NCBI RefSeq assembly: GCF_003065425.1
Contig: NZ_CP026949.1
Location: 2,852,001 to 2,916,000 of the forward strand
Length of the DNA: 64,000 bases
DNA from: Mycetocola zhujimingii
GTDB lineage: Bacteria; Actinomycetota; Actinomycetes; Actinomycetales; Microbacteriaceae
Direction: 5' to 3'
Positions 1 through 64,000 of this stretch are shown here, one piece after another; position 1 is the first letter of the stretch, and every line of letters begins with the position of its first letter. A program made the position numbers and the translations under genes. A model generated the notes under the pieces. The model searched no databases. It was given only the letters and a program-made list of their open reading frames with translations, and was not told the DNA's origin.

Positions 1-152
1 ATCTGCTCGACCTGCTTCTCAGCACCGCGGCTCCACGCAATGCCGAAGCCCTGCGGGATCAGGTAGTTACGTGCGTAACCGTTCTTGACCTCGATGATGT
101 CACCAGGAGTGCCGAGACCGGTCACTTCGTGCGTGAGGATGAGTTTTGACAT
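1..152 (-). CDS. rplI: 50S ribosomal protein bL9 (partial, N-terminal end)
   Basis: Encodes the first 50 residues of large-subunit ribosomal protein bL9; the remainder lies beyond the left edge. The visible part starts [10 protein letters not shown] and carries the L9 signature region with a [17 protein letters not shown] stretch, the conserved turn that packs the N-domain onto 23S rRNA. An AAGGAA ribosome-binding site lies just upstream of the ATG at 152. It is the last visible gene of the rpsF-ssb-rpsR-rplI operon, 11 bases after rpsR, the usual bacterial order. Identity is secure; only the truncation by the window limits the call. Confidence 0.95.
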
Positions 153-163
153 GTGAGAGTTCC

Positions 164-427
164 TTACCTGCCTGAGCCGGCGTAGGGCAGAAGAGCCATC
201 TCGCGTGCGTTCTTGACTGCACGGGCGATGAGGCGCTGCTCCTGGACGGAAACACCGGTGATGCGGCGTGCGCGGATCTTTCCACGCTCGGAGATGAACT
301 TGCGAAGGGTTGGGACATCCTTGTAGTCGATGACCCCAACGCGGATTGCCTTCGCGGGAGCGAGCGGCTTGCCGCCCTTGCCACCGCGGGCAGGCTTGCG
401 GCTTGCGCCGCTAGACTTTCCAGCCAT
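164..427 (-). CDS. rpsR: 30S ribosomal protein bS18
   Basis: Small-subunit ribosomal protein bS18, 87 residues, which binds the central domain of 16S rRNA as a dimer with bS6. The core [18 protein letters not shown] and the [21 protein letters not shown] segment are family hallmarks. The N-terminus is a 25-residue Gly/Lys/Ser-rich tail common in actinobacterial S18. No Cys pair is present, so this is the zinc-independent form. It lies 57 bases after ssb and 11 bases before rplI, in the same leftward operon. AAGGAAACCAA precedes the ATG. Confidence 0.96.
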
Positions 428-484
428 TTGGTTTCCTTAGTGTGAATGTGTCCGCCGGAACCTGGGCTCCAGAAGACGAAGTGT

Positions 485-1024
485 TTAGAAAGGGGTGTCG
501 TCGCCGTAGGATCCGGGCGTGTTCCAGCTGTCGCCGGAACCTCCCGCATTGCCTGCGTTCGAGTTGCCGCCGCCGAACGCCTGCGGGGCGGCCGGCGCAC
601 TTGCTGCCCACGGCTCGTCCTGGACTGCAGCGGGGCCGCGGCCACCACCACCGCCGGAGGACTGAGCGCGGCTGACCTGTGCGGTTGCGTACCGAAGCGA
701 AGGGCCGATCTCGTCAACCTCGAGTTCCATCGAGGTGCGCTTTTCGCCTTCCTTCGTTTCGTACGAACGCTGCTTCAGACGCCCGGTAGCGATGACACGG
801 CTACCCTTGGTGAGCGATCCGGCGACGTGCTCGGCGAATTCACGCCAAACGCTCGCGCGCAGGAACAGTGCTTCGCCATCTTTCCACTCGTTTGCCGCGC
901 GATCGAAGTTGCGCGGAGTGGATGCGATGGTGAAGTTGGCAACCGCCAACCCGTTCTGCGTGTAACGCAGCTCCGGGTCAGACGTGAGGTTGCCCACCAC
1001 GGTGATTACGGTCTCGCCAGCCAT
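485..1024 (-). CDS. ssb: Single-stranded DNA-binding protein
   Basis: SSB, 179 residues, coats single-stranded DNA during replication and repair and recruits partner proteins. An OB fold fills residues 1 to about 110 ([20 protein letters not shown] at the N-terminus). A Gly/Ser/Ala-rich flexible linker follows, and the protein ends in the acidic tip DDTPF, the site that binds exonucleases, polymerases and RecO-type proteins. It starts 5 bases after rpsF, so translation is probably coupled. Position between rpsF and rpsR is the classic bacterial arrangement. Shine-Dalgarno-like GAAGGCG is supplied by the end of rpsF. Confidence 0.96.
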
Positions 1025-1029
1025 CGGGA

Positions 1030-1440
1030 CTAAGCGCCTTCGACCGTTGCCGGCTCAGCAGGCTTCGCGTCGGCCTTGGCCTTGGTGGCAGCAGCCTTGC
1101 GGGCAGCCTTCTCCTCGGCGCGCTTGCCTTCGGACTCAACCAGAGCGATGGCCTCTTCGGCACGCAGCACCTTGGTGCGCATAACTGCCTCGGAGAGCTT
1201 CAGCTGACGGTCGAGCTCGACCGTTGCTTCGCTCGTCGCGGTGAAGTCGACGACGGCGTAGATGCCTTCGGTCTTCTTGTTGATTTCGTAAGCCAGGCGA
1301 CGACGGCCCCAGATGTCAACCTTGTCGATGGTTCCACCATCGTTGCGGATGACATTAAGGAACTTATCGAGACTGGGAGCAACTGTGCGCTCGTCAATCT
1401 CGGGGTCGAGGATAACCATGAGTTCATACTGATGCGTCAC
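1030..1440 (-). CDS. rpsF: 30S ribosomal protein bS6
   Basis: Small-subunit ribosomal protein bS6, 136 residues, longer than the roughly 95-residue core because of a charged Ala/Lys/Glu C-terminal tail (residues 100-136) seen in actinobacteria. The core begins [19 protein letters not shown] and includes the [14 protein letters not shown] strand that touches 16S rRNA and bS18. The start is GTG at 1440, preceded at 7 bases by a very strong AAGGAGGTG site, which decides the start. First gene of the operon; a hairpin with a CCG next to its stem lies in its leader (1467-1485). Confidence 0.96.
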
Positions 1441-1466
1441 TAACCCACCTCCTTCGGACTCGAACG

Positions 1467-1485
1467 GCTGCAGACGATCTGCAGC
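1467..1485 (-). promoter_or_regulatory. Hairpin in the rpsF leader, candidate S6:S18 autoregulatory site
   Basis: A perfect 8-bp stem with a 3-base loop lies about 30 bases before the rpsF GTG. In the mRNA sense the 3' arm runs directly into CCG (CTGCAGCCG). Many bacteria autoregulate rpsF through a leader in which bS6:bS18 recognises a stem with an unpaired CCG mimicking 16S rRNA. The hairpin is seen; its function is inference. Confidence 0.35.
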
Positions 1486-1636
1486 AGGAGGGTTCTAGCA
1501 TCGTTGCACCGGACGGGAACAGAGTGTTCGCATACGGGCAACCTGAGTAGCTTACCGGATCTCGCCGGGATTAACCTATTGGGCCGGCAGGGAGGCTTTC
1601 CCAGTCTCGATCGGTGGCGGTTGGAACTCAGGAATC

Positions 1637-1706
1637 GCGAGAGCATCACTTCCGGTCGAGAACATCCGGCGCAACTGGTGTTCTCGGCCGCATCTGATGC
1701 TCTCGC
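1637..1706. repeat. Palindromic element C1 (70 bases), left of the nuclease gene
   Basis: An interrupted palindrome. Outer arms of 12 bp (GCGAGAGCATCA at 1637-1648 and its exact complement at 1695-1706) enclose inner arms GGTCGAGAACATC (1654-1666) and GGTGTTCTCGGCC (1677-1689), which pair with two mismatches, one of them a possible G-U. The left half matches the left half of element C2 (2799-2866) at about 25 of 28 bases. Only these two copies are in the window, one on each side of the 1821-2795 gene. Confidence 0.75.
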
Positions 1707-1820
1707 TACGGGTTCCGCCTCGTGGCGGATGGTCCCTCACAGCGCAGCCGCGATTCCATCGTTCGCACCGCTTCCCCGGAGCGTGGTACACCCCCGCCGA
1801 GGTGCGCCAGTCTCGAGACC

Positions 1821-2795
1821 ATGGCCACCGACAGGACCCGCGGCGAAGACCCTCTGCAACTCACGCGCTCGCTCGAACTGATCGGCGGCGACGGGAGAGC
1901 GCTACGACGCGACCTAGCGGCCGGCACTGTTGTCGGCCTCCGCCGCGGCGCCTATGTTGCGGCCGACACCTGGTCAGCGCTCACCGACCGGGACAGGTAC
2001 CTGTTACGCATGCGGGCGGCCACAGCCACCCGGGCAGGCGACGCGGTTTTCGGATACGAATCGGCGGCTGCCCTGTGGTCGCTTCCCGTGATCGGCAGCT
2101 GGCCCGATACCGTCCACCTCTATTCGGCCGACGGCGGCCGACGCGCGTCCCGCAACGGTGTTATGTGGCACCACGCACCGCTCAGCGACACGGACATTGT
2201 GGAGCTCAACGGCACTCTCGTGACAAGTCTTTCCCGGACAATGCTTGACCTTGCCCGATCGGCGACCTTCCTCTCAGCCGTTGTCACGCTCGATGCCGCA
2301 CTCGCTCGAGCGGCGCGCGGCCGAAACGATACGACAGCGGCCGAACTCGTGCGGAGCGATCTTCTGGAGCGACTCGCCGCGCTGGGCTCGGCCAGAGGCA
2401 CCCGCCGGGCATTGGCGGCAATCACGTTCGCGTCACCGAACGCGGAATCACCCGGGGAGTCGGCAAGCAGAGTCACCATGTACCGGTGCGGATTCCCGGC
2501 GCCCGTCCTCCAGTTCCCGGTCACCGACAGGAACGGCACCACGTGGTTCGCTGACTTCGGTTGGCCGGCATTTCGACTTCTCGGCGAATTCGACGGTTAC
2601 GTCAAGTACTCGCGGGCATCGATGACCGGCGGCACGAGCATCGAAGAGATCGTGTGGGCCGAGAAGCAGCGCGAGGACCTGATGCGCGGCACGGGCAACG
2701 GAATGACCAGGTGGCTGTGGGATGCCGCATTGAGCCCGCGGCTTCTCACCGCGGCCCTGCGCGAGGCTGGCCTTCCGCAGTCGAGACGCCGCTAG
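1821..2795 (+). CDS. AbiEi-like winged-helix protein with C-terminal DUF559/Vsr-like nuclease domain
   Basis: A 324-residue protein of a type common in actinobacteria. Residues 10-60 (ALRRDLAAGTVVGLRRGAYV) look like the AbiEi antitoxin N-terminal winged helix. Residues about 230-310 resemble a DUF559 endonuclease fold of the PD-(D/E)xK class: D245, then E256-F-D-G-Y-V-K262, then EKQREDLMR. I chose the ATG at 1821 because the known family begins near there; the frame is open back to 1722. No AbiEii nucleotidyltransferase partner is adjacent, so this is not a classic type IV toxin-antitoxin pair. It stands alone, divergent from rpsF and convergent to the sugar operon, with related palindromes C1 and C2 on its two flanks. 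Function unproven; the family assignment is from motif reading. Confidence 0.7.
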   Translation: MATDRTRGEDPLQLTRSLELIGGDGRALRRDLAAGTVVGLRRGAYVAADTWSALTDRDRYLLRMRAATATRAGDAVFGYESAAALWSLPVIGSWPDTVHLYSADGGRRASRNGVMWHHAPLSDTDIVELNGTLVTSLSRTMLDLARSATFLSAVVTLDAALARAARGRNDTTAAELVRSDLLERLAALGSARGTRRALAAITFASPNAESPGESASRVTMYRCGFPAPVLQFPVTDRNGTTWFADFGWPAFRLLGEFDGYVKYSRASMTGGTSIEEIVWAEKQREDLMRGTGNGMTRWLWDAALSPRLLTAALREAGLPQSRRR

Positions 2796-2798
2796 ACA

Positions 2799-2866
2799 CG
2801 AGACCATCAGTTCCGGTCGAGAACACCCCGCGGAACCGAGGGTCTCGGCCGGAAGTGATGTTCTCG
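2799..2866. repeat. Palindromic element C2 (68 bases), right of the nuclease gene
   Basis: Arms of 26 bases (2799-2824 and 2841-2866) pair at 22 of 26 positions; the core is TTCCGGTCGAGAAC against its complement. It begins 3 bases after the stop of the nuclease gene and lies between convergent genes, so it could also stop transcription from both sides. The left half is nearly identical to that of C1 at 1637-1706. Confidence 0.75.
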
Positions 2867-2888
2867 GCGCGGGGCGGGCTCCGGACCG

Positions 2889-4208
2889 CTACCCGGCGAT
2901 TGCCGTGTTCGCCGCATCCTCGGCCCGCTTCAGGCCGGCCTTCACGTCGAGCGTTCCCTTGAAGATCTCCTGAAAAATCGGGTCGAAGGCCTCGAAGCCC
3001 TTGCCGTAGTTGGGTCCGGTCGGAGCGGGAATCGGATCGGCCTCCTCGATGACATCGAAGAACGGATCGACCGAGACGTCCTGCCCGTCCCAGTAGTCGA
3101 AGTAGCCTGCCTGGGCGCTCTTCACGGCGGGTACCGCAGCACCCGAGGTGCCGAGGTAGCCGTTGCCTTCCTCAGAGCCGAGCCAGGCGAGGACGTCCGC
3201 GATGGCATCCTGCTTCTCGGATGCCGCGTTGCCGGCGACAACGATGCCGTTCGTCACCGAGACCCGCCCGGCTGGTCCGGCGGGGATCGGCGCGACGCCC
3301 CACGCGAATTCAGCGCCGTCGGCGATGTTCTTGAGGTTGTAAAGGCCCGACTGGAACATGGCGATCTTGCCCTGCAGGAACGCGTCACGGCTGAAGTCGC
3401 TGTTGCCGTTGGTGTCAGCAGCCGATGGGGCCACCTTCGCAGCGTTGATCGCGTTCACGAGGTAGCTGAAGGTCTCGACGGTCCTGGGGTCGGTGAAGGC
3501 GAACTCGTCGCCCTCCTGGTAGACGCCGCCATTCGATCCGATGAATGGGAGAGTGATCGCCTGGGTGTCGTACCCGATGTTCGTGCCGTACTGCGCGATC
3601 GAACCGTTGAAAGCCGGGTCGGCGGCCGAGACACCCGCCGTGTCGACGGTCAAGGCTTGAGCGACGGGAAGGTATGTGTCCAGTGCCGGGTCGGGGGACC
3701 AGGTGAGTTCAGCGAGCGATTCCGGGGTGACTCCGGCCGCGTCGAGCAGTGTCTTGTTGTAGTAAACGCCGACTCCGGCGTCGTACAGCTGCGGAACTCC
3801 CCACAGCTTGCCGTCGCGCGTGAACTGGTTGACAACGCTCTGTTCCCACTCGCCGCTGGCGTCGTCGCCGAGAACGGCGTCGACGTTCACGAGCTTTCCA
3901 GAATCGGCATATGCACCGAAGTAGGAGTTGTTGACCCAGAAGATGTCATCCATTGTCTTGCCGGCGATGTCGGTGCGGAGCTTCGTCCAGTAGTCGGCCC
4001 AGCCGACGACGTTGATCTCGACGTCGATTTCCGGGTTTTCCTTCTCGAACGCCTCGAAGGATTCCTCATAGGCCTCGGCAACAGTGCTGTCCCACAGACG
4101 GAACGACACAGTCGTCTTTTCCTCCTCGGGGCTGCCTGCTGCACAACCGGTTAACGCGAGGGCGGATGCCGCGACGACTGCCGCAAACTGAAGGAAACGC
4201 TGAGCCAT
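2889..4208 (-). CDS. Carbohydrate ABC transporter substrate-binding lipoprotein
   Basis: Family 1 (MalE/UgpB-like) extracellular solute-binding protein, 439 residues. A lipoprotein signal peptide runs to the lipobox LTGC with Cys22 as the lipidated residue, so it should be tethered outside the membrane. Typical features are RLWDSTVAEAYEESFEAFEK near the N-terminus and the FWVNNSYFGAYADSGKLVNVD hinge region. It is the third gene of a leftward operon after two permeases, 16 bases downstream of the second; binding proteins are more often first. No ATPase is nearby, so the importer probably shares an MsiK-type ATPase encoded elsewhere. The sugar cannot be read from sequence. Confidence 0.9.
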   Translation of the reverse strand: MAQRFLQFAAVVAASALALTGCAAGSPEEEKTTVSFRLWDSTVAEAYEESFEAFEKENPEIDVEINVVGWADYWTKLRTDIAGKTMDDIFWVNNSYFGAYADSGKLVNVDAVLGDDASGEWEQSVVNQFTRDGKLWGVPQLYDAGVGVYYNKTLLDAAGVTPESLAELTWSPDPALDTYLPVAQALTVDTAGVSAADPAFNGSIAQYGTNIGYDTQAITLPFIGSNGGVYQEGDEFAFTDPRTVETFSYLVNAINAAKVAPSAADTNGNSDFSRDAFLQGKIAMFQSGLYNLKNIADGAEFAWGVAPIPAGPAGRVSVTNGIVVAGNAASEKQDAIADVLAWLGSEEGNGYLGTSGAAVPAVKSAQAGYFDYWDGQDVSVDPFFDVIEEADPIPAPTGPNYGKGFEAFDPIFQEIFKGTLDVKAGLKRAEDAANTAIAG

Positions 4209-4224
4209 TCGGGTGGTCTTTCTC

Positions 4225-5058
4225 TTACTTGAATCCGGAGATCGTGATGGAGCGGACGACCTGCTTCTGGAAAATCAGGAACAGCACGACCAGAGGGACC
4301 AGGGCGAGCGTCGTCGCGGCCATCACGAGAGTCCAATTGCCGTTGTACTGAGACTGGAGGCTAGCAGTTGCTACTGTGATCACCCTCCAGTCGGGTCCCG
4401 TCGTGATGACGAGGGGCCAGAGGAAACTGTTCCACTGGCTGACGATCGTGATGAGGGTGAGCGTCGCGAGAATCGGTTTCGACAGAGGAACAATGATGCT
4501 GCCGAGTATGCGCCAGTGGCCGGCCCCGTCGATCCTGGCCGCATCCACAAGGTCGGTGGGAATTCCGCGAAAATACTCGCGGAGCAGGAAGATCGCATAC
4601 GGGCTCCCGAACATGAACGGCAGCACGAGGCCCCAGAACGTGTTCCGAAGGCCAAGCTCGACCATCATCAGGTACAGCGGGATGACCAGCACGATGTTGG
4701 GAACCATGAGGCCGGACAGATAGGCCCAGAACAGCACACGACGACCAGCAAAGTCGATGCGCGCAAAGGCATACGCCGCGAGCACCGAGAACCCCAGCTG
4801 GAAGACGACGATGACGGCCGTCACGGCGACGGTGACGAAAATCGCATTGCCGAATTCGGCTGGGCCGGTCAGCAACGTCACGAAGTTGTCGAGCAGGAAA
4901 GGCGCGGGAGCCGTCAGCGACCCGTCACTCGCGAACTGGCCGGGCGACTTGAAGGCGGTCAGCACGCTCAACAGGAACGGGCCGAGCGTCACGACGGCCG
5001 CGAGGGTAAGAACGACGTAGGCGCCGATCGATGTGAGAACCCGGCTAGGAGAGGTCAT
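4225..5058 (-). CDS. Carbohydrate ABC transporter permease (MalG-like)
   Basis: Inner-membrane permease of 277 residues with about six helices, starting MTSPSRVLTSIGAYVVLTL. The EAA loop that docks the ATPase is clear near residue 190 (DAARIDGAGHWRILGSIIVP). The protein ends IQKQVVRSITISGFK, close to the MalG C-terminal signature GLTxGAVKG. The ATG at 5058 overlaps the preceding permease by 14 bases, a normal coupled arrangement; the open frame further upstream lies wholly inside that gene. It pairs with the MalF-like protein to form the sugar channel. Confidence 0.9.
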   Translation of the reverse strand: MTSPSRVLTSIGAYVVLTLAAVVTLGPFLLSVLTAFKSPGQFASDGSLTAPAPFLLDNFVTLLTGPAEFGNAIFVTVAVTAVIVVFQLGFSVLAAYAFARIDFAGRRVLFWAYLSGLMVPNIVLVIPLYLMMVELGLRNTFWGLVLPFMFGSPYAIFLLREYFRGIPTDLVDAARIDGAGHWRILGSIIVPLSKPILATLTLITIVSQWNSFLWPLVITTGPDWRVITVATASLQSQYNGNWTLVMAATTLALVPLVVLFLIFQKQVVRSITISGFK

Positions 5059-5980
5059 AGGTCGTCCTCTTGCCGAAGTAGAGCTGCTGGCCGAGGGTGA
5101 TCGCGACGAGCACGACGAGAAGAACAACGGCCATCACCGCGGCGTGACCGAGGTCGAACGTTGAGAATGCCTCGCTGTAAATGCGGGACGCGACGACGTC
5201 CGTCCTGCCGTACGTGCCAGCATCCGTCACGACAAACGGTCCACCGCCGGTGAGCGCATAGATCTGGTCGAACAGCTGAAAGACGCTGATCACGCTCGTG
5301 ACGAGCACGAAAAAAGTCGTCGGCCTGAGCAGCGGCAGCTTGATTCGGAAGAACGTCGCGACCGGGCCAGCCCCGTCCATTCGTGCAGCGTCGAGGATCT
5401 GGGTGGGGATGTTGAGCAGTCCCGCCATGAAGAACAGGGTGATGTAGCCGACGTTGGACCAGATGACCACGGCGGCAACGGACGGGAGCGCAAGGGCGGG
5501 ATCGCTGAGCCACTCAATGCGTGTACCGATCAGGTCGTTGAGCAGCCCATCGGTCGGGGCGAGGATCCAGCGCCACACAATGCCAAGCGCAAGCGGGGCG
5601 CATACCCACGGAAGAATGTAAATGGTGCGGAAGACGAGGGAACCGCGCAGGCCTCGAGTGAGCAGCAGAGCGGCAGCGACCCCGAGCACGGTCTGAACCG
5701 GAATCACGATGACAACGAAGAACAACGTCACGGCGAGCGAGTTGTAAAACGTGGGGTCGCTGAACACGTCACCATAGTTCGCCAGACCGGCCGGTGTGAT
5801 CGGGGAGAGCAGATCCCAGCTCTGGAAACTCAGCCAGAACACCACGAGGATCGGCAGCACAAGAAAAGCGACGAGGCCGAAGAGGCTCGGAGCGAGCATC
5901 GAGTACGCGGCGACGTTGTTCCTGCCGCGATGAGTCCTGCGGCGGGGCGCTGGCGCGCCTTGCGGCAGTATTCCGGGCAT
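5045..5980 (-). CDS. Carbohydrate ABC transporter permease (MalF-like)
   Basis: First gene of the sugar import operon, 311 residues. An Arg-rich cytoplasmic N-terminus (residues 1-22) leads into six predicted membrane helices (for example SLFGLVAFLVLPILVVFWLS). The EAA loop for the ATPase is at about residue 205-225 (DAARMDGAGPVATFFRIKLP). It forms a heterodimer with the MalG-like permease whose start it overlaps. No regulator gene is adjacent; the promoter should lie in the short gap 5981-6040. The substrate is unknown. Confidence 0.9.
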   Translation of the reverse strand: MPGILPQGAPAPRRRTHRGRNNVAAYSMLAPSLFGLVAFLVLPILVVFWLSFQSWDLLSPITPAGLANYGDVFSDPTFYNSLAVTLFFVVIVIPVQTVLGVAAALLLTRGLRGSLVFRTIYILPWVCAPLALGIVWRWILAPTDGLLNDLIGTRIEWLSDPALALPSVAAVVIWSNVGYITLFFMAGLLNIPTQILDAARMDGAGPVATFFRIKLPLLRPTTFFVLVTSVISVFQLFDQIYALTGGGPFVVTDAGTYGRTDVVASRIYSEAFSTFDLGHAAVMAVVLLVVLVAITLGQQLYFGKRTTYDLS

Positions 5981-5998
5981 CCGTCAATCGTAAATGCT

Positions 5999-6020
5999 GC
6001 GGTCGGGTCAGCCCGACCGC
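5999..6020. terminator. Short perfect hairpin between the 6041 gene and the sugar operon
   Basis: GCGGTCGGG and its exact complement form a 9-bp stem with a 4-base TCAG loop. It follows the stop of the leftward gene at 6041 by about 20 bases. The leftward sequence after it (AGCATTTACG) has only three consecutive T, so it is a weak intrinsic terminator or possibly an operator for the sugar operon. Confidence 0.4.
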
Positions 6021-6040
6021 ACGCGACGGATGATGCGGCG

Positions 6041-6343
6041 TCAGTCTTCGGGAATCACCGGATTATTACCTGGCGTCGCGTGGGGCAGGTCCTCCTCGAC
6101 GTCGTGTTCGACCGATGAGATCGGGTTCCCCGGGGTCGTCCGGTCAACGTCGTCGTCGACGTCATCGGTGCCCGAGAGCGGATTTCCCACCGTGGCGTGG
6201 AGTTCGTTTTCTTCGGCGAGGTGTTCCGGATCGTCAATGGGATCACCCGTCGTCGTGTAATCCGCACCCTTCTCGTCCGCGCCGTATTCCTCCGTTGGAA
6301 TAGTTGGCTTCACCCGGTCGTCCGGGTCGTGTGAGTTAGTCAT
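6041..6343 (-). CDS. Small acidic disordered protein with repeated T-x-GNP motif
   Basis: A 100-residue protein starting MTNSHDPDDRVKPTIP, very rich in Asp, Glu, Pro and Thr and with no predicted membrane or folded segment. A motif recurs four times at about 20-residue spacing: TTTGDPI, ATVGNPL, TTPGNPI and ATPGNNPV, each separated by an acidic linker. I recognise no family. The ATG at 6343 gives the shortest plausible start; the open frame to 6415 adds a Cys-rich stretch that looks unlike the rest. It resembles in style, not in sequence, the small acidic proteins at 14183 and 41793. Confidence 0.55.
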   Translation of the reverse strand: MTNSHDPDDRVKPTIPTEEYGADEKGADYTTTGDPIDDPEHLAEENELHATVGNPLSGTDDVDDDVDRTTPGNPISSVEHDVEEDLPHATPGNNPVIPED

Positions 6344-6422
6344 GCTGCAGACACTACGCGCGCCGGGAAGCGAGCAACAGGGGCTTCTGCAGCGCTGACA
6401 CTCGACCCCGGGCAAGCCAGCG

Positions 6423-6752
6423 TCAGTGCGCGCCCAGCTTCTCCGGCAACACCACGTCGAGGAGCGAGCGGAGGCTCCCGTCGAGGGTGAGCTTCTGCGA
6501 GACCTCGACGGCCCGCGCCAGGTCCGGTCCGGTCAGCGCGACGTACACCGGCTCGACATGGTGCACGAATCCGATCGCCGCACCGTTGAGGAGAACCTTC
6601 TCGACGTCCTGCCCTGCGTGCTTGAGGTGAAGTTCAACGTCCCGCTCCACCGGGTCGTTCTCCAGCTGGATGTGAACAAGCCAGGTGGCTGTCTTTGGTT
6701 TGCGACCGAGTGTGCTCGCTGTGTCGATTCGCTCGGCGGTGGTGATGCGCAT
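6423..6752 (-). CDS. Conserved hypothetical protein, about 109 residues
   Basis: A soluble 109-residue protein of unknown function, starting MRITTAERIDTAST. The start is fixed by a perfect AGGAGG 5 bases before the ATG at 6752 (complement at 6758-6763), although the frame is open to 6803. The body looks like one small alpha/beta domain: WLVHIQLENDPVERDVELHLKHA, then a strand-rich part and a C-terminal helix (DGSLRSLLDVVLPEKLG). I do not recognise the family. It is transcribed leftward between a terminator at 6826-6850 and the acidic protein gene, so it probably has its own promoter. Confidence 0.65.
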   Translation of the reverse strand: MRITTAERIDTASTLGRKPKTATWLVHIQLENDPVERDVELHLKHAGQDVEKVLLNGAAIGFVHHVEPVYVALTGPDLARAVEVSQKLTLDGSLRSLLDVVLPEKLGAH

Positions 6753-6825
6753 GAGATCCTCCTGACATACGTACGCTGCGTTGAGTACGCTCTCGACTCT
6801 CAAATTAGGCGCGGAGTTGCCGGGG

Positions 6826-6850
6826 AAAAAGGGCTTGACAGGCGAAGCCC
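6826..6850 (-). terminator. Intrinsic terminator after the cca / 6894 gene pair
   Basis: In the leftward sense, GGGCTT, an 8-base loop and AAGCCC are followed directly by TTTTT. It lies 44 bases past the stop of the 6894 gene and is the only hairpin with an adjacent T tract in this part of the window. Confidence 0.6.
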
Positions 6851-6893
6851 GTGCGCTGCACGCAGCTGAGGCCCACAGGCATCCTGCGCGCGG

Positions 6894-7958
6894 TCAGCCG
6901 CCGAGGAAGCCCGCAGCGACAGCGGCGAGAAGGCAGACAGCGTAGGTGACGAGAACAATGACCGTGAGGTTCGGGGTCGGCAGGCGTCGCCCGCCAGCGG
7001 CGACGATGTCGGTTCGGACATCTCCGACCCGCTCGTCCCGATAGTTCACCGTCCGTTTGTACGCGCCCTCGGCAATGGTGTCGATGATCCGCCGGATGCG
7101 CTCCCACTCCGCGGCCTCAGCCAGGGCGAATGGTCGTGGCCGGTAAAGGAAGAGTCTGTTGTCGACGACTTCGATGTCGAAGTCACGTCCTTCGTCAATG
7201 AGGACCGCCATCAGGTCAGGGGTGAGCAGGTACAGCGCGTCACGCTCGTATCCTGGCGGACAGGTCATCCGGAAATGACGGCTGAAGTCACCCTCGAGCG
7301 CAATGGCGCCCTGCCCCGAATACGGGTTCTCGAGCTCACGTCCCCGCAGGCCATGGTTCGAGAGCGAGTCAAGGACAATGTGGGGGAACCGTCGGGGCAG
7401 TTCGACCGCGACATAGCCCCACACGTGCTGTTCAGCTCCACCCTTGGGCAGGTTCTTCAGGTAGGAGAGGTTACCGACGCTCCACCCCGCCTCGACGCCA
7501 AAGTCGACGACGTCGGAGGCGCGCCTCCGGTCGCCCCGGGGAAAGAGCATTCCGGCCAGCTGCGGCGTCGGCGTCGCGGCTGTGTATCTGGCACCATTTT
7601 GCTCAGCGAAGTGGGCGATCCGGTACCTGTCGCGCCACAGCCGGGACCCCCATCGTGGCCAGCTAAATCTCCCGACGATGAGAGTTGAGCCGAAGACGAG
7701 GAACGCCGAGACGAGGGCGACCACGACACTGGTCACGCTGATCCCATTGAGGAGGACCAGCAGGCCGACAAGAGCGCTGAGGACGCCGAACACCGCCATG
7801 CCGATGACGGTCAGCCATCCTCGGAGACTCGGCGCGGTCGGGTCCAGCCGCGGCACCCCGGCCGCGATGGACGTGTGACGAAACGAGCGGAGGTCGGACC
7901 GGCTCACCGGCTCACCGAGTGCTCTCAGGTCGAGCGCGGTCGCCTCCGCGCCGCTCAC
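6894..7958 (-). CDS. Membrane protein of unknown function, translationally coupled to cca
   Basis: A 354-residue membrane protein I cannot assign to a family. Two adjacent helices near residues 48-98 (LTVIGMAVFGVLSALVGLLV, then SVVVALVSAFLVFGSTLIVG) are followed by a 200-residue soluble part, and a third helix closes the C-terminus (LTVIVLVTYAVCLLAAVAAG). The soluble part contains YERDALYLLTPDLMAVLIDE and a Pro-rich segment. I place the start at GTG 7958, which overlaps the cca stop codon as GTGA, a strong sign of coupling; the frame is open to 8054 but that part lies inside cca. Confidence 0.7.
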   Translation of the reverse strand: MSGAEATALDLRALGEPVSRSDLRSFRHTSIAAGVPRLDPTAPSLRGWLTVIGMAVFGVLSALVGLLVLLNGISVTSVVVALVSAFLVFGSTLIVGRFSWPRWGSRLWRDRYRIAHFAEQNGARYTAATPTPQLAGMLFPRGDRRRASDVVDFGVEAGWSVGNLSYLKNLPKGGAEQHVWGYVAVELPRRFPHIVLDSLSNHGLRGRELENPYSGQGAIALEGDFSRHFRMTCPPGYERDALYLLTPDLMAVLIDEGRDFDIEVVDNRLFLYRPRPFALAEAAEWERIRRIIDTIAEGAYKRTVNYRDERVGDVRTDIVAAGGRRLPTPNLTVIVLVTYAVCLLAAVAAGFLGG

Positions 7959-9403
7959 GAGCTCGCGTTCCGGAGCGCCCACCACTGGCGAAGACGACGC
8001 TCTGCTTCCTCCGCGCCGAGCGGCCCCTCGTCGAGGCGCAGTTCCAGAAGCCACGTGTAGGCCTCGCCAACCTCGCGGCCCGGCTTGATCCCCAGAATCC
8101 GCTGGATCTCATTGCCGTCGAGATCGGGGCGAACGGATTCCATCTCCTCACGTTCGCGCAGGTCGGCAATGCGAGCCTCGAGGTCGTCGTACGCGAAACC
8201 GAGGCGGTCTGCCTTGCGGCGGTTTCGTGTGGTGACATCCGCCCTCGTGAGGATGTGCAGCCGTTCGAGCAGGTGACCGGCATCCCGCACGTAACGGCGG
8301 ACAGCCGAGTCGGTCCAGGCCCCGTCGGTGTAGCCGAAGAACCGGAGGTGAAGCTCGATGAGGCGGGAAACGTCCTTGACCGTGTCGTTGTCGTACCGGA
8401 GCGCGGTCAGCCGCTTCTTCGCGAGCTTCGATCCGACCATGTCGTGGTGGTAGAAGCTCACGGCCCCACCGGGCTCAAGCCGACGCGTCGCGGGCTTTCC
8501 GATGTCGTGCAGGATGGCCGCGAGTCGCAACGTGAGGTCGGGCGCCTCGCCCGGGTGCCGTGCCTTCTCGTAATCGATGGCCTGCTCCAGCACGGTGAGC
8601 GAGTGCTGGTAGACATCCTTGTGGTGGTGGTGCTCGTCGATCTCCAGCCGCAACGCCGGAATCTCAGGGATCACGATCTCCGCGATGCCGGTGTCGACGA
8701 GGAGCTCGATCCCCGCCCGCGGCTTGTCGGTGAGCAACAGTTTGGACAGTTCGCCCTGCACCCGTTCGGGAGATACGATCCGGATGCTGTCAGCCATATC
8801 GCTCATCGCCGCGGCCGTCGCCGATTCAACGGCGAACCCCAGCTGGGCGGCGAAACGTGCGGCACGCAGCATCCGCAGTGGGTCATCTCCGAAGCTCACC
8901 TCTGGAGCACTCGGGGTACGCAGGATTTCAGCGAGCAGATCTTCGACGCCACCGTACGGATCCACGAGGACCTTCTCGGGAACCCGGAAGGCCATGGCGT
9001 TGACAGTGAAGTCCCGACGGTGAAGGTCGTCTTCGAGGTTCGTTCCGAACGCGACGACCGGCTTGCGGGTGACGCCGTCGTAAGCGTCGGCGCGATAGGT
9101 CGTGATCTCGACGGTTTCGGTCACGCCGTTCACCGTGACGCGCGCGCCGATCGTGCCGAAGTCACGACCGATGTCCCACTGGGCGTCAGCGATGGGTTTC
9201 GTCACGGCGAGAATCTCATCCGGCGATGCGTTGGTGGTGAAATCGAGGTCGGTCACCGGGCGACCGAGCATGGCGTCACGCACCGGGCCGCCGACGAGCG
9301 CGAGTTCGAATCCGGCCGCCGAGAACGCGGTAGCCACCTTCGTCACGACCGGCGATGCGGCAAGTTCCGACAGGCGTACCAACGACTCAGCCATGCTCAC
9401 CAT
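7955..9403 (-). CDS. cca: CCA tRNA nucleotidyltransferase / poly(A) polymerase family, with HD domain
   Basis: Adds or repairs the 3'-CCA end of tRNAs; 482 residues, near the length of mycobacterial PcnA. The nucleotidyltransferase head carries LVGGPVRDAMLG and the catalytic DLDF pair around residues 36-56, then the RRDFTVNAMA motif and the RMLRAARFAAQLGF segment. An HD hydrolase-like domain follows with LHDIGKP at His299. The ATG at 9403 sits 7 bases after TACCAT, so the mRNA may be leaderless; ATG 9394 with an upstream GGTGAG is the alternative. The stop overlaps the next gene by 4 bases. Which role dominates, CCA addition or poly(A) tailing, cannot be told from sequence. Confidence 0.92.
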   Translation of the reverse strand: MVSMAESLVRLSELAASPVVTKVATAFSAAGFELALVGGPVRDAMLGRPVTDLDFTTNASPDEILAVTKPIADAQWDIGRDFGTIGARVTVNGVTETVEITTYRADAYDGVTRKPVVAFGTNLEDDLHRRDFTVNAMAFRVPEKVLVDPYGGVEDLLAEILRTPSAPEVSFGDDPLRMLRAARFAAQLGFAVESATAAAMSDMADSIRIVSPERVQGELSKLLLTDKPRAGIELLVDTGIAEIVIPEIPALRLEIDEHHHHKDVYQHSLTVLEQAIDYEKARHPGEAPDLTLRLAAILHDIGKPATRRLEPGGAVSFYHHDMVGSKLAKKRLTALRYDNDTVKDVSRLIELHLRFFGYTDGAWTDSAVRRYVRDAGHLLERLHILTRADVTTRNRRKADRLGFAYDDLEARIADLREREEMESVRPDLDGNEIQRILGIKPGREVGEAYTWLLELRLDEGPLGAEEAERRLRQWWALRNASS

Positions 9404-9562
9404 GGGTTCAATGGTACGGGGGCCGGTGGCGTCCGATGGACGGTCTCGCTTCGCTCTTCCGGCGGCTTGAGCGACGCGCCATCGGTGTTCAAGCTGCCCC
9501 ACAAGAACACCGACAGACGCGTAGCTACAGAGATAGTGTGTCGGAGCTGCCCGCACCGCACA

Positions 9563-12094
9563 CTAGGGGGCATCCCTAGTCAGGGATTTCTCAGCTTGCG
9601 TCGCCGGAGGATTCTGCTCTCCATCGATCAGGTTCCGGATTCCCCGCCGTGAGGTCAAATGGAGCTTCGCGAGGACATTGCCCATGTGGTATTCGACGCC
9701 CTTGACGGTGACGAATAGCCGTTGGGCTACCTCACGGTTCGTGAGTCCCTGGGCGGCCAGGTGCGCAACCTCACGCTCGCGCCCGCTCAGCACGCTCAAC
9801 GGATCCTTGGGAGGCGGCGACGGTCGCGAAGGGACCGCGGCCTCCTGGGCGAGTTCGAGCCACCACCCTCGCTCGACCTGCGCGCGGGGATGCTCCGTCG
9901 CGAGCGCCTGCCTGGCGATGCGTACGACGGCGGCGCGGTCACCCCTGGCCCGCGCAGCGACAGCCTCAACCAGCATGGTGAGGGCGGTGTCGACGGCGGG
10001 TCGCGAGAGATCAGCCTCGGGGATCAGGATCTCCGCTGACTCGAGCTCACCACGCGCCGCCGGTACAAGTGTGGCCACAACGTGGCAACTCCCGTACGTC
10101 CACGAGCCACCGAAGTCGTCAGCGAGCGATACAGCGACCGCCGCCGTGGTCGCCGCGTCATCCCAGCGCCCCTGTCTGAACTGGGCCAGCGCAAGTTCAA
10201 TACGCCCGAAGGGCGCGAGCGCTGGATTGATCGCGTCCGTCAGCCGGATCCCCAGTTCGAGGTCCTGGATCGCCTCATCGAGTCGACCCTGCTGGCGGCG
10301 AATGCCGCCGCGAATCACCAGCATCAGAGCGTGGCGTGGCTCGAATCCCGACTGCTCCCCCTGGCTGATGTGCTCGGAGATCTCTGTATCAACGGGTTCC
10401 TCGACGCCCGTGCGCCACCTCGCCAGTGTCTGCCAGGTGAGCGCGATACCTTCCAGGTCGTCGAGGTCGAGGCCTCCGATGGACTCGGGAGCGTCCACAA
10501 GTGCAGCTCGCGTTCTCCCAACCTCGGAGATGACAGCGTCGGATGCCTGACAGGCGAGCTCGAACCTGCGCGCTTCGATCTCCAGGTAAGCGATTGAGCC
10601 ATTGGCGAGAGCCACGAGCGCCCTCTCTCGCAGGGTCACCGGCCGGCAGAGCGCCGCACGGGAGAGCATGGTCCTCGCCGACGAGATGTCTCCCACCGCG
10701 TAAAGCGCGCTGCCGACGAAAAGATCACGCTCCGGCCCGGCGGGGAGGTTGCTGAACTCTGACATGGCCGGTACCAGGAGGTTGAAGTGCTGTGTCGCGA
10801 TGGCGGAAATACCAGCCCTGACGAGTCTCTCGTGCCGAGCGGCGAGGGACCCGGACACCGACGATCCCCACCGAAGGTAACGCACAGCCCTCGCCGCCTC
10901 GTGGTTCCGGAGTGCCTCTTCCGCTGCCGCATCGAGTGTCCTCGCCAGTGCCTCGTCGGGGCCGGGCGCTGCCCTCACCCGGTGACGGAGGCCCCGATCG
11001 CCTCCGACGACCATGGCCGCGGCATGGTGCAGTTCCTGTCGCGACCTCTCGGAGAGCTCAGCCAGCACGGCGTCACCGACCCGCTGGTGGTGCAGACGCA
11101 GCCCGAGAGGCCCGTCCCCCTCGACGGCGTCGATCATGCCGGAGAAGATCGCCTCGTCAATGGCCCCCATCGAGACGGACGGCGCCCCCAGGTGGCTCGC
11201 GGCCGCCATCACCAGACTGGCACTGACCGAATCCTCGAGCGTGGCGACCAGGTGCACGACCCTGCGCGCGGCAACCGACATCCGCTCCATTGCCTCCCTG
11301 GTGATGGAGTCGAACCCCGGCGCGAGCGCGAGCGCGCCGTCGCCCAGCCTGCGCTCGAGCTCGACGATGACGTCCGGGGCGCCCGCGACGCGGTCCAGGA
11401 TCGCACGGATGTGGAGCGGGTTGCCGTCGGTCGCTGCGACCAGTCGCTTGGCCGTTCGGCGCGGCAAAGAGACGTCGAGTACCGTCCGGACGAAGTCGAT
11501 GACGTGGTCCGGCGAGAGGCCGTCGACCCCGACGCGGATACCGGATTCGCCATCGAGCGCGAACCTCCTCAACTGGTCAAGGAGATCAGTGGCGACGGGT
11601 CGGGCGGCCACGATGACCAGCAGCCGGTCATGAAGCGACCGGCGAGCGGCGAACCACAGTGCCCTCGCCGATTGCTCGTCAGTCCACTGCACATCGTCGA
11701 TGGTGATGATCGCCGGGCCCACGCTTGCATCGACGACGGCGAGAAGCGCGGCACCCGCGACGAGCGCGGACACGTCCTGCTCCACCCCGCCGGCCAGCAC
11801 AGGCGGAAGCACTGACTGGTCGAGTGTCGCGAGCAGCTGATTCAGGACACCGTACGGCAGTGTCCGTTCGTGGGCATCCGCTACGGCGTGGCGGCGCGGC
11901 CAGTCCGGCAACGCCGCGAGAGCCGCCCGAAGAAGTGCCGTCTTGCCAAAACCGGATTCGCCCTCGATCAGCACGAACTTCGCTCCGCCCTCAACCGTGG
12001 CGGCTGTCCCCACTATCGCATCCAGCTGGCGGGCGCGCCCGAAAAGCACCGGTGGGGTCGGCAATTTTGCTCGATCGGGTCGCACATCTGACAT
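9563..12094 (-). CDS. LAL-type LuxR family regulator with AAA/NACHT-like ATPase domain
   Basis: Large ATP-binding regulator of the LuxR family, 843 residues. A P-loop ATPase domain comes first: Walker A GESGFGKT at residues 45-52 and Walker B IITIDDVQW near 130. A long helical, TPR-like middle part follows (residues about 350-740). The C-terminus is a LuxR helix-turn-helix (residues about 770-830: LSGREREVAHLAAQGLTNRE, ending KLHLTSRRGIRNL). Such proteins sense an inducer and activate metabolic operons, as MalT does. The ATG at 12094 with TGGAG five bases upstream is preferred over the open frame to 12133. No obvious target operon is adjacent; the ligand is unknown. Confidence 0.88.
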   Translation of the reverse strand: MSDVRPDRAKLPTPPVLFGRARQLDAIVGTAATVEGGAKFVLIEGESGFGKTALLRAALAALPDWPRRHAVADAHERTLPYGVLNQLLATLDQSVLPPVLAGGVEQDVSALVAGAALLAVVDASVGPAIITIDDVQWTDEQSARALWFAARRSLHDRLLVIVAARPVATDLLDQLRRFALDGESGIRVGVDGLSPDHVIDFVRTVLDVSLPRRTAKRLVAATDGNPLHIRAILDRVAGAPDVIVELERRLGDGALALAPGFDSITREAMERMSVAARRVVHLVATLEDSVSASLVMAAASHLGAPSVSMGAIDEAIFSGMIDAVEGDGPLGLRLHHQRVGDAVLAELSERSRQELHHAAAMVVGGDRGLRHRVRAAPGPDEALARTLDAAAEEALRNHEAARAVRYLRWGSSVSGSLAARHERLVRAGISAIATQHFNLLVPAMSEFSNLPAGPERDLFVGSALYAVGDISSARTMLSRAALCRPVTLRERALVALANGSIAYLEIEARRFELACQASDAVISEVGRTRAALVDAPESIGGLDLDDLEGIALTWQTLARWRTGVEEPVDTEISEHISQGEQSGFEPRHALMLVIRGGIRRQQGRLDEAIQDLELGIRLTDAINPALAPFGRIELALAQFRQGRWDDAATTAAVAVSLADDFGGSWTYGSCHVVATLVPAARGELESAEILIPEADLSRPAVDTALTMLVEAVAARARGDRAAVVRIARQALATEHPRAQVERGWWLELAQEAAVPSRPSPPPKDPLSVLSGREREVAHLAAQGLTNREVAQRLFVTVKGVEYHMGNVLAKLHLTSRRGIRNLIDGEQNPPATQAEKSLTRDAP

Positions 12095-12190
12095 GAGACT
12101 CCAACGGTAAACGCGAACAGGTTGTGTCACCACCCCACGTACCGGTGTAGTGCGCCGAACATTTGGTGCGTACTGTGACGGACTTACCGG

Positions 12191-12481
12191 TCAGCGCACA
12201 AGGTACCAACGGCCCTGATCACGAGCGGTCACCGTCCAGCTCAGGGGCTCAGCGATGAGCCCGGTCTGTTCCACCACGTGACCGCCCACACTCAGCGCCT
12301 GACCGGCATCCTCGGCGGCGAACCGCACGACGATACGGGGTGAGCCTGCGACGACGGAGAGATCGGATGCTTCGACCACGACGAGCTCAGCCGCGGCGGC
12401 GGCGGCTCGAGGGAGCACGGAGTCGGGCATCACCCCCGGGGCCAACCTTCCCACGCTGATGGTCACACGGTAGGAGGGCAT
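12191..12481 (-). CDS. Small hypothetical protein, 96 residues
   Basis: A 96-residue protein starting MPSYRVTISVGRLAPGVMPD, with alternating strands and one Ala-rich helix (LPRAAAAAAELVVVEASD) and ending WTVTARDQGRWYLVR. It looks like one compact alpha/beta domain, but I do not recognise the family. A TAGGCT box lies exactly 6 bases before the ATG, so the mRNA is probably leaderless; the GGAGA between them is too close to serve as a ribosome-binding site. It is divergent from the SulP gene, whose promoter sits back to back with it. Confidence 0.65.
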   Translation of the reverse strand: MPSYRVTISVGRLAPGVMPDSVLPRAAAAAAELVVVEASDLSVVAGSPRIVVRFAAEDAGQALSVGGHVVEQTGLIAEPLSWTVTARDQGRWYLVR

Positions 12482-12525
12482 TCTCCGAGCCTAAGGCCCG
12501 CTGCCCAAGCGCATACAGTTGACCG
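12482..12525. promoter_or_regulatory. Divergent leaderless promoters for the 12191 and SulP genes
   Basis: Only 44 bases separate the two start codons. Leftward, TAGGCT (complement at 12488-12493) sits 6 bases before the ATG at 12481. Rightward, TACAGT (12514-12519) sits 6 bases before the GTG at 12526. Both fit the TANNNT-N6-start pattern of leaderless actinobacterial genes. No clear -35 boxes are visible. The two promoters must influence each other. Confidence 0.6.
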
Positions 12526-14034
12526 GTGCCCTCAACACCATCAGCCGCTGGCCCGGCGCGCTCCGGCGCTCCCCTTGCCCCGACGGTTCTCGCCACCCTC
12601 AGGAACCCCAAAGCCCTGACTGTCGAAGTACTCGCCGGCATTGTCACGACGCTTGCACTCATCCCCGAGGTGATCTCGTTCTCCGTGATCGCGGGCGTTG
12701 ATCCGAAGGTCAGCCTCGTGGCATCCGTCGTGCTCGCGATTTCGATGTCGTTCCTCGGCGGACGACCGGCGATGATCACCGCAGCGGCGGGAGCAGTCGC
12801 CCTCGTTGTCGCTCCGCTCGTCAAGGACCACGGAGTCGAATACCTGTTGCCCGCCGTCGTACTCGCCGGCCTGATCCAGGTGCTCTTCGGCGTCACCGGC
12901 CTCGCCCGTCTGATGCGATTCATCCCCCGCTCGGTGATGATCGGTTTCGTGAACGCCCTCGGCATCCTCATCTTCACGGCACAGGTGCCCCACCTTCTCG
13001 GCCAGCCGTGGCTCGTCTATCCGCTGTTCGCGCTGACCATCGTCATCGTGCTCGTCCTGCCGAAAATCACGACAGCGATTCCGGCACCGCTGGTGGCAAT
13101 CGTCGTCGTGACGGCGATCACCATGATTGCCCACCTCACGGTGCCCACCGTCGGCGACGAAGGCGACATCGCCGGGGGCCTTCCCGGGTTCACCGCGCTT
13201 CTCGTCCCCCTCAACCTCGAGACACTCTCGATCATCTGGCCGACGGCTCTCAGCGTTGCCTTCGTCGGTCTGATGGAGACACTGCTCACGGCCAAGCTCG
13301 TCGATGACATCACCGAGACGCGATCGGCGAAGAATCGCGAATCCTGGGCACTCGGCGTTGCGAATATCCTGGCCGGTTTCTACGGCGGCATCGCCGGCTG
13401 CGCCATGATCGGTCAGACCGTGGTGAATGTGAAACTCGGCAGGGCACGCACGCGGATCTCGACCTTCGTTGCCGGTGCTGTGCTCCTTCTGCTCGTGACG
13501 GTGCTCAGCGACGTGATGGAGCAGATCCCGATGGTGGCACTCGCCGCTGTCATGATGATCGTCGCCATCAGCACGGTGAACTGGCACAGCGTCTCACCGT
13601 CAACGCTCAAACGGATGCCGATTCCCGAGACTGTCGTGATGCTCACGACGGTGCTTGTCGTCGTCGTCACGCACAACCTCGCCGTCGGCGTCGCCGCTGG
13701 CGCCGTCCTCGCCATGGTGCTGTTTGCGCGCCGGGTCGCGCACGTCGTCCGCGTCTCGAGGACCGTCTCGGACGACGGCTCGAGCGTGCGTTACGCGGTG
13801 AGCGGTCCGCTCTTCTTCGGTTCGAGCAATGACCTTGTCGAACAGTTCTCCTACGGCCAGGACCCGGCCGAGGTGATCGTCGATTTCAGCGCGTCGCAGA
13901 TCTGGGACGCGTCGACGGTCGCGGTCCTCGATTCGATCGAATCCAAGTATGCGGCGCACGGTGCGACAGTCCGGTTCGTCGGGCTCGACGACAGATCGAC
14001 GACCTTTCACCAGAACCTGACCGGGCGGCTCTGA
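12526..14034 (+). CDS. SulP family anion transporter with STAS domain
   Basis: Inner-membrane SLC26/SulP transporter of 502 residues, probably moving sulfate, bicarbonate or a dicarboxylate. After a short N-terminus the membrane part spans residues about 25-395 with 12-14 helices, beginning KALTVEVLAGIVTTLALIPE, the family signature region. A cytoplasmic STAS domain fills residues about 415-500 (VRYAVSGPLFFGSSNDLVEQ, then VIVDFSASQIWDASTVAVLD). The start is GTG at 12526, 6 bases after TACAGT, so a leaderless transcript is likely. No carbonic anhydrase gene is adjacent to hint at bicarbonate; the substrate remains open. Confidence 0.88.
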   Translation: MPSTPSAAGPARSGAPLAPTVLATLRNPKALTVEVLAGIVTTLALIPEVISFSVIAGVDPKVSLVASVVLAISMSFLGGRPAMITAAAGAVALVVAPLVKDHGVEYLLPAVVLAGLIQVLFGVTGLARLMRFIPRSVMIGFVNALGILIFTAQVPHLLGQPWLVYPLFALTIVIVLVLPKITTAIPAPLVAIVVVTAITMIAHLTVPTVGDEGDIAGGLPGFTALLVPLNLETLSIIWPTALSVAFVGLMETLLTAKLVDDITETRSAKNRESWALGVANILAGFYGGIAGCAMIGQTVVNVKLGRARTRISTFVAGAVLLLLVTVLSDVMEQIPMVALAAVMMIVAISTVNWHSVSPSTLKRMPIPETVVMLTTVLVVVVTHNLAVGVAAGAVLAMVLFARRVAHVVRVSRTVSDDGSSVRYAVSGPLFFGSSNDLVEQFSYGQDPAEVIVDFSASQIWDASTVAVLDSIESKYAAHGATVRFVGLDDRSTTFHQNLTGRL

Positions 14035-14182
14035 CCCGGCGTTCTGGCCCGACGTCTCTGGCCCCGCGAGACCGAGCGGCGAAACGCCGGAATGTACACC
14101 GAATGAGGCGACAGCGGAAGAGCTGTGCGCTTTGCACCGCCGGTGGGTAGCCTCGGGGCATCCGTCTATGAAAGGACCCGTC

Positions 14183-14479
14183 ATGACCGAACAGCACCCC
14201 ACCGAAAACGGAAACGACACGCTTCCTGAGCTCCCCGACCAGGGTCAGCGCGACGGTAACTACGAAGAAGCCAAGAACGCTGACGCGGCCGACCACTCGT
14301 CGCTCGAGACCCCGCCGACGGACGGGACAGGCCCCGACGGTGCTGCCGACACAACCAGCTCGGATGATTCAGTGGACGGGGCAAACGATCACGGCGGATC
14401 GAAGCCATCCGGCCAGTCCGGCAACTACAGTGCCGCCGGATCCGATGCGGTCGACGAGACGGTGCCCGTCCAGGATTAG
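14183..14479 (+). CDS. Small acidic disordered protein
   Basis: A 98-residue protein starting MTEQHPTENGNDTLPELPDQ, dominated by Asp, Gly, Ser, Asn and Thr with no hydrophobic stretch, so intrinsically disordered. AAAGGA six bases before the ATG at 14183 supports this start over the open frame from 14132. A perfect terminator hairpin follows the stop by 4 bases. I recognise no family. It shares its style (N-terminal MT-E/D-x-H, then DG/SD-rich segments) with the 53-residue protein at 41793. Confidence 0.6.
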   Translation: MTEQHPTENGNDTLPELPDQGQRDGNYEEAKNADAADHSSLETPPTDGTGPDGAADTTSSDDSVDGANDHGGSKPSGQSGNYSAAGSDAVDETVPVQD

Positions 14480-14483
14480 ACGG

Positions 14484-14510
14484 ACCTGAGGAGAGCCGCT
14501 CTCCTCAGGT
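14484..14510. terminator. Strong bidirectional terminator between convergent genes
   Basis: ACCTGAGGAGAG (14484-14495), a 3-base CCG loop and the exact complement (14499-14510) form a 12-bp perfect stem. It lies between the rightward gene ending at 14479 and the leftward gene ending at 14521. No T tract, as is common in actinobacteria. Confidence 0.7.
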
Positions 14511-14520
14511 GCCCAGGCCC

Positions 14521-15198
14521 TCAGGACTGACTCGGCCCGAGGTCTGCGATGTCCTTGTGGTGGCGGACGAGCGGAAGCTGCACGGCATTCGCGTCGTCCA
14601 GGTCGCTCTTCCGAAGAGGAAGAGCGACCAGTGTCACGATCAGGAAAATGATCACGGTGCTCGCCGCCATCGGCGGAAGGTCAGCGAGGAATGCAGCGAC
14701 CGGCCCATCGAAGACCGCGAGAACCGACCCGCTCAGATCGGTCACCGATGCCGTCCATGCCGCGGGGCTGACCAGGTCACGCAGCGCGACGGTACCGTCG
14801 CCGACGTCGGCCACCCGCCCGACGGCAACCGACGACGGTGTGGTCGCCGTGCGGACCACCACCATCTGCCCGATCTGCGGATCCCCGGCCGCCGGCGCGA
14901 TGATGGCGATGCTCCTGGCTGTGTCGCTGATGGCGCCGTCAATTCTCAGGGTGCGCTGACCCGTCACCGCCGTCCAGAGGGTTGGCACGATAAGCAGCAG
15001 CATGAGTACGATGATCGCTCCGCGCCGAAGCACGATTCCCACGTGGAATGCGGACTCGACGGGTGTCTCGGCACTCGCGGACGCGAGGTACCCGGCATCT
15101 GTAACCGTCGAGGAAAGTCGGTTGGTCACGGGTCTCCCTCGATGCCTGGCTTCGTCGGGTGCGGACGTACGCCGGGCATCCGTAATTGTGGCGGTCAT
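14521..15198 (-). CDS. Membrane protein of unknown function downstream of kdpE
   Basis: A 225-residue protein with a polar N-terminus, a helix near residues 59-80 (GAIIVLMLLLIVPTLWTAVT), a beta-rich extracytoplasmic segment of about 95 residues (GQMVVVRTATTPSSVAVGRV and DGTVALRDLV), and a second helix at residues 180-198 (STVIIFLIVTLVALPL). The topology and the short strands recall the S26 signal peptidase fold, but I see no clear Ser/Lys dyad, so no function is assigned. It follows kdpE by 27 bases and may be cotranscribed with kdp. The start at 15198 lacks a ribosome-binding site; a later start is possible. Confidence 0.6.
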   Translation of the reverse strand: MTATITDARRTSAPDEARHRGRPVTNRLSSTVTDAGYLASASAETPVESAFHVGIVLRRGAIIVLMLLLIVPTLWTAVTGQRTLRIDGAISDTARSIAIIAPAAGDPQIGQMVVVRTATTPSSVAVGRVADVGDGTVALRDLVSPAAWTASVTDLSGSVLAVFDGPVAAFLADLPPMAASTVIIFLIVTLVALPLRKSDLDDANAVQLPLVRHHKDIADLGPSQS

Positions 15199-15225
15199 CA
15201 GTGTTTAAGCCACTGGGGTCATGCC

Positions 15226-15978
15226 CTAGGTTTCAGGTATTGGCGCGGCAATTGTCGGCGACGCGGTCGCTCCGGAAGACGTATCGTCCGTAGAAAACCT
15301 GTATCCCATCCCCGGCTCGGTGAGCAGGAACCGCGGCCTCGATGGATCCGGCTCGATCTTCTTGCGCAGTTGCGCGATATACAGTCGCAGGTACCCGGTG
15401 TCGGTGATGTGCTCTGAACCCCAAATGTCGCTGAGCAGGCTCTGACGGGTGACGAGCTTCCCTGGATTCCGGACGAGAAGCTCGAGGACCTGCCACTCGG
15501 TGGGGGTGAGTCGTACCGCCTCGTCACCGGTGGCGAGAGACCGGGTGACGCTCCGGGACGCGAGATCGATGGTGATGTTGGCGATCCGCGTCACTGGAAC
15601 GGATTCCTGCGATGGCACCCGACGTGTGAGAGCTCGGATTCGGGCGAGCAGTTCGTCGATGGAGAAGGGTTTGGTGACGTAGTCGTCGGCACCGGCGTCG
15701 AGCGCTTCGACCTTGTCGGTCGCCCCCGTGCGTCCCGACACAACGAGGATTGGTGCCTGCGTCCATCCCCGCAGCGCCTGGATGACCTCGATACCGTCAA
15801 GTTCCGGCATCCCGAGGTCGAGCATGAAGATGTCGGGACGGTGCTCGATCGCCGCGTTGATCGCTTCCACTCCGGTAGCGGCGGTGACGATGTCATAGCC
15901 GCGAGCCCTCAGGGTGACTCGAAGGGCACGGAGGATCTGCGGATCGTCGTCGGCGATGAGAATCTTCATGTCGGTCAT
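15226..15978 (-). CDS. kdpE: Response regulator KdpE
   Basis: DNA-binding response regulator of the OmpR class, 250 residues, that activates the kdp operon when K+ is limiting. The receiver domain has the acidic pocket ADDD (residues 9-12), phospho-acceptor Asp54 in FMLDLGMPELDG and the KPF lysine near residue 104. A winged-helix domain covers residues about 130-230 (RLTPTEWQVLELLVRNPGKL, then GYLRLYIAQLRKKIEPDP). The ATG overlaps the kdpD stop as ATGA. A 20-residue Ser/Thr/Ala tail extends past the usual KdpE end. Confidence 0.95.
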   Translation of the reverse strand: MTDMKILIADDDPQILRALRVTLRARGYDIVTAATGVEAINAAIEHRPDIFMLDLGMPELDGIEVIQALRGWTQAPILVVSGRTGATDKVEALDAGADDYVTKPFSIDELLARIRALTRRVPSQESVPVTRIANITIDLASRSVTRSLATGDEAVRLTPTEWQVLELLVRNPGKLVTRQSLLSDIWGSEHITDTGYLRLYIAQLRKKIEPDPSRPRFLLTEPGMGYRFSTDDTSSGATASPTIAAPIPET

Positions 15979-18509
15979 TTCTGGTCGTCCGGGGCGGGCT
16001 GCGCGGCAACGAACGCGGTCTGCGCATGGACGTCGTCGGCAATGGGGAGAGCGATCACCATGGTCAGGCCACCGCCGGGAGTGTCCTCCACCTCGAGTGT
16101 TCCACCCATCCCCTCGGTGAATCCCTTGGACAGCGCGAGGCCGAGGCCGAGACCCGTGAGGTTGTCTGTGTCGCCGAGACGTTGGAACGCCATAAAGACG
16201 TCGTCGCGACGTTCGGGGGCGATGCCGGGGCCGTGATCGATAATGCGGATCTCGACAGTGCCACCGAAGCTGCTGCCCGCGACCCTCACCCGGGTTCCCG
16301 GAGGGGCGAAGCGGGTCGCGTTCGCGAGGATGTTGACGACCACCCTCTGCAGCAGCCCGGCGTCGGCGAGGACCTCCGGCAGTTCAGGGTCGAGGTCGAT
16401 CTCGACGTCACCTGGCCCCAGGTGCAACTCGTCGAGGGCGGGAAGGATGACGTCGTCGGCGGCGACGCGACTCAGCGACACCCCGAGCACGCCGGCTTGT
16501 ACCCGGCTCACGTCGAGGAGAGTCGTGACGAGCGATGAGAGGGTGCCCAGGCTTTCCTCCGCTGTGGCGAGAAGTTCCTCCCGGTCGTCGGGTGACCAGG
16601 AGACATCGGTCGCACGCAATCCACTCACCGCAGCTGTCGCCGCGGCGAGGGGACGGCGGAGATCGTGACTGACCGCGGACAGCAGCGCGCTCCGTACCCG
16701 GTCGGTCTCGGCGAGCGGGCCGACCTCCCGGGCCGTTGCTGTGAGGTCGGAGTGCTCGAGCGCGGCGTTGACCTGGGCGGTGATCACGGCGAGAAGTCGA
16801 CGTTCGGATGCCTGCAGGTCGCCTCCGTGGAGCTCAAGCGTTGCCCGGTCCCCCACGGGCACCGCGGTGAATTCCTCGTCGGGGGTCGGCTCGCCGTCAC
16901 GAACCAGTACCTGCCCGTCGACCACGAGGCGCACTCCGGTCAGGGAGAACGCCTCCCTCGTTCGGCTGATCAGCGCCTGGAGCGCGCTTTGCCCCCTGAG
17001 CACACTCCCTGCGACCGTTGCGAGAAGTTCGGACTCTGCTGCGGCTCGCCTTGCCGCTCGTGTTCGACGCGCAGCCTGGTCGACGACGTAGCTGACAAGA
17101 GTGGCGTTGAGAACGTAGAGCGCGAGTGTCACGAGTTGGATGGGTTCGGCGACCGTGATTGTGCGCACAGGCTCGACGAAGAAGAAGTTGAGGGTGAGTC
17201 CCGAGAGGAAGGCGGCGAAGAGGGCAGGCCAGATTCCACCGACGAGGGCAACGATGACAACGAGCAGCTGGTAGGCAAGCACGTCACTCGAGAACGAATC
17301 CGGGCTCCGGAGCGAGACGAGCAGCCAGGTGAGGAGCGGACCGGCGCCGAGAGCGAGGAGGAACCCGGCGATGCGCCGCTTCATGGTGAGCGCCCCGCCC
17401 AGTCGCGGGAGCGAGAATCTCCCTCCTCCGGCCGCGGAGTGGGTGACGATGTGCACGTCGATATCGCCGGATTCCCGAATCACCGTTGCGCCGATTCCGG
17501 GGCCACTGACGGCCGTCGCGACACGGTTCCTGCGACTCACCCCGATGACGAGTTGAGTCGCGTTCGCTCCTCGCGCGAATTCAACGAGCGCACGGGGAAT
17601 GTCGTCACCGACGACCTGGTGATAGCTGCCGCCGAGCTTCTCGACGAGGGCTCGTTGCTGAGCGAGGGCTTCGGGGTGCGCGCTCCGAAGGCCGTCCTGA
17701 CCCGTGACATGCACGGCGAGGAGCACACCTCCAGAGGACCTCGCCGCGATCCGGGCGCCACGGCGGATGAGGGTCTCCCCCTCAAGGCCGCCGGTCAGCG
17801 CGATGACGACCCGCTCCCTCGCCTCCCACTTCGCGTCGATCCCGTGTTCTGCGCGGTAATTCCGGAGCGCACTGTCGACTTCATCAGCCAGCCAGAGCAG
17901 CGCCAGCTCGCGCAGAGCGGTGAGGTTTCCGAGCCTGAAGTAATTCGACAGCGCGGCGTCGATCCGCTCCGCCGGATACACCCGGCCGGCCGACAGACGA
18001 TCCCTGAGCGCCTGCGGAGCCAGGTCGACGACCTCGATCTGCTCGGCTGCTCGCAACACCTTGTCAGGGACCGTTTCGCGCTGGGGCACACCGGTGATCT
18101 GGTGAACCACGTCATTGAGCGACTCGATGTGCTGGATATTGACCGTCGAGATGACGTCGATCCCGGCGTCGAGCAGGGCGTCGACGTCCTGCCATCTCTT
18201 CTCGTTCGCGGATCCGGGAGCATTGGTGTGGGCTAATTCGTCCACGAGGGCGACATCCGGATGCCGGGAAATCACGGCGTCGAGGTCGAGCTCGGTCAGT
18301 TCCACACCGCGGTGCGAGACGGCCAGGCGCGGGATGATTTCGAGGCCTTCGACCATGGCAGCAGTGGCCGCGCGACCGTGGGTTTCCACGATCGCGACGA
18401 CCACATCGCTGCCTTCGTCGCCGAGACGCTTGCCTTCCTCGAGCATGGTGAAGGTCTTGCCGACACCGGGAGCGGCACCGAGCAGGACCCTCAGCCGCCC
18501 TCGCTTCAT
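15975..18509 (-). CDS. kdpD: Sensor histidine kinase KdpD
   Basis: K+-sensing histidine kinase, 844 residues, close to E. coli KdpD (894). Domains in order: N-terminal KdpD domain with Walker A GAAPGVGKT (residues 11-19) and the DVALVDELAHTNAPGS segment; a USP-like domain (residues about 230-370); four membrane helices near residues 375-485; a GAF-like region; the dimerisation helix with phospho-acceptor His in SAVSHDLRRPL (about residue 617); and a HATPase domain with ILANATRFAPPG, DHGPGIAP and GLGLGLALSKGF. It follows kdpC by 2 bases and overlaps kdpE by 4, so the sensor is cotranscribed with the pump. Confidence 0.95.
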   Translation of the reverse strand: MKRGRLRVLLGAAPGVGKTFTMLEEGKRLGDEGSDVVVAIVETHGRAATAAMVEGLEIIPRLAVSHRGVELTELDLDAVISRHPDVALVDELAHTNAPGSANEKRWQDVDALLDAGIDVISTVNIQHIESLNDVVHQITGVPQRETVPDKVLRAAEQIEVVDLAPQALRDRLSAGRVYPAERIDAALSNYFRLGNLTALRELALLWLADEVDSALRNYRAEHGIDAKWEARERVVIALTGGLEGETLIRRGARIAARSSGGVLLAVHVTGQDGLRSAHPEALAQQRALVEKLGGSYHQVVGDDIPRALVEFARGANATQLVIGVSRRNRVATAVSGPGIGATVIRESGDIDVHIVTHSAAGGGRFSLPRLGGALTMKRRIAGFLLALGAGPLLTWLLVSLRSPDSFSSDVLAYQLLVVIVALVGGIWPALFAAFLSGLTLNFFFVEPVRTITVAEPIQLVTLALYVLNATLVSYVVDQAARRTRAARRAAAESELLATVAGSVLRGQSALQALISRTREAFSLTGVRLVVDGQVLVRDGEPTPDEEFTAVPVGDRATLELHGGDLQASERRLLAVITAQVNAALEHSDLTATAREVGPLAETDRVRSALLSAVSHDLRRPLAAATAAVSGLRATDVSWSPDDREELLATAEESLGTLSSLVTTLLDVSRVQAGVLGVSLSRVAADDVILPALDELHLGPGDVEIDLDPELPEVLADAGLLQRVVVNILANATRFAPPGTRVRVAGSSFGGTVEIRIIDHGPGIAPERRDDVFMAFQRLGDTDNLTGLGLGLALSKGFTEGMGGTLEVEDTPGGGLTMVIALPIADDVHAQTAFVAAQPAPDDQK

Positions 18510-18511
18510 CC

Positions 18512-19120
18512 TCAGCCCTTCAGGCCATCGAGGGCGATATTCAGTTCGAGCACGTTCACGGTCGGCTCGCCCAGGAAACCAACGTTCCTATTCTGGACGC
18601 TATCCTCGACCAGCGCTGCGACATCATCCTCGGGCAAACCCCGCTCTTCCGCTACCCGTGCGACCTGGAGACGGGCGTACTCGGGGCTGATGTGGGGATC
18701 GAGACCGGAGGCTGACGTGGTGAGGGCATCGACAGGGACCGCTCCCGGATCGACGTCGTTGAACTCGGCGACCTGGTCCCTGCGCTCTTCGATTGCCGCA
18801 ATCAGATCGGGGTTCTCGGGGCCAAGGTTGGAACCGCTCGAGGCTCCAGCGTCGTAGCCGTCACCGGCTGCAGACGGCCGCGGCTGAAACCACTCGGGCA
18901 GAGGGTTACCGTCGGCGTCGCTGAATGACTGCCCGATGAGCGTCGATCCGACGGTCTTTCCGTCCAGCTCGACGGTTGAACCATTTGCCTGGGCGGGAAA
19001 GGCGAGCTGGCCGATACCCGTCAGCGCGAGCGGATAGGCGAGGCCGAGGACGACGGTGATGACCGCCATCGCCCGGAGCGCCACCCCTGCTGTTCTCAGA
19101 CTGCTGCGTGAGGAACTCAT
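18512..19120 (-). CDS. kdpC: K+-transporting ATPase subunit KdpC
   Basis: Accessory subunit of the KdpFABC pump, 202 residues. One N-terminal helix (residues about 12-38) anchors it, and the extracytoplasmic part holds the conserved VIGQSF-like motif GSTLIGQSFSD, the WFQPRPSAAGDGYDAGASSG signature and GLDPHISPEYARLQVARVA. It stabilises the KdpA-KdpB complex. It starts 28 bases after kdpB and ends 2 bases before kdpD. Confidence 0.95.
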   Translation of the reverse strand: MSSSRSSLRTAGVALRAMAVITVVLGLAYPLALTGIGQLAFPAQANGSTVELDGKTVGSTLIGQSFSDADGNPLPEWFQPRPSAAGDGYDAGASSGSNLGPENPDLIAAIEERRDQVAEFNDVDPGAVPVDALTTSASGLDPHISPEYARLQVARVAEERGLPEDDVAALVEDSVQNRNVGFLGEPTVNVLELNIALDGLKG

Positions 19121-19148
19121 TGTTTTTTCTTCTCTCTCAGGAGGTAAA

Positions 19149-21308
19149 TCAGAATCCGGGGATCAGGCTGACGACGAGGTCGATGAGCTTGATTCCGATA
19201 AAGGGAGCGATGACGCCGCCGACGCCGTAGATCAGCAGGTTCCTCGAGAGCACACGCGATGCGCTCAAGGGGCGGTACTTCACTCCGCGCAGAGCGAGCG
19301 GAATCAGCACGATGATGACGACAGCGTTGAAGATGATCGCGGACAACACAGCGGATGCTGGCGAGTGCAACTGCATGATGTTGAGCACGGCCAGACCGGG
19401 GAAGACGCCGGCGAACATCGCGGGGATAATCGCGAAGTACTTGGCCACGTCGTTGGCGATGGAGAAGGTGGTCAACGCTCCACGGGTGATCAGCAGTTGC
19501 TTGCCGATGGCTACGATGTCGATGAGTTTGGTCGGGTCTGAGTCGAGGTCGACCATGTTGCCCGCCTCTTTCGCCGCCGACGTGCCGGTGTTCATGGCGA
19601 CTCCGACGTCGGCCTGCGCGAGCGCCGGGGCGTCGTTGGTGCCGTCACCGGTCATGGCGACGAGGTTGCCGCCGGCCTGCTCCTTCTTGATGAGCTCCAT
19701 CTTGTCTTCGGGTGTGGCTTCAGCCAGGAAGTCATCGACTCCGGCCTCCGCGGCAATTGCCTTCGCCGTCAGGGGGTTGTCACCCGTGATCATCACCGTG
19801 CGGATACCCATGGCCCGCAGCTCAGCGAACCGTTCGGCGAGCCCGTCCTTGACGACGTCCTTCAGGTGAACGACACCCAGAATCCTGGCGCCTTCCTCCG
19901 GCGACTTCTCGGCAACGACGAGTGGAGTTCCGCCCGACTGCGAGATCCGCTCCACCTGCTCGTCCAAGTCGGCGAGTATCGAGCTCGCGGCGCGCGTGTC
20001 CTGCTCGACCCAGGCAATCACAGCCGAGCTCGCGCCCTTCCTGATCTGAGTGCCGTCGGGCTGGTCGATGCCCGACATCCTGGTCTGCGCGGTGAACGGC
20101 ACGACGTCGCCGACGGCGAAGTCACCGACGTGGACACCCTGCTCGTTGGCGAGGTCGACGATCGACTTGCCCTCCGGCGTCGGGTCAGCGAGCGACGACA
20201 ACGCAGCAGCCCGAACGAGTTCCTGCTCGTCGATTCCGGCGAGCCTTACGAACTCGGATGCCTGTCGGTTTCCGTACGTGATCGTTCCTGTCTTGTCGAG
20301 CAGCAGGGTCGTCACGTCTCCGGCGGCCTCCACGGCGCGGCCAGACATCGCCAGCACGTTGTGCTGCACGAGCCTGTCCATACCGGCGATGCCGATCGCG
20401 GACAGCAGGGCGCCGATGGTTGTCGGGATAAGGCACACGAGAAGCGCGATGAGCACCGGAACGCTCACCTCGGCCGACACCGACGATGCAATGGGGTTGA
20501 GGGTAAGAGTGACCACAACGAAGATGATGGAGAGGCTCGACAGCAGCACATTCAGCGCTATCTCGTTGGGCGTCTTCTGTCGTGCCGCACCCTCGACCAG
20601 CCCGATCATGCGATCGACGAAGGTCTCACCCGGCCTGGATGTGATCCGGACCACGATGCGGTCGGACAGCACCCGGGTGCCGCCGGTGACGGCGCTTCGG
20701 TCGCCGCCCGATTCGCGGACCACCGGCGCCGATTCGCCAGTGATGGCGGACTCATCGATGGACGCGATGCCCCAGACGATGTCACCATCTCCGGGTACGA
20801 GTTCACCGGCGCTGACCACGACGACATCCCCGAGGGTCAGGTCAGCCGACGAGACCTCGTCAGGGACCGCCCCTGAGGCGGAGGGGTCCCCCGCCTCGTC
20901 ATAGGCACCGACACGGTGGGCGGTCGTACTTGTCCTGGTCTTCCGCAGGCTGTCGGCCTGCGCTTTGCCGCGCCCCTCGGCAACCGACTCCGCGAGGTTC
21001 GCGAAGAGCCCGGTCAGCCACAGCCAGACGGCGATACCCCAGGTGAACGTCGAGGGGATCGCGGATCCGCCCGACGCTTCCGGACCGCCGAGGAACGGTT
21101 CAGCGATCGCGATCGCCGTGGTGAGAACGGCTCCCACCTCGACGATGAACATGACGGGGTTGCGCCACATGATTCGCGGGTCGAGCTTACGGAATGCGCC
21201 GGGAACGGCCTCGAGAAGGGCGGCCGGCCCGAACGCCGCCTTGGGTTCGTCTGCCGGTTTCTGCTCGGGAGCGTTCCGGGATGATGACGGTGCGGTGAGT
21301 GTAGACAT
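19149..21308 (-). CDS. kdpB: K+-transporting P-type ATPase subunit KdpB
   Basis: Catalytic subunit of the KdpFABC potassium pump, a P-type ATPase of 719 residues. Visible motifs: the TGES loop (AITGESAPV), the phosphorylated Asp338 in [13 protein letters not shown], the KGAS nucleotide-binding motif, and the hinge [20 protein letters not shown]. Membrane helices sit near residues 45-110, 250-310 and at the C-terminus. The N-terminal 40 residues are a charged extension. It is separated from kdpA by 3 bases and from kdpC by 28. ATP hydrolysis here drives K+ moved through KdpA. Confidence 0.96.
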
Positions 21309-21311
21309 GCT

Positions 21312-22985
21312 TTACAGCAGCCCTTCTGCGAGGGGTCCCAGTGTGAGCACGGGGAAGAAGGTGAGTGCGGTCACGATGACCGTCACACCGGTGAGGAGGC
21401 CGACAAAGAGCGGCCGGTGGGTTGGCATGGTTCCCGCTGTTGCCGGGACCTTGTCCTGTGCCGCGAGCGAACCGGCGAGCGCGAGAACGAAGACCATCGG
21501 CAGGAACCGCCCGAGGAGGATCGTGACGCCGAGGGCAGTGTTGAACCACGGGGTATTCGCTGTCAAACCGGCGAATGCCGAACCGTTGTTGTTTGCGGCG
21601 GAGGCGAACGCGTAGATCACCTCGGAGAGTCCGTGGTTGCCCGGGTTCCAGATCGACGTCGACTCGACGTCAGAGCGGATGGCGGGGATCGCGAAGCTCA
21701 GGGCCGTGCCACCGAGAACGAGCGTAGGCATGACCAGGATGTAGAGGCTCGCGAGCTTGATCTCCTTCGGCCCGATCTTCTTGCCCAGGTACTCCGGGGT
21801 CCGGCCGACGAGCAGTCCGGCAACGAACACGGCGATGATCGCGAGAATCAGCATGCCGTAAAGGCCCGATCCGACGCCGCCTGGCGCGACTTCTCCGAGC
21901 ATCATGTTGAGCATCGGCATCATGCCGCCGAGAGCCGTGTACGAATCGTGCATCGAGTTGACTGCACCGGTCGACGTGAGCGTGCTCGTTGAGCCGAAGA
22001 GGGTCGATGCAAAGATGCCGAAGCGTTGTTCCTTCCCTTCCATCGCACCTCCGGCCAGCTGTGGTGCGGTACCGAGGCCGGCGCGCTCGACGAGCGAGAG
22101 GATGGTGAGCGATGCGATGTAGAACGTCGCCATGACGGAGAGGATCGCGTAGCCCTGCCTGCGGTCTCCGACCATGCGGCCGAAGGTACGTGGCAGCGCG
22201 AACGGGATGGCGAGCATCAACACGTTCTGGAAGAGGCTCGTCCAGGCCGACGGGTTCTCAAACGGGTGTGCGGCGTTCGCGTTGAAGAAGCCACCACCGT
22301 TCGTCCCGAGGTTCTTGATGGCCTCCTGCGAGGCAACAGGCCCACCCGGCAGGCTTTGCACGCCACCGGACAGTGTGGAGATTTCAGTGAATCCGTTGAA
22401 GTTCTGGATCACGCCGCTCGCGATCAGCACTATCGCGCTGAGGACGGACAGGGGCAGCAGCAGCCGGAGGGTTCCGCGCGTCATGTCGACCCAGAAGTTG
22501 CCGATCGTGCCGGAACGACTGCGTGCGAAACCGCGGACCAGTGCGATCGCAACCGCAATTCCGACGGCAGCCGAAACGAAGTTCTGCACGGCGAGACCAG
22601 CGATCTGCACGGTGTACCCGACAGTCACCTCTGGCGAGTACGACTGCCAGTTGGTGTTGCCGACGAACGATGCCGCCGTGTTGAACGACAATCCCTCTGG
22701 CACAGCCGGGAGTCCGAGCGAGTATGGCAGCACGGTCTGGAAACGCTGCAGCAGATAGACCAGGAGAAGGCCGGTGCCGGAGAACCAGAGCACGCCGCGC
22801 ACGTAGGCCTGCCAGGTCTGTTCGACCGAGGAGTCCACTCCGATGAGCCGGTAGAAGCCGCGCTCGATTCGGAGATTCTTCGTCGACGAGTAGAGGTGCG
22901 CCATGTAGTCGCCGAGCGGGCGATACAGGAGAGCGAGGATGAGGGCGAGGGAAGCGACCTGAAGGATCGCGAAGAGACCGGCCAT
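21312..22985 (-). CDS. kdpA: K+-transporting ATPase subunit KdpA
   Basis: Potassium-binding channel-like subunit of the Kdp pump, 557 residues with about ten helices. The four pseudo-selectivity-filter segments are recognisable, including [18 protein letters not shown] and [20 protein letters not shown], the latter with the NGGGF core of the K+ filter; [11 protein letters not shown]-type and [12 protein letters not shown] segments supply the others. It begins 1 base after kdpF and ends 3 bases before kdpB, in the canonical kdpFABC order. Confidence 0.96.
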
Positions 22986-22986
22986 C

Positions 22987-23073
22987 CTAGAATCGCTCCG
23001 GTTTCACGAGTGCGTACACGAGGTAGACGATGGCGGCGATTCCCAGGCCCGCGGCCAGGAGGGAGAAGAACAT
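22987..23073 (-). CDS. kdpF: K+-transporting ATPase small subunit KdpF
   Basis: A 28-residue single-helix protein starting [16 protein letters not shown] and ending LVKPERF, the exact KdpF hallmark (...YALVxPExF). KdpF sits beside KdpA and stabilises the complex. Its ATG shares one base with the stop of the upstream micropeptide (TGATG), and its stop is 1 base before kdpA. Too short for ordinary gene finders. Confidence 0.92.
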
Positions 23074-23156
23074 CACAGCTTCTCAACCCCCTTGGCGGCA
23101 AGGCCGACCAGCACGAACACGGTAATGCAGCCGAGCACGTAGACAATGTCAAGCAA
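23073..23156 (-). CDS. 27-residue membrane micropeptide leading the kdp operon
   Basis: A tiny open frame starting with TTG at 23156, preceded 7 bases upstream by AAGGA (in GAAGGAACC). The product is one hydrophobic helix: LLDIVYVLGCITVFVLVG, then the charged end LAAKGVEKL. Its stop overlaps the kdpF ATG as TGATG, a sign of coupling. I recall similar one-helix proteins ending in KGVE-(R/K)L before kdpF in other actinobacteria, but know no function. It could be a second small Kdp subunit, or a leader that couples translation of kdpF. Confidence 0.65.
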   Translation of the reverse strand: MLDIVYVLGCITVFVLVGLAAKGVEKL

Positions 23157-23486
23157 TTTCGGTTCCTTCAGGGGATTTCTCGCGCAATGCCAACGGGCAT
23201 GCGGTCACCCGGGCTCGGGTGCGACATCTGATTAGACACCCGTGGTTCAGGGCCTCTGCGGCGTCCTAACGGAATCCAAACGGCCCTCGCGCGAAACCTA
23301 ACGACACCCGAGCAACCAGACCCGACCTACCCGTGTCGTGGGGGAAACAGCAGGCGGATGCCCCGCCTCCCGCAGGACCTTTCCCCCTTCACCTGCTCGC
23401 TTACACCGAGGTGGATTCCGCGGGCTGAAGCGCCATAAACCCGTGGCGCCTCTGGTATTCGGGGCACCCGGCGTGAGAATGGGAGG
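23157..23486. promoter_or_regulatory. 330-base kdp control region with large hairpin and repeated CCTAACG
   Basis: Divergent region between kdp (leftward) and acyP (rightward). Two copies of CCTAACG (23265-23271 and 23297-23303) lie 32 bases apart, about three helical turns, and are KdpE operator candidates. GGGGGAAA (about 23340-23347) and TTTCCCCC about 40 bases to the right enclose an inner GGCGG-ATGC-CCGCC hairpin, making a large structured element about 185 bases before the micropeptide start. I tested by eye for a c-di-AMP (ydaO) riboswitch and did not find its conserved bases. The kdp promoter is not certain; TCTAAT near 23231-23236 on the minus strand is the best -10 candidate. Confidence 0.45.
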
Positions 23487-23753
23487 GTGATTCGCAAACA
23501 TGTCATCGTGCACGGCAGCGTGCAGGGGGTCGGCTTCCGCTACTGGACGAGAGCCGAAGCTGCGCGCCTCGGTGTCACCGGCTGGGTCCGGAACAGGCTC
23601 GACGGAACTGTGGAAGCCGAGGTCGAGGGCACTGAATCCGACGTCGCCTCCCTGTTGGACTGGCTTCAGCACGGGCCGAGTTCGGCGGTCGTTTCCGGTG
23701 TGGACAGCGCAGACATCGACGTGAGAGGCGACACCGAGTTCGCCGTGCTCTAG
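23487..23753 (+). CDS. acyP: Acylphosphatase
   Basis: Small ferredoxin-like enzyme of 88 residues that hydrolyses carboxyl-phosphate bonds such as acetyl phosphate. The catalytic Arg18 lies in GSVQGVGFRYW, and the substrate-positioning Asn36 in GWVRNRLDGTVE; both are the signature residues of the family. It ends with a strand carrying VRGDTEFAVL. The start is GTG at 23487; a GGGAGG directly touches it with no spacer, so the start signal is unusual and the mRNA may be leaderless. It stands alone, divergent from kdp. Confidence 0.93.
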   Translation: MIRKHVIVHGSVQGVGFRYWTRAEAARLGVTGWVRNRLDGTVEAEVEGTESDVASLLDWLQHGPSSAVVSGVDSADIDVRGDTEFAVL

Positions 23754-23823
23754 GTGCGGCTCGGTCGCCGCTGGCTCCTTCTCCCCGCACCCCACCGCGC
23801 TTCTCAGGTCATAGACTCGGCCC

Positions 23824-24333
23824 ATGTCGCGTGTGGTGGTCGTTGTTCCCCTGAATCCTCTCCGGAACGGCGAAAGCTTCCTCGTCAGCTCGTGGCCCCT
23901 GCACATCACAGTGGTTCCGCCGTTTGAGACGGAGGCGGAAACGCCCGCGATCGCCGCCGCTCTCGCCGAGGCGGTCGGTGACCTCGCATCATTCAGCGTT
24001 GTCGCCGCCGGTGACGAACTTTTCGGTCGGCGCCACGACATCCCCGTCACCCTCATCGCCGACGACGAGCGCCTGCTCACCCTCAGAGAGCGGCTCGTTG
24101 CCGCTGTGCGGCCACTGGCGACGTCACCGGACGAACGGGCCTTTTCGCGCCCCGAGTTTCGGCCGCACGTCACCGTGAAGGGGGAAAACCGGGTTGCGGA
24201 CGGTGAGGAACTTCACCTGACGCAGGTCGCGCTCGTCGACATGGCTCCGCGCCAGTCACCGGGCGGGCGAACGGTTCTCGCGACAGTGCCGCTGGACCGG
24301 CCACTGAAATCGGCCACCGAAAACGACCGCTGA
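23824..24333 (+). CDS. 2H phosphoesterase superfamily protein (2'-5' RNA ligase-like)
   Basis: A 169-residue protein with the two H-x-T/S motifs of the 2H superfamily: His27-Ile-Thr in PLHITVVPPF and His115-Val-Thr in FRPHVTVKG. These two histidines form the active site that cleaves or joins 2',5'- or cyclic phosphodiesters in RNA or nucleotides. The biological substrate is unknown. TAGACT lies exactly 6 bases before the ATG, so the transcript is probably leaderless. It runs rightward after acyP and is convergent with the HTH gene at 24358. Confidence 0.85.
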   Translation: MSRVVVVVPLNPLRNGESFLVSSWPLHITVVPPFETEAETPAIAAALAEAVGDLASFSVVAAGDELFGRRHDIPVTLIADDERLLTLRERLVAAVRPLATSPDERAFSRPEFRPHVTVKGENRVADGEELHLTQVALVDMAPRQSPGGRTVLATVPLDRPLKSATENDR

Positions 24334-24357
24334 ACCCCGGCCTGCTGCGATGAGCCC

Positions 24358-24867
24358 CTAGGCCGGGTCCTGCGTACCCTCGACCTGCTGCTCCGCCTGG
24401 TCGCTATCGAGGAACACGCGCTTGTACTTGCGGCCGTCTGCCAGCTCAACGGTCTCGGCCCGAAGAGAACCGCGGCTCACACGAAGGTAGATTGCCTGCG
24501 CCGTGACTCCCAGACGGGATGCCGCCTCAGACACCGATAATCCGGGCAGGTCAGTCGGCACGCTGCTCGGCCGCGCAGCCCGCTTGCGTCCGGCCTCGTG
24601 GCGCTCGGCGATCTCTTCGTCGGTGCCCAGCCAGCGCCATTTCGCGGCCGACGGCTTCAACCCGGCTGCATCGGCGACACTCTCCCATGACGCGCCGCCA
24701 TCGATGGCCTCGCGCACCGCCTCAAGGGTCGCCGGGTCTTTCTCGAGCTCTGCGAGAACCGAACGGATGTCGCGAAGCCGGCTCAGGGCATCCGGTGGCG
24801 TTGCGGCGCTGTCGCCATCGACGACGCGGGAGAGGGCAGCCCGTGAGGCTGGCGACAGGTAGGGCAC
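24358..24867 (-). CDS. HTH (excisionase/MerR-like) DNA-binding protein
   Basis: A 169-residue protein with a helical N-terminal half (residues 1-85, including LSRLRDIRSVLAELEKDPAT and a WESVADAAGLKPSAAKWRW helix-turn-helix-like segment) and a second helix-turn-helix near residues 110-150 (LSVSEAASRLGVTAQAIYLR). So two DNA-binding-like elements may be present. The start GTG at 24867 is 7 bases after TACCAT and has GGGG just upstream; the frame is open to 24942 but a Cys/Ser-rich extension is unlikely. Target genes are unknown. No phage genes are nearby, so excisionase is a fold label only. Confidence 0.7.
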   Translation of the reverse strand: MPYLSPASRAALSRVVDGDSAATPPDALSRLRDIRSVLAELEKDPATLEAVREAIDGGASWESVADAAGLKPSAAKWRWLGTDEEIAERHEAGRKRAARPSSVPTDLPGLSVSEAASRLGVTAQAIYLRVSRGSLRAETVELADGRKYKRVFLDSDQAEQQVEGTQDPA

Positions 24868-24991
24868 GGCCCCTATGGTAGCTGCAGCGCCGCTGCATGA
24901 CGCGGATCCGTCTCGAGCGCAACCCCTTGAACCGTGGAGCATTAAGGCAACAGGGTTGAGGCTGTCCCCCTATGACTGTCAGGAGCTAGAC

Positions 24992-25204
24992 ATGAGTCCC
25001 AGGTTCATCTTCATTCTCGCCATAGCGTTCAGCGCTTATGTGCTCGGCGCCAAGGCCGGTCGGCCGCGTTATGAGCAGATTCGCAAGAGCGTGACCTCAT
25101 TCTGGGACGACCCGCAGGTCAAGGCAGCCCGCAAGACCGTCGGCAAGAAGGCCAAAAGGTCCGAAAAGGCGCTCGTTAAGAAGATCAAGCAGCGCAAGCG
25201 CTAA
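24992..25204 (+). CDS. YtxH-like small membrane-anchored protein
   Basis: A 70-residue protein with one N-terminal helix (FIFILAIAFSAYVLGAKAG) followed by a basic amphipathic tail rich in Lys (ending KALVKKIKQRKR). The start ATG at 24992 has AGGAGC six bases before it. The layout, a membrane helix with Gly-rich end and then a charged helix, matches YtxH/DUF-type proteins of actinobacteria. It precedes the acidic membrane protein at 25252 by 47 bases; the basic tail here and the acidic segment there suggest the two may interact (inference). Confidence 0.65.
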   Translation: MSPRFIFILAIAFSAYVLGAKAGRPRYEQIRKSVTSFWDDPQVKAARKTVGKKAKRSEKALVKKIKQRKR

Positions 25205-25251
25205 CCAGTACGACCCCCAGTGACCGACCACCCACTTTCCCGGAGATAACA

Positions 25252-25968
25252 ATGAGTGAGCCCACAAAAGACGAAATCCCCACCCCGGCGGAGGTCTTCG
25301 CCAACTCCGACCTGGCCGATGCCCCCGACACCAGCCACACAGCTGACGACGACTCGAACGACGGCGGCTCGAATGATGCTGGTGGATCGGATGCTGTAGA
25401 CCACACCGGTGCCAATAGCGACCCCGTCACCGACGCGGAAACCGCTGCCGCAGACGATGCCGAGTCCCCGATCGCTTTCGAAGAGCCGCACACCGACCAG
25501 TCCGGCGATGAGTCGTCAGACGAGTCCGGCGACACATCCGGCGACGAGCCGGACGTACAGGCCGCAGCGGACCACGCGCACACGGCAGTTGACGAGGCAC
25601 CCATCGACGCACCGGAGCTGAAGGACGCCGCGCACGATGCTGTCGAGCAGGGCGCAGAGGCCGTCAAGCCTCTCGCCGAAAAAACCGATGAGGTTGGCGA
25701 GGCCGCCGAGAAGGCGGCGCAGGCAGCCCAGGCGGTTGCCGCTCAGCTTTCAGAGCGGCTCGCCAAAGCAGCGGCGATGGCTTCAGGCCACGCCTCGAAG
25801 GCTGCGGACGCCTCGCGCGAGGCTGTCGATGCCGCCCGCGATGCGACCCAGGCTGCCGTCGCAGACTTGCGAACGAACTACGAAAAGCGGCCGGGCAGGC
25901 TGATCGCTATCGCTGCTGTTGGCGTTCTCGCGGCCGTCGGGCTCCTCGTGAAGGCGTTCCGACGCTAG
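25252..25968 (+). CDS. Acidic, apolipoprotein-like helical protein with C-terminal membrane anchor
   Basis: A 238-residue protein in three parts. Residues 1-120 are disordered and strongly acidic (Asp, Ser, Thr, Gly). Residues about 125-210 form an Ala-rich amphipathic helix with repeats such as AAEKAAQAAQAVAAQ and ASREAVDAARDATQAA, like apolipoprotein or DUF3618-type proteins. Residues 215-238 are a membrane helix (LIAIAAVGVLAAVGLLVKAF) followed by RR. GGAG lies upstream of the ATG. A 14-bp terminator hairpin follows the stop. The soluble part should face the cytoplasm; the role is unknown. Confidence 0.7.
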   Translation: MSEPTKDEIPTPAEVFANSDLADAPDTSHTADDDSNDGGSNDAGGSDAVDHTGANSDPVTDAETAAADDAESPIAFEEPHTDQSGDESSDESGDTSGDEPDVQAAADHAHTAVDEAPIDAPELKDAAHDAVEQGAEAVKPLAEKTDEVGEAAEKAAQAAQAVAAQLSERLAKAAAMASGHASKAADASREAVDAARDATQAAVADLRTNYEKRPGRLIAIAAVGVLAAVGLLVKAFRR

Positions 25969-25984
25969 AGGTTCCCACCATCGA

Positions 25985-26016
25985 CGAAGGCCCCTGACAC
26001 CCCGTCAGGGGCCTTC
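25985..26016. terminator. Strong bidirectional terminator
   Basis: A perfect 14-bp stem (CGAAGGCCCCTGAC and its complement) with a 4-base loop sits between the convergent genes ending at 25968 and 26044. It is followed rightward by CTCTGT. Confidence 0.8.
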
Positions 26017-26043
26017 GCTCTGTAGCGGGTCAAGTTCTGCGGG

Positions 26044-26886
26044 TCAGCCCGCGTACGGCAGCACGGGCTTGCCTGCAACGTCGGCCCTGACCGTGAATAC
26101 CGCCCCGGCCTCGGGCTCGGGGTCGTCGAGGTTCTCCCGCGACGTGGTGATGAACAGATCGCGGCCGTCATCTCCGCCGAGAGTGCACGCCGTGACAAGC
26201 CGCACGGGCAACTCGATCTCGGTGAGAATCGTGGCATCCGGCGAATACAACCGGACCCGCCCGACGGAGTTCATCGCAACCCAGATGTTGCCCTCGGAGT
26301 CAACGCAAAGCCCGTCAGGACTGCCGTCGCCTCCATCGGCGAATGGCCGGCGATTAACCAGGACGTTGTCGACGACATCGAAGACATCGGTTCGGCCGGT
26401 GGCCGTGTCGTTGTAATACGCGCGGCTACCGTCAGGGGCGAAGTCGATGCCATTCGACACCGTCACGTGAGGCAGAAACGTCGACACCGACCCGGCCGGG
26501 TCAATCCGGTAGAGCGCCGCCGCACCCGGTGTCTGGTCGTAACCCATCGATCCGGCATAGAGACTTCCGTCTGGCGCGCAACCGCCCTCGTTCATCCGCA
26601 CCGCGGGATCGGTCCACAGCTCGACCTCCGAGGTGGGCAGAACGTCGACCTCGTCTGCGAGTCCGATGCCGCGCTCGAGGCCGACGACGTAGCCGCCGCG
26701 AGTCCGCGGGCGTACGAACGCCGCCACGGTACCGACGTGCATCCGCGTGACGCCACCGGATGCATCGACGGAGAGGATGTCGCCCGCGAGCATGTCGACG
26801 AAGCGCAGCCCGCCCCAGGTTCTCGACCAGACCGGGCCCTCACCGTGGTACGCGACCGGGTCCGTCAGTTGTTGTGGGGTAGCCAC
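26044..26886 (-). CDS. SMP-30/gluconolactonase/LRE family protein
   Basis: A 280-residue six-bladed beta-propeller of the SMP-30/regucalcin family, probably a lactonase for a sugar acid lactone. The metal ligands are in the expected places: Glu in YHGEGPVWS near the N-terminus, Asn in SNGIDFAPDGSRAYYND, and Asp in SPDGLCVDSEGNIWVA. I chose GTG at 26886, which follows the PspC-like gene by 4 bases and gives the usual N-terminus; the open frame to 26928 overlaps that gene. No sugar catabolic gene is adjacent, so the substrate is open. Confidence 0.85.
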   Translation of the reverse strand: MATPQQLTDPVAYHGEGPVWSRTWGGLRFVDMLAGDILSVDASGGVTRMHVGTVAAFVRPRTRGGYVVGLERGIGLADEVDVLPTSEVELWTDPAVRMNEGGCAPDGSLYAGSMGYDQTPGAAALYRIDPAGSVSTFLPHVTVSNGIDFAPDGSRAYYNDTATGRTDVFDVVDNVLVNRRPFADGGDGSPDGLCVDSEGNIWVAMNSVGRVRLYSPDATILTEIELPVRLVTACTLGGDDGRDLFITTSRENLDDPEPEAGAVFTVRADVAGKPVLPYAG

Positions 26887-26890
26887 GGGG

Positions 26891-27076
26891 TCAGGCCTCG
26901 TTCGGGATGAGTATCCAGAGGATGACATACGCGAGGATTTGCGGGCCGGGGAGCAGGAAGCTCAGGACGGTCAGCACCCGTACCAGGGTGGCGGATATTC
27001 CAAATCGATTGGCGACCGCCGCGCAGACTCCGGCGATGACACGGCCATGGCCGCGACGAGGACGAATAAGATTCAT
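26891..27076 (-). CDS. PspC domain protein
   Basis: A 61-residue protein made of one PspC domain: basic N-terminus MNLIRPRRGHGRVIAGVCAA, then ANRFGISATLVRVLTVL and one membrane helix with the Pro-rich end (ILAYVILWILIPNEA). PspC domains sit in the membrane and often take part in envelope stress signalling, but single-domain versions like this are uncharacterised. It precedes the SMP-30 gene by 4 bases. No PspA or LiaF partner is nearby. Confidence 0.85.
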   Translation of the reverse strand: MNLIRPRRGHGRVIAGVCAAVANRFGISATLVRVLTVLSFLLPGPQILAYVILWILIPNEA

Positions 27077-27214
27077 ACCTCACAGCCTGTCACCGCCCGC
27101 GGCCTCGCACAATCGGGGTTGTACCTGATCCTGAGTCAGGGTGTGCGAAGCGGCCTGGTTCGAACCTACCCAGTCCGAACAAGCTCCGCTCGAAGCGACT
27201 CCGTCCAAACTGGC

Positions 27215-30200
27215 TCAGGCTGGTTCGAGCTGAGTGGGTGCGGTGCTCATCGCCACTCGGCTGGCGCCGGAGTCGGTGACCTCGATGCGAAGCTTCGCGT
27301 GGATCTGCTCTTTCATCGCGTCGACATGGCTGATGAGCCCGATGGTGCGGCCTCCCGATCGCAGGCTGTCGAGGGTCGACATGGCGATTTCGAGGGTGTC
27401 ACCGTCGAGTGAGCCAAACCCTTCGTCGATGAACAGGGTGTCGAGGGTTATCCCGCCCGCCTGGTTCGTGACCACCTCCGCGAGGCCAAGCGCGAGGGCG
27501 AGAGACGCGAGGAAGGTTTCGCCGCCCGACAAGGAATGTGTGGGGCGGGCTCGACCCGTGTGCTCGTCGAGGATGGCGAGCCCCAGCCCGGACCGCGTGT
27601 TGCGGTACTGCACGGAATCGTCGTGCTGCAGCGTGTACCTGCCGCTCGTCATGGTGGCGAGCCGGGCATTTGCCGCGGCCACGATCTCTTCGAGCTGGGC
27701 CGCGAGCACGTAAGTTTCGAGGCGCATGCGCTTCGTGTTGGGTTCATTTCCCTGTACGGCACTCGCGAGCGCCCGCACCCGGTCGTACTCTTCCCTCAGC
27801 TGGGCGGATGCTTCCTGCTCGGCACGCACTCGACGCACGATCACCGAGAGCTGGTCGAGTCGCTCCGCAAGAGAGCTGGCGGCCTTGAGGGCCGAGTCAC
27901 GGATGTCCCTCGTCTCGGCGACGAGGTTCGCCGCCGGCGCGAGGTCGACAAGATCACCGGGGAGGTCGGCCAGTTCCGGGTCGGCGAGGGTGGACCTGGC
28001 GGACGCCACGGCGTTGTCGAACTCACGGATGCGCACGTCCATAGCCTCGATCTCGGCTGCACCCCTGCGGGCAGAATCGACGGCGGACTCGTCGGCGAAG
28101 CCGTTTTCGGCGAGTTGGGCAGTCAGTATTTCGGTGGCCGCGGCGAGGGCGTCTTGTCGCATTCGCGTGACCGAGGTGGCTTCGAGCAGGTCACGTGCGG
28201 CGTCGAGTCGCTGCTCGAGCTCCTCAGCACGCTCGGCGACAGAGTCGAATCCTCCACGGTTTTCGGCGACCAGAGAACGTGTTTCTTCCAACCGGGTGGT
28301 GGCATCGGCCAGATCACGCGCGGCGCTGTCGAGGTCGGAGCGCAGCGACGTCAGGTTTTCTTTGGCGGTGTCGAGCCGGGTGCGAAGCGCGTCGTTCGTG
28401 GCCTCCAGCTCGGCCACCTGGTCATCGGCGGTCTCGAGCTCGACGAGCAGGACGGTCGCGTCGGCCAGCTCCGCGTCGATCTCGTCGAGCGGCTTTGATT
28501 CGGCGCGTGCCTGCTCACTCGCCAGGCGCGTTGCGAGGTCCTGGGCGGCAAGCGTCGCCGTCTCGAGGTCGGCGCGACGGGCCTGGACCACGGCTCGCGC
28601 TTCAGTGATGTCGGCCTCGGAAACCTCAGCACCGTCCCACGACGCCGGCTGCGGGTGCTCCGTTGAACCACAGACCGCACACGCGTCTCCGGCCACGAGC
28701 GCGCTGGCGAGCTCGGCCGCGTGGCCGTTCAGTCGGGCGCTGAAAAGTCCGTCGAGATGGGCGGCGGCGGCGAGGTGGGCCGCACTTGCGTCTTTCTCGG
28801 TAAACCGTGCCTCCGTGAGTTTGCGGTCGAGCGTCGCTGCGCGCTGCGCCGCTGCCCGGGCGACCTCGAGCCGCGCAACCCTGGCTTTCGCCTCGGGGAG
28901 GCCGGCGGCGGTAACCCGAACCTTCCTGAGCTCGTCAGCGACGGCGTCGAGCTGTGCGGGGAGTTCCGCAACCCGGGTGGCGGCGGTGGTGACGTCGACC
29001 GCGCGGGCAGCATGGACCTGTGTGCAACGCTCAACCTCGGCTGCGAGCCGCGGAAGGGCACGCTCGTCGCTGAGGACGCTCTGCAACGTGCCGAGCGAGC
29101 GAGCGAGTTCGTCGATGACCGAGCCGAGAGTGTCTGGGTCGGTGTCGGCGGCACTGTCGGCGGCACTGCCGACTTCACTGTTGGCGTCACGGTCGAGCAG
29201 GCCGAGGTATGCCTCGGTCTTCTCATTCTCGGCCTCGATCGCTCGCAGGTGCGCCGACTCGGCGCCGCGCCGCGCGGCCACGTGAGCCCAGACGGAGGAT
29301 GCTCGTCGCGCTCGCGCGAGTGCCTCGCGATCGGCCTCAATGACGCCTGTCTGCGCTTCGAATGTTTCGAGCGTTGACAGGGCGCTGTCGCGTCGTAGCT
29401 GGCGACGGCGAAGGTCTTGCAACGCCCGGTGTTCAGCATCGGCCGTTGAGAACTCAGCGTCGGCAACGGTCGCGGCCTCGGCGGCGCTCGCGTGTGCATC
29501 GGTGAGACCGGCGAGGATCTCGTCGAACCAGGCGAGGGCCGGTTCGCTCGGCGCGTCGTGCTGGACGAGCCCGGCTGCGAGGGCCGCCTGACTCTTCAGG
29601 CTGCCGGCAGACGAATCAAGCCGGGCGGCGAGGTCCTTACTCCGGGTGACGAGCGCGAGCTCCATTTGTTCAAATCGCTTCGTCCCGAAGAGCGTTCGGA
29701 GCACCGCCTGGCGCTCGTCGTTCTTCGCGAGCAGAAACTGCTGGAACCGGTTCTGAGCGAGCAGGATGACCTGGAGGAACTGGTCTTTGGTGAGGCCAAG
29801 AATGTCATCGAGTTCGTGCGCGACGTCGACCGGACGGGCGGCGATACCTTCCCACACGCCGCCGGCCAGGCGAGACAGCTCTGCCGTCGCCTTCTGCGGT
29901 GTCGTGCCTGTTCCGCGCGCCTTCGGCCGGTCATACTCCGGTGAGCGACGCACGCGATAGCTCGTGCCGTTGACGGTGAATTCGAGTTCGACAAACGTGG
30001 GGTCGCCGGTCTCGCAGTAGTCGCTGCGCAGCCTGGACTGGGTGCCGTCATATCGGGGAACGCTGCTGTACAGCGCGAAACAGATGGCATCGAGCAGGCT
30101 GGATTTGCCCGCGCCGGTCTTGCCCGTGATGAGGAAGATGCCGTCGTCGTCGAACCGCCCGAAATCGATGTGCTGTTCGTCTTTGTATGGGCCGAACCCG

Positions 30201-30226
30201 GCGATTCTCAGCTGCTTGATCTTCAT
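27215..30226 (-). CDS. sbcC: Exonuclease SbcC (Rad50-like ATPase subunit)
   Basis: SMC-like ATPase of 1003 residues that works with SbcD to open hairpins and process DNA ends. The N-terminal ATPase half begins MKIKQLRIAGFGPYKDEQHI and has Walker A GKTGAGKSS near residue 35. Two long coiled-coil arms (residues about 180-490 and 545-830) flank the zinc-hook CAVC at Cys516 and Cys519 that joins two molecules. The C-terminal half holds the signature LSGGETFLASLALALGLAE and Walker B LDTLFIDEGFGSLD, then the H-loop ISHVD. The start overlaps the sbcD stop by 4 bases (ATGA). Confidence 0.95.
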   Translation of the reverse strand: MKIKQLRIAGFGPYKDEQHIDFGRFDDDGIFLITGKTGAGKSSLLDAICFALYSSVPRYDGTQSRLRSDYCETGDPTFVELEFTVNGTSYRVRRSPEYDRPKARGTGTTPQKATAELSRLAGGVWEGIAARPVDVAHELDDILGLTKDQFLQVILLAQNRFQQFLLAKNDERQAVLRTLFGTKRFEQMELALVTRSKDLAARLDSSAGSLKSQAALAAGLVQHDAPSEPALAWFDEILAGLTDAHASAAEAATVADAEFSTADAEHRALQDLRRRQLRRDSALSTLETFEAQTGVIEADREALARARRASSVWAHVAARRGAESAHLRAIEAENEKTEAYLGLLDRDANSEVGSAADSAADTDPDTLGSVIDELARSLGTLQSVLSDERALPRLAAEVERCTQVHAARAVDVTTAATRVAELPAQLDAVADELRKVRVTAAGLPEAKARVARLEVARAAAQRAATLDRKLTEARFTEKDASAAHLAAAAHLDGLFSARLNGHAAELASALVAGDACAVCGSTEHPQPASWDGAEVSEADITEARAVVQARRADLETATLAAQDLATRLASEQARAESKPLDEIDAELADATVLLVELETADDQVAELEATNDALRTRLDTAKENLTSLRSDLDSAARDLADATTRLEETRSLVAENRGGFDSVAERAEELEQRLDAARDLLEATSVTRMRQDALAAATEILTAQLAENGFADESAVDSARRGAAEIEAMDVRIREFDNAVASARSTLADPELADLPGDLVDLAPAANLVAETRDIRDSALKAASSLAERLDQLSVIVRRVRAEQEASAQLREEYDRVRALASAVQGNEPNTKRMRLETYVLAAQLEEIVAAANARLATMTSGRYTLQHDDSVQYRNTRSGLGLAILDEHTGRARPTHSLSGGETFLASLALALGLAEVVTNQAGGITLDTLFIDEGFGSLDGDTLEIAMSTLDSLRSGGRTIGLISHVDAMKEQIHAKLRIEVTDSGASRVAMSTAPTQLEPA

Positions 30227-31455
30227 GCGTCGACCTCGGCGAGGGAGTCAACCGTGCGACGGGCATCCGTCGGGGAGACGCGTGTTTTCTCGGGCTGGGC
30301 CGTGGGTTCATCAGCTTCGCCGAGCGCCACCTCGGTGAGCACCGAACTCAGGATGTCGGTTTCGAGTTCGGTCGGGCCGATGCCGTTGCGCACGAACTCG
30401 AGGAATCCCGAGACGATCTCGGCGTCGGTGCGGGCTCGCACCCGCTCGGCATACGTGGTCTCGGTTGCGTCAGCGGTCACCGCCGGGCGGTGCTCGAGAG
30501 TCACGCAGTGCCCGAACCTGGCCTGCAGCTTGCGCATGCCGTCGAGGGGTCGCACCTGGTCGGTGAGGATGACGGAGAGCCAGTGGTCTTCGACAGTCGC
30601 GTGGGCGGCATCGGCGAGGATCTCGTCAAGCGAACCGGTGATCACCGAGAGCGCGCGCGGAACCGGAAGGTCGACCCACTCCACGGTGGACAAGCCGTCG
30701 GCGTCGAGGTCGACGAGCCAGCCACCCCGCGGCTTCGATGCCTCGGAGAACGAGTAGTGCAGCGGCGCACCCGAGTAACGGACACGCTCACTGAGCGTCG
30801 ACCTGCCGTGGATGTGCCCGAGCGCGACGTAATCGGGGCCGTCGAAGACGCTCAACGGGACGTAGTCGATGCCGCCAGAGGTGATGTCGCGCTCAACGTC
30901 GCTCGGCTCAACGCCCACAGCGAAGCAGTGGGAGAGCACGACACTGCGACCTCCGCGATCGGCGAGATCAGCGCGGATGCGGTCCATGACGAAACCGAGG
31001 ACCTGTTCGTGGTTCTTGAGCGGGACATCCGGGTAGTGGTGCCGCAGAAGGGCGGGCTCAAGATATGGAATGCCGTAGAAGTGCACGGGCCCGAACTCGT
31101 CGGAGATCGTGATCGGCACACTGTGTTGTTCCTGCCGCGTCACGACGTGCACCCCGGCGAGGCCCGAGAACCGCGACATGAAGCCCAGGCGGGTCGCGGA
31201 GTCATGATTGCCACTGGTGAGAACGACGGATGCCCCGGCCTCGCGCAACGTGACGACGGCGGCTTCGAGCACCGTGTATGCCTCGGCCGACGGGGTTGCC
31301 GAATCGAAGATGTCTCCGGCGACGACCACAACATCGACCGAGCGTTCGCGCACCTCTGCGGCGAGCGCGGCAAGCACGGTGCGCAGGTTCTCGATGGTCG
31401 AGTGACCATGGAACGTGCGACCGATGTGCCAGTCGGAGGTGTGCAGGATTCTCAT
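30223..31455 (-). CDS. sbcD: Exonuclease SbcD (Mre11-like nuclease subunit)
   Basis: Calcineurin-like metallo-nuclease of 410 residues, partner of SbcC. Metal-binding motifs appear in order: HTSDWHIGR at residues 5-13, VVAGDIFDSATP near 45, SGNHDSATR near 82, SHCFAVG and LGHIHGRS further on. The C-terminal 100 residues should bind the SbcC coiled coil. I use the ATG at 31455, because the family starts MRILHTSDWH and TACCGT lies exactly 6 bases upstream (leaderless); the open frame to 31536 is extra. The 4-base overlap couples it to sbcC. Confidence 0.95.
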   Translation of the reverse strand: MRILHTSDWHIGRTFHGHSTIENLRTVLAALAAEVRERSVDVVVVAGDIFDSATPSAEAYTVLEAAVVTLREAGASVVLTSGNHDSATRLGFMSRFSGLAGVHVVTRQEQHSVPITISDEFGPVHFYGIPYLEPALLRHHYPDVPLKNHEQVLGFVMDRIRADLADRGGRSVVLSHCFAVGVEPSDVERDITSGGIDYVPLSVFDGPDYVALGHIHGRSTLSERVRYSGAPLHYSFSEASKPRGGWLVDLDADGLSTVEWVDLPVPRALSVITGSLDEILADAAHATVEDHWLSVILTDQVRPLDGMRKLQARFGHCVTLEHRPAVTADATETTYAERVRARTDAEIVSGFLEFVRNGIGPTELETDILSSVLTEVALGEADEPTAQPEKTRVSPTDARRTVDSLAEVDA

Positions 31456-31603
31456 ACCGACACGGTAACCCGGGCCACCGACATCGCTCGCGTGCGACGC
31501 CGGGGGCGCGGATTCCCACCGACGCACTGGCGGCATCCGCTCATGAAATCAAGCCCCCCGCGACACTTGTGCCTGCGGGTGGTGGCTGTCCTAGTCTTGC
31601 GGC

Positions 31604-32338
31604 ATGACTGCAACCCAACTGTGGCTCGTGCGGCACGGCGAGAGCACGGCGAACGTGATCGCGACAGAGGCTCAGCGGGCGGGACTCGAGGCGATAGCGG
31701 TTGAACACCGGGATGCCGATGTTCCCCTGTCGGATGCCGGTATCCAGCAGGCAGAGGCGCTCGGTTCGTGGCTTGCAGCGGCGGAGAGCACACCTCAGGC
31801 CGTGTGGAGTTCGCCATACCTTCGCGCGCAGCAGACCATTGCCATCGCGATCGAGGAGTCGGGGCGGCCGCTGCCCATCCTCGTCGACGAGCGGCTGCGT
31901 GACCGTGAACTCGGTATCCTCGACGCCCTCACCTCGCACGGCGTCGACGTCCGGTTCCCTGACGAGGCCGCGCGGCGGCGCTGGCTCGGCAAGTTCTACT
32001 ACCGCCCGCCGGGAGGCGAGTCCTGGACTGACGTTGTGCTTCGCGTGCGGTCCTTCCTGCGCGACCTCGACTCATCGAGCGACGGCGGCCCCGTGCTCAT
32101 CGCCGCCCACGACGCCGTCGTGATGGTGTTTCTCTACGTCTGCCTCGGCTGGTCGGAGCGGGAGCTCCTCGACTTCGCCTCAACCCACACCGTGCTCAAC
32201 GCGTCGGTCACCCTGCTGTCCAGGGAAGCGGGCGACGCCCGATGGACACTCGATGTGTTTTCACACGACGACCACCTGGAGGCGCTCGGCGCCCCGGTAA
32301 CCCGACACGGAGGAGACAGCAATGTCCAGCCCATCTGA
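31604..32338 (+). CDS. Histidine phosphatase family protein (phosphoglycerate mutase-like)
   Basis: A 244-residue histidine phosphatase. The catalytic motif LVRHGEST puts Arg10 and the phospho-His11 near the N-terminus; the second Arg is in SSPYLRAQQT, the Glu in RDRELGILD, and the second His in VLIAAHDAVVM. The protein is longer than ordinary cofactor-dependent mutases, and the insert around RRWLGKFYYRPPGGESWTD is typical of a phosphatase subgroup. The substrate is unknown. TAGTCT sits exactly 6 bases before the ATG (leaderless). It overlaps nnrD by 17 bases, so the two are cotranscribed. Confidence 0.88.
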   Translation: MTATQLWLVRHGESTANVIATEAQRAGLEAIAVEHRDADVPLSDAGIQQAEALGSWLAAAESTPQAVWSSPYLRAQQTIAIAIEESGRPLPILVDERLRDRELGILDALTSHGVDVRFPDEAARRRWLGKFYYRPPGGESWTDVVLRVRSFLRDLDSSSDGGPVLIAAHDAVVMVFLYVCLGWSERELLDFASTHTVLNASVTLLSREAGDARWTLDVFSHDDHLEALGAPVTRHGGDSNVQPI

Positions 32339-33221
32339 ATCGACGGATGCCGCCACGCCGGCCGGTGAGGTTGTGGTCACCCCGAACCTTCTCCGCGACT
32401 GGGCACTGCCCGACGCCGGGGAGTCCAAGTACGGCCGCGGCACAGTGCTCGTTGTCGGGGGCGCCAGACGCTCCCCCGGTGCGACGATGCTCTCCGGGAT
32501 GGCTGCGCTCCGGGTCGGCGCCGGGCGCCTGACTCTCGCGATCGCCGACTCCGTGGCGTCAGCCGTCGCCGTTGCCGTGCCCGAGTGCGGAATCGTCCCA
32601 CTCCCCGAAACCGACGGCACCGTCGCCGGCGACGGCATCGCGACAGCGGAGCACGACCTCGAAACCTCTGACGCTGTGCTCGTCGGACCCGGCCTCGACG
32701 ATCCTGACCAGCTCGAGGTGATGCTCAACGCGCTTCCGGCCCTGGTCGGCGACGAGACCGTCGTCGTGCTCGACGCGTTCGCGCTCGGCGTCCTCCCCCG
32801 CGTTCCCGACGCCGTCAGTGCGCTCGCCGGTCGCCTCGTGCTGACGCCGAACAAGGAGGAGGCCGCGCGGTTGCTCGAACGGGACCTCAGCGACGACCTC
32901 GCCGCCGACATCGCGGAGATCGCGAGGCGGTACGGCGCGGTTGTCACCTGTTACGACGCGATTGCGCACCCGGATGGCCGGATCTGGCGTACCGGGAGCG
33001 GAGGCGGCGGTCTCGCCACCTCCGGAAGCGGCGATGTCCTCGCCGGCGCCATCGTCGGGCTGTGTGCCCGTGGCGCTTCGCTCGAGCAGGCTGCCGTGTG
33101 GGCGACCCACGCCCACGCCGCCGCTGGCGACCGGCTTGCCGTGCAGGTCGGTCCCCTCGGGTTCCTCGCGCGGGAGCTGCTCGACGAGCTGCCCCGGGTG
33201 CTCGTCGAGATCAACGGGTAG
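32322..33221 (+). CDS. nnrD: ADP-dependent NAD(P)H-hydrate dehydratase
   Basis: A 299-residue metabolite-repair enzyme that uses ADP to convert the damaged hydrates of NADH and NADPH back to the normal cofactors. It has the ribokinase-like YjeF C-terminal fold: GRGTVLVVGGARRSPGATML near residues 40-60, the LTPNKEEAARLL motif near residue 172, and the catalytic ATSGSGDVLAGAIVG near 230-245. The N-terminal epimerase domain (NnrE) is absent, so the epimerase must be encoded elsewhere. A GGAGGAGACAGCA site lies before the ATG at 32322. It overlaps the phosphatase gene. Confidence 0.92.
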   Translation: MSSPSESTDAATPAGEVVVTPNLLRDWALPDAGESKYGRGTVLVVGGARRSPGATMLSGMAALRVGAGRLTLAIADSVASAVAVAVPECGIVPLPETDGTVAGDGIATAEHDLETSDAVLVGPGLDDPDQLEVMLNALPALVGDETVVVLDAFALGVLPRVPDAVSALAGRLVLTPNKEEAARLLERDLSDDLAADIAEIARRYGAVVTCYDAIAHPDGRIWRTGSGGGGLATSGSGDVLAGAIVGLCARGASLEQAAVWATHAHAAAGDRLAVQVGPLGFLARELLDELPRVLVEING

Positions 33222-33609
33222 TCGCTGCGCCCGTTGGCGTCCGGGTCCGCACCGCCACGGCATCCGCTCTACCCGCTTTCGTTGCTCGGCCACAAACGGT
33301 CGTTCACGCGCTGCACGGCCACAAACGGTCGTTCGCGCGCTGCACGGTCACAAACGGTGAGAGTTTCCGCGAAACCTCGACCCTTTCTGGCTGAGCACGG
33401 CCGTGTGAGTGGGCAACAGCCTTTTCTGACCGAGCACGGAGGCGGGGAGATTTCGGTCGACGGAAAATTGTTCGGCGAGTCGGGAATAGCTCGGCGTTGG
33501 CTGTCGTTTTTGCTACGGCGACGTCGATCAGGCGTTCGCATCGCACTCTGGCCTCCACGGTCCTGAAAGCTCGTCGAGCCTCGCGCCCGACCCCCAAGAT
33601 TGGACCTTC
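33222..33609. other. 388-base intergenic region with tandem repeats
   Basis: No gene is visible between nnrD and the MFS transporter. The region starts with the 29-bp tandem array (33287-33358), goes on with two diverged copies of a sequence around TTTCTG(G/A)C(T/C)GAGCACGG (33383-33400 and 33421-33439), and then has a less GC-rich stretch (33440-33520, with GGAAAATTGTTC and GTCGTTTTTGC). The long leftward frame through here is a shadow of the transporter. The rightward promoter of the transporter should lie near 33560-33605, but I see no clear boxes. Confidence 0.6.
33287..33358. repeat. 29-bp tandem repeat, two full copies and a partial third
   Basis: Units start at 33287, 33316 and 33345 with an exact 29-base period. 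The shared core is CGG(C/T)CACAAACGGTCGTTC followed by (A/G)CGCGCTGCA. Units 1 and 2 differ at one position; the third breaks off after 14 bases and continues into GAGAGTTTCCGCGAAA. There are no spacers, so it is not a CRISPR array. Function unknown. Confidence 0.85.
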
Positions 33610-35121
33610 GTGAACGAACGTGCCCCTCTCCTCGATGGATCGGTAGCCGCATCCGCTGCCCCCATCGCCCCTGACCACACGGCCCGCAACCGACGGGTGA
33701 TCTGGCTGCTGCTCGCCGCGACCTTCGTCGTGATCCTCAACGAGACGATCATGAGCGTCGCGATCAACGAGCTCATGCTCGACCTCGACATTGACGCGCG
33801 CGCAGCGCAGTGGTTGACCACGGCATTCCTGCTCACCATGGCGGTCGTCATCCCGATCACCGGGTTCCTGCTGCAGCGCTTCCACACCCGCCCGATCTTC
33901 ATCGCGGCGATGAGCCTGTTCTCGACCGGCACCCTGCTGGCGGCGCTCGCCCCGAACTTCGAGGTGCTGCTCGTGGCCCGCGTCGTGCAGGCGACCGGCA
34001 CCGCCATCATGGTGCCGCTCCTCATGACGACCATCATGACGCTCATCCCCGTCGCTCAGCGCGGCCGCATGATGGGCAACATCTCGATCGTCATCTCGGT
34101 CGCCCCCGCGATCGGCCCCACCGTCTCCGGCATCATCCTCAACGCGCTCAGCTGGCGCTGGATGTTCTGGATCGTCCTGCCGATCGCCGTCGTCATGCTC
34201 ATCATCGGCATCCGCCGCGTGGAGAACGTGTCCGAACCCAAGCGGGTTCCTCTCGACATACTTTCCGTGTTGCTCTCCGCGTTCGGCTTCGGTGGCCTCA
34301 TCTACGGACTCAGCCAGATCGGTGGGCACGGTCCCGCTGACGCAACCGCGGCGGAGCAGTCGGCAGCGGCGATGCCGATGTGGATCGCCCTCGCTGTCGG
34401 TGTTGTCGGCCTCGGCAGCTTCATCGTCCGGCAACTGGTGTTGCAGCGCCAGGACCGCGCACTGCTCGACCTGCGCACCTTCCGTTCCGCGAACTTCAGC
34501 ATCTCCATCGTCGTGATGGTGGTCAGCATGGCTGCCCTCTTCGGCACCATCATCCTGCTGCCGATCTACATGCAGCAGGTGCTCGGCCTCGAACCGCTGG
34601 AAACCGGCCTGTTGCTCCTGCCGGGCGGTCTGCTCATGGGTCTGCTCGCGCCGATCGTCGGCCGGCTCTACGACCGGTTCGGCCCGAAACCTCTCCTCAT
34701 CCCCGGTTCCATCATCGTGAGCGCCGCACTCTGGTCGCTCGCCATGATCACCGAGTCGAGCTCGCCGTTCTACCTGCTCGGCGCGCACGTCGTCCTGAGC
34801 GCCGGACTTGCCTTCCTCTTCACCCCGCTGTTTACCTCGGCAATGGGATCGGTACAACCGCGCCTGTACAGCCACGCGTCGGCAACGGTCAGCACCGTGC
34901 AGCAGGTTGCGGGCGCCGCTGGCACCGCCCTCTTCATCACCATAATGTCCACAACGACCGCGACTCTCGCGAGCGATGGAGCATCGGATGTCGCGGCTGC
35001 GGCAGGCGGCGTGCAGTCGGCTTTCCTGGTGGGCGCGATCATTTCGCTGCTCGCCATCGTCGGGGCGATCTTCGTGAAGAAGCCAGCGGACATGCCCGAG
35101 GGAATGCCGGTCGGGCACTGA
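33610..35121 (+). CDS. MFS multidrug exporter, DHA2 family (14 helices)
   Basis: Drug:H+ antiporter of 503 residues and about 14 helices in the inner membrane. Motif C-like and N-terminal features are clear: FVVILNETIMSVAINELMLD, the loop QWLTTAFLLTMAVVIPITG, and GFLLQRFHTRPIFIAAM (motif A region). The loop with TLIPVAQRGRMMGNISIV is typical of DHA2 exporters such as LmrB/EmrB. The start is GTG at 33610 with no strong ribosome-binding site. No regulator is adjacent. A long terminator hairpin follows at 35145-35190. Substrate unknown. Confidence 0.9.
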   Translation: MNERAPLLDGSVAASAAPIAPDHTARNRRVIWLLLAATFVVILNETIMSVAINELMLDLDIDARAAQWLTTAFLLTMAVVIPITGFLLQRFHTRPIFIAAMSLFSTGTLLAALAPNFEVLLVARVVQATGTAIMVPLLMTTIMTLIPVAQRGRMMGNISIVISVAPAIGPTVSGIILNALSWRWMFWIVLPIAVVMLIIGIRRVENVSEPKRVPLDILSVLLSAFGFGGLIYGLSQIGGHGPADATAAEQSAAAMPMWIALAVGVVGLGSFIVRQLVLQRQDRALLDLRTFRSANFSISIVVMVVSMAALFGTIILLPIYMQQVLGLEPLETGLLLLPGGLLMGLLAPIVGRLYDRFGPKPLLIPGSIIVSAALWSLAMITESSSPFYLLGAHVVLSAGLAFLFTPLFTSAMGSVQPRLYSHASATVSTVQQVAGAAGTALFITIMSTTTATLASDGASDVAAAAGGVQSAFLVGAIISLLAIVGAIFVKKPADMPEGMPVGH

Positions 35122-35144
35122 CCCGCGAGGCACTCAACGGCGCT

Positions 35145-35190
35145 ACACGGCACAGGGCCGGTCAGGATTCTGGCCGGCCTTTTGCCGTGT
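35145..35190. terminator. Long hairpin terminator between convergent genes
   Basis: A two-part stem: the outer arm ACACGGC pairs with GCCGTGT, and the inner arm GGCCGGTCAG pairs with CTGGCCGGCC at 9 of 10 positions around GATT. CCTTTTG follows the inner stem rightward. It lies between the MFS exporter (ending 35121) and the leftward reductase gene (ending 35261). Confidence 0.75.
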
Positions 35191-35260
35191 CTCACTCCAC
35201 TGTCACGACCGGCCGTCGTGTCTCGACCGCGCTCCCACGACACGAGCTGTCTCTCCGGGG

Positions 35261-35815
35261 TCACGCCCCCGATCGCACCACCCGATAGGTTGCCTGGGTG
35301 AAGCCGGCGCCGAGCTCACGCGTCGCGGTCAGTTCGAGGGCCACATCGCCCTCGAGCGGCCCGAACAGCGGGATTCCGCTTCCGATGAGTACCGGCGCAA
35401 CGCTGATCGTGATCTCATCCAGTAGCCCCGCGCGCAGGAACGTCGACACGGTTTTGCCTCCGTCGACGTAGATCTTCGTGATTCCCTCCCGCGCGAGCGT
35501 CTCGAGCACATCGTCGAGCGACCGGTGCACCGTGGCGTCCGGCCACTCGGTGCTCTCGAGCGTCGTGCTCAGGATGAGGAGCCGCTTGCCCGCGTACGGG
35601 TACTCCTCAAACTCCTTGACCACATCGTGCGTACCTCGACCCATCACCAGTGCACCGACCGAGGCAAAGAAGTCGTCGTACCCGGTATCGCCGAGCGTTT
35701 CACCACGACCGACCAGCCAGTCAAGACCGCCGTCGTCACGCGCGATGAACCCGTCAACGCTCGTTGCAAGAAAAGCGGATGCCGTCAGGCCGTTTTCATT
35801 GTGAGTTGCGTTCAT
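35261..35815 (-). CDS. RibD C-terminal/dihydrofolate reductase-like protein
   Basis: A 184-residue NADPH-binding protein of the DHFR/RibD-C fold. ASAFLATSVDGFIARDDGG near the N-terminus, LVMGRGTHDVV near residue 57 and ITKIYVDGGKTVSTFLRAGL near residue 112 are the family landmarks; the last is the cofactor-binding GG turn. It lacks the deaminase half of RibD, so it is a stand-alone reductase of unknown substrate. TAGCGT sits exactly 6 bases before the ATG (leaderless). It is divergent from the GNAT gene at 35900. Confidence 0.85.
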   Translation of the reverse strand: MNATHNENGLTASAFLATSVDGFIARDDGGLDWLVGRGETLGDTGYDDFFASVGALVMGRGTHDVVKEFEEYPYAGKRLLILSTTLESTEWPDATVHRSLDDVLETLAREGITKIYVDGGKTVSTFLRAGLLDEITISVAPVLIGSGIPLFGPLEGDVALELTATRELGAGFTQATYRVVRSGA

Positions 35816-35899
35816 GCCGACACGCTACTCGCAGCATCCGACCCCCGACAGTGGCGTCATTCAGCCCTCGCGGTCAGGCTCCGGGATTACGCTTGACGG

Positions 35900-36184
35900 A
35901 TGCCATCCACCCTCGCCCACGAACCCGACGCGAACCGGTACACACTGCGGATCGGCGACGAACTCGTGTGCGTCGCCGACTACTCGACCCGCCCCGGCGC
36001 CATCTATTTCACCCACACCTACACAACCCCGGCACGCCGCGGCAATGGCTACGCGGCCGAGCTCATCGATTTCGCGATGAAGGACATCGAGTCGCGGTCA
36101 GATGACCGTGTGGTTCCGGTCTGCTCGTTCGTGGTCGACTGGTTCTCCGATCACCCGGAGCGCCGCGGGCTCCTGTCACGCTGA
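35900..36184 (+). CDS. Small GNAT-family N-acetyltransferase
   Basis: A 94-residue protein of the short YjdJ-type GNAT group. The core IYFTHTYTTPARRGNGYAAE holds the acetyl-CoA binding loop (RRGNGYA), and the C-terminus CSFVVDWFSDHPE matches the family end, CSYVxxxxxxHPEY. Its substrate is unknown; human and bacterial members are small acetyltransferases. TACGCT is exactly 6 bases before the ATG at 35900, so the mRNA is probably leaderless. It is convergent with the large nuclease/helicase gene. Confidence 0.88.
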   Translation: MPSTLAHEPDANRYTLRIGDELVCVADYSTRPGAIYFTHTYTTPARRGNGYAAELIDFAMKDIESRSDDRVVPVCSFVVDWFSDHPERRGLLSR

Positions 36185-36236
36185 CGCTGAGGCCTGAACC
36201 TTCGCCGAGCGTCTGCACCGGCTCCCGGTCGGGCCC

Positions 36237-39200
36237 TCAGACCGTAACTTCGATATCGGACTCGGACTCCACACGCGGCTCCGACTGAGACGCCGAATCG
36301 AGCTCGGGCTCCTGCTCGTGCTCCGACTCCGCCAGGGTGATGAAAGCGCTGAGTTCGGCGACCTCCTTCGCGGTGACGGGCAGGTAGTCGGTGAGGGCGG
36401 GCGCGTACACGAGCCAGGCCGCCCACTTCGCGCGCGAGATGGCGACATTGAGCCGGTTCTTGAGGATGAGGAAGCCCATCCCCCTCGGCACATCCGCGGC
36501 ACTGGACGCGGCCAGCGTCATGATCGCAACGGCGGCTTCCTGGCCCTGGAACTTGTCGACGGTGCCCACACGGACGTCGCCGAAGCCCGCCTCACCGAGT
36601 GCCTCTCGAACCTCGGCCACCTGGGCGTTATACGGCGAGACTACGATGACGTCATCCTGCTCAAGCGGACCGGCAGGGCGCGCCTCGGTGGGGTCCGTCC
36701 ATGCCCGGCCGATGACGGAGCGAACAATCTCGACGACACGATTCGCTTCTTCTCGCGAGTATGTGGAGTTTCCGGTGTGTTCGACCCGCTCCACGTGGAG
36801 TCCGGGTTCGACGCCCTCGAGCCGTCGCGTCGAGGCGACCTCGTGAGCCCGCAATTCGCCCTCATAGGACAGCCTCGACACCGGTGCAGTGACGGCCGGG
36901 TGCATGCGCCGTGATTCGGCGAGGAAGTACCCGAGCTCGGCCGGCAGCACGTCGTGTCCGTCGCTCACCCAGCCGAGTGCTGAGGTGTCGATGGGTTCGG
37001 GGTGGAGCCCCTGGCTCACCTGCGGCAGTTGCTGCGGGTCGCCGAGAAGAAGGAGATTGCGTGCCGCGACACTCGCGGCGATGGTGAACGCGAGCGAATA
37101 CTGACCGGCTTCATCGATGACCAGCAGGTCGAGCGAGTGCCGGGGGAACCGCGCCTTGTTGCTGAAGTCCCAGGCTGTTCCGCCGAGGACGAATCCGCTC
37201 TCCTCGCGCTCCGCGGCGAACATCAGCTGCCCGTTCGACTCGAGCTGGGTGTAGGTAACGCCAGCAGCATCAGCACCGCTCTTCTGCACCTTGCCGACGA
37301 GTCCCGCACCGAGGCCAGCCTTGACGACCGCGGTGAGGAGGTTCTCCACAACCGCGTGCGACTGCGCGACAACGCCAATCTTCCAGCCGTGGTCATTCAC
37401 GAGCGCGGTGATCACGTGCGCACCGAGGTAGGTCTTGCCGGTGCCCGGTGGGCCCTGGACGGCAAGGTACGAGGCATCCAGATCGAGAATGGATGCCGTC
37501 ACAGCGTCAATGCGGTCACCCGAGACCGGCGCGAGCCGGCCGCTTCGTGTACGGGGCGCTGTGCGGCGCAGAATATCGACGACTGGGTCTTTCGGCCACG
37601 CGGGCTGCGCGTCGACGATGGCCTGGGCCCATTCCTCGATCGCCGGTTTCTGCTGCCCTGCAGGGGGCGGCGCCGCTGGCGTCAGCGCGATGGGAACGGC
37701 GTCGTACGGTTCGACGCCGGTCGGCGTTGTCTCCTCGACGAGGGCACCGCGGTCGTCGACCTCGAGAATACGGACGGTCTTCGGCACCCTCGCACCGGGG
37801 TCCCCGACCTTGGCGTCGAACGGACGGCCCTCGTATTCGTAAATGAGAAACGGACCGGCCTGCTCCCCGGGCTTGACGCTGCTGCCGGGGCCCCACTGGC
37901 CGGTGAGCCGCAGCCAGCGGCGGTCGTTCTTCTGTTTGCCCTCACGGAACCACGGCTTCTCGACGGTGACACCGCCGGGGGCAACGATGAGGACATCGCG
38001 GGTGTCTGCCCAGTCGCCGACATCCTGAACCAGCCGCGCGAAGTGGCCCCACCAGAAGCTCTTCTGTTCGCGCTGGTGGTAGTCGAGCGCTGCAGCGGCG
38101 AACGCGGCAGCTGTCTCGTCTGCGCTGCGCCCGGCGGCAAGCCGGTCACCGGCGAGGCCGAGCAGCGCATACCGCAGGGGCGACGGCTCGACGTCAGGAA
38201 CTGAATCTTTTGCTTCGTGCAGGGTTCCGGGAAGGATGCCGTTCTCGCGGGCACGCTCAATGAGCCAGTTACGCAGTCGCACGGTCGAAACACAGTCGTA
38301 CCGGTTGTAGTCGGCGATCTCGTCGAGCTTCTTCTGACCGGCCACGGCGTCGCCGGTCGCGATCAGGTGCTGTGCGTCGGCGTACTCGGTGATCGAATCA
38401 GCGGCGTTGGTGACGCCATCCTGGTTCCGTATCTCGTCGCCCATGTACAGCGGCTCAAGCTTTTTGATCGAGTACGACCTCGACCCGACGCGGATGCTCT
38501 TCTTGACCATGGGGTACAGGTCGACGAGCACATTCTCACGAAGCAGCGCGTCGACCTCTTCTTCGCCGACGCCGTGCCGAGCCGCGATCGAGGAAAGATG
38601 CGTCCGCTCGTATGAGGCGTAGTGGTAGATATGCAGGTTCGGGAATGTCTGGCGGCGCTCGGCGACGAAGTCGAGGAACTGCCTCAGCGCCACGCGTTCC
38701 TCGGCGAAGCTGTGGGCCCAGAAGGCCGTGAAGTTCTCGTCGTTGTCGACGAGGCCGAACAGGTAGTCCAGCCCCCACGAGTGACCGTCGCCCTCGGTGT
38801 ACAGCGGGTCGCCCTCGAAGTCGAAGTAGATATCACCGGCATCAGGTTGGGGCAGCGCCGCGAGCGCCTCGGGGTGGAACACGCGAACGGGTGGCGGGCT
38901 GTGATCCTCGGGGCTCGACGGCCCGTGCAGCTGAAGGTCGGCCTGCAGTGTGAGGCCCGCGAGGGTGGAGTCGCCAATCCCGTCGATGCTCGACCCGGAA
39001 TACGCAGCAAGCTGCTCGATCGTCGTGATGCCGGCGTTCGCGAGCCGAGCACGCTGGGTGACGCGCATGCCAGCGACGAGAAGAACGTCGCGGCTGGCCT
39101 GAATCTCGAGCTCGCAGGTTTCACACCGACCACAAATGGAGTACCGCTCGTCGCCCCAGGCAACGGCATCCGTCTCGGCGATGCGCTCGGCGATGATGCG

Positions 39201-39788
39201 CGCGAGCCGCTGCTTGCGTTTGCGGTACACCGGCAGGATGTCGCTGACCCTGTGCACACTCGTGGTGCCGTTGCCCAGCAGGAGCTCGACCGTGTCTGCC
39301 GCCGCAACCCCGCGACTCTCGAGCTGTTCGACGTACGCGGCCAGCTGCAGCAGGGCCGTCACCTTCGCGGATCTGGCCAGCTTGGTGTCTTGCACGAGAT
39401 ACCGGCCGTCGGGCCTCCGCACGATGAAGTCGGCAAAACCGACGAACGTACCGTCGAAGAAGGTGGCCTGGAAAACGACGTCAGCCTCGCTGGCGAATGC
39501 CCGGTCTGTGGCGGCGACAGCCGCTTCGAGGGCGTCGCGGGTCATCTTGTCTGGCCGCTTGATCTCCGCGACTCCGTCGCCGAAATCGGCGCGATAGGTG
39601 TCGAGCACCCTCGCCTCGTGTTCGTCTCCGAGCCTGCCGGTGCGAGCCAGCATGGCGTCGGCTTTCTCCTCCACCTTCTCGGCGCGGCCGAGTTTCGCAT
39701 CGAGCTTGCGGAGGAAGGCAAATTCGCACTTCGACGCCGCTGTGAGGTCGCTGGCGCTGGTGACTAGTGAGTCGTCGAGGAAGAACAC
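36237..39788 (-). CDS. TM0106-type RecB-like nuclease fused to a superfamily 1 helicase
   Basis: A 1183-residue multidomain DNA or RNA processing protein. Domains in order: a RecB-like nuclease (residues 1 to about 230; FADFIVRRPDGRYLVQDTK holds the D...DxK active site) with a CGRCETC cysteine cluster near residue 220; a helix-hairpin-helix-like region; an RNase H-like DnaQ/YprB domain (YFDFEGDP near 320, YNRYDCVSTVRLR near 490); and a Dna2/UPF1-type helicase with Walker A GPPGTGKTYLGAH, Walker B LLVIDEAGQ and VGTVDKFQGQEAA. I prefer GTG 39788, four bases after GGAGG, over the open frame to 39836, since homologues start at this FLLDD-like sequence. Role: probably repair or defence; unproven. 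Confidence 0.88.
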   Translation of the reverse strand: MFFLDDSLVTSASDLTAASKCEFAFLRKLDAKLGRAEKVEEKADAMLARTGRLGDEHEARVLDTYRADFGDGVAEIKRPDKMTRDALEAAVAATDRAFASEADVVFQATFFDGTFVGFADFIVRRPDGRYLVQDTKLARSAKVTALLQLAAYVEQLESRGVAAADTVELLLGNGTTSVHRVSDILPVYRKRKQRLARIIAERIAETDAVAWGDERYSICGRCETCELEIQASRDVLLVAGMRVTQRARLANAGITTIEQLAAYSGSSIDGIGDSTLAGLTLQADLQLHGPSSPEDHSPPPVRVFHPEALAALPQPDAGDIYFDFEGDPLYTEGDGHSWGLDYLFGLVDNDENFTAFWAHSFAEERVALRQFLDFVAERRQTFPNLHIYHYASYERTHLSSIAARHGVGEEEVDALLRENVLVDLYPMVKKSIRVGSRSYSIKKLEPLYMGDEIRNQDGVTNAADSITEYADAQHLIATGDAVAGQKKLDEIADYNRYDCVSTVRLRNWLIERARENGILPGTLHEAKDSVPDVEPSPLRYALLGLAGDRLAAGRSADETAAAFAAAALDYHQREQKSFWWGHFARLVQDVGDWADTRDVLIVAPGGVTVEKPWFREGKQKNDRRWLRLTGQWGPGSSVKPGEQAGPFLIYEYEGRPFDAKVGDPGARVPKTVRILEVDDRGALVEETTPTGVEPYDAVPIALTPAAPPPAGQQKPAIEEWAQAIVDAQPAWPKDPVVDILRRTAPRTRSGRLAPVSGDRIDAVTASILDLDASYLAVQGPPGTGKTYLGAHVITALVNDHGWKIGVVAQSHAVVENLLTAVVKAGLGAGLVGKVQKSGADAAGVTYTQLESNGQLMFAAEREESGFVLGGTAWDFSNKARFPRHSLDLLVIDEAGQYSLAFTIAASVAARNLLLLGDPQQLPQVSQGLHPEPIDTSALGWVSDGHDVLPAELGYFLAESRRMHPAVTAPVSRLSYEGELRAHEVASTRRLEGVEPGLHVERVEHTGNSTYSREEANRVVEIVRSVIGRAWTDPTEARPAGPLEQDDVIVVSPYNAQVAEVREALGEAGFGDVRVGTVDKFQGQEAAVAIMTLAASSAADVPRGMGFLILKNRLNVAISRAKWAAWLVYAPALTDYLPVTAKEVAELSAFITLAESEHEQEPELDSASQSEPRVESESDIEVTV

Positions 39789-39859
39789 GTACCCTCCGAT
39801 GGTCGGTGCTTTGAGGCTAGCGGCAGCGACCGACACCGGGCTGGGCGCCCCGGTTCCGG

Positions 39860-40807
39860 CTACTCGAGCGCGAGGGCCACTCCGTCGAGGATGTCATGTT
39901 CGCTCGTGAGCACATCGGTCAGCGGATGCCCGCTGGCTTCGGTGAGATCTCTCACCCAGCGAAGCACCTCCGCCCAGATCACCGCGCCAGCCGGAAGAAC
40001 ATCCACCCGACCCTCGACCAGATACGGGAGGGCAGCGCGTTGTTCCCGCGGCATCCGCACCAGCTCGTCACACGCGGCGAGCACGGCGTCGAGGGGCAGT
40101 CGGGTCCCGTTGATCGCCACCGGGTCATAACCGGGCAGGCGGAGCGCGTGCGCTGTGATCGTCGTGACGGTTCCCGCAACACCGAGAACCACGGATGCCG
40201 CCGCCAGGTCGACGACGCGGCCCGCCTCCTCGAGGGCGGAGCGCACGTCGCCGGCGAGCGCATCCATTTCCGCTTCAGACATCGGGTCGCCGGGCGAATG
40301 CCGCTCGGTGAGCCGCACCGACCCGACATCCATCGACACCGCGGACACCGGGTGCGAATCACCGAGGACCAGTTCTGTTGAGCCACCGCCGAGGTCGACG
40401 ACGAGGCGCATCCCCTCATCGCGATCAGCAGGGTCGAGGGCACTGAGGGCGCCGGTGAACGACAGTTCAGCCTCCTCGCGACCGTCGATGACCTCGGGTT
40501 CCACCCCGAGGATCTCGCGAACCTGGCCCAGGAAGTCGTCGCGATTGGCGGCATCCCGGGTCGCACTCGTCGCAACGAATCGCAACCGCTCAACCCCGTG
40601 CTCGCGGCACAGCTCGGCATAGCGGCGGGTGACGGCGAGCGTGCGGTCGAGCGCGTCGGCAGCGAAACGGCCGGTCCGGTCGACGCCCTGGCCGAGCCGC
40701 ACGATTTCCAGGGTCCTGACCACGTCGGTCAGACGCCCCCGCTCGACATCGGCGATGAGCAGGCGGATCGAGTTGGTTCCGCAGTCGATGGCGGCGACTC
40801 GGGTCAT
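39860..40807 (-). CDS. ppx: Exopolyphosphatase / Ppx-GppA phosphatase family
   Basis: A 315-residue ASKHA-fold phosphatase that degrades polyphosphate or pppGpp; the short two-domain form usual in actinobacteria. The N-terminal phosphate loop is AAIDCGTNSIRLLIADV, the second loop VVDLGGGSTELVLG with the catalytic Glu near residue 121 (EEAELSFTGAL), and ASVVLGVAGTVTTITAHAL follows. The start is the ATG at 40807 with CCCAGGAGCC upstream; the frame is open to 41626, but only low-complexity sequence lies there. It follows the nuclease/helicase in position and strand but is probably separate. A strong G-quadruplex motif and repeat A1 lie upstream. Confidence 0.88.
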   Translation of the reverse strand: MTRVAAIDCGTNSIRLLIADVERGRLTDVVRTLEIVRLGQGVDRTGRFAADALDRTLAVTRRYAELCREHGVERLRFVATSATRDAANRDDFLGQVREILGVEPEVIDGREEAELSFTGALSALDPADRDEGMRLVVDLGGGSTELVLGDSHPVSAVSMDVGSVRLTERHSPGDPMSEAEMDALAGDVRSALEEAGRVVDLAAASVVLGVAGTVTTITAHALRLPGYDPVAINGTRLPLDAVLAACDELVRMPREQRAALPYLVEGRVDVLPAGAVIWAEVLRWVRDLTEASGHPLTDVLTSEHDILDGVALALE

Positions 40808-40828
40808 GGGGGGCTCCTGGGGTGGATC

Positions 40829-40857
40829 GGGTGGGCGGCGGGACGGGTTTGGGCGGG
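40829..40857 (+). other. G-quadruplex-prone G-run cluster
   Basis: Six GGG runs within 29 bases, separated by T, CGGC, AC, TTT and C, fit the strict G4 consensus on the plus strand. It starts 22 bases upstream of the ppx ATG, so the C-rich strand is the mRNA-like one for ppx. It could slow polymerases or form a DNA quadruplex; no function shown. Confidence 0.6.
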
Positions 40858-40937
40858 CGGCGGACGGGTTGCGCGGCGGGACGGGCTGGTCGGGCGGTAC
40901 GCGATGATCGGGCGGGCGGCACGGGCGCCCGCTCACC

Positions 40938-41000
40938 GAGCGCTGCAGTTCCATGCCCGCGCTACAGAAGCATCTGCAGCGCACGCATGGAAACTGTAGC
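40938..41000. repeat. Palindromic repeat A1
   Basis: Diverged member of the family at 46485 and 51337. Outer arms GCTGCAGTTCCATG and CATGGAAACTGTAGC pair with one mismatch and a 1-base gap; the inner arms GCGCTACAGAA and ATCTGCAGCGC pair at 9 of 11. Nested palindromes in this order are the mark of the family. It lies between divergent genes. Confidence 0.75.
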
Positions 41001-41110
41001 CGTCGGCGAAGCGTCCGGCACCGAGCATCAGGCACAGGCGCAGGCACCCGACACCTCCGCCGCCCACAGCCAGCGCGCACCCAGCAGGCCGCGATTAGGC
41101 TGAGCGAGCC

Positions 41111-41731
41111 ATGACCACAGCACACCACCAGGACGCACTCGACGACCAGACCCGCCGTCTCGTCGGCGCGCTTCACGGCCGCGTGCTCGAAATCGGCGCC
41201 GGCAACGGCGAGAACTTCGACATTCTCGCCAGCGGGATCGACTGGGTCGGCCTCGAACCGAACCCCAAGCGGCTCGACGAACTCGCCTATGAGGCCGACC
41301 GCAACGGCCATAGCACTCCGCCCCTGAACGCGAAGGCCGAGAACATCCCCCTCCCGGATGCCAGCGTCGACGCCGTTCTCGGAACCCTCGTCCTGTGCTC
41401 GGTCACCGACACCGATCGCGTGCTCGCCGAGGTCGAGCGGGTGCTCAAGCCGGGCGGCTCCTTCGTTTTCGTCGAACACGTCGGAGCGCCACCCCGCACC
41501 TGGCGCCGCGTCGCCCAGCGGATCGCCGCCCCGTTCATGAAGCTCGCCGCCGGCGGGTGCGATCCTGTCCGCGACACCGAATCCCGGATCCGCGCCTCCC
41601 GCCTCGCCGTGACCGAGATCGAGCACTACGACCTGCCCGGCACGCTCGGCGTCAGCGTGCCGTTCATCGCCGGCCGCGCCGTCAAACCGGTCGAGTCGGT
41701 CACACCGCCCGGGTCAGCGCAACCCGTATAG
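41111..41731 (+). CDS. Class I SAM-dependent methyltransferase
   Basis: A 206-residue Rossmann-fold methyltransferase. Motif I is RVLEIGAGNGENFDIL near residue 25, the acidic end of strand 2 is GLEPNP, motif II-like DASVDAVLGTLVLCSV follows near 90, and VLKPGGSFVFVEHV is motif III. It belongs to the type-11 group (UbiE/COQ5-like small-molecule methylases); the substrate is unknown. TAGGCT lies 9 bases before the ATG. It is followed closely by the acidic small protein. Confidence 0.88.
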   Translation: MTTAHHQDALDDQTRRLVGALHGRVLEIGAGNGENFDILASGIDWVGLEPNPKRLDELAYEADRNGHSTPPLNAKAENIPLPDASVDAVLGTLVLCSVTDTDRVLAEVERVLKPGGSFVFVEHVGAPPRTWRRVAQRIAAPFMKLAAGGCDPVRDTESRIRASRLAVTEIEHYDLPGTLGVSVPFIAGRAVKPVESVTPPGSAQPV

Positions 41732-41792
41732 CACTCGAACCCGCCGGGGTCTCGCCCTTCCACTGGAGCTTTCCGGCGGTTAGCGTTGGGTC

Positions 41793-41954
41793 ATGACTGA
41801 TCACGAGAACGCCAAGTCCGACGACCTCTCCACCGCGAACTCGGAGGAGTCCCCCAGCCAGCCAGCCGAGAACCTGCCTGACGGCTCGGGTTCGGACAAC
41901 CCGAACAAGGGCGACACCGACAACGACACGGTTTCGGGTGGCCCCGCAGACTAA
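41793..41954 (+). CDS. 53-residue acidic disordered protein
   Basis: A tiny open frame starting MTDHENAKSDDLSTANSEES and ending NDTVSGGPAD, dominated by Asp, Asn, Ser, Gly and Glu, with no hydrophobic segment. TAGCGT sits exactly 6 bases before the ATG, so a leaderless promoter supports translation, and a 13-bp terminator hairpin follows 33 bases after the stop. I recognise no family; it resembles the 98-residue protein at 14183. Confidence 0.6.
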   Translation: MTDHENAKSDDLSTANSEESPSQPAENLPDGSGSDNPNKGDTDNDTVSGGPAD

Positions 41955-41987
41955 CTGCGCTCGCGCTCCCACGCGCACCATTTCACG

Positions 41988-42025
41988 AACGGATGCCGCC
42001 CGCGACCCCGCTGGCGGCATCCGTT
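41988..42025 (+). terminator. Terminator built from two opposed GGATGCC boxes
   Basis: AACGGATGCCGCC (41988-42000), a 12-base loop and the exact complement (42013-42025) form a 13-bp stem after the 53-residue protein gene. A further GAACGGATGCCGCC copy lies near 42088 without a partner. Confidence 0.6.
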
Positions 42026-42149
42026 TGTCTGCCCCCGGTTCTCCGACCGCCACCGAGTCAGGCCTGCGCCGATACAGCCCTCAGCGAACGGATGCCGCCT
42101 GCACGCCGCCGCGCGGCTGCCTGTCAGTGGCGCGTGAGAACATTGAGGT

Positions 42150-45100
42150 ATGACGTCGACCGCAACTCCCCTGGTCGATGTGACCGACATCATCCGGCTC
42201 GTCGGCAACTCGGCGTTCAACCGCGCGGCTGTCTATGCCCGCAACGGCGCCGTCCTCAAGGTCAACTGGAACTCAGACACGAGCCGCCTGACCGGCACCG
42301 TCCAGGGCACAGACTTCGAGCCGTACCTCTGCAAGGTCAACCTGGCCGCCGGAAGCAAGAGCTACAGTCGTCCCACATCGAGCACCTGCACCTGCCCGCT
42401 CGGCGGTGCGTGCAAGCACGTTGCCGCGACCCTGCTCGCGAGCAACGCCGCCCGGGTGAAGCAGCTCAACGCCGGCTCGGCGGCGAGCGCACGCACCAGT
42501 GACGACGGCTGGGCCGACGAAGCCCCGACGGTCGAAGACGGCTGGCTCGAACGGCAAATGCGCGAGGCCGACGAGTGGGCGGGCATCGAACATCGCCCGC
42601 TGCGACCGGCGGTAAAAGAGCCGTCCGGTCCGCCGCAGCCCGCGTGGAAAACCGCTGTGAGTGCCCTGACCGGCGACGCGACGGCATCCGCCCCTCTCAC
42701 CCACACGATGATGGGCCTGCAGTTCGAGCTCCGCGAGCAAACGCCACGCACCCAGCACAGGTGGAACGGCCCCACCGCCAAGACGGCGAAGTCAACGAGC
42801 GAGATCAGCGAGTATCGGCTCGGGGTTCGCCCGGTCATCCGCAACGGCAAGGGCAACTGGGTCCGCACCAACGTGGGCTGGAACACCTTCAGCTACCAGG
42901 TTAACCGGCTGGGCCTTCAGCCCGACCAGCACCGCTGGTTCGGCCAGTTCTCGGCGCTGCACCGCGCCACCCGCGAGGTGTACGTCGGCGGGCAGGAACT
43001 CGACTGGCTCTACCTCGACGATTTCCACAGCCCGCTGCTCTGGACCCTGCTCGCCGAGGGCAGGCGCCTCGGCATTGAAATGCTCGGTGCCAAGAAGGAT
43101 GCAACGGTCACGATCGGCAGTGAAGCGAGCGTCACCCTCGACGCGCGCACCGAGAGCGACGACCTGCGCCTCGACACCACCCTTATCATCGACGGTGTCG
43201 AGTATCCGGCCTCGGACGCCGGCAGCATCGGCAACCACGGCGTCTACAGCTACGCCCTCGAACCGGTGCAATCGTTCACCCTCGCGCCGACGGGAACCCC
43301 GCTGACCGACGAGCAGCGCCGCCTCATCGGCAAGCCGTCCACCGTTCTCGTCCCCGCCGACGACATCGGCGAGTTCCTCACCGAGTTCTATCCGAAACTC
43401 CGGCGGTCCATCGCGATCACCTCCTCCGACGAGACCGTCGTGCTGCCCGAGGTCGAGCCACCGACGCTCGTGCTCACCGCCACCTTCGGCGCGAAGCACA
43501 CGCTCTCGCTCGACTGGGGCTGGGAGTACGCGGAAGGAAGTTCGGTCAGGCGGATGCCGCTCGCCGCGTCCCCGTCCGACGCAAGCCTCCGCGACACCGA
43601 GACCGAACTCGCTGTTGCACAGACCGCCATGCGGATTCTGCGGCCGGCCCCGCTCGCTCCCGTAGCCCTGCAGGGTCTCGACGCCGCCGAGTTCACCGAC
43701 AAGGTGCTGCCGCAGATCGAAGCGGCCGACGGCATCCGCGTCGATGTCATCGGCGAGCGCCCCGACTACCGCGAACTGACCGAGACCCCGAAGCTCAAGG
43801 TCACCACCGTCGAGACCGACCAGCGCGACTGGTTCGACCTCGGCGTCGTGATCACCATCGACGGCCAGAACATTCCGTTCGGCCCGCTGTTCAAGGCGCT
43901 GTCGAAGGGGCAGAAGAAGCTCCTGCTCGTCGACAACAGTTACCTCTCGCTCGAACAGCCCGAGTTCCAGCAGCTGCACGACCTCATCGAAGAGGCCCGC
44001 TCACTGGCCGAGTGGGACACCGGCCTCAGGATCAGCCGCTACCAGTCCAGCCTCTGGGACGACCTCGAAGACCTCGCGGACGAGAGCGAACAGGCCGCGA
44101 GCTGGCGGGCATCCGTTACCGGGCTCCGCGAGCTCACGAGCGTCGAGCAGACGCCGCTGCCCGCCGGCCTTCAGGCGAACCTCCGGCCGTACCAGCACGA
44201 CGGTTTCAACTGGCTCGCGTTCCTCTGGAACCACCAGCTCGGCGGCGTGCTCGCCGACGACATGGGCCTCGGTAAGACGCTGCAGGCACTCGCTCTCATC
44301 GCGCATGCCAAGGAAACAGCACAGCCCGGCACCCATCGCCCGTTCCTCGTCGTCGCCCCGACGAGTGTCGTGTCCAACTGGCAGCTTGAAGCGAAGCGGT
44401 TCACGCCAGACCTCAAGGTCGTGGTCGTGACGTCGACGCGGGCGAAACGTCCCCGCGCCGCCCAGATCGCCGACGCAGACATCGTCATCACGTCGTACAC
44501 GCTGATGCGGCTCGATTTCGACGAGTACCTCGACCGCGAGTGGGCCGGGCTCATCTTCGACGAGGCCCAGTTCCTCAAGAACCGCACCTCGCGGGTGCAC
44601 CAGGCCGCGCGCGACCTCCGGGCGCCATTCAAACTCGCGATCACCGGCACCCCGATGGAGAACAACCTCCTCGAGCTCTGGTCGTTGTTCGCGATCGTTG
44701 CACCCGGCCTGTTCCCCTCGGCGAAGAAATTCACCGATGCATACGCGAAGCCCATCGAAAAGGGATCGAACGACGAACTCCTCCCCCGCCTGCGCCGTCG
44801 CATCCGCCCGCTGATGATGCGCCGGACGAAGGAGCTCGTCGCGAACGACCTGCCGGCCAAGCAGGAGCAGGTGCTCGCCATCGACCTCAACCCGAAGCAC
44901 AGGAAGCTCTACGACACGTTCCTGCAGCGTGAGCGGCAGAAGCTGCTCGGCCTGCTCGGCGACATGGACAAGAACCGGTTCATCGTGTTCCGCTCGCTGA
45001 CCCTGCTGCGAATGCTGTCGCTCGACGCCTCGCTCGTCGACGAGCAGTACTCGAACGTGCCGTCGTCGAAGCTCGACGCGCTGTTCGAGCATCTCGAAGA

Positions 45101-45656
45101 CGTTGTCGCAGAGGGCCACCGCGCGCTCATCTTCAGCCAGTTCACGTCGTTCTTGCAGAAGGCCGCGGCCAGGCTCGACGAGCAGGGCATCCCGTATGCG
45201 TACCTCGACGGTTCGACGACGAAGCGAGCGGATGTCATCGCGAGCTTCAAGGAGGGCGAGGCGCCGGTCTTCCTCATCAGCCTCAAGGCGGGCGGGTTCG
45301 GACTCAACCTCACCGAGGCCGACTACGTGTTCCTGCTCGACCCGTGGTGGAACCCCGCGAGCGAGGCCCAGGCGGTCGACCGCACGCACCGGATTGGGCA
45401 AACCAAGAACGTCATGGTCTACCGGATGGTTGCGAACGGCACCATCGAGGAGAAGGTCATGAAGCTCAAGGAGCAGAAGGCCAAGCTGTTCAGTTCGGTG
45501 ATGGACGACGACGCCGTTTTCAGCTCTGCGCTCACGGCCGACGACATCCGTGGCCTGCTCGAAGAACCCGAGGAGCCGACTGCGCTGGAGCGAGCCGCGG
45601 AAGAGTTCGCCGTTGTCGAGGCAGAGCGGCGCTCCCGCTGGGTTTCCGTCGAGTAG
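42150..45656 (+). CDS. SWIM zinc-finger SNF2-family helicase
   Basis: A 1168-residue DNA translocase. A SWIM zinc finger lies at Cys80, Cys82, Cys88 and His90 (CTCPLGGACKH). A bacterial SNF2 N-terminal region of about 600 residues follows. The ATPase core covers residues about 670-1130: GVLADDMGLGKTLQALAL near 700, the DEAQ box IFDEAQFLKN near 804, TGTPMENNLLELWS, and motif VI QAVDRTHRIGQ near 1080. Such proteins remodel protein-DNA complexes, and bacterial members are linked to repair or transcription restart (RapA-like). No ribosome-binding site is clear before the ATG at 42150. It is not in an operon with defence genes. Confidence 0.92.
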   Translation: MTSTATPLVDVTDIIRLVGNSAFNRAAVYARNGAVLKVNWNSDTSRLTGTVQGTDFEPYLCKVNLAAGSKSYSRPTSSTCTCPLGGACKHVAATLLASNAARVKQLNAGSAASARTSDDGWADEAPTVEDGWLERQMREADEWAGIEHRPLRPAVKEPSGPPQPAWKTAVSALTGDATASAPLTHTMMGLQFELREQTPRTQHRWNGPTAKTAKSTSEISEYRLGVRPVIRNGKGNWVRTNVGWNTFSYQVNRLGLQPDQHRWFGQFSALHRATREVYVGGQELDWLYLDDFHSPLLWTLLAEGRRLGIEMLGAKKDATVTIGSEASVTLDARTESDDLRLDTTLIIDGVEYPASDAGSIGNHGVYSYALEPVQSFTLAPTGTPLTDEQRRLIGKPSTVLVPADDIGEFLTEFYPKLRRSIAITSSDETVVLPEVEPPTLVLTATFGAKHTLSLDWGWEYAEGSSVRRMPLAASPSDASLRDTETELAVAQTAMRILRPAPLAPVALQGLDAAEFTDKVLPQIEAADGIRVDVIGERPDYRELTETPKLKVTTVETDQRDWFDLGVVITIDGQNIPFGPLFKALSKGQKKLLLVDNSYLSLEQPEFQQLHDLIEEARSLAEWDTGLRISRYQSSLWDDLEDLADESEQAASWRASVTGLRELTSVEQTPLPAGLQANLRPYQHDGFNWLAFLWNHQLGGVLADDMGLGKTLQALALIAHAKETAQPGTHRPFLVVAPTSVVSNWQLEAKRFTPDLKVVVVTSTRAKRPRAAQIADADIVITSYTLMRLDFDEYLDREWAGLIFDEAQFLKNRTSRVHQAARDLRAPFKLAITGTPMENNLLELWSLFAIVAPGLFPSAKKFTDAYAKPIEKGSNDELLPRLRRRIRPLMMRRTKELVANDLPAKQEQVLAIDLNPKHRKLYDTFLQRERQKLLGLLGDMDKNRFIVFRSLTLLRMLSLDASLVDEQYSNVPSSKLDALFEHLEDVVAEGHRALIFSQFTSFLQKAAARLDEQGIPYAYLDGSTTKRADVIASFKEGEAPVFLISLKAGGFGLNLTEADYVFLLDPWWNPASEAQAVDRTHRIGQTKNVMVYRMVANGTIEEKVMKLKEQKAKLFSSVMDDDAVFSSALTADDIRGLLEEPEEPTALERAAEEFAVVEAERRSRWVSVE

Positions 45657-45722
45657 CCGTCGCACACCATGTCCCCCATTCGAGGGGTATGTCTCCATGG
45701 CATCCCGTCCTAGGCTGTGTGG

Positions 45723-46448
45723 ATGTTGGGCCAGGACAGATCGGACACCCCGTCTCAGTCAGTGCGCGAGCATCTCGCCGATGCGGCCTACCCGCTGCTC
45801 GATGAAGCGAGCATCCATGAGGTGGGCATCCGCGAAACTGGCATCGATGAGACGGCCGCGAAACAGGGCCGACGGGCATCCGGGGTAACGGACAACGACC
45901 GCGAGTTCTCACTGAACGACGACCTCGCTGGGGCGGTGAAGGGCGGGCCGGAGTGGACCTTCGGGATCGTCACGGCGGGCGCGCAGCGGCGCGGAACCAC
46001 CCCCGAGAGCAGGTTGCTCGCCATCTTCGACGTTTTCGACGAGTGGTTCACGCGCGACGACCACGAGGCGCAGACATTCATCAGCGTGCTCCTCGACATG
46101 GAACCCGCCCACTCGTCAGGGCGGGTCAGCATCATCCACCTCGACCGCATCCGGATGTTCGTCCTCAGCCTTGCCCGCCAGGCGGGTCTCGTCGACGTCG
46201 AAGAGTTCACCCTCTCGTGGCACATTCTCATGAAGGGCGCGATCCTCAACGCTGCCGACGGCGACACCGGCGCCGCCAGCAGGGCCCGCGAAATGGGGCG
46301 TGACCTCATCGCCCGGTTCTCTCCCGGCAGCATCCGCGCTGAACGAGCCAGCGGCGCATACGACGACATTGACTGGGAAGTCGAGGATGCCGTGACCGCA
46401 CGTCGGCCACGCGTCGACTCCAGCATGACGTTCGAGGACTACCACTGA
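45723..46448 (+). CDS. TetR/AcrR-like regulator with degenerate helix-turn-helix
   Basis: A 241-residue protein. Residues about 90-200 (LLAIFDVFDEWFTRDD, then SVLLDMEPAHSSGRVSI and WHILMKGAILNAADGD) match the C-terminal ligand domain of an actinobacterial TetR group. The N-terminal part (LADAAYPLLDEASIHEVGI, then REFSLNDDLAGAV) lines up with a TetR HTH domain, but the recognition helix normally reading TLYRHF is replaced by SGVTDNDREF, so DNA binding may be altered or lost. I start at ATG 45723 because TAGGCT is exactly 6 bases before it; GTG 45717 would add two residues. Convergent with the siderophore reductase gene. Confidence 0.7.
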   Translation: MLGQDRSDTPSQSVREHLADAAYPLLDEASIHEVGIRETGIDETAAKQGRRASGVTDNDREFSLNDDLAGAVKGGPEWTFGIVTAGAQRRGTTPESRLLAIFDVFDEWFTRDDHEAQTFISVLLDMEPAHSSGRVSIIHLDRIRMFVLSLARQAGLVDVEEFTLSWHILMKGAILNAADGDTGAASRAREMGRDLIARFSPGSIRAERASGAYDDIDWEVEDAVTARRPRVDSSMTFEDYH

Positions 46449-46484
46449 GCCCGGCGCGGCGGTGCTCCGCGGGTGGTGCATCGT

Positions 46485-46553
46485 CGAGCGCTGCACATCC
46501 ATAACCCGCGCTGCAGAAGCTTCTGTAGCGTGAGCATGGATGTGCAGCGCTCG
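46485..46553. repeat. Palindromic repeat A2
   Basis: Outer arms of 18 bases (46485-46502 and 46536-46553) pair perfectly; the core is GCGCTGCACATCCAT. Inside lies a second palindrome, GCTGCAGAAG-CTTCTGTAGC (46510-46529), with one mismatch. The 51 bases 46503-46553 are identical to 51355-51405 of A3. It lies between convergent genes, so it may also act as a terminator. Confidence 0.9.
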
Positions 46554-46613
46554 CGCTTGCGCCCGGCCCGCGCCCGCCCGCACCCGAGTCCGCGCTGCGC
46601 CGCACCCGACCGC

Positions 46614-47405
46614 TCAGTGCGGGGCGTGGTACTCGGCTTCCCCGCGTTTCCAGTAACCCTTGACGACCGCCGTCGCCGGGTCGAGGCCCCACCGGTCGAA
46701 GAACAGGGCGCGCCCTGGCTTCATCACCGACTGCTCGGCGGCGACGAACGCGAAGATCTCCCCGGCGGGCCGGTCTGCTTCGGTGAGAGCGTCGAGGGCC
46801 AGGCCGAGTGTCGCGCCCTCCGCGGCCCGCCCACGATGCACCCAGCGCAGTCGAACGCCTCCAGGGGTTGCGAGGTCCTGCTCGCTCGCGGCATCCGGGA
46901 CTTCGACGACAACCTGGCCAACGGCATCCGCGCTCATCGCCCCAATGAAGCGCTTGATCGCGGGAAGGGCTGATTCGTCGCCGGCGAGAAACCAGCCGTC
47001 GGGAGCACCGTCGAGCACGAGCGAACCGCGAGGGCCGCCGATCCCGACGGTGGCACCGACCGGGGCGGTTGCCGCCCAGGGGCCCGCGATCCCGGCGTCG
47101 CCGTGAAGCACGAACTCGAGATCGAGGATCCCGGCCTCGGCGTCCCAGGACAACGGGGTGTACTCACGGCTGATCCCGACGGAGCGGACAGCGGCGGGAT
47201 CAAGGCCGGTGAGGGCATCCGGCGCACTCTCGCTATCGGGGAAGAAGACGCGAATGTGGTCGTCCGAGCCGAGCGATCCGAAGCCGCGGAGATCGGCGCC
47301 CTCGAACCTGAGACGGACATAAGACGACGTCAACCACTCACGGCGCGTCAGTCGGGCAGTGCGAAAGACAAGCTCGCGGGGTGAGCGGGTGAGCGAGAAG
47401 GCCAT
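46614..47405 (-). CDS. Siderophore-interacting protein (ferric-siderophore reductase)
   Basis: A 263-residue FAD-binding, NAD(P)H-dependent reductase of the ViuB/SIP family, which frees iron from imported ferric siderophores in the cytoplasm. The FAD loop is ISREYTPLSW near residue 79, followed by FVLHGDAGIAGPWAATAPVG and IGGPRGSLVL; the NAD(P)H part has GWFLAGDESALPAIKRFI near 137. The C-terminal GYWKRGEAEYH is the family ending. It is divergent from the siderophore ABC genes with a shared IdeR/DtxR box, so both sides should be induced by iron starvation. Confidence 0.93.
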   Translation of the reverse strand: MAFSLTRSPRELVFRTARLTRREWLTSSYVRLRFEGADLRGFGSLGSDDHIRVFFPDSESAPDALTGLDPAAVRSVGISREYTPLSWDAEAGILDLEFVLHGDAGIAGPWAATAPVGATVGIGGPRGSLVLDGAPDGWFLAGDESALPAIKRFIGAMSADAVGQVVVEVPDAASEQDLATPGGVRLRWVHRGRAAEGATLGLALDALTEADRPAGEIFAFVAAEQSVMKPGRALFFDRWGLDPATAVVKGYWKRGEAEYHAPH

Positions 47406-47435
47406 GGCACTCCGAGGTCGACAGACTGAATACTT

Positions 47436-47454
47436 TTAGGTTAGCCTAACCTAC
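47436..47454. promoter_or_regulatory. IdeR/DtxR iron box
   Basis: TTAGGTTAGCCTAACCTAC matches the 19-bp IdeR/DtxR operator consensus (TTAGGTTAGSCTAACCTAA) at every position but the last. It sits between the divergent siderophore reductase (start 47405) and binding-protein gene (start 47534). Iron-loaded repressor should shut off both directions. Confidence 0.92.
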
Positions 47455-47533
47455 ACAACGCCTCCCGGCTCCGAGCCGCCTCGGGCTTCTGACCGGCCGA
47501 ACGGCCCATCCCCCCACGAACTGGAGTTCTCCA

Positions 47534-48487
47534 ATGACCCATGCCCGCACGCGTATTTTCTCGCTCGGCATCCTCGCCCTCTCCGGCGCTCTTGCCCTCT
47601 CGGGGTGCGCATCCGCTCCGGCCGAACCGGCGCCGACAAAGGCCGCGGCCACCGAGATCGATGTCGAGCACGTGCAGGGAACCACCGAGGTTCCGCTGAA
47701 CCCCGAGACCGTCATTACCTTCGACATGGCCTCCCTCGACACGCTCGACGCGCTCGGCGTGAAGGTCGACGGACTGCCGCAGCAGAACGTTCCCGAGTAC
47801 CTCAGCGAGTACGCGGGCGAGGAGTATCTCAACGCCGGCACCCTGTTCGAGCCGGACTACGAAGCCGTCAACGCGGCCGAGCCCGACCTCATCATCGTCG
47901 CAAACCGCTCGGCTGCGGCGTACGAGGAACTCAGCAAAATCGCCCCGACGATCGACCTCACCCTCGACTGGGAGAACTACCTCCCGAGCTTCCGCACCAA
48001 CGTTGAGACCCTCGGCGAGATCTTCGAGAAGCAGGACGAAGCAACCACGGCACTCGAAGAGATCGACGGCAAGATCGAGGAGGCGAAGGAACAGGCAACG
48101 GATGCCGGTACCGGCCTGATCGTGATGACAAACGCCGGTGAGATCACCGCCTACGGCAGCGGTTCGCGCTTCGGCTGGCTGCACGACGAACTCGGCCTGA
48201 CGCCCGCCATCGACGACGTCGACGCCGCGACCCACGGCGACCCGGTCTCTCCTGAGTTCATCCTCGAGACCAACCCGGACTGGCTGCTCGTCATCGACCG
48301 TGACGCAGCGATCGGCGAGAGCGGTTCAACAGCACGGCAGGTCCTCGACAACGAGGTCATCGCGGGAACCACCGCCTGGCAGAATGACCAGGTCCTCTAC
48401 CTCGACAGCGTTCCGTTCTACGTTGTCATGAGCGGTCTTGGCGCGGTCAACCAGATGGTCGACCAGATCACGGACGGCCTGAAGTAA
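47534..48487 (+). CDS. Ferric-siderophore ABC transporter substrate-binding lipoprotein
   Basis: A 317-residue class III (FatB/CeuE-like) binding protein. The lipoprotein signal ends at the lipobox LSGC with Cys25. The two lobes read PLNPETVITFDMASLDTLDA with the PE-repeat start, EPDLIIVANRSAAAYEELSK, GLIVMTNAGEITAYGSGSRF and TNPDWLLVIDRD. It captures a ferric siderophore, perhaps a petrobactin or catecholate type by similarity to FatB, though the ligand is inference. First gene of a rightward iron uptake operon under the IdeR box; a hairpin separates it from the first permease. Confidence 0.9.
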   Translation: MTHARTRIFSLGILALSGALALSGCASAPAEPAPTKAAATEIDVEHVQGTTEVPLNPETVITFDMASLDTLDALGVKVDGLPQQNVPEYLSEYAGEEYLNAGTLFEPDYEAVNAAEPDLIIVANRSAAAYEELSKIAPTIDLTLDWENYLPSFRTNVETLGEIFEKQDEATTALEEIDGKIEEAKEQATDAGTGLIVMTNAGEITAYGSGSRFGWLHDELGLTPAIDDVDAATHGDPVSPEFILETNPDWLLVIDRDAAIGESGSTARQVLDNEVIAGTTAWQNDQVLYLDSVPFYVVMSGLGAVNQMVDQITDGLK

Positions 48488-48503
48488 TTTCCGCTCCGAC
48501 CGG

Positions 48504-48540
48504 CACCGAAGCGCCCTCCTCGACCGGGGGCGCTTCGGTG
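48504..48540 (+). promoter_or_regulatory. Intercistronic hairpin enclosing the first FecCD permease start
   Basis: A perfect 13-bp stem (48504-48516 with 48528-48540, core ACCGAAGCGCC) with an 11-base loop. The last three bases of the right arm are the GTG start codon of the permease. It could reduce permease translation relative to the binding protein, or end part of the transcripts. No downstream T tract. Confidence 0.7.
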
Positions 48541-49542
48541 CGCCAGAAATCGCGGCGCACGTGGTCCAGGCACCGATCGGCGCTTCTGCTGACCGCCGCC
48601 GGCATCGCCGTCGTACTGCTCGCGGCGCTCAGCACCTTCATCGGCGTGAGCGATGTTTCGCCACTGAGCATTCTCGAGGGCGGGCCCGACGGCAAGGCCG
48701 CTCAACTGCTCGTCGTGAGCCGCCTCCCCCGCACCCTCGCTCTCGTGCTCACCGGCATCGCCATGTCGATCGTCGGCCTCATCATGCAGATGCTCGTGCG
48801 CAACAAGTTCGTCGAGCCATCAACGACCGGAACCGCGGAATCCGCTGCCCTCGGCCTTCTCGTCGTCACGATTTTCGCGCCGACCCTGCCGCTCTTCGGC
48901 AAGATGGTCGTTGCCGCGGTCTTCGCCCTCGCCGGCACCGGGCTGTTTCTGCTGATCCTGCGCCGCATCCCGGTGCGCTCGATCGTGCTCGTGCCGCTCG
49001 TCGGCATCATGCTCGGTGGGGTGATCGGCGCGGTCACCACCTTCTTCGCGTACCGGCTTGACCTGCTGCAGACTCTCGGCACCTGGATGACCGGCGACTT
49101 CTCCGGCATCCTCCGCGGTCGCTATGAGCTGCTCTGGCTCGCCCTCGGGATGACGGTGATCGCCTGGATCGCCGCCGACCGGTTCACCGTCGTTGGCCTC
49201 GGCCAGGAGTTCACCACCAACCTCGGCCTGCACTACGGCCGCGTCCTCGCGCTCGGCCTCACCATCGTCTCCGTCGTCACGGCGATCGTTATCGTGACCG
49301 CTGGCGTCATCCCCTTCCTCGGGCTCATCGTGCCCAACATCGTGAGTATCGCCAGGGGCGACAACGTGCGCCGCTCCATCCCCTGGGTCGCGATGCTCGG
49401 CGCGGGCTTCGTGCTCGTCTGCGACATCATCGGCCGCGTGCTCCGGTTCCCCTACGAGATCCCGCTCGGCATCGTCGTCGGCGTAATCGGCTCTGTGCTG
49501 TTCCTCTACCTGCTGCTGCGGAGGCCGTCCCGTGCCCACTGA
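48538..49542 (+). CDS. Siderophore ABC transporter permease (FecCD family), first subunit
   Basis: A 334-residue inner-membrane permease with about nine helices. The landmark GTAESAALGLLVVTIFAP-type GxxxSAxLG segment near residue 98 and the C-terminal GVIPFLGLIVPNIVSIARGD (ATPase-docking region) are clear. The start at GTG 48538 lies inside a hairpin and has no usual ribosome-binding site; upstream codons in the same frame are open back into the end of the previous gene, where only a rare ATT could serve. It overlaps the second permease by 11 bases. Confidence 0.9.
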   Translation: MRQKSRRTWSRHRSALLLTAAGIAVVLLAALSTFIGVSDVSPLSILEGGPDGKAAQLLVVSRLPRTLALVLTGIAMSIVGLIMQMLVRNKFVEPSTTGTAESAALGLLVVTIFAPTLPLFGKMVVAAVFALAGTGLFLLILRRIPVRSIVLVPLVGIMLGGVIGAVTTFFAYRLDLLQTLGTWMTGDFSGILRGRYELLWLALGMTVIAWIAADRFTVVGLGQEFTTNLGLHYGRVLALGLTIVSVVTAIVIVTAGVIPFLGLIVPNIVSIARGDNVRRSIPWVAMLGAGFVLVCDIIGRVLRFPYEIPLGIVVGVIGSVLFLYLLLRRPSRAH

Positions 49543-50533
49543 CACCCTCGCCCCGAGCCGTACCGACACGGTTCTCGCCTACACCCGTCGCCCGGGCGTG
49601 CGACTCTGGATCCTCGCCGTCCTGGCCGCGGCATCCGTCGTCGTGTTTCTCACGGTCGGGATCACGGGCAGCTGGGACTTCGCGGTGCCGTTTCGCGCCC
49701 GCAAGGTCTACGCCATGGTGCTCGTCGCGTTCGCGATCGGGGTGTCGACGGTGCTGTTCCAGACCATCACCGACAACCGCATTCTCACGCCGTCGATCAT
49801 GGGTTTCGACTCGCTCTACCTGCTGATCCAGACCCTCGTCGTGTTCGTATTCGGCGCCTCCGCGCTCGCGACCGCTGACGAGCAGGTGAAGTGGGTGGTC
49901 GAGGTCGCGGTGATGGTGGCGTTCTCGACGCTGCTGTTTCGCTGGATCTTTGCGGGCGCCAAACGCAGCATCTACCTGCTCGTTCTCGTCGGAATCGTCT
50001 TCGGAACGCTCTTTCGCAGCCTCTCATCGATGATGCAGCGGATGCTTGATCCCGCGTCGTTCGCGGTGCTCTCGGATGCCTCCTTCGCCAGTTTCAATGC
50101 GGTCGACGTCGAACTCATGCTGCTGGCGGCGATCGCAATCCTGCTGGTCAGCCTCGTGGGGATCCGGATGATGCGGGTATTCGACGTGATCGGACTCGGG
50201 GAGAGCCACGCGATCGGGCTCGGTGTGAACCATCGCCGGGTCGTGACGGTCATGCTCGTGCTCATCGCCGTGCTGGTCTCGGTGTCGACCGCACTGGTCG
50301 GCCCCATCACCTTCTTCGGGCTCATTGTGTCGAACCTGGCCTACACGCTGCTCGGTTCGTCGCGGCACGCGCTCGTTCTGCCGGCCACGGTACTGCTCGG
50401 TGTGATTTGCCTCGTCGGTGGACAGTTCATTCTTGAGCACGTGTTCGCGCTGGACACGGCGCTGAGCGTCGTGATCGAGTTCGCCGGCGGCATCCTGTTT
50501 CTTGTTCTGCTGTTGAAAAGAGGAGTGCGATGA
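49532..50533 (+). CDS. Siderophore ABC transporter permease (FecCD family), second subunit
   Basis: A 333-residue permease pairing with the preceding one. About nine helices; ILTPSIMGFDSLYLLIQTLV marks the conserved GxxS-type segment, and LVGPITFFGLIVSNLAYTLL the ATPase-docking region. The start is GTG at 49532, overlapping the previous gene by 11 bases; the ATPase gene overlaps its stop by 4 bases. These overlaps indicate one transcript with coupled translation. Confidence 0.9.
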   Translation: MPTDTLAPSRTDTVLAYTRRPGVRLWILAVLAAASVVVFLTVGITGSWDFAVPFRARKVYAMVLVAFAIGVSTVLFQTITDNRILTPSIMGFDSLYLLIQTLVVFVFGASALATADEQVKWVVEVAVMVAFSTLLFRWIFAGAKRSIYLLVLVGIVFGTLFRSLSSMMQRMLDPASFAVLSDASFASFNAVDVELMLLAAIAILLVSLVGIRMMRVFDVIGLGESHAIGLGVNHRRVVTVMLVLIAVLVSVSTALVGPITFFGLIVSNLAYTLLGSSRHALVLPATVLLGVICLVGGQFILEHVFALDTALSVVIEFAGGILFLVLLLKRGVR

Positions 50534-51288
50534 TCTCGATCTCGCGAGTGACGAAACGATACGGCCGGCAGGCGGTCGTCGACGACGTATCGCTCGAGCT
50601 TGGCGGGTGCGGGGTGACGTCGATCATCGGGCCCAACGGGGCCGGCAAGTCCACGTTGCTCTCGATGATCGGGCGGCTGCTGCCGGTCGACGACGGGTCG
50701 ATCTCGATCGACGGGCTCGACGTGAAAACGACGTCGGGTTCGGTGCTCGCGACGAAGGTCGCCGTGTTGCGGCAGGACAACCACCTCGCTGCGCGACTGA
50801 CCGTGCAGGATCTCGTGTCATTTGGGCGTTACCCGTACTCGAAGGGCCGGCTCACCACCATCGACCGCGATGCGATCGCCCGGGCGATCGGCTACCTCGA
50901 CCTGACCCCGTTCGTGGACCGGTTCCTCGACGAGCTGTCCGGCGGGCAGCGGCAGCGCGCCTTCATCGCGATGGTCATCGCTCAGGACACCGACTATGTG
51001 CTGCTCGACGAGCCGCTCAACAACCTCGACCTGCGGCACGCCGTCGAGATTATGAAGCTCTTGCGGACCGCGGCCGACGACATGGGCAAACGCATCGTGC
51101 TTGTGATGCACGACATCAACTTCGCGTCGGTGTACTCCGACGAGATCGTCGCAATGCGCGACGGCAGGGTGGTGCTGCACGGTACGTCGGAGTCCGTCAT
51201 GCGGTCGGAGGTGCTCAGCTCGATCTACGACGTCGACATCGATGTGCGGGAAGTCGACGGGGAGCGGATCGGGTACTACTACCGGTAG
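50530..51288 (+). CDS. Ferric-siderophore ABC transporter ATP-binding protein
   Basis: The ATPase of the iron-siderophore importer, 252 residues. Walker A is GPNGAGKST at residues 34-42, the Q-loop is in AVLRQDN, the signature is ELSGGQRQRAFIAMV near 136, Walker B is VLLDEPLNNLD near 158, and the H-loop is VMHDINFAS. It matches the FecE/YclP group. ATGA overlap with the preceding permease. Repeat A3 follows the stop. Confidence 0.94.
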   Translation: MISISRVTKRYGRQAVVDDVSLELGGCGVTSIIGPNGAGKSTLLSMIGRLLPVDDGSISIDGLDVKTTSGSVLATKVAVLRQDNHLAARLTVQDLVSFGRYPYSKGRLTTIDRDAIARAIGYLDLTPFVDRFLDELSGGQRQRAFIAMVIAQDTDYVLLDEPLNNLDLRHAVEIMKLLRTAADDMGKRIVLVMHDINFASVYSDEIVAMRDGRVVLHGTSESVMRSEVLSSIYDVDIDVREVDGERIGYYYR

Positions 51289-51336
51289 ACGCCTGCACCG
51301 GCCACAATGGGACGAGCCCGCACCCGGGTGCACCGC

Positions 51337-51405
51337 CGAGCGCGGCAGATTCATAACCCGCGCTGCAGAAGCTTCTGTAGCGTGAGCATGGATGTGCAGC
51401 GCTCG
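51337..51405. repeat. Palindromic repeat A3
   Basis: Third copy of family A. The right 51 bases (51355-51405) are identical to those of A2. The left arm (51337-51354) has several changes, so its outer stem is imperfect while the inner palindrome GCTGCAGAAG-CTTCTGTAGC is intact. It lies between two rightward genes, the siderophore ATPase and the oxidoreductase. Confidence 0.9.
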
Positions 51406-51454
51406 AGCCCTGCACCCTGCACCTGCACCCGCACCCGCACCCCGAGAGGACCCG

Positions 51455-52447
51455 ATGACCACCATCGCGATCATCGGCGCGGGCTACATGGGCCACACCC
51501 ACGCGGCCGCATTCGCCGCGCTCGGTCACGCCGACGACATCGCGTACGTGTGCAGCCCGACGGCCACAGCCCTCGCCGACGCCCCGAACGCGGAGTACGT
51601 CCCCGATCTCAACATCGTGCTCGCCGACCCCGCCGTCGACGTCGTGTCGATCTGCACCCCGACGCCCACCCACAGGGACATCGCGGTGCGGGCACTGGGA
51701 GCAGGCAAGCACGTGCTGCTCGAGAAACCCATCGCCCTCTCAACCACCGACGCGCTCGCGATTTCCGCCGCGGCCCGCCTGAGTGGCCGCGTCCTCATGG
51801 TCGCCCACGTGGTCCGGTTCTTCGAGGGCTATCGTCGCGCTCGCGCCGACGTCGATGCGGGCCGGATCGGCACGGTGCTCTCGGCCCGCGCCCGCCGCCT
51901 CATCACGAAACCGGGCCAGGGCTGGTGGCACGACGACACGAAGTCGGGCGGTCCTGTCGTCGACGTGGGCATCCACGACTTCGACCAGCTCAACCTCTTT
52001 CTCGGCACACCGATCGCCGTCACGGCCCGCGCGCGCGACCCCCTCGGCCCGATCGAGACCACGATCGACTATGAGTCGGGTGCGCTCGGCCAGGTGCTGA
52101 CGTTCGCCGACCTGCCCGAGGGCGCGCCGTTCACCACGGGACTCGAGCTTCTCGGCAGCGACGGGCTGCTCGACTACGATTTCGCCGCGGATGCCCCCAC
52201 CGCGTCGACACCGGACTCTGGCGTCAACTCGTATCGGCTGGCAACACCCGCCGGCAGCACGGCCGACACTCTGTCGCGACTCGACCACTACACCCGGCAG
52301 GCAGAGTACTTCCTCGAGTGCGTGCGAAACGGGACCGATCCCGTGTTCTGTCCGACGGCATCCGCAGTTCTGGCCCTCGACGTCGCACTCGCCGCACGCC
52401 AGTCGCTTCTGAGCGGCGAGACCGTGCTGCTCGAGGCGCGCGCCTGA
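51455..52447 (+). CDS. Gfo/Idh/MocA family NAD(P)-dependent oxidoreductase
   Basis: A 330-residue dehydrogenase. The Rossmann loop is IIGAGYMGHTHAAAF with Gly8, Gly10 and Gly13, and the cofactor-stabilising HVLLEKPIAL lies near residue 88. The second domain contains VRFFEGYRRARADVDAGRIG and VVDVGIHDFDQLNLFLGTP, whose histidine and aspartate are the usual catalytic positions. The likely substrate is a sugar or inositol-type polyol; it is unknown. ATG 51455 with GAGAGGA is preferred over the frame opening at 51392, which falls in the repeat. It ends 93 bases before the GntR gene and is not part of its operon. Confidence 0.87.
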   Translation: MTTIAIIGAGYMGHTHAAAFAALGHADDIAYVCSPTATALADAPNAEYVPDLNIVLADPAVDVVSICTPTPTHRDIAVRALGAGKHVLLEKPIALSTTDALAISAAARLSGRVLMVAHVVRFFEGYRRARADVDAGRIGTVLSARARRLITKPGQGWWHDDTKSGGPVVDVGIHDFDQLNLFLGTPIAVTARARDPLGPIETTIDYESGALGQVLTFADLPEGAPFTTGLELLGSDGLLDYDFAADAPTASTPDSGVNSYRLATPAGSTADTLSRLDHYTRQAEYFLECVRNGTDPVFCPTASAVLALDVALAARQSLLSGETVLLEARA

Positions 52448-52474
52448 CGGCAGCGGCATCCGCGGCATCCGTCG

Positions 52475-52532
52475 TTCCAGTCACGCGATTACAGCTTATG
52501 AGTCGTGAAACGACGTCATTGCGTAACCGGAA
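52475..52532. repeat. Palindromic repeat B1
   Basis: Arms TTCCAGTCACGCGAT (52475-52489) and ATTGCGTAACCGGAA (52518-52532) pair at 12 of 15. On the minus strand about 45 bases, ending in GGATGC boxes, are nearly the same as at B2 (57071-57128) and in the same orientation. It lies between convergent genes at the end of the acid-sugar operon. Confidence 0.8.
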
Positions 52533-52539
52533 GCACGCG

Positions 52540-53415
52540 TTAGAGCTCGTCGGCGAGCGATTCGAGTTCGGCGGCAAGCTGGCGGACCCGCTCGGCAGCG
52601 GTCGACGGGGGCGACCCGGACCCGACACCGGCTCCCGCGGTGGGCGGCGCGTCAGCAAGACGGGCCTGCCCGTCACTGACCACATCGACGTCGAACACAA
52701 CCCGGTCACCGCGATGCCAGGTCGAGAAGTACTCGACGGGTGTGCCGTGATCGTCGAGGCTGGTCCCCTCGAGCAGCAGCAGCGGCGACCCGACGGCGAC
52801 GGCAAGCTCACGAGCCAGCCGCTCGGACGCCGGAATGGCTCGCACCTGACGACGGCCGGCCGTGACCGGAACGCCGAAGCGCGTGCGCAGGATCGCGTGC
52901 AGCGAGGCATCCGTCAGGTCGTCCGCGCGAAGTGAACCGGCCAGCGCGAGCGGCAGCCAGGTCTGGATGACCGCGATGGTCTCCCCCTCGGTCGACCGGC
53001 GACGGCGCAGCTCGAGCAGGTCGGCGGTGCCGAGCGCCGCAGCCGCCCGCGCGTCCGTGCCGGGCCCGAGGGCAAGAACCTCGGTCGAGACGGGGGCCGC
53101 TGTGCTCGAGATCTGAGCCGACAGCCCGGGCATCCGCTGCACGTGGCGGTGGTGTTCGACGTGCGGAGCGACGACGCTGCCCCGCCCGCGACCGCGCTGG
53201 ATCAGACCGTCGGCGCTGAGCGAGGCCAGGGCCTGGCGAACCACCGACCGAGAGATCCCGAACTTGTCCTGCAGTTCGTTCTCGGTCGGCAGTTGTGAGC
53301 CTGGCGGCAGAGAGCCATCAGCGATATTCGCCCGCAGGATGCCACTCAGCTGGCTGTGCAGCGGAGCCGGATTGCTGTGGTTGATCGAGTTCGCGGCGAT
53401 GTCATCGATCCACAT
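52540..53415 (-). CDS. GntR family regulator with UTRA domain (HutC subfamily)
   Basis: A 291-residue transcription factor, likely repressor of the neighbouring acid-sugar operon. The winged helix covers residues about 15-85 (PLHSQLSGILRANIADGSLP, then GISRSVVRQALASLSADGLI). The UTRA ligand domain fills residues about 110-265 (IAVIQTWLPLALAGSLRADD and VEYFSTWHRGDRVVFDVDVV). A Ser/Pro/Gly-rich spacer precedes the C-terminal helix. It follows pdxA2 by 57 bases on the same strand, and the palindrome TGTGTACGTACACA at the operon promoter suits a GntR dimer. Sugar ligand unknown. Confidence 0.9.
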   Translation of the reverse strand: MWIDDIAANSINHSNPAPLHSQLSGILRANIADGSLPPGSQLPTENELQDKFGISRSVVRQALASLSADGLIQRGRGRGSVVAPHVEHHRHVQRMPGLSAQISSTAAPVSTEVLALGPGTDARAAAALGTADLLELRRRRSTEGETIAVIQTWLPLALAGSLRADDLTDASLHAILRTRFGVPVTAGRRQVRAIPASERLARELAVAVGSPLLLLEGTSLDDHGTPVEYFSTWHRGDRVVFDVDVVSDGQARLADAPPTAGAGVGSGSPPSTAAERVRQLAAELESLADEL

Positions 53416-53472
53416 GTCGCCCGCTCTCTTTCTCTACTGCCGAAGCCCACAGCGTACCGGGTTCGCTCCGGC

Positions 53473-54494
<1,022 letters not shown>

Positions 54495-54498
<4 letters not shown>

Positions 54499-55877
54499 GA
54501 CAGTGTTCCTTCGGTGTTGGCGCCCGAGAAAAGATCGTGCGCATCGGCAGTGGTAAAGAGTTCCTGGACGATCTCGGCGACGGATGTCGGCGTACCGAAC
54601 CCGCCCGCCTTCGTCACGATGGTGATGCCGTCGGCTTTTCCACCCTCGAGGACCCCGATCGGGATACCCTCGCGAACGGTGTCGCGGACCACCAGTGATT
54701 CGGCGCCGAGCGTGGCGAGCACCGCGCGCGCCCCCTCGCCACCGAGCAGAACAATCGCACCGACGGGGGATTCACTGATGACAGCGTCGGAGATGATCGC
54801 GAGGCTCTGAGCGATGAGATCGGATGCCGGAGCCTTCGACTGGCCCACATCCCGCGCCGGGCGTTCGGACGGTGACGCGATCACGACGACGGCGGGCAGC
54901 TCCGGCGAACCCGCGAGTTCACGCTCGGCCCACGCAGCCGTCGACGCGGGAGTAAGTGCCTGTTCGAGCGTCGGAGTCAGGGTCCGGACGGCGTCGCGCG
55001 GCAGCTGAGCCATCAGCTCATCGACCTGCGCCCGCGACACATCGTGGAGCGAGCTGACGACGACAACGACGCGTTGGATCGCCGCGGTTTCGGCGCTCTC
55101 GGCGTGGCCGTCGGGGTCTACGGTTGCCGCGTCTTCCGATGCCCAGACATGGGACATGGCGATCGCGAGGCCTGCCGCGCCGGTGGGGATCGCCCTCGGG
55201 CCGAGAAGCGCGATCGCCTCGGCCAGAGTGGAGAGATCGGCGTCGGTCACCGCATCCACCGCGACGATTCGCGAGGACACCGCTGCGGCCTGAAGCTGCG
55301 CGGCGTTCTCGGCCGCACTCGCGCTGGTGAGGCGCAGCGCCACGCTGCCGGGGAGCAGCTCAGCGACGGCACTCGTCGTGACGGGCGTCACCGGATCACG
55401 GCCGATCGCCGTGGTGTGAACCCCGGCTCCGTGAACCAGCAGCTGGCCACTCTCAATCGTGCGTCCCATCGCCGGATAGGCCGAGCAGACCACGGCGAGA
55501 GCATCCGGATGACGGACCGACCACGACGACAGCGCGCCGGTGACCTGGTCGATGACCGAGCCGCGCAGTGTCGAGTCGACCTTCACGAAGAGCCGCTCGA
55601 TCCCGGATGCCATCAGCCCGGTCACCGCGAGTGCGGTGCCCTCGTTCGCTGTCTCGGAATCCTGTGCGCGAGCATCCGTAATCACGGCCGTAACCGAACC
55701 CGCCAGCGTGTCAGCCGTACCGGCGGCGGGACTGGTCAGCGCCAACCGCGCCGTCCAGCCGACCCGCGCGAACTGCACGGCGGAGTCGGTGGCACCGGTG
55801 AGGTCGTCGGCGACGATCCCAGCGGGAGCCGCGAGGGTCGTGCGCTGGATGAGAAGCGGGCTGTCGGTCACAGTCAT
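54495..55877 (-). CDS. dtnK: DUF1537 four-carbon acid sugar kinase (D-threonate/D-erythronate kinase)
   Basis: A 460-residue ATP-dependent kinase of the DUF1537 family, shown for several bacteria to phosphorylate four-carbon acid sugars such as D-threonate, D-erythronate or oxo-tetronate. The N-terminal acid-sugar domain reads GIVADDLTGATDSAVQFARV, and the C-terminal nucleotide domain VLLGGEGARAVLATLG and EGIPIGVLEGGKADGITIVT ending in TKAGGFG. The exact substrate is inference; dtnK is used here as the closest symbol. It overlaps both neighbours (kdgT and pdxA2) by 4 bases, so the three genes are one translationally coupled unit. Confidence 0.85.
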
Positions 55878-56956
55878 ACCCCGTCGGTGCTCCGCTTTCG
55901 AGCGGAAGCATCAGCGCTGTCGGAGCCGGACGTGACGGCATCCGCGTTGTCAGAGCCGATCCCCGCGTTCTCAGCCTCGGGGGCGTCGATGCCACCCTCG
56001 CGCTTGAGCACCCAGGCAGCGAGCAGCGGGGCGAGCACCGCGGAGACGAGAACAGCGGATGCCACCTGTGCGGTTGCGACCTCCATGTACGGAGCGAAGG
56101 TCGGGTCGGCGGCGGCGATGATGGCCGGTGTGGCAATCGCGTTTCCTGCGGTCGTCGCTGCAGCGATCCCGATGCCGGACTTGCGGCCGCGGCGCAGGAT
56201 GAAGCGGTAGCCGAAGTAGGCGAGCGTTCCGGTGAAGAGCGTGGCGATCGCGCCGACGACGAGGCCGGAGAGACCGCCGGTGACGACGTTTCCGAGGTTG
56301 ATGCCCGTGCCGAGTGCGAAGGCGAAGAACGGGATGACCATGTTCGGGACCGGACGCATGATCTCGGTCCAGCGCGCATCGAGGTTTCCGACGAGCACGC
56401 CGGCGAGCAGCGGGATGACCGCGGCGAGCAGCAGGGTGAACGGGATGTCGGCGAGGCCGGCAACGCCGAGGAACAGCATGGTGAAGAACGGGCCGTCATT
56501 GATGGCGGATGCCATGTACGCACCGCGGTCGCGGGCGTCACCGTAGCGACCGGTGAAGGCGAGCCAGAGACCACCGTTGCTGTTGTCCATCATGACGATG
56601 AGGGCGAGGATCGAGACGCCGAGGACACCGTCGAGGCCGACGAACTGGCCGAGCAGCACGACGAGCGCTGCCGGGATGATGGACTTCATCAGGAGGATGG
56701 TGCCCGTTGTCGCGAGGACAGGTCCCGACGTCTTGAGGGTGATCTGCATTCCCGTTGCGAAGATCAGAAGTCCGATGAGCGGCAGCGCACTGTCCTTGAA
56801 CAGGGCCGTGGTGAAGTTGCCGAGGTCGAGGAACGCGGGGAAGAACGTTCCGACAATCGAGCCGAGAATGAGCGGGATGAGCATGAGGCCACCCGGGATT
56901 TTGTTCATCCCGTCGAACAGCGGTACTCGGCTCTTGACGTGCGATCCGGCTTCCAT
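55874..56956 (-). CDS. kdgT: KdgT-family acid sugar permease
   Basis: A 360-residue secondary transporter of the 2-keto-3-deoxygluconate permease family with about ten helices. It opens with FDGMNKIPGGLMLIPLILGS and has LIVMMDNSNGGLWLAFTGRY and GDARDRGAYMASAINDGPFF, the family's most conserved part. Its likely cargo is the four-carbon acid sugar used by the kinase and dehydrogenase downstream. The C-terminal 40 residues are an acidic Ser/Ala/Asp tail, not part of the usual permease. AGGAGA precedes the ATG; it is the first gene after the operator-promoter at 56995-57035. Confidence 0.88.
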   Translation of the reverse strand: MEAGSHVKSRVPLFDGMNKIPGGLMLIPLILGSIVGTFFPAFLDLGNFTTALFKDSALPLIGLLIFATGMQITLKTSGPVLATTGTILLMKSIIPAALVVLLGQFVGLDGVLGVSILALIVMMDNSNGGLWLAFTGRYGDARDRGAYMASAINDGPFFTMLFLGVAGLADIPFTLLLAAVIPLLAGVLVGNLDARWTEIMRPVPNMVIPFFAFALGTGINLGNVVTGGLSGLVVGAIATLFTGTLAYFGYRFILRRGRKSGIGIAAATTAGNAIATPAIIAAADPTFAPYMEVATAQVASAVLVSAVLAPLLAAWVLKREGGIDAPEAENAGIGSDNADAVTSGSDSADASARKRSTDGV

Positions 56957-56994
56957 GGCGGATTCTCCTCAGGTTGGGGGCGACTCCGCCCGAA

Positions 56995-57035
56995 TGTGTA
57001 CGTACACAGAGTACCTACATTCGGGGAATGGTCAA
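56995..57035 (-). promoter_or_regulatory. Promoter with GntR operator for the acid-sugar operon
   Basis: Leftward, TTGACC (complement at 57030-57035), a 16-base spacer and TACTCT (57008-57013) form a -35/-10 pair. The perfect 14-bp palindrome TGTGTACGTACACA (56995-57008) begins at the end of the -10 box and covers the likely transcription start, a typical repressor position. AGGAGA and the kdgT ATG follow. The GntR/UTRA protein at 52540 is the expected ligand-responsive repressor. Confidence 0.7.
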
Positions 57036-57070
57036 GCGCTGCGTGTGCGCCGCATCGGCAGCATCCGTTG

Positions 57071-57128
57071 TTCCGGTGACGCGATTACGTCGAATCGCCC
57101 ACCATAAGACGTAATCGCGTAACTGGAA
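57071..57128. repeat. Palindromic repeat B2
   Basis: Arms of 21 bases (57071-57091 and 57108-57128) pair at 19 of 21, with shared core ACGCGATTACGTC; the 16-base loop is between. It is the better-preserved copy of the family at 52475-52532 and lies about 110 bases upstream of the acid-sugar operon start, so B1 and B2 bracket that operon in direct orientation. Confidence 0.85.
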
Positions 57129-57277
57129 TCGCACGCTCTGCACGGCATCTGCCGTTCGAATGCCGCAAAACCGTGGAATAGGGTCTTCAATCCGCGTATT
57201 TGCGGCATCTGAAGGCGCGAACGGATGCCGGCACCCACATTCACCCAATACTCACCAACCAGTGCCACGATGCATCC

Positions 57278-57697
57278 ATGACCGTCACGACGACCTCTCC
57301 CGAGCTGGCCCAGCAACTCCGCGACGCCGGGCTCGGCTGGATCCCGGAATCGGGCGACCAGTTCTGCCTCGACGCAGCCGAATTCGACGGCGAGGTCTTC
57401 ACGGTGAGCGACATGACCATCGAGCCACACGACTACGACTCGGGCACGATCCTCGGCTTCAACGGAACCACCGAGTGGGCGCTCGACTCGGTCGCGCTCG
57501 AGAACACACTCTGGCTGCCGCGCGAGGACCAGCTGCGCGAACTGCTCGGATCCACGTTCAGCTTCCTGCTGCGGGTCGACGACATGTACGCCGTCGAAAT
57601 CGACCGCGGCGGTGAGACGTTGCGGTTCGACGCGGCGACGGTTCCGGATGCCTATGCTCTCGCGGTTCTCGGAGTGCTCAGCACGCAGACCGCCTGA
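57278..57697 (+). CDS. Hypothetical protein (CpaE-like by name in some annotations)
   Basis: A 139-residue soluble protein starting MTVTTTSPELAQQLRDAGLG. The segment FTVSDMTIEPHDYDSGTILG, then FNGTTEWALDSVALENTLWL and LPREDQLRELLG, recurs in small actinobacterial proteins that I recall being labelled pilus assembly CpaE, a label I would not trust because no CpaE ATPase motif is visible here. I know no function. The ATG at 57278 follows CACGAT by 6 bases. It ends in front of a strong bidirectional terminator. Confidence 0.65.
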   Translation: MTVTTTSPELAQQLRDAGLGWIPESGDQFCLDAAEFDGEVFTVSDMTIEPHDYDSGTILGFNGTTEWALDSVALENTLWLPREDQLRELLGSTFSFLLRVDDMYAVEIDRGGETLRFDAATVPDAYALAVLGVLSTQTA

Positions 57698-57790
57698 CGC
57701 CAGCGGCGACTCCAGCTGCAACGCCAGCGGCGGTATCCGCTCGCCGCAGGCACACGGCATCCGTCCACCCGCATCCGTTTCCTGGCACAA

Positions 57791-57828
57791 AAAAAGACCG
57801 CCACCGCACATGCGGTGGCGGTCTTTTT
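57791..57828. terminator. Bidirectional intrinsic terminator
   Basis: An almost complete 18-bp stem: AAAAAGACCGCCACCGCA (57791-57808) and its exact complement (57811-57828). The T tract on one strand and A tract on the other make it work both ways, for the 57278 gene and for the ClpC-like gene ending at 57838. Confidence 0.95.
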
Positions 57829-57837
57829 CAGCTGTGC

Positions 57838-60396
57838 TTACGCGGCCAGCTGGGACTCGAACACCCTGGACGTGACGGAGAGCTCGTCTCCGGCGACGCC
57901 CACCTCGATGATCGAGCCGGCGGGGAGCTCGGCGTCGACCATGAGCCCGGCGATCCTGTCCTCAACCTCTCGCTGGATGAGCCTGCGCAACGGGCGAGCA
58001 CCAAACTCGGGCTCGTAGCCGTGCGTGGCGATCCAGTCGACGGCACCATCGCTGACACTCAGCGTCAGTCCCTGCGCGGCGAGCCGCGCGGTGGTCTTCG
58101 CGAGCATCAGGCGAACGATCTCGTGCAGTTGCTCCGGGGTGAGCTTCTGGAAGAGAACGATCTCGTCAATCCGGTTGAGGAACTCGGGACGCATCGCTTC
58201 ACGCAGCTTGCCCATCACCCGGTCGCGCAGCGCCTTCTCCGATCCGAAGCCTGTGCTGTCGTTGGCAGCATCGGCAACGAAGCCGAGGGCGCCGCTCCGG
58301 CTCGCGAGGAACTCGGAGCCGATGTTCGACGTCATGATGATGACCGTGTTGCGGAAGTCGACGGTGCGACCCTGCCCATCGGTCAGACGCCCGTCGTCGA
58401 GCACCTGCAGGAGCAGGTTGAACACGTCGGGGTGCGCCTTCTCGATCTCGTCGAGGAGAACGACCGAGTACGGGTTGCGGCGAACGCGTTCGGTGAGCTG
58501 CCCGGCCTCGTCGTAACCGACGTAGCCCGGAGGAGCACCGACGAGTCGCGACACCGTGTGTCGCTCGCCGAACTCACTCATGTCGAAGCGAACCATGGCC
58601 GAGTCGTCACCGAACAGCGAGAAGGCGAGAGCCTTCGCGAGTTCGGTCTTACCGACACCGGTCGGGCCGAGGAACAGGAAACTGCCCACCGGGCGGTTCG
58701 GGTCCCCCATGCCCGTGCGGTTACGGCGCACGGCCTTCGCGATCGACGTGACGGCGTCATCCTGGCCGATGACCCGCTGGTGCAACTCGGACTCGAGGTG
58801 CCCAAGGCGCTGCCGGTCACTCTGGGTGATCCGGTGTGCCGGGATTCCCGTCGCACGCGAAATGATTTCCGCGATGTGGCCTTCGTCGATAACCGTGTCG
58901 ACAACGGATGCCGTTCCCGACGATTCCGCAGACGCGATTCGCTTGGTCAGCTCCTCGATTTCGTCGCGGATGCGGGAGGCTTCCTCGTACTTCTCGGCCG
59001 CGACAGCCGTGTTCTTCGACGCTTCGAGAACCGCAAGCTGTGCGTGCAGTTCACTCGTGTCGACGACGGGTCCGCGGCGAAGACGCAACCGTGCACCGGC
59101 CTGGTCGATCAGGTCGATCGCCTTGTCCGGCAGGAACCTGTCGGTCACATACCGGGCGGACAGGTCGACGGCGGCCTTGAGCGCCTCGTCGGTGTAGGTC
59201 ACACCGTGGAACTCCTCGTAGCTGCCGCGCAGCCCCTGGAGGATGCGCTCAGCGTCTTCGACACTGGGCTCGTCGACGTGAACGGGCTGGAAGCGACGTT
59301 CGAGAGCCGAGTCCTTCTCGATACGGCGGTACTCCTTGAGCGTCGTCGCACCGATCAGGTGCAGGTCTCCGCGGGCGAGTCGCGGCTTGAGGATGTTTCC
59401 GGCATCCATTCCGCCGCTCTCTCCCCCGCCGCCGGCACCGACAACGGTGTGCAGCTCGTCGATGAAGATGATCAGCTCACCCTTGTGGGTGGTGATCTCG
59501 TCCACGAGCTTCGTGAGTCGCTCTTCGAAGTCACCGCGGTAGCGAGTACCACCGACCATCGACGCGAGGTCGAGCGAGATCAGTCGCTTGTCCTCGAGCA
59601 GGCTCGGCACTTCGTGGTCGACGATCGCTCGCGCGATTCCCTCGACAACAGCGGTCTTACCGACGCCGGCTTCACCGATCAACACTGGGTTGTTCTTGGT
59701 GCGACGAGAGAGAATCTCGAGGGTCTGCGCGATTTCGTCAGCCCGACCGATCACCGGGTCGAGTTCGCCGTTCCGGGCGAGCTCGGTGAGGTCGGTGCCG
59801 AACTGGTCGAGCATCGGGGTGTCACTCGATGCCGCGCCGTTCGGCTGGGCCATCGGCTGCCCGGTGCGGGCGGCCTCGTGAACGGCCTGCAGCGACTGCG
59901 GGGTGACGCCAAAGGACGTCAGCACCTGGCCGGCGATGGCCTCCTGGTTGACGACGAACGCAAAGAAGAGGTGTTCGGGGTCGATGTAGGTCGAACCAAA
60001 AGCACGGGCCACCTGGTGAGCGTCGAGCAGGGCTCGTTGCGCGGCCGACGTGAGCGAGGGAGCGGCCGAAGTCGACCCGTCACTCTTGTCGGGAAGTCGT
60101 TGTTCTGCGGCATCAGCGAGAGCGGCCGGATCGGTACCGATGGCACGGAGAGTGTCCGCGATCGGGGCCGTCTCGACGAGCACACGGAGAATGTGCAGCG
60201 CGTCGACTTCGGTGTGGCCGTGCGCGATCGCGAATCGGGCCGCCTCAGCGAGCACTGCGTGGGTTCGCCGGCTGAGCAGCCTGGTCATGTCGACGCTGCG
60301 TCCCGACTGAGCGGAGCGCTGTCCCTGCAAATAACGAGCCAGGAACTCGTCGAACGATTCGCTGCCGGAGCCGGCAGGACCGAAGAATGTAGGCAA
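57838..60396 (-). CDS. ClpC-like ATP-dependent unfoldase (Hsp100 family)
   Basis: A Clp/Hsp100 AAA+ ATPase of 852 residues. Two Clp-N repeats occupy residues about 38-175. The first AAA module has Walker A GEAGVGKT near residue 245; the second has GPTGVGKTEL near 590. A short coiled UVR-type middle segment (AAEKYEEASRIRDEIEELTK) replaces the long ClpB M-domain, and GALGFVADA near 715 is a candidate ClpP-binding loop, so it is ClpC-like rather than ClpB. The start is TTG at 60396 with AGGAGG five bases upstream. Two HAIR operators for HspR lie upstream, so heat shock control is expected. Confidence 0.9.
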   Translation of the reverse strand: MPTFFGPAGSGSESFDEFLARYLQGQRSAQSGRSVDMTRLLSRRTHAVLAEAARFAIAHGHTEVDALHILRVLVETAPIADTLRAIGTDPAALADAAEQRLPDKSDGSTSAAPSLTSAAQRALLDAHQVARAFGSTYIDPEHLFFAFVVNQEAIAGQVLTSFGVTPQSLQAVHEAARTGQPMAQPNGAASSDTPMLDQFGTDLTELARNGELDPVIGRADEIAQTLEILSRRTKNNPVLIGEAGVGKTAVVEGIARAIVDHEVPSLLEDKRLISLDLASMVGGTRYRGDFEERLTKLVDEITTHKGELIIFIDELHTVVGAGGGGESGGMDAGNILKPRLARGDLHLIGATTLKEYRRIEKDSALERRFQPVHVDEPSVEDAERILQGLRGSYEEFHGVTYTDEALKAAVDLSARYVTDRFLPDKAIDLIDQAGARLRLRRGPVVDTSELHAQLAVLEASKNTAVAAEKYEEASRIRDEIEELTKRIASAESSGTASVVDTVIDEGHIAEIISRATGIPAHRITQSDRQRLGHLESELHQRVIGQDDAVTSIAKAVRRNRTGMGDPNRPVGSFLFLGPTGVGKTELAKALAFSLFGDDSAMVRFDMSEFGERHTVSRLVGAPPGYVGYDEAGQLTERVRRNPYSVVLLDEIEKAHPDVFNLLLQVLDDGRLTDGQGRTVDFRNTVIIMTSNIGSEFLASRSGALGFVADAANDSTGFGSEKALRDRVMGKLREAMRPEFLNRIDEIVLFQKLTPEQLHEIVRLMLAKTTARLAAQGLTLSVSDGAVDWIATHGYEPEFGARPLRRLIQREVEDRIAGLMVDAELPAGSIIEVGVAGDELSVTSRVFESQLAA

Positions 60397-60411
60397 TGCA
60401 ACCTCCTGTTA

Positions 60412-60432
60412 CGTGAGTAATGATCACTCAAC
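60412..60432. promoter_or_regulatory. HAIR operator 1 (HspR-type inverted repeat)
   Basis: CGTGAGT, 7 bases, then ACTCAAC fits the HspR-associated inverted repeat CTTGAGT-N7-ACTCAAG with two mismatched outer positions. It lies 16 bases upstream of the ClpC-like TTG start, so it overlaps the ribosome-binding region of the leader or the start of the transcript. Confidence 0.8.
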
Positions 60433-60473
60433 TTAACGCTGGGGTTGCCCTCCTATTCCCGTGCTGGGAAAAA

Positions 60474-60494
60474 CCTGAGTCGATGACACTCAAC
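60474..60494. promoter_or_regulatory. HAIR operator 2 (HspR-type inverted repeat)
   Basis: CCTGAGT, CGATGAC, then ACTCAAC: the same HAIR spacing as at 60412, 62 bases apart (about six helical turns). It covers the likely upstream promoter region of the ClpC-like gene. Confidence 0.78.
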
Positions 60495-60502
60495 TTTGAA
60501 AA

Positions 60503-61390
60503 TCAGTAGTCGACGCGGCGGCCGAACGTGCGGGGAGCGCGCGCCCGTGGAGAGCAGAACGCCACATCGCGGAGCCGCACCATCTCGTGCGGCTGGAGTC
60601 CGGCGGAGGAAGCGAAGTCGTCGAGCGAGGCGAAGCCGCCGCGCCTGGTCCGGTCGGCGACGACAGTCCTCGCGCGGTCGCGATCCATGCCGGGGAGCTT
60701 CGCCAGCGCACGCTGGTTCGCGGTGTTCACGTCGACCTGCTCCACCTCATCCTCTGCCACCTGGAGAGGAGCACTCCGTCCTGCTGACGGTCCGGAAACC
60801 TCGGAATCCGCGACTTCAGCATCCGCCCGCGACCGGGTCGTCGCCGTACTGCGCTTTGCTCGCGTGCGACGTTTGCGGCCGGCTGGCGGCGCCGCCGCTG
60901 CGGGCGCTGACTCATCGACGTAATCGGCCTTCGATGTTCCCATCTCGCCGAGCAACCGCTCGGCTTCCTCCGGCATCGCTTCGCTCTCGCGCGTCGCGGT
61001 GGAGCTCCGTCCCTTTTTCGCGAGCCTGGGCCGACCGACGACGGTGAGGCCGGCCTCGCGCCGCGACCACAACAATCTGAGCCACGCTTCGTTGACGATC
61101 AGCCCGTGCAGCAGGGCGACGAGAGAGAGGCCGCCCCTCGCAACATCTCCCGCCGCACCGTCCGGGATGTGTACGACGAGTGCAGCGACCCCGTACACGA
61201 CTGCCGCGATCTGCCAGGAACGCTTTCGGCCGATGAGGGCAAGCACGCCGAACCCGATCCAGGCCAGCGCACCGGCCGGCGCAAGGAGCAGCAACAGCCA
61301 CGAACTCGCCCCCAGCATCCACCGGCGGGACGGTTCGTTCTCCTCGGTCGACGGCGCCGCTCGCCGCCCACGCTTCCTGGCCTGTGCCAT
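60503..61390 (-). CDS. Membrane protein with C-terminal helix-hairpin-helix domain
   Basis: A 295-residue protein: basic N-terminus, two or three hydrophobic helices at residues about 28-95 (WLLLLLAPAGALAWIGFGVL and WQIAAVVYGVAALVVHI), a disordered Ala/Ser/Arg-rich middle, and a ComEA-like helix-hairpin-helix domain near residues 220-275 (VDVNTANQRALAKLPGMDRD). The HhH should bind DNA or a protein partner on the cytoplasmic side. It follows the DUF1257-like gene by 6 bases, so it belongs to the same operon as the AAA ATPase system. Function unknown. Confidence 0.8.
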   Translation of the reverse strand: MAQARKRGRRAAPSTEENEPSRRWMLGASSWLLLLLAPAGALAWIGFGVLALIGRKRSWQIAAVVYGVAALVVHIPDGAAGDVARGGLSLVALLHGLIVNEAWLRLLWSRREAGLTVVGRPRLAKKGRSSTATRESEAMPEEAERLLGEMGTSKADYVDESAPAAAAPPAGRKRRTRAKRSTATTRSRADAEVADSEVSGPSAGRSAPLQVAEDEVEQVDVNTANQRALAKLPGMDRDRARTVVADRTRRGGFASLDDFASSAGLQPHEMVRLRDVAFCSPRARAPRTFGRRVDY

Positions 61391-61396
61391 CGTTCG

Positions 61397-61894
61397 CTAC
61401 GCGTCCGTGCGGACGTTGAGCACCATGGTCACTGTGTCATCGCTTTCCCGGGTCTCCGACACGAGATCGAATCCGGCTCCGTCAGCGCGCATCCGGATTT
61501 TCTCGGCGACCGCCTGCTGCACCCGTGCGGCGTATTCCGCGTCGAGCCGCTCCACGAGTTCGGTCGCACTGGCGACGCTAACGGAATGGCCTTCAACGTG
61601 GGCCTCCCAGACGCCATCGTCGGTGAGCGACATCGTCAGCACCGCACCGTCGACCTCTGCGGTGACGCGGGTCTGCGATACCTCGACGGCCGTCGCACCG
61701 ATCCCGGACAGCGCGTCAGCGAGCAACGTGCTGTCCTTCATGCGGGTGCGTACCCTCACCTCCGGTGACGATCCGGATCCCGAGTTCACCGCCCGGCCGT
61801 TGGCCGCGGTGATCACGGCGCCGAGTGCGCCGACCCCGCCGGCGGCGGCTGCCGCTCCCAGCGCGAGGGGGAGGAGGACAAGAGTGACACTCAT
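61397..61894 (-). CDS. DUF1257/Ycf35-like protein
   Basis: A 165-residue protein starting MSVTLVLLPLALGAAAAAGG, so with a hydrophobic N-terminal helix, then a Gly/Ser linker and a mixed domain (VRVRTRMKDSTLLADALSGI, TRVTAEVDGAVLTMSLTDDG, VQQAVAEKIRMRADGAGFDL). The domain resembles DUF1257 (Ycf35), where MKDxxLLxxAL-type starts and a C-terminal helix-strand are typical. The ATG overlaps the radical SAM stop by 4 bases. Ycf35 is a plastid and cyanobacterial protein of unknown role. The likeness is from memory of the family and should be checked. Confidence 0.65.
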   Translation of the reverse strand: MSVTLVLLPLALGAAAAAGGVGALGAVITAANGRAVNSGSGSSPEVRVRTRMKDSTLLADALSGIGATAVEVSQTRVTAEVDGAVLTMSLTDDGVWEAHVEGHSVSVASATELVERLDAEYAARVQQAVAEKIRMRADGAGFDLVSETRESDDTVTMVLNVRTDA

Positions 61895-62619
61895 GCGCGT
61901 CTCGCTTTCATTACGGGGCGGTCCTGGCGGGGACCGAGGTCGTGGAGCAGGTCTTCGAGCGCCGCGGCATCCGCCCAGCCGTTCACATCGATGCGTCCGT
62001 CGGGACGAATGCGGATCTCGAGTCTGTCGAGCCCGCCGTCGCGTTCGATCGCGGCGACGTCGTCGGCATACGCGGGCGTGAGGGCACGGATGCCCTGGTT
62101 GGTCGAGCCGAGCCACGGCCTCACCGGGTCGGGCTGGTCACGCAGGTAAGGACCGTCGATGAGCAGGTCGGTTGCGGCGAGCAGGCGAGAGATATCTGGC
62201 CGTGACGCGGCCCACGCGGTGAGCCGGTCGAGCGGATATCCCGTGAAGGTCATGACCGTGAGGCCGGCCGCACGGAAGGCCTCGGCGATCGTCGCGAGCG
62301 CGGCGGCCTGGTCGAAGGGTTCGCCGCCGAGAAGCGTGATTCCCTCGACGCCGGCGCCGAGGGCATCCGCCACAAAGCTCTCAGCGAGCTCAGCCGGATT
62401 CCCGATCAACCCGCCGCGCTCAGCCCAGAGCTGCGGGTTGAAGCACCCGGGGCAGCGCACGCTGCAGCCCTGGACCCACAGCGCTGAGCGCAGGCCTGGG
62501 CCCTCCGCCGCGGTGCTCGGGAGAAACCGCGACCAGCGGAGCGCGTCGGCTGCACGCTCGAGCGGCTCGACCGTGCCGAGCTCGCCCCCGGCTGTCCGGG
62601 GCGCGGCGAGCAGGGTCAT
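61891..62619 (-). CDS. Compact radical SAM protein (activase-like)
   Basis: A 242-residue radical SAM enzyme with the [4Fe-4S] motif CSVRCPGC (Cys52, Cys56, Cys59; CX3CX2C) and a GGEPF motif near residue 100 (ITLLGGEPFDQAAALATIAE). The size and the RxLxVxGCSVRCPGCFN style resemble glycyl-radical-enzyme activases and NrdG-like proteins, but no glycyl radical enzyme is in the window. ATG 62619 overlaps the DUF2997-like stop by 4 bases; longer starts would run into that gene. The target of the radical chemistry is unknown. Confidence 0.85.
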   Translation of the reverse strand: MTLLAAPRTAGGELGTVEPLERAADALRWSRFLPSTAAEGPGLRSALWVQGCSVRCPGCFNPQLWAERGGLIGNPAELAESFVADALGAGVEGITLLGGEPFDQAAALATIAEAFRAAGLTVMTFTGYPLDRLTAWAASRPDISRLLAATDLLIDGPYLRDQPDPVRPWLGSTNQGIRALTPAYADDVAAIERDGGLDRLEIRIRPDGRIDVNGWADAAALEDLLHDLGPRQDRPVMKARRA

Positions 62620-62828
62620 CTGGCGCCATCCCAGTTGTGCGACGTGCTCTCCTGCTGCGCCGCGGTCTGGGAATACGCTTCGGTGAACGACGACGAGGTC
62701 GCCTCGGCGTCGAGCAGGTTCTCGAGCACAGAGATGTAGTCGAGGCATTCCTGGCCGTACATGCCGATGGTTTCGGCGTGCACGGTTCCGTCGGGGCGCA
62801 CCTGCACGATGAGCTGCTTGTCGGTCAT
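62616..62828 (-). CDS. DUF2997-like small protein
   Basis: A 70-residue protein starting MTDKQLIVQVRPDGTVHAET and continuing IGMYGQECLDYISVLENLLD, then a polar tail. The first half fits DUF2997 (I-x-I-x-x-DG-x-V-x-x-E-T-x-G-x-x-G-x-x-C): a two-strand and helix module with an absolutely placed Gly and Cys. In cyanobacteria such proteins occur with Ycf35. The stop overlaps the radical SAM start. The Cys could be a modification or cluster site (inference). Confidence 0.7.
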   Translation of the reverse strand: MTDKQLIVQVRPDGTVHAETIGMYGQECLDYISVLENLLDAEATSSSFTEAYSQTAAQQESTSHNWDGAR

Positions 62829-62899
62829 TCGTGGTCCTCGTTGTCCTGATGGTCAAATGCTGGTGGTGTGATGGGGCGAAACGGATGCCGTCGGCCGGC

Positions 62900-64000
62900 C
62901 TAGAAGTCGACGGTGCGCCCGCCGCGGCGGCTCGACAGTCCGGCACCGACGGAGTCGCCGGCACCGACCAGCGCGTCTTCATCGGCGTCGATGTCTTCGC
63001 TGCCCGTCGCGCGAACGGCGCGGACTTCGGCCCACGCGCGGATCGACTGAACTTCTTCCGCCTGGGTCACGGCGAGCGGGATCATGTTGGTGACGGCTTC
63101 GACGAGGTCATCGACGCTCACCTGGCGGCGCTCGGCGAATGCCTCGTAGAGCGCGACGATCACGGCCTGCTCGATCTCGGCACCCGAGTAGTTCTCGCTC
63201 GCCGCGACGAGTGTGTCGACGGCCTGGGGCCCGAGCGCGGAGAGACCGTTGTGCTCCGTAGCGTTCGACGCGAGCTGGATTCTCCAGATCGCGCGCCGCT
63301 CGACGGCCGTTGGCAGGTCGACGAAGAAGATCTCGTCGAACCGGCCCTTGCGCATGAACTCCGGCGGCAACGAGTCGATGTTGTTCGCCGTGGCGACAAC
63401 GAACACCGGATGCTTCTTCTCCTGCATCCAGGTCAGGAAGTATCCGAAGACGCGCGCTGTCGTGCCCGAGTCACCGCTGCCGGTCGTGTTGGAGAATCCC
63501 TTTTCGATCTCGTCGACCCAGAGGATGCACGGCGAAACAGCCTCGGCGGTTGCGAGTGCATTGCGGAGGTTCTGCTCCGAGGATCCGACCAGACCGGAGA
63601 AGATGCGGCCGATGTCGAGGCGGAGGAGGGGCAGTCCCCACGACGCGGCCATCGCCTTGGCGGTGAGGGATTTTCCACAGCCGGGAACACCGGTGATGAG
63701 TACACCCTTGGGCGACGGCAGCCCGAATTCCTCCGCCTCGGCCAGCCAGGATCCGTTGCGCCGGGAAAGCCAGCGCTTGAGGTTGTTGAGCCCGCCAACG
63801 CTGTCGAGGTCGAGCGCCTTCGTGACGAAATCGAGCAGGCCTGACTTGCTGACGATCTGGCGCTTCTCGTCGAGCACAACGGTGATATCACTCGAGGTGA
63901 GGTGCCCGTCGTTGACCATGGCACGGGCGAACGCGTTCTCCGCCTCGCTCATGGTCAGGCCGCGGGCCGCCTGGACGAGACTCTCCAGGGTCTTGGCGTC
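62900..64000 (-). CDS. AAA ATPase, Ycf46-like (partial, N-terminus beyond right edge)
   Basis: The visible 366 residues belong to a classical AAA ATPase; the frame continues past 64000, so the N-terminal part is missing. Walker A is [15 protein letters not shown], Walker [12 protein letters not shown], sensor 1 VFVVATANN, and the arginine finger [16 protein letters not shown]. Before the P-loop, [20 protein letters not shown] and [16 protein letters not shown] match the plastid/cyanobacterial Ycf46 family. The C-terminus ends in a disordered Gly/Arg-rich tail. It heads the operon with the DUF2997-like, radical SAM, DUF1257-like and HhH genes; the next gene starts 71 bases later. Confidence 0.82.

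Follow-up and report, generated by a model that had tools for sequence, protein, structure and literature searches.

Many algal plastid genomes have listed genes for Ycf46 and Ycf35, and cyanobacteria and viral contigs contain related loci that combine an ATPase with DUF1257. A search of the printed literature found no mechanism for either protein. An operon of Mycetocola zhujimingii, at the end of the 64,000-nucleotide stretch analyzed here (the window), places a Ycf46-like ATPase beside a radical SAM enzyme and a membrane-anchored HhH protein. The ATPase and the HhH protein end in a common five-residue tail. This is a new observation, overlooked in an earlier sequence-only reading of the locus, and it offers an initial way into a gene family of unknown function. 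The tail looks like a docking tag, and the family has relatives in cyanobacteria and phages.

The sequence-only reading had described five leftward genes forming one unit, and all five were confirmed in the window (Table 1). The ATPase gene is separated by 71 bp from the start of the DUF2997 gene. The true starts of the radical SAM gene (62619) and the DUF1257-like gene (61894) each create a 4-bp overlap, with the DUF2997 and radical SAM genes, respectively, and 6 bp separate the DUF1257-like gene from the HhH start. Extension past position 64000, as had been suggested, completed the ATPase at 542 aa, with a start 528 bases beyond the end of the window (L002:11528). It also brought in a sixth gene, outside the view of the earlier reading, which lies upstream and overlaps the ATPase gene by 4 bp. 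Its predicted product is membrane-anchored or secreted and has no Pfam match. A promoter and terminator scan of the operon returned nothing exceeding shuffled sequences. The downstream ClpC/ClpB-like gene adjoins the operon in two further genomes (G001 and G002) and was not found in the 16-kb stretch of another (G006).

Table 1. Features of the operon and its downstream neighbor, in window coordinates.
Feature	Position	Strand	Basis
AAA ATPase, Ycf46/Cdc48-like, C-terminal 366 codons	62900..64000	-	ORF list, Pfam, read sequence
ATPase C-terminal tail, R-T-V-D-F-stop (..RRGGRTVDF)	62900..62917	-	family tail statistics
DUF2997 protein, 70 aa, near-invariant G-x-x-C (GQEC)	62616..62828	-	PF11211
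Radical SAM protein, NrdG-like, 242 aa, CX3CX2C (CSVRCPGC), GGEP	61891..62619	-	Fer4_12
DUF1257-like protein, 165 aa, N-terminus hydrophobic	61397..61894	-	profile-profile; iterative HMM hit sets overlap
HhH protein, membrane-anchored, 295 aa	60503..61390	-	HHH_3, hydropathy
HhH protein C-terminal tail, R-R-V-D-Y-stop (..TFGRRVDY)	60503..60520	-	family tail statistics
ClpC/ClpB-like ATPase, 106 bp downstream of operon	57838..60396	-	outside module count

The gene content is preserved in G001, G002 and G006, and a gene-neighborhood check recovered the five-gene core in congeners, on actinobacterial plasmids and in five other phyla, where the loci lack the sixth gene. This recurrence is more than chance. 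DUF2997 (over cut-off) and the ATPase N-terminal domain are found in the identical 4 genomes among 59 relatives, with the own genome counted. Among 69 cell loci, counted with greedy ORFs, 33 encode a tail-positive ATPase, and the same locus also has DUF1257 in 32 of these 33, DUF2997 in 31 and radical SAM in 29. The Ycf46-like ATPase, DUF2997, DUF1257-like, radical SAM and membrane HhH genes thus behave as one co-inherited unit, as had been supposed. The association extends to viruses, with 29 of 75 viral contigs that carry related ATPases also encoding DUF1257 or DUF2997. Radical SAM is considered accessory because it was not found in cyanobacterial Ycf46-type loci, nor in most viral loci.

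The ATPase matches Pfam AAA (E 9.4e-31), and a Walker A motif (GVPGCGKS) and a further Walker stretch (17 letters, not shown) can be read from its sequence. Its profile finds Cdc48/p97 AAA ATPases as the best solved-structure matches. The C-terminal AAA domain is clear, and the N-terminal region aligns weakly with that domain (profile probability 20%, E 0.0011), so to judge from sequence the N-terminal region may be a dead AAA domain that precedes the active one. A solved-structure search with the N-domain gave nothing significant. Unlike Cdc48/p97, the protein has only one AAA domain with Walker A, and no Cdc48 N domain was matched. Its membership in the Ycf46 family is indicated by the two-part architecture (N-domain plus AAA), which aligns full-length with cyanobacterial copies, and by the DUF1257-like gene in the operon. 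Identity to the cyanobacterial copies, presumably Ycf46 (slr0374 in Synechocystis), is ~43-46%. Iron limitation, oxidative stress and light stress are the conditions reported for slr0373-slr0374-slr0376. Most of these copies directly adjoin a DUF1257 gene. In the cyanobacterial Ycf46-type loci the ATPase ends in a comparable tail (..[QK]R[LM]EF), but neither a radical SAM nor an HhH partner was found nearby, unlike the operon here. One cyanobacterium that falls within the HhH clade (L061) has radical SAM, with HhH not found.

The DUF2997 assignment held, with a Pfam score of 46.1 bits against a gathering score of 24.1 (E 4.6e-12). The DUF1257/Ycf35 label stood in part. Profile-profile comparison makes the protein a remote relative of canonical DUF1257 (probabilities A5-A6 92.5%, A7-A6 97.7%, A5-A7 99.5%), but it has no match to Pfam DUF1257 (PF06868) at E up to 1. 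In related loci, one phage and one cyanobacterial neighbor do match Pfam DUF1257. Solved-structure searches with DUF1257 and DUF2997 gave nothing significant. A natural DUF1257-DUF2997 fusion protein exists, and in Synechocystis a DUF2997 - ycf35 - fed7 gene cluster likewise places DUF2997 beside DUF1257 beside an iron-sulfur protein (PMC4284462). There, the ferredoxin Fed7 stands where the operon here has a radical SAM enzyme, and the cluster as printed is without an HhH gene, unlike the present operon (PMC4284462).

The radical SAM protein matches Fer4_12 (E 8.9e-30), the sole such match in the genome, and the CX3CX2C cluster motif is found in 57 of 59 family members, the window protein included. 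The protein resembles NrdG over most of its length and carries CX3CX2C, GGEP and W-x-G-S-x-N-Q, which we take to be motifs of E. coli NrdG. It nonetheless scores below the cut-off of the NrdG equivalog model (TIGR02491; 84.8 vs 126.1 bits). The name 'activase' given earlier is therefore apt for the sequence but lacks the expected partner, as NRDD and Gly_radical have 0 matches each in the own genome (G000) at E <= 0.01. The enzyme is a putative orphan activase in this genome. Since the classical target of such an activase-like radical enzyme was not detected here, a new protein substrate is suggested.

The HhH protein has two TM segments, predicted by hydropathy, and a ComEA-like HhH close to the C-terminus (HHH_3, E 3.1e-10, over cut-off). 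Its end, ..GRRVDY, and that of the ATPase, ..GGRTVDF, share R-x-[VIL]-D-[FYLIV]; the fuller family motif is [GE]-R-x-[VIL]-D-[FYLIVW]-COOH, standing at the very C-terminus behind a flexible linker of 10-34 residues. Conservation of the tail contrasts with the N-terminal parts of tailed HhH proteins, most of which do not align with one another (at E<1e-3, 203 pairs out of 1485 do).

The tail is shared by the ATPase and the module HhH protein and is specific to them. Counts were drawn from 80 fetched cell loci, with a six-frame count over the 76 left once contig-edge and duplicate rows were removed. The tail occurs in 48 of the 50 HhH ORFs that neighbor the ATPase, as well as in a lone HhH on the opposite strand (L054), and in 33/42 ATPases of loci with radical SAM. 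It is absent from radical SAM (0/41), DUF2997 (0/45) and DUF1257-like proteins (0/60; 0/146 together), and only 2 of 1062 other ORFs have it, both within such operons. Across 20 relatives including the own genome, the HHH_3 proteins with the tail (4/30) are the four module copies, and the remaining 26 have none. In the own genome of 3.19 Mb, R-x-Phi-D-[FY]-stop appears 3 times, in both module genes and in one housekeeping enzyme. The ATPase tail has extra conserved residues (RGGR): tailed ATPases of HhH loci have Gly at -6 in 41/41 and at -7 in 37/41. The ATPases of two loci with HhH (L027 and L030) are without the tail, and the HhH protein of L027 retains it; the ATPase tail is therefore not strictly required.

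A few phage loci extend this pattern to unrelated neighbors. Seven phage neighbors carry a tail like that of their own ATPase, against a permuted mean of 1.0, and 0 of 300 permutations reach 7. These pairs are scattered across the tree, and most viral loci have no tail pair. The clear cases are L132 and L168, whose loci also encode radical SAM, and L150, in which radical SAM was not found.

We tentatively favor an explanation in which the operon would encode a membrane-associated protein-remodeling machine built on the Cdc48-like AAA ATPase, although on present evidence it may well be wrong. The tails of the ATPase and the HhH protein would dock on one common receptor, perhaps the DUF1257/DUF2997 pair, and this would bring the ATPase to the membrane HhH protein or let it exchange there. 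The NrdG-like enzyme would probably modify one of the machine's components. The docking role of the tail, its reader and the remodeled protein are what we infer here. Analogies exist in the C-terminal tails of p97, for PUB binding, and of PAN (HbYX). Five tailed phage ATPases in whose loci DUF1257/DUF2997 were not found (L022, L127, L146, L147 and L158) count against the pair being the sole receptor.

The same tail could instead be a substrate tag, by which the ATPase grips the HhH C-terminus and extracts or unfolds the protein, its own tail serving as an inhibitory pseudosubstrate until displaced. A very C-terminal position, the linker and a Cdc48-like motor all fit unfoldase substrates, as do the 7 tandem tagged HhH proteins of L046, a tagged TM Mrr-type nuclease and TPR protein (L048) and a tagged GYF_2-HhH protein (L044). 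We regard this as doubtful, however, given that the tail is carried chiefly by the ATPase itself besides the HhH protein, with extra conserved RGGR and not a degraded copy, and that no protease was recognized in the conserved unit (Pfam of the five window proteins; the sixth has no Pfam match). The tail could also be the target of the radical SAM enzyme: C-terminal peptides of the ATPase, the HhH protein or both would be modified, one conceivable site being the GG of ..RGGRTVDF. The enzyme is a putative orphan, with one Fer4_12 match and neither NRDD nor Gly_radical matched in the genome, and the site at which known activases work lies close to the target's C-terminus and next to an Arg. The GG conserved in tailed ATPases of HhH loci is missing from ATPases of loci without radical SAM, such as cyanobacterial ..YQR[LM]EF. 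Of the three clear phage pairs, two lie in radical SAM loci, which favors this reading slightly at the expense of docking. It is still unlikely, as the GG tail is missing in six loci with radical SAM in which HhH was not found (L016, L018, L061, L062, L064, L085) and in seven radical SAM loci of viruses (L116, L120, L132, L137, L168, L174, L175), L150 is a pair in which the gene was not found, and only 29/57 HhH tails carry Gly at -6. A tail tied to radical SAM alone is likewise weakened, with radical SAM loci without HhH lacking the canonical tail and loci without radical SAM able to have it. The earlier proposal, in which the Cys or Gly of DUF2997 is the site of radical SAM modification and the ATPase loads or remodels this target, draws on the 4-bp overlap of the two genes and on G-x-x-C, present in 81 of 83 copies. 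This motif is, however, kept equally in phage and cellular copies with radical SAM not found in the locus. The enzyme cannot be the only reason for the motif, and the proposal, unsupported as stated, is improbable.

Two broader system-level assignments fare worse. An anti-phage defense system would agree with the patchy presence among relatives, carriage on plasmids and matches of the ATPase region to IetA models, with weak ones to TRIP13 and mad8. Yet the IetA matches are limited to the AAA region, the sole match among the other proteins tested is a weak one of the radical SAM core to pVip, the ATPase and DUF1257 occur together in cyanobacteria, and related ATPases are carried by the viral contigs counted above. 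We judge defense very improbable. The operon does not match IetAS defense, which would call for IetA over its whole length and a subtilisin-like IetS partner: Pfam found no protease family in the five window proteins and no match at all in the sixth. Least credible, and barely plausible, is a system for taking up or binding DNA that would be akin to ComEA competence. Like ComEA proteins, the HhH protein combines a TM segment with HHH_3, and it matches the comEA model weakly (E 8.7e-07), but below the curated cut-off (29 vs 152.35 bits). Of 59 module HhH domains 46 were scored (13 unscored), and only 4 of these keep the hairpin second Gly, whereas by eye the 22 ComEA-like controls keep it; the hairpins here look degraded, judging by their residues. 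The genome also encodes a separate ComEA-like protein (L186). Score, hairpins and this separate copy rule out ComEA identity. Of the membrane or DNA link once suggested for the HhH protein, the predicted anchor upholds the former, and the loss of most hairpin Gly weakens the latter.

A wider form of the docking explanation, quite unlikely as a whole, would make the tail a hitherto undescribed address tag for the ATPase and changing partners, read by DUF1257/DUF2997 and turned into a radical-modified, switchable signal in the radical SAM lineage. If so, the changing partners would be the membrane HhH protein, the TM Mrr-type nuclease and TPR protein of one genome and a DUF3150 protein, the tagged neighbor in one phage. 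Motif copies inside proteins were left uncounted because chance matches there are common; such internal copies are seen in partners of loci without radical SAM (L063, L066, L094) and in Catdawg gp95.

The five-gene leftward unit described in the sequence-only reading (a Ycf46/Cdc48-like AAA ATPase, a DUF2997 protein, a radical SAM protein, a DUF1257-like protein and a membrane-anchored HhH protein) is present in the window as described. The window spans positions 2852001-2916000 (G000:C1) in a genome 3.19 Mb in size. Two of its listed ORFs, radical SAM and DUF1257-like, were over-extended at the 5' end; the start codons given in the table fit their neighbours with 4-bp overlaps. Beyond the window end lies a sixth gene, SEC, whose product has no Pfam match at E 0.05.

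Coordinates of the operon and of other features discussed (L002, an own-genome stretch that runs past the window end; L046 and L104, loci in other sources)
Feature	Location	Remark
Five-gene leftward unit	window 60503-64000	
Radical SAM start codon	window 62619	
DUF1257-like start codon	window 61894	
Complete ATPase, 542 aa	L002:9900-11528	leftward; its start lies beyond the window end
SEC, 299 aa, one hydrophobic segment	L002:11525-12424	4-bp overlap with the ATPase gene
DUF1257-DUF2997 fusion	L104:6197-6775	viral contig
Seven tandem HhH genes	L046:2296-7335	
460-aa ORF and 9-TM 360-aa ORF	window 54495-56956	4-bp overlap

In Pfam, the DUF2997 protein matches DUF2997 over the cut-off, and the radical SAM protein, ATPase and HhH protein match Fer4_12, AAA and HHH_3, respectively. 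The DUF1257-like protein has no DUF1257 match in Pfam and no match in NCBIfam; by profile it is nonetheless a remote DUF1257 relative. Iterative HMMs seeded from annotated DUF1257 and from the actinobacterial copies gave 79 matches each, 56 of them common. In profile-profile comparison the actinobacterial copies matched canonical DUF1257 with a probability of 92.5% and other copies from HhH-type loci with 99.5%; the latter matched canonical DUF1257 with 97.7%. The two domains are naturally fused in one viral protein (table). The radical SAM protein comes closest to NrdG, with 84.8 bits where the cut-off is 126.1. Neither NRDD nor Gly_radical was matched in a profile search of the genome, and Fer4_12 was matched by this protein only, so it is an orphan activase-like enzyme. 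Among solved structures, Cdc48/p97 is the best match of the ATPase profile. The first 236 residues of the ATPase can be aligned to the Walker B-to-lid part of its AAA domain (E 0.0011, probability 20%), which hints at a dead AAA domain that lacks Walker A.

Two relatives (G001, G002) keep all six genes plus a downstream ClpC-like gene, with 86-88% ATPase identity. In another genus (G006) the six genes are present, SEC-like in two copies, and the HhH protein is alignable in its C-terminal part only. In a set of 59 relatives that includes the own genome, only the own genome, G001, G002 and G006 have DUF2997 over the cut-off, and the same four alone have the ATPase N-domain; one further DUF2997 match, in G016, is weak and under the cut-off. 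Across the phylum, 2 of 396 genomes, own one included, have DUF2997 over the cut-off. Plasmids of Rhodococcus (L014) and Paenarthrobacter (L015) carry ATPase, DUF1257-like, DUF2997, HhH and 4Fe-4S genes. Scans with the ATPase alignment covered named cellular loci (best 80 of 560) and viral contigs (best 80 of 112). Among the former, all five components co-occur in loci of Bacillota, Melainabacteria, Bacteroidota, Fusobacteriota and Planctomycetota; a Methanosphaera contig has only the HhH gene, its contig end adjoining the ATPase. In a FastTree phylogeny of 122 ATPases, the loci with HhH group into a single clade (49 rows, 47 with HhH, support 99) that spans these phyla, Actinomycetota and one Methanosphaera MAG; individual members may reflect MAG contamination.

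The ATPase and the HhH protein share a short C-terminal tail, RGGRTVDF and FGRRVDY in the window. The window, together with plasmid or phage relatives, first showed the pattern, and a looser expression was then tested on the collected loci. In cell loci among the best 80 of 560, it matched 34/69 ATPases, 37/352 same-strand neighbours up to four genes away, 6/320 farther same-strand ORFs and 4/420 opposite-strand ORFs. The final expression, R-x-[VILM]-[DE]-[VILFMYW]-stop, was chosen after these results were known. In cell loci (best 80 of 560) it matches 48 of 50 HhH ORFs near an ATPase, the two misses being near-variants (..KRMVDMQ and ..GRRVD), and the single other-strand HhH also carries the tail. 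ATPases bear it in 33/42 loci with radical SAM versus 6/34 without. It is found in 0/41 radical SAM, 0/45 DUF2997 and 0/60 DUF1257-like proteins, and in 2/1062 other ORFs: one is a TM protein encoded immediately upstream of the ATPase in L031, the other a TM nuclease of Mrr type (Mrr_cat) in the L048 operon. Nine ATPases from radical SAM loci fail: four carry one or two extra residues after the tail (L055, L060, L064, L085), L050 is cut by the contig end, L062 ends RKLYF, and three have no tail (L027, L030, L061). Another 28 ATPases fail in loci without radical SAM; 15 of these come from cyanobacteria and have [QK]R[LM]EF as their last residues.

In all loci, 57 HhH ORFs bear the tail, 10-34 residues after the HhH; 49 of them have [GE] at -6 and 55 have D, not E, at -2, while the R at -5 and the [DE] at -2 follow from the selection expression. 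The majority sequence of 41 tail-bearing ATPases (47 loci with HhH) is R-G-G-R-T-[LVI]-D-F. Seven tandem HhH genes in L046, with radical SAM and ATPase downstream of them, all end ERx[VIL]D[LIF], possibly a diversification of the tagged partner.

As a control, HHH_3 gave 31 matches in 20 relatives, own genome included; among the 30 examined, the tail occurs in the four module copies and in 0/26 others. In the own genome, three genes end in R-x-[NTN codon]-D-[FY]-stop: the two module genes and one enzyme gene, which from its sequence we take to be 5-formyltetrahydrofolate cyclo-ligase. G-R-x-[NTN]-[DE]-[NTN]-stop, which cannot match module genes ending F and Y, has no occurrence there.

The tail may serve as a docking motif: as is usual for short motifs of that kind, it is carried almost exclusively by the motor and the motor's partners, follows a flexible linker, and has persisted where much of the partner differs. 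It could instead be a degradation tag, yet a shared receptor is simpler because the ATPase itself bears the tail. The 33 tail-positive ATPases (69 cell loci, among the best 80 of 560) have DUF1257 in 32 loci, DUF2997 in 31 and radical SAM in 29. None of the three was found beside the tail-bearing phage ATPases of L022, L127, L146, L147 and L158, which would also allow the ATPase N-domain as the docking receptor. On the HhH side, the hairpin Gly is kept in 4/46 scored module domains (13/59 unscored) against, by eye, all 22 ComEA-like controls, which favours protein binding over DNA binding.

Among the best 80 of 112 viral contigs, 29 loci have DUF1257 or DUF2997, and neighbours within six genes resemble the tail of their own ATPase 7 times, compared with 1.0 on average and at most 5 over 300 permutations. 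Three pairs are convincing: L132 (SRAATLDL with SRAAMLEL and SRASVLEL) and L168 (FDDIEI with FADIEL), both with a radical SAM gene, and L150 (GRRIDA with GRVIDIE, the latter on a DUF3150 protein), where no radical SAM gene was found. Those of L152, L160 and L182 are weak, the majority of loci have no pair, and sister contigs do not count as independent cases. On the ATPase tree, the five phage-tail rows (L120, L132, L140, L150, L168) require four changes.

Related ATPases occur in other settings. In Mycobacterium phage Catdawg (L022), the gp97 ATPase ends KVRVLDL and neighbouring gp95 has internal GRAIDF and GYALDF. In L063, L066 and L094, which lack radical SAM, partner genes start with RF[DE]xLE-type motifs resembling an internal ATPase-tail copy. 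Large viral contigs (L108, L110, L111, L114, L118, L122, L126, L131, L138, L144) hold this ATPase type in a recurring block, with ORFs of about 330, 90, 240 and 280 aa before it and 265, 520 and 210 aa after, and acidic C-termini (..EEDL, ..DEEL and similar); DUF1257 and DUF2997 were not found in them. A separate cassette in a Comamonas plasmid (L019) and Streptococcus satellite phage Javan368 (L020) pairs a related ATPase with a roughly 580-aa protein that has hydrophobic segments; with C-termini RKVLV and RKIKI in L020, it looks like another tail-sharing case. In Treponema/Spirochaetales, radical SAM and ATPase genes adjoin phage-tail or contractile-injection-like genes: an annotated phage baseplate assembly protein V in L016 (ATPase end RKLEM), and genes judged from the look of the sequence in L064 (RQLELNK) and L085 (RKIEMK), which also have DUF2997.

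The literature searched, which left out most subscription papers, yielded no description of the operon or tail, and nothing on an AAA ATPase, radical SAM and helix-hairpin-helix neighborhood, on DUF3150 with AAA, or on a 4Fe-4S single cluster domain with an AAA family ATPase. Judged by title, Ycf46/Ycf35 papers mostly concern plastid genomes. One source describes the slr0373-slr0374-slr0376 operon as responsive to shortage of iron, sulfur and nitrogen, to salt and high light, and to oxidative stress; it also states, citing Jiang 2015, that EcaB activity falls when slr0374 (Ycf46) is lost (PMC7496141). Other papers connect the occurrence of ycf35 and ycf46 in the plastids of red algae with a marine or freshwater habitat (PMC5940233) and list an slr0374 peptide in a table of a disulfide/redox study (PMC13214033).

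Elsewhere in the window, the sequences of the 460-aa and 9-TM ORFs (table) suggest a sugar-acid kinase and a permease of the keto-deoxygluconate type.
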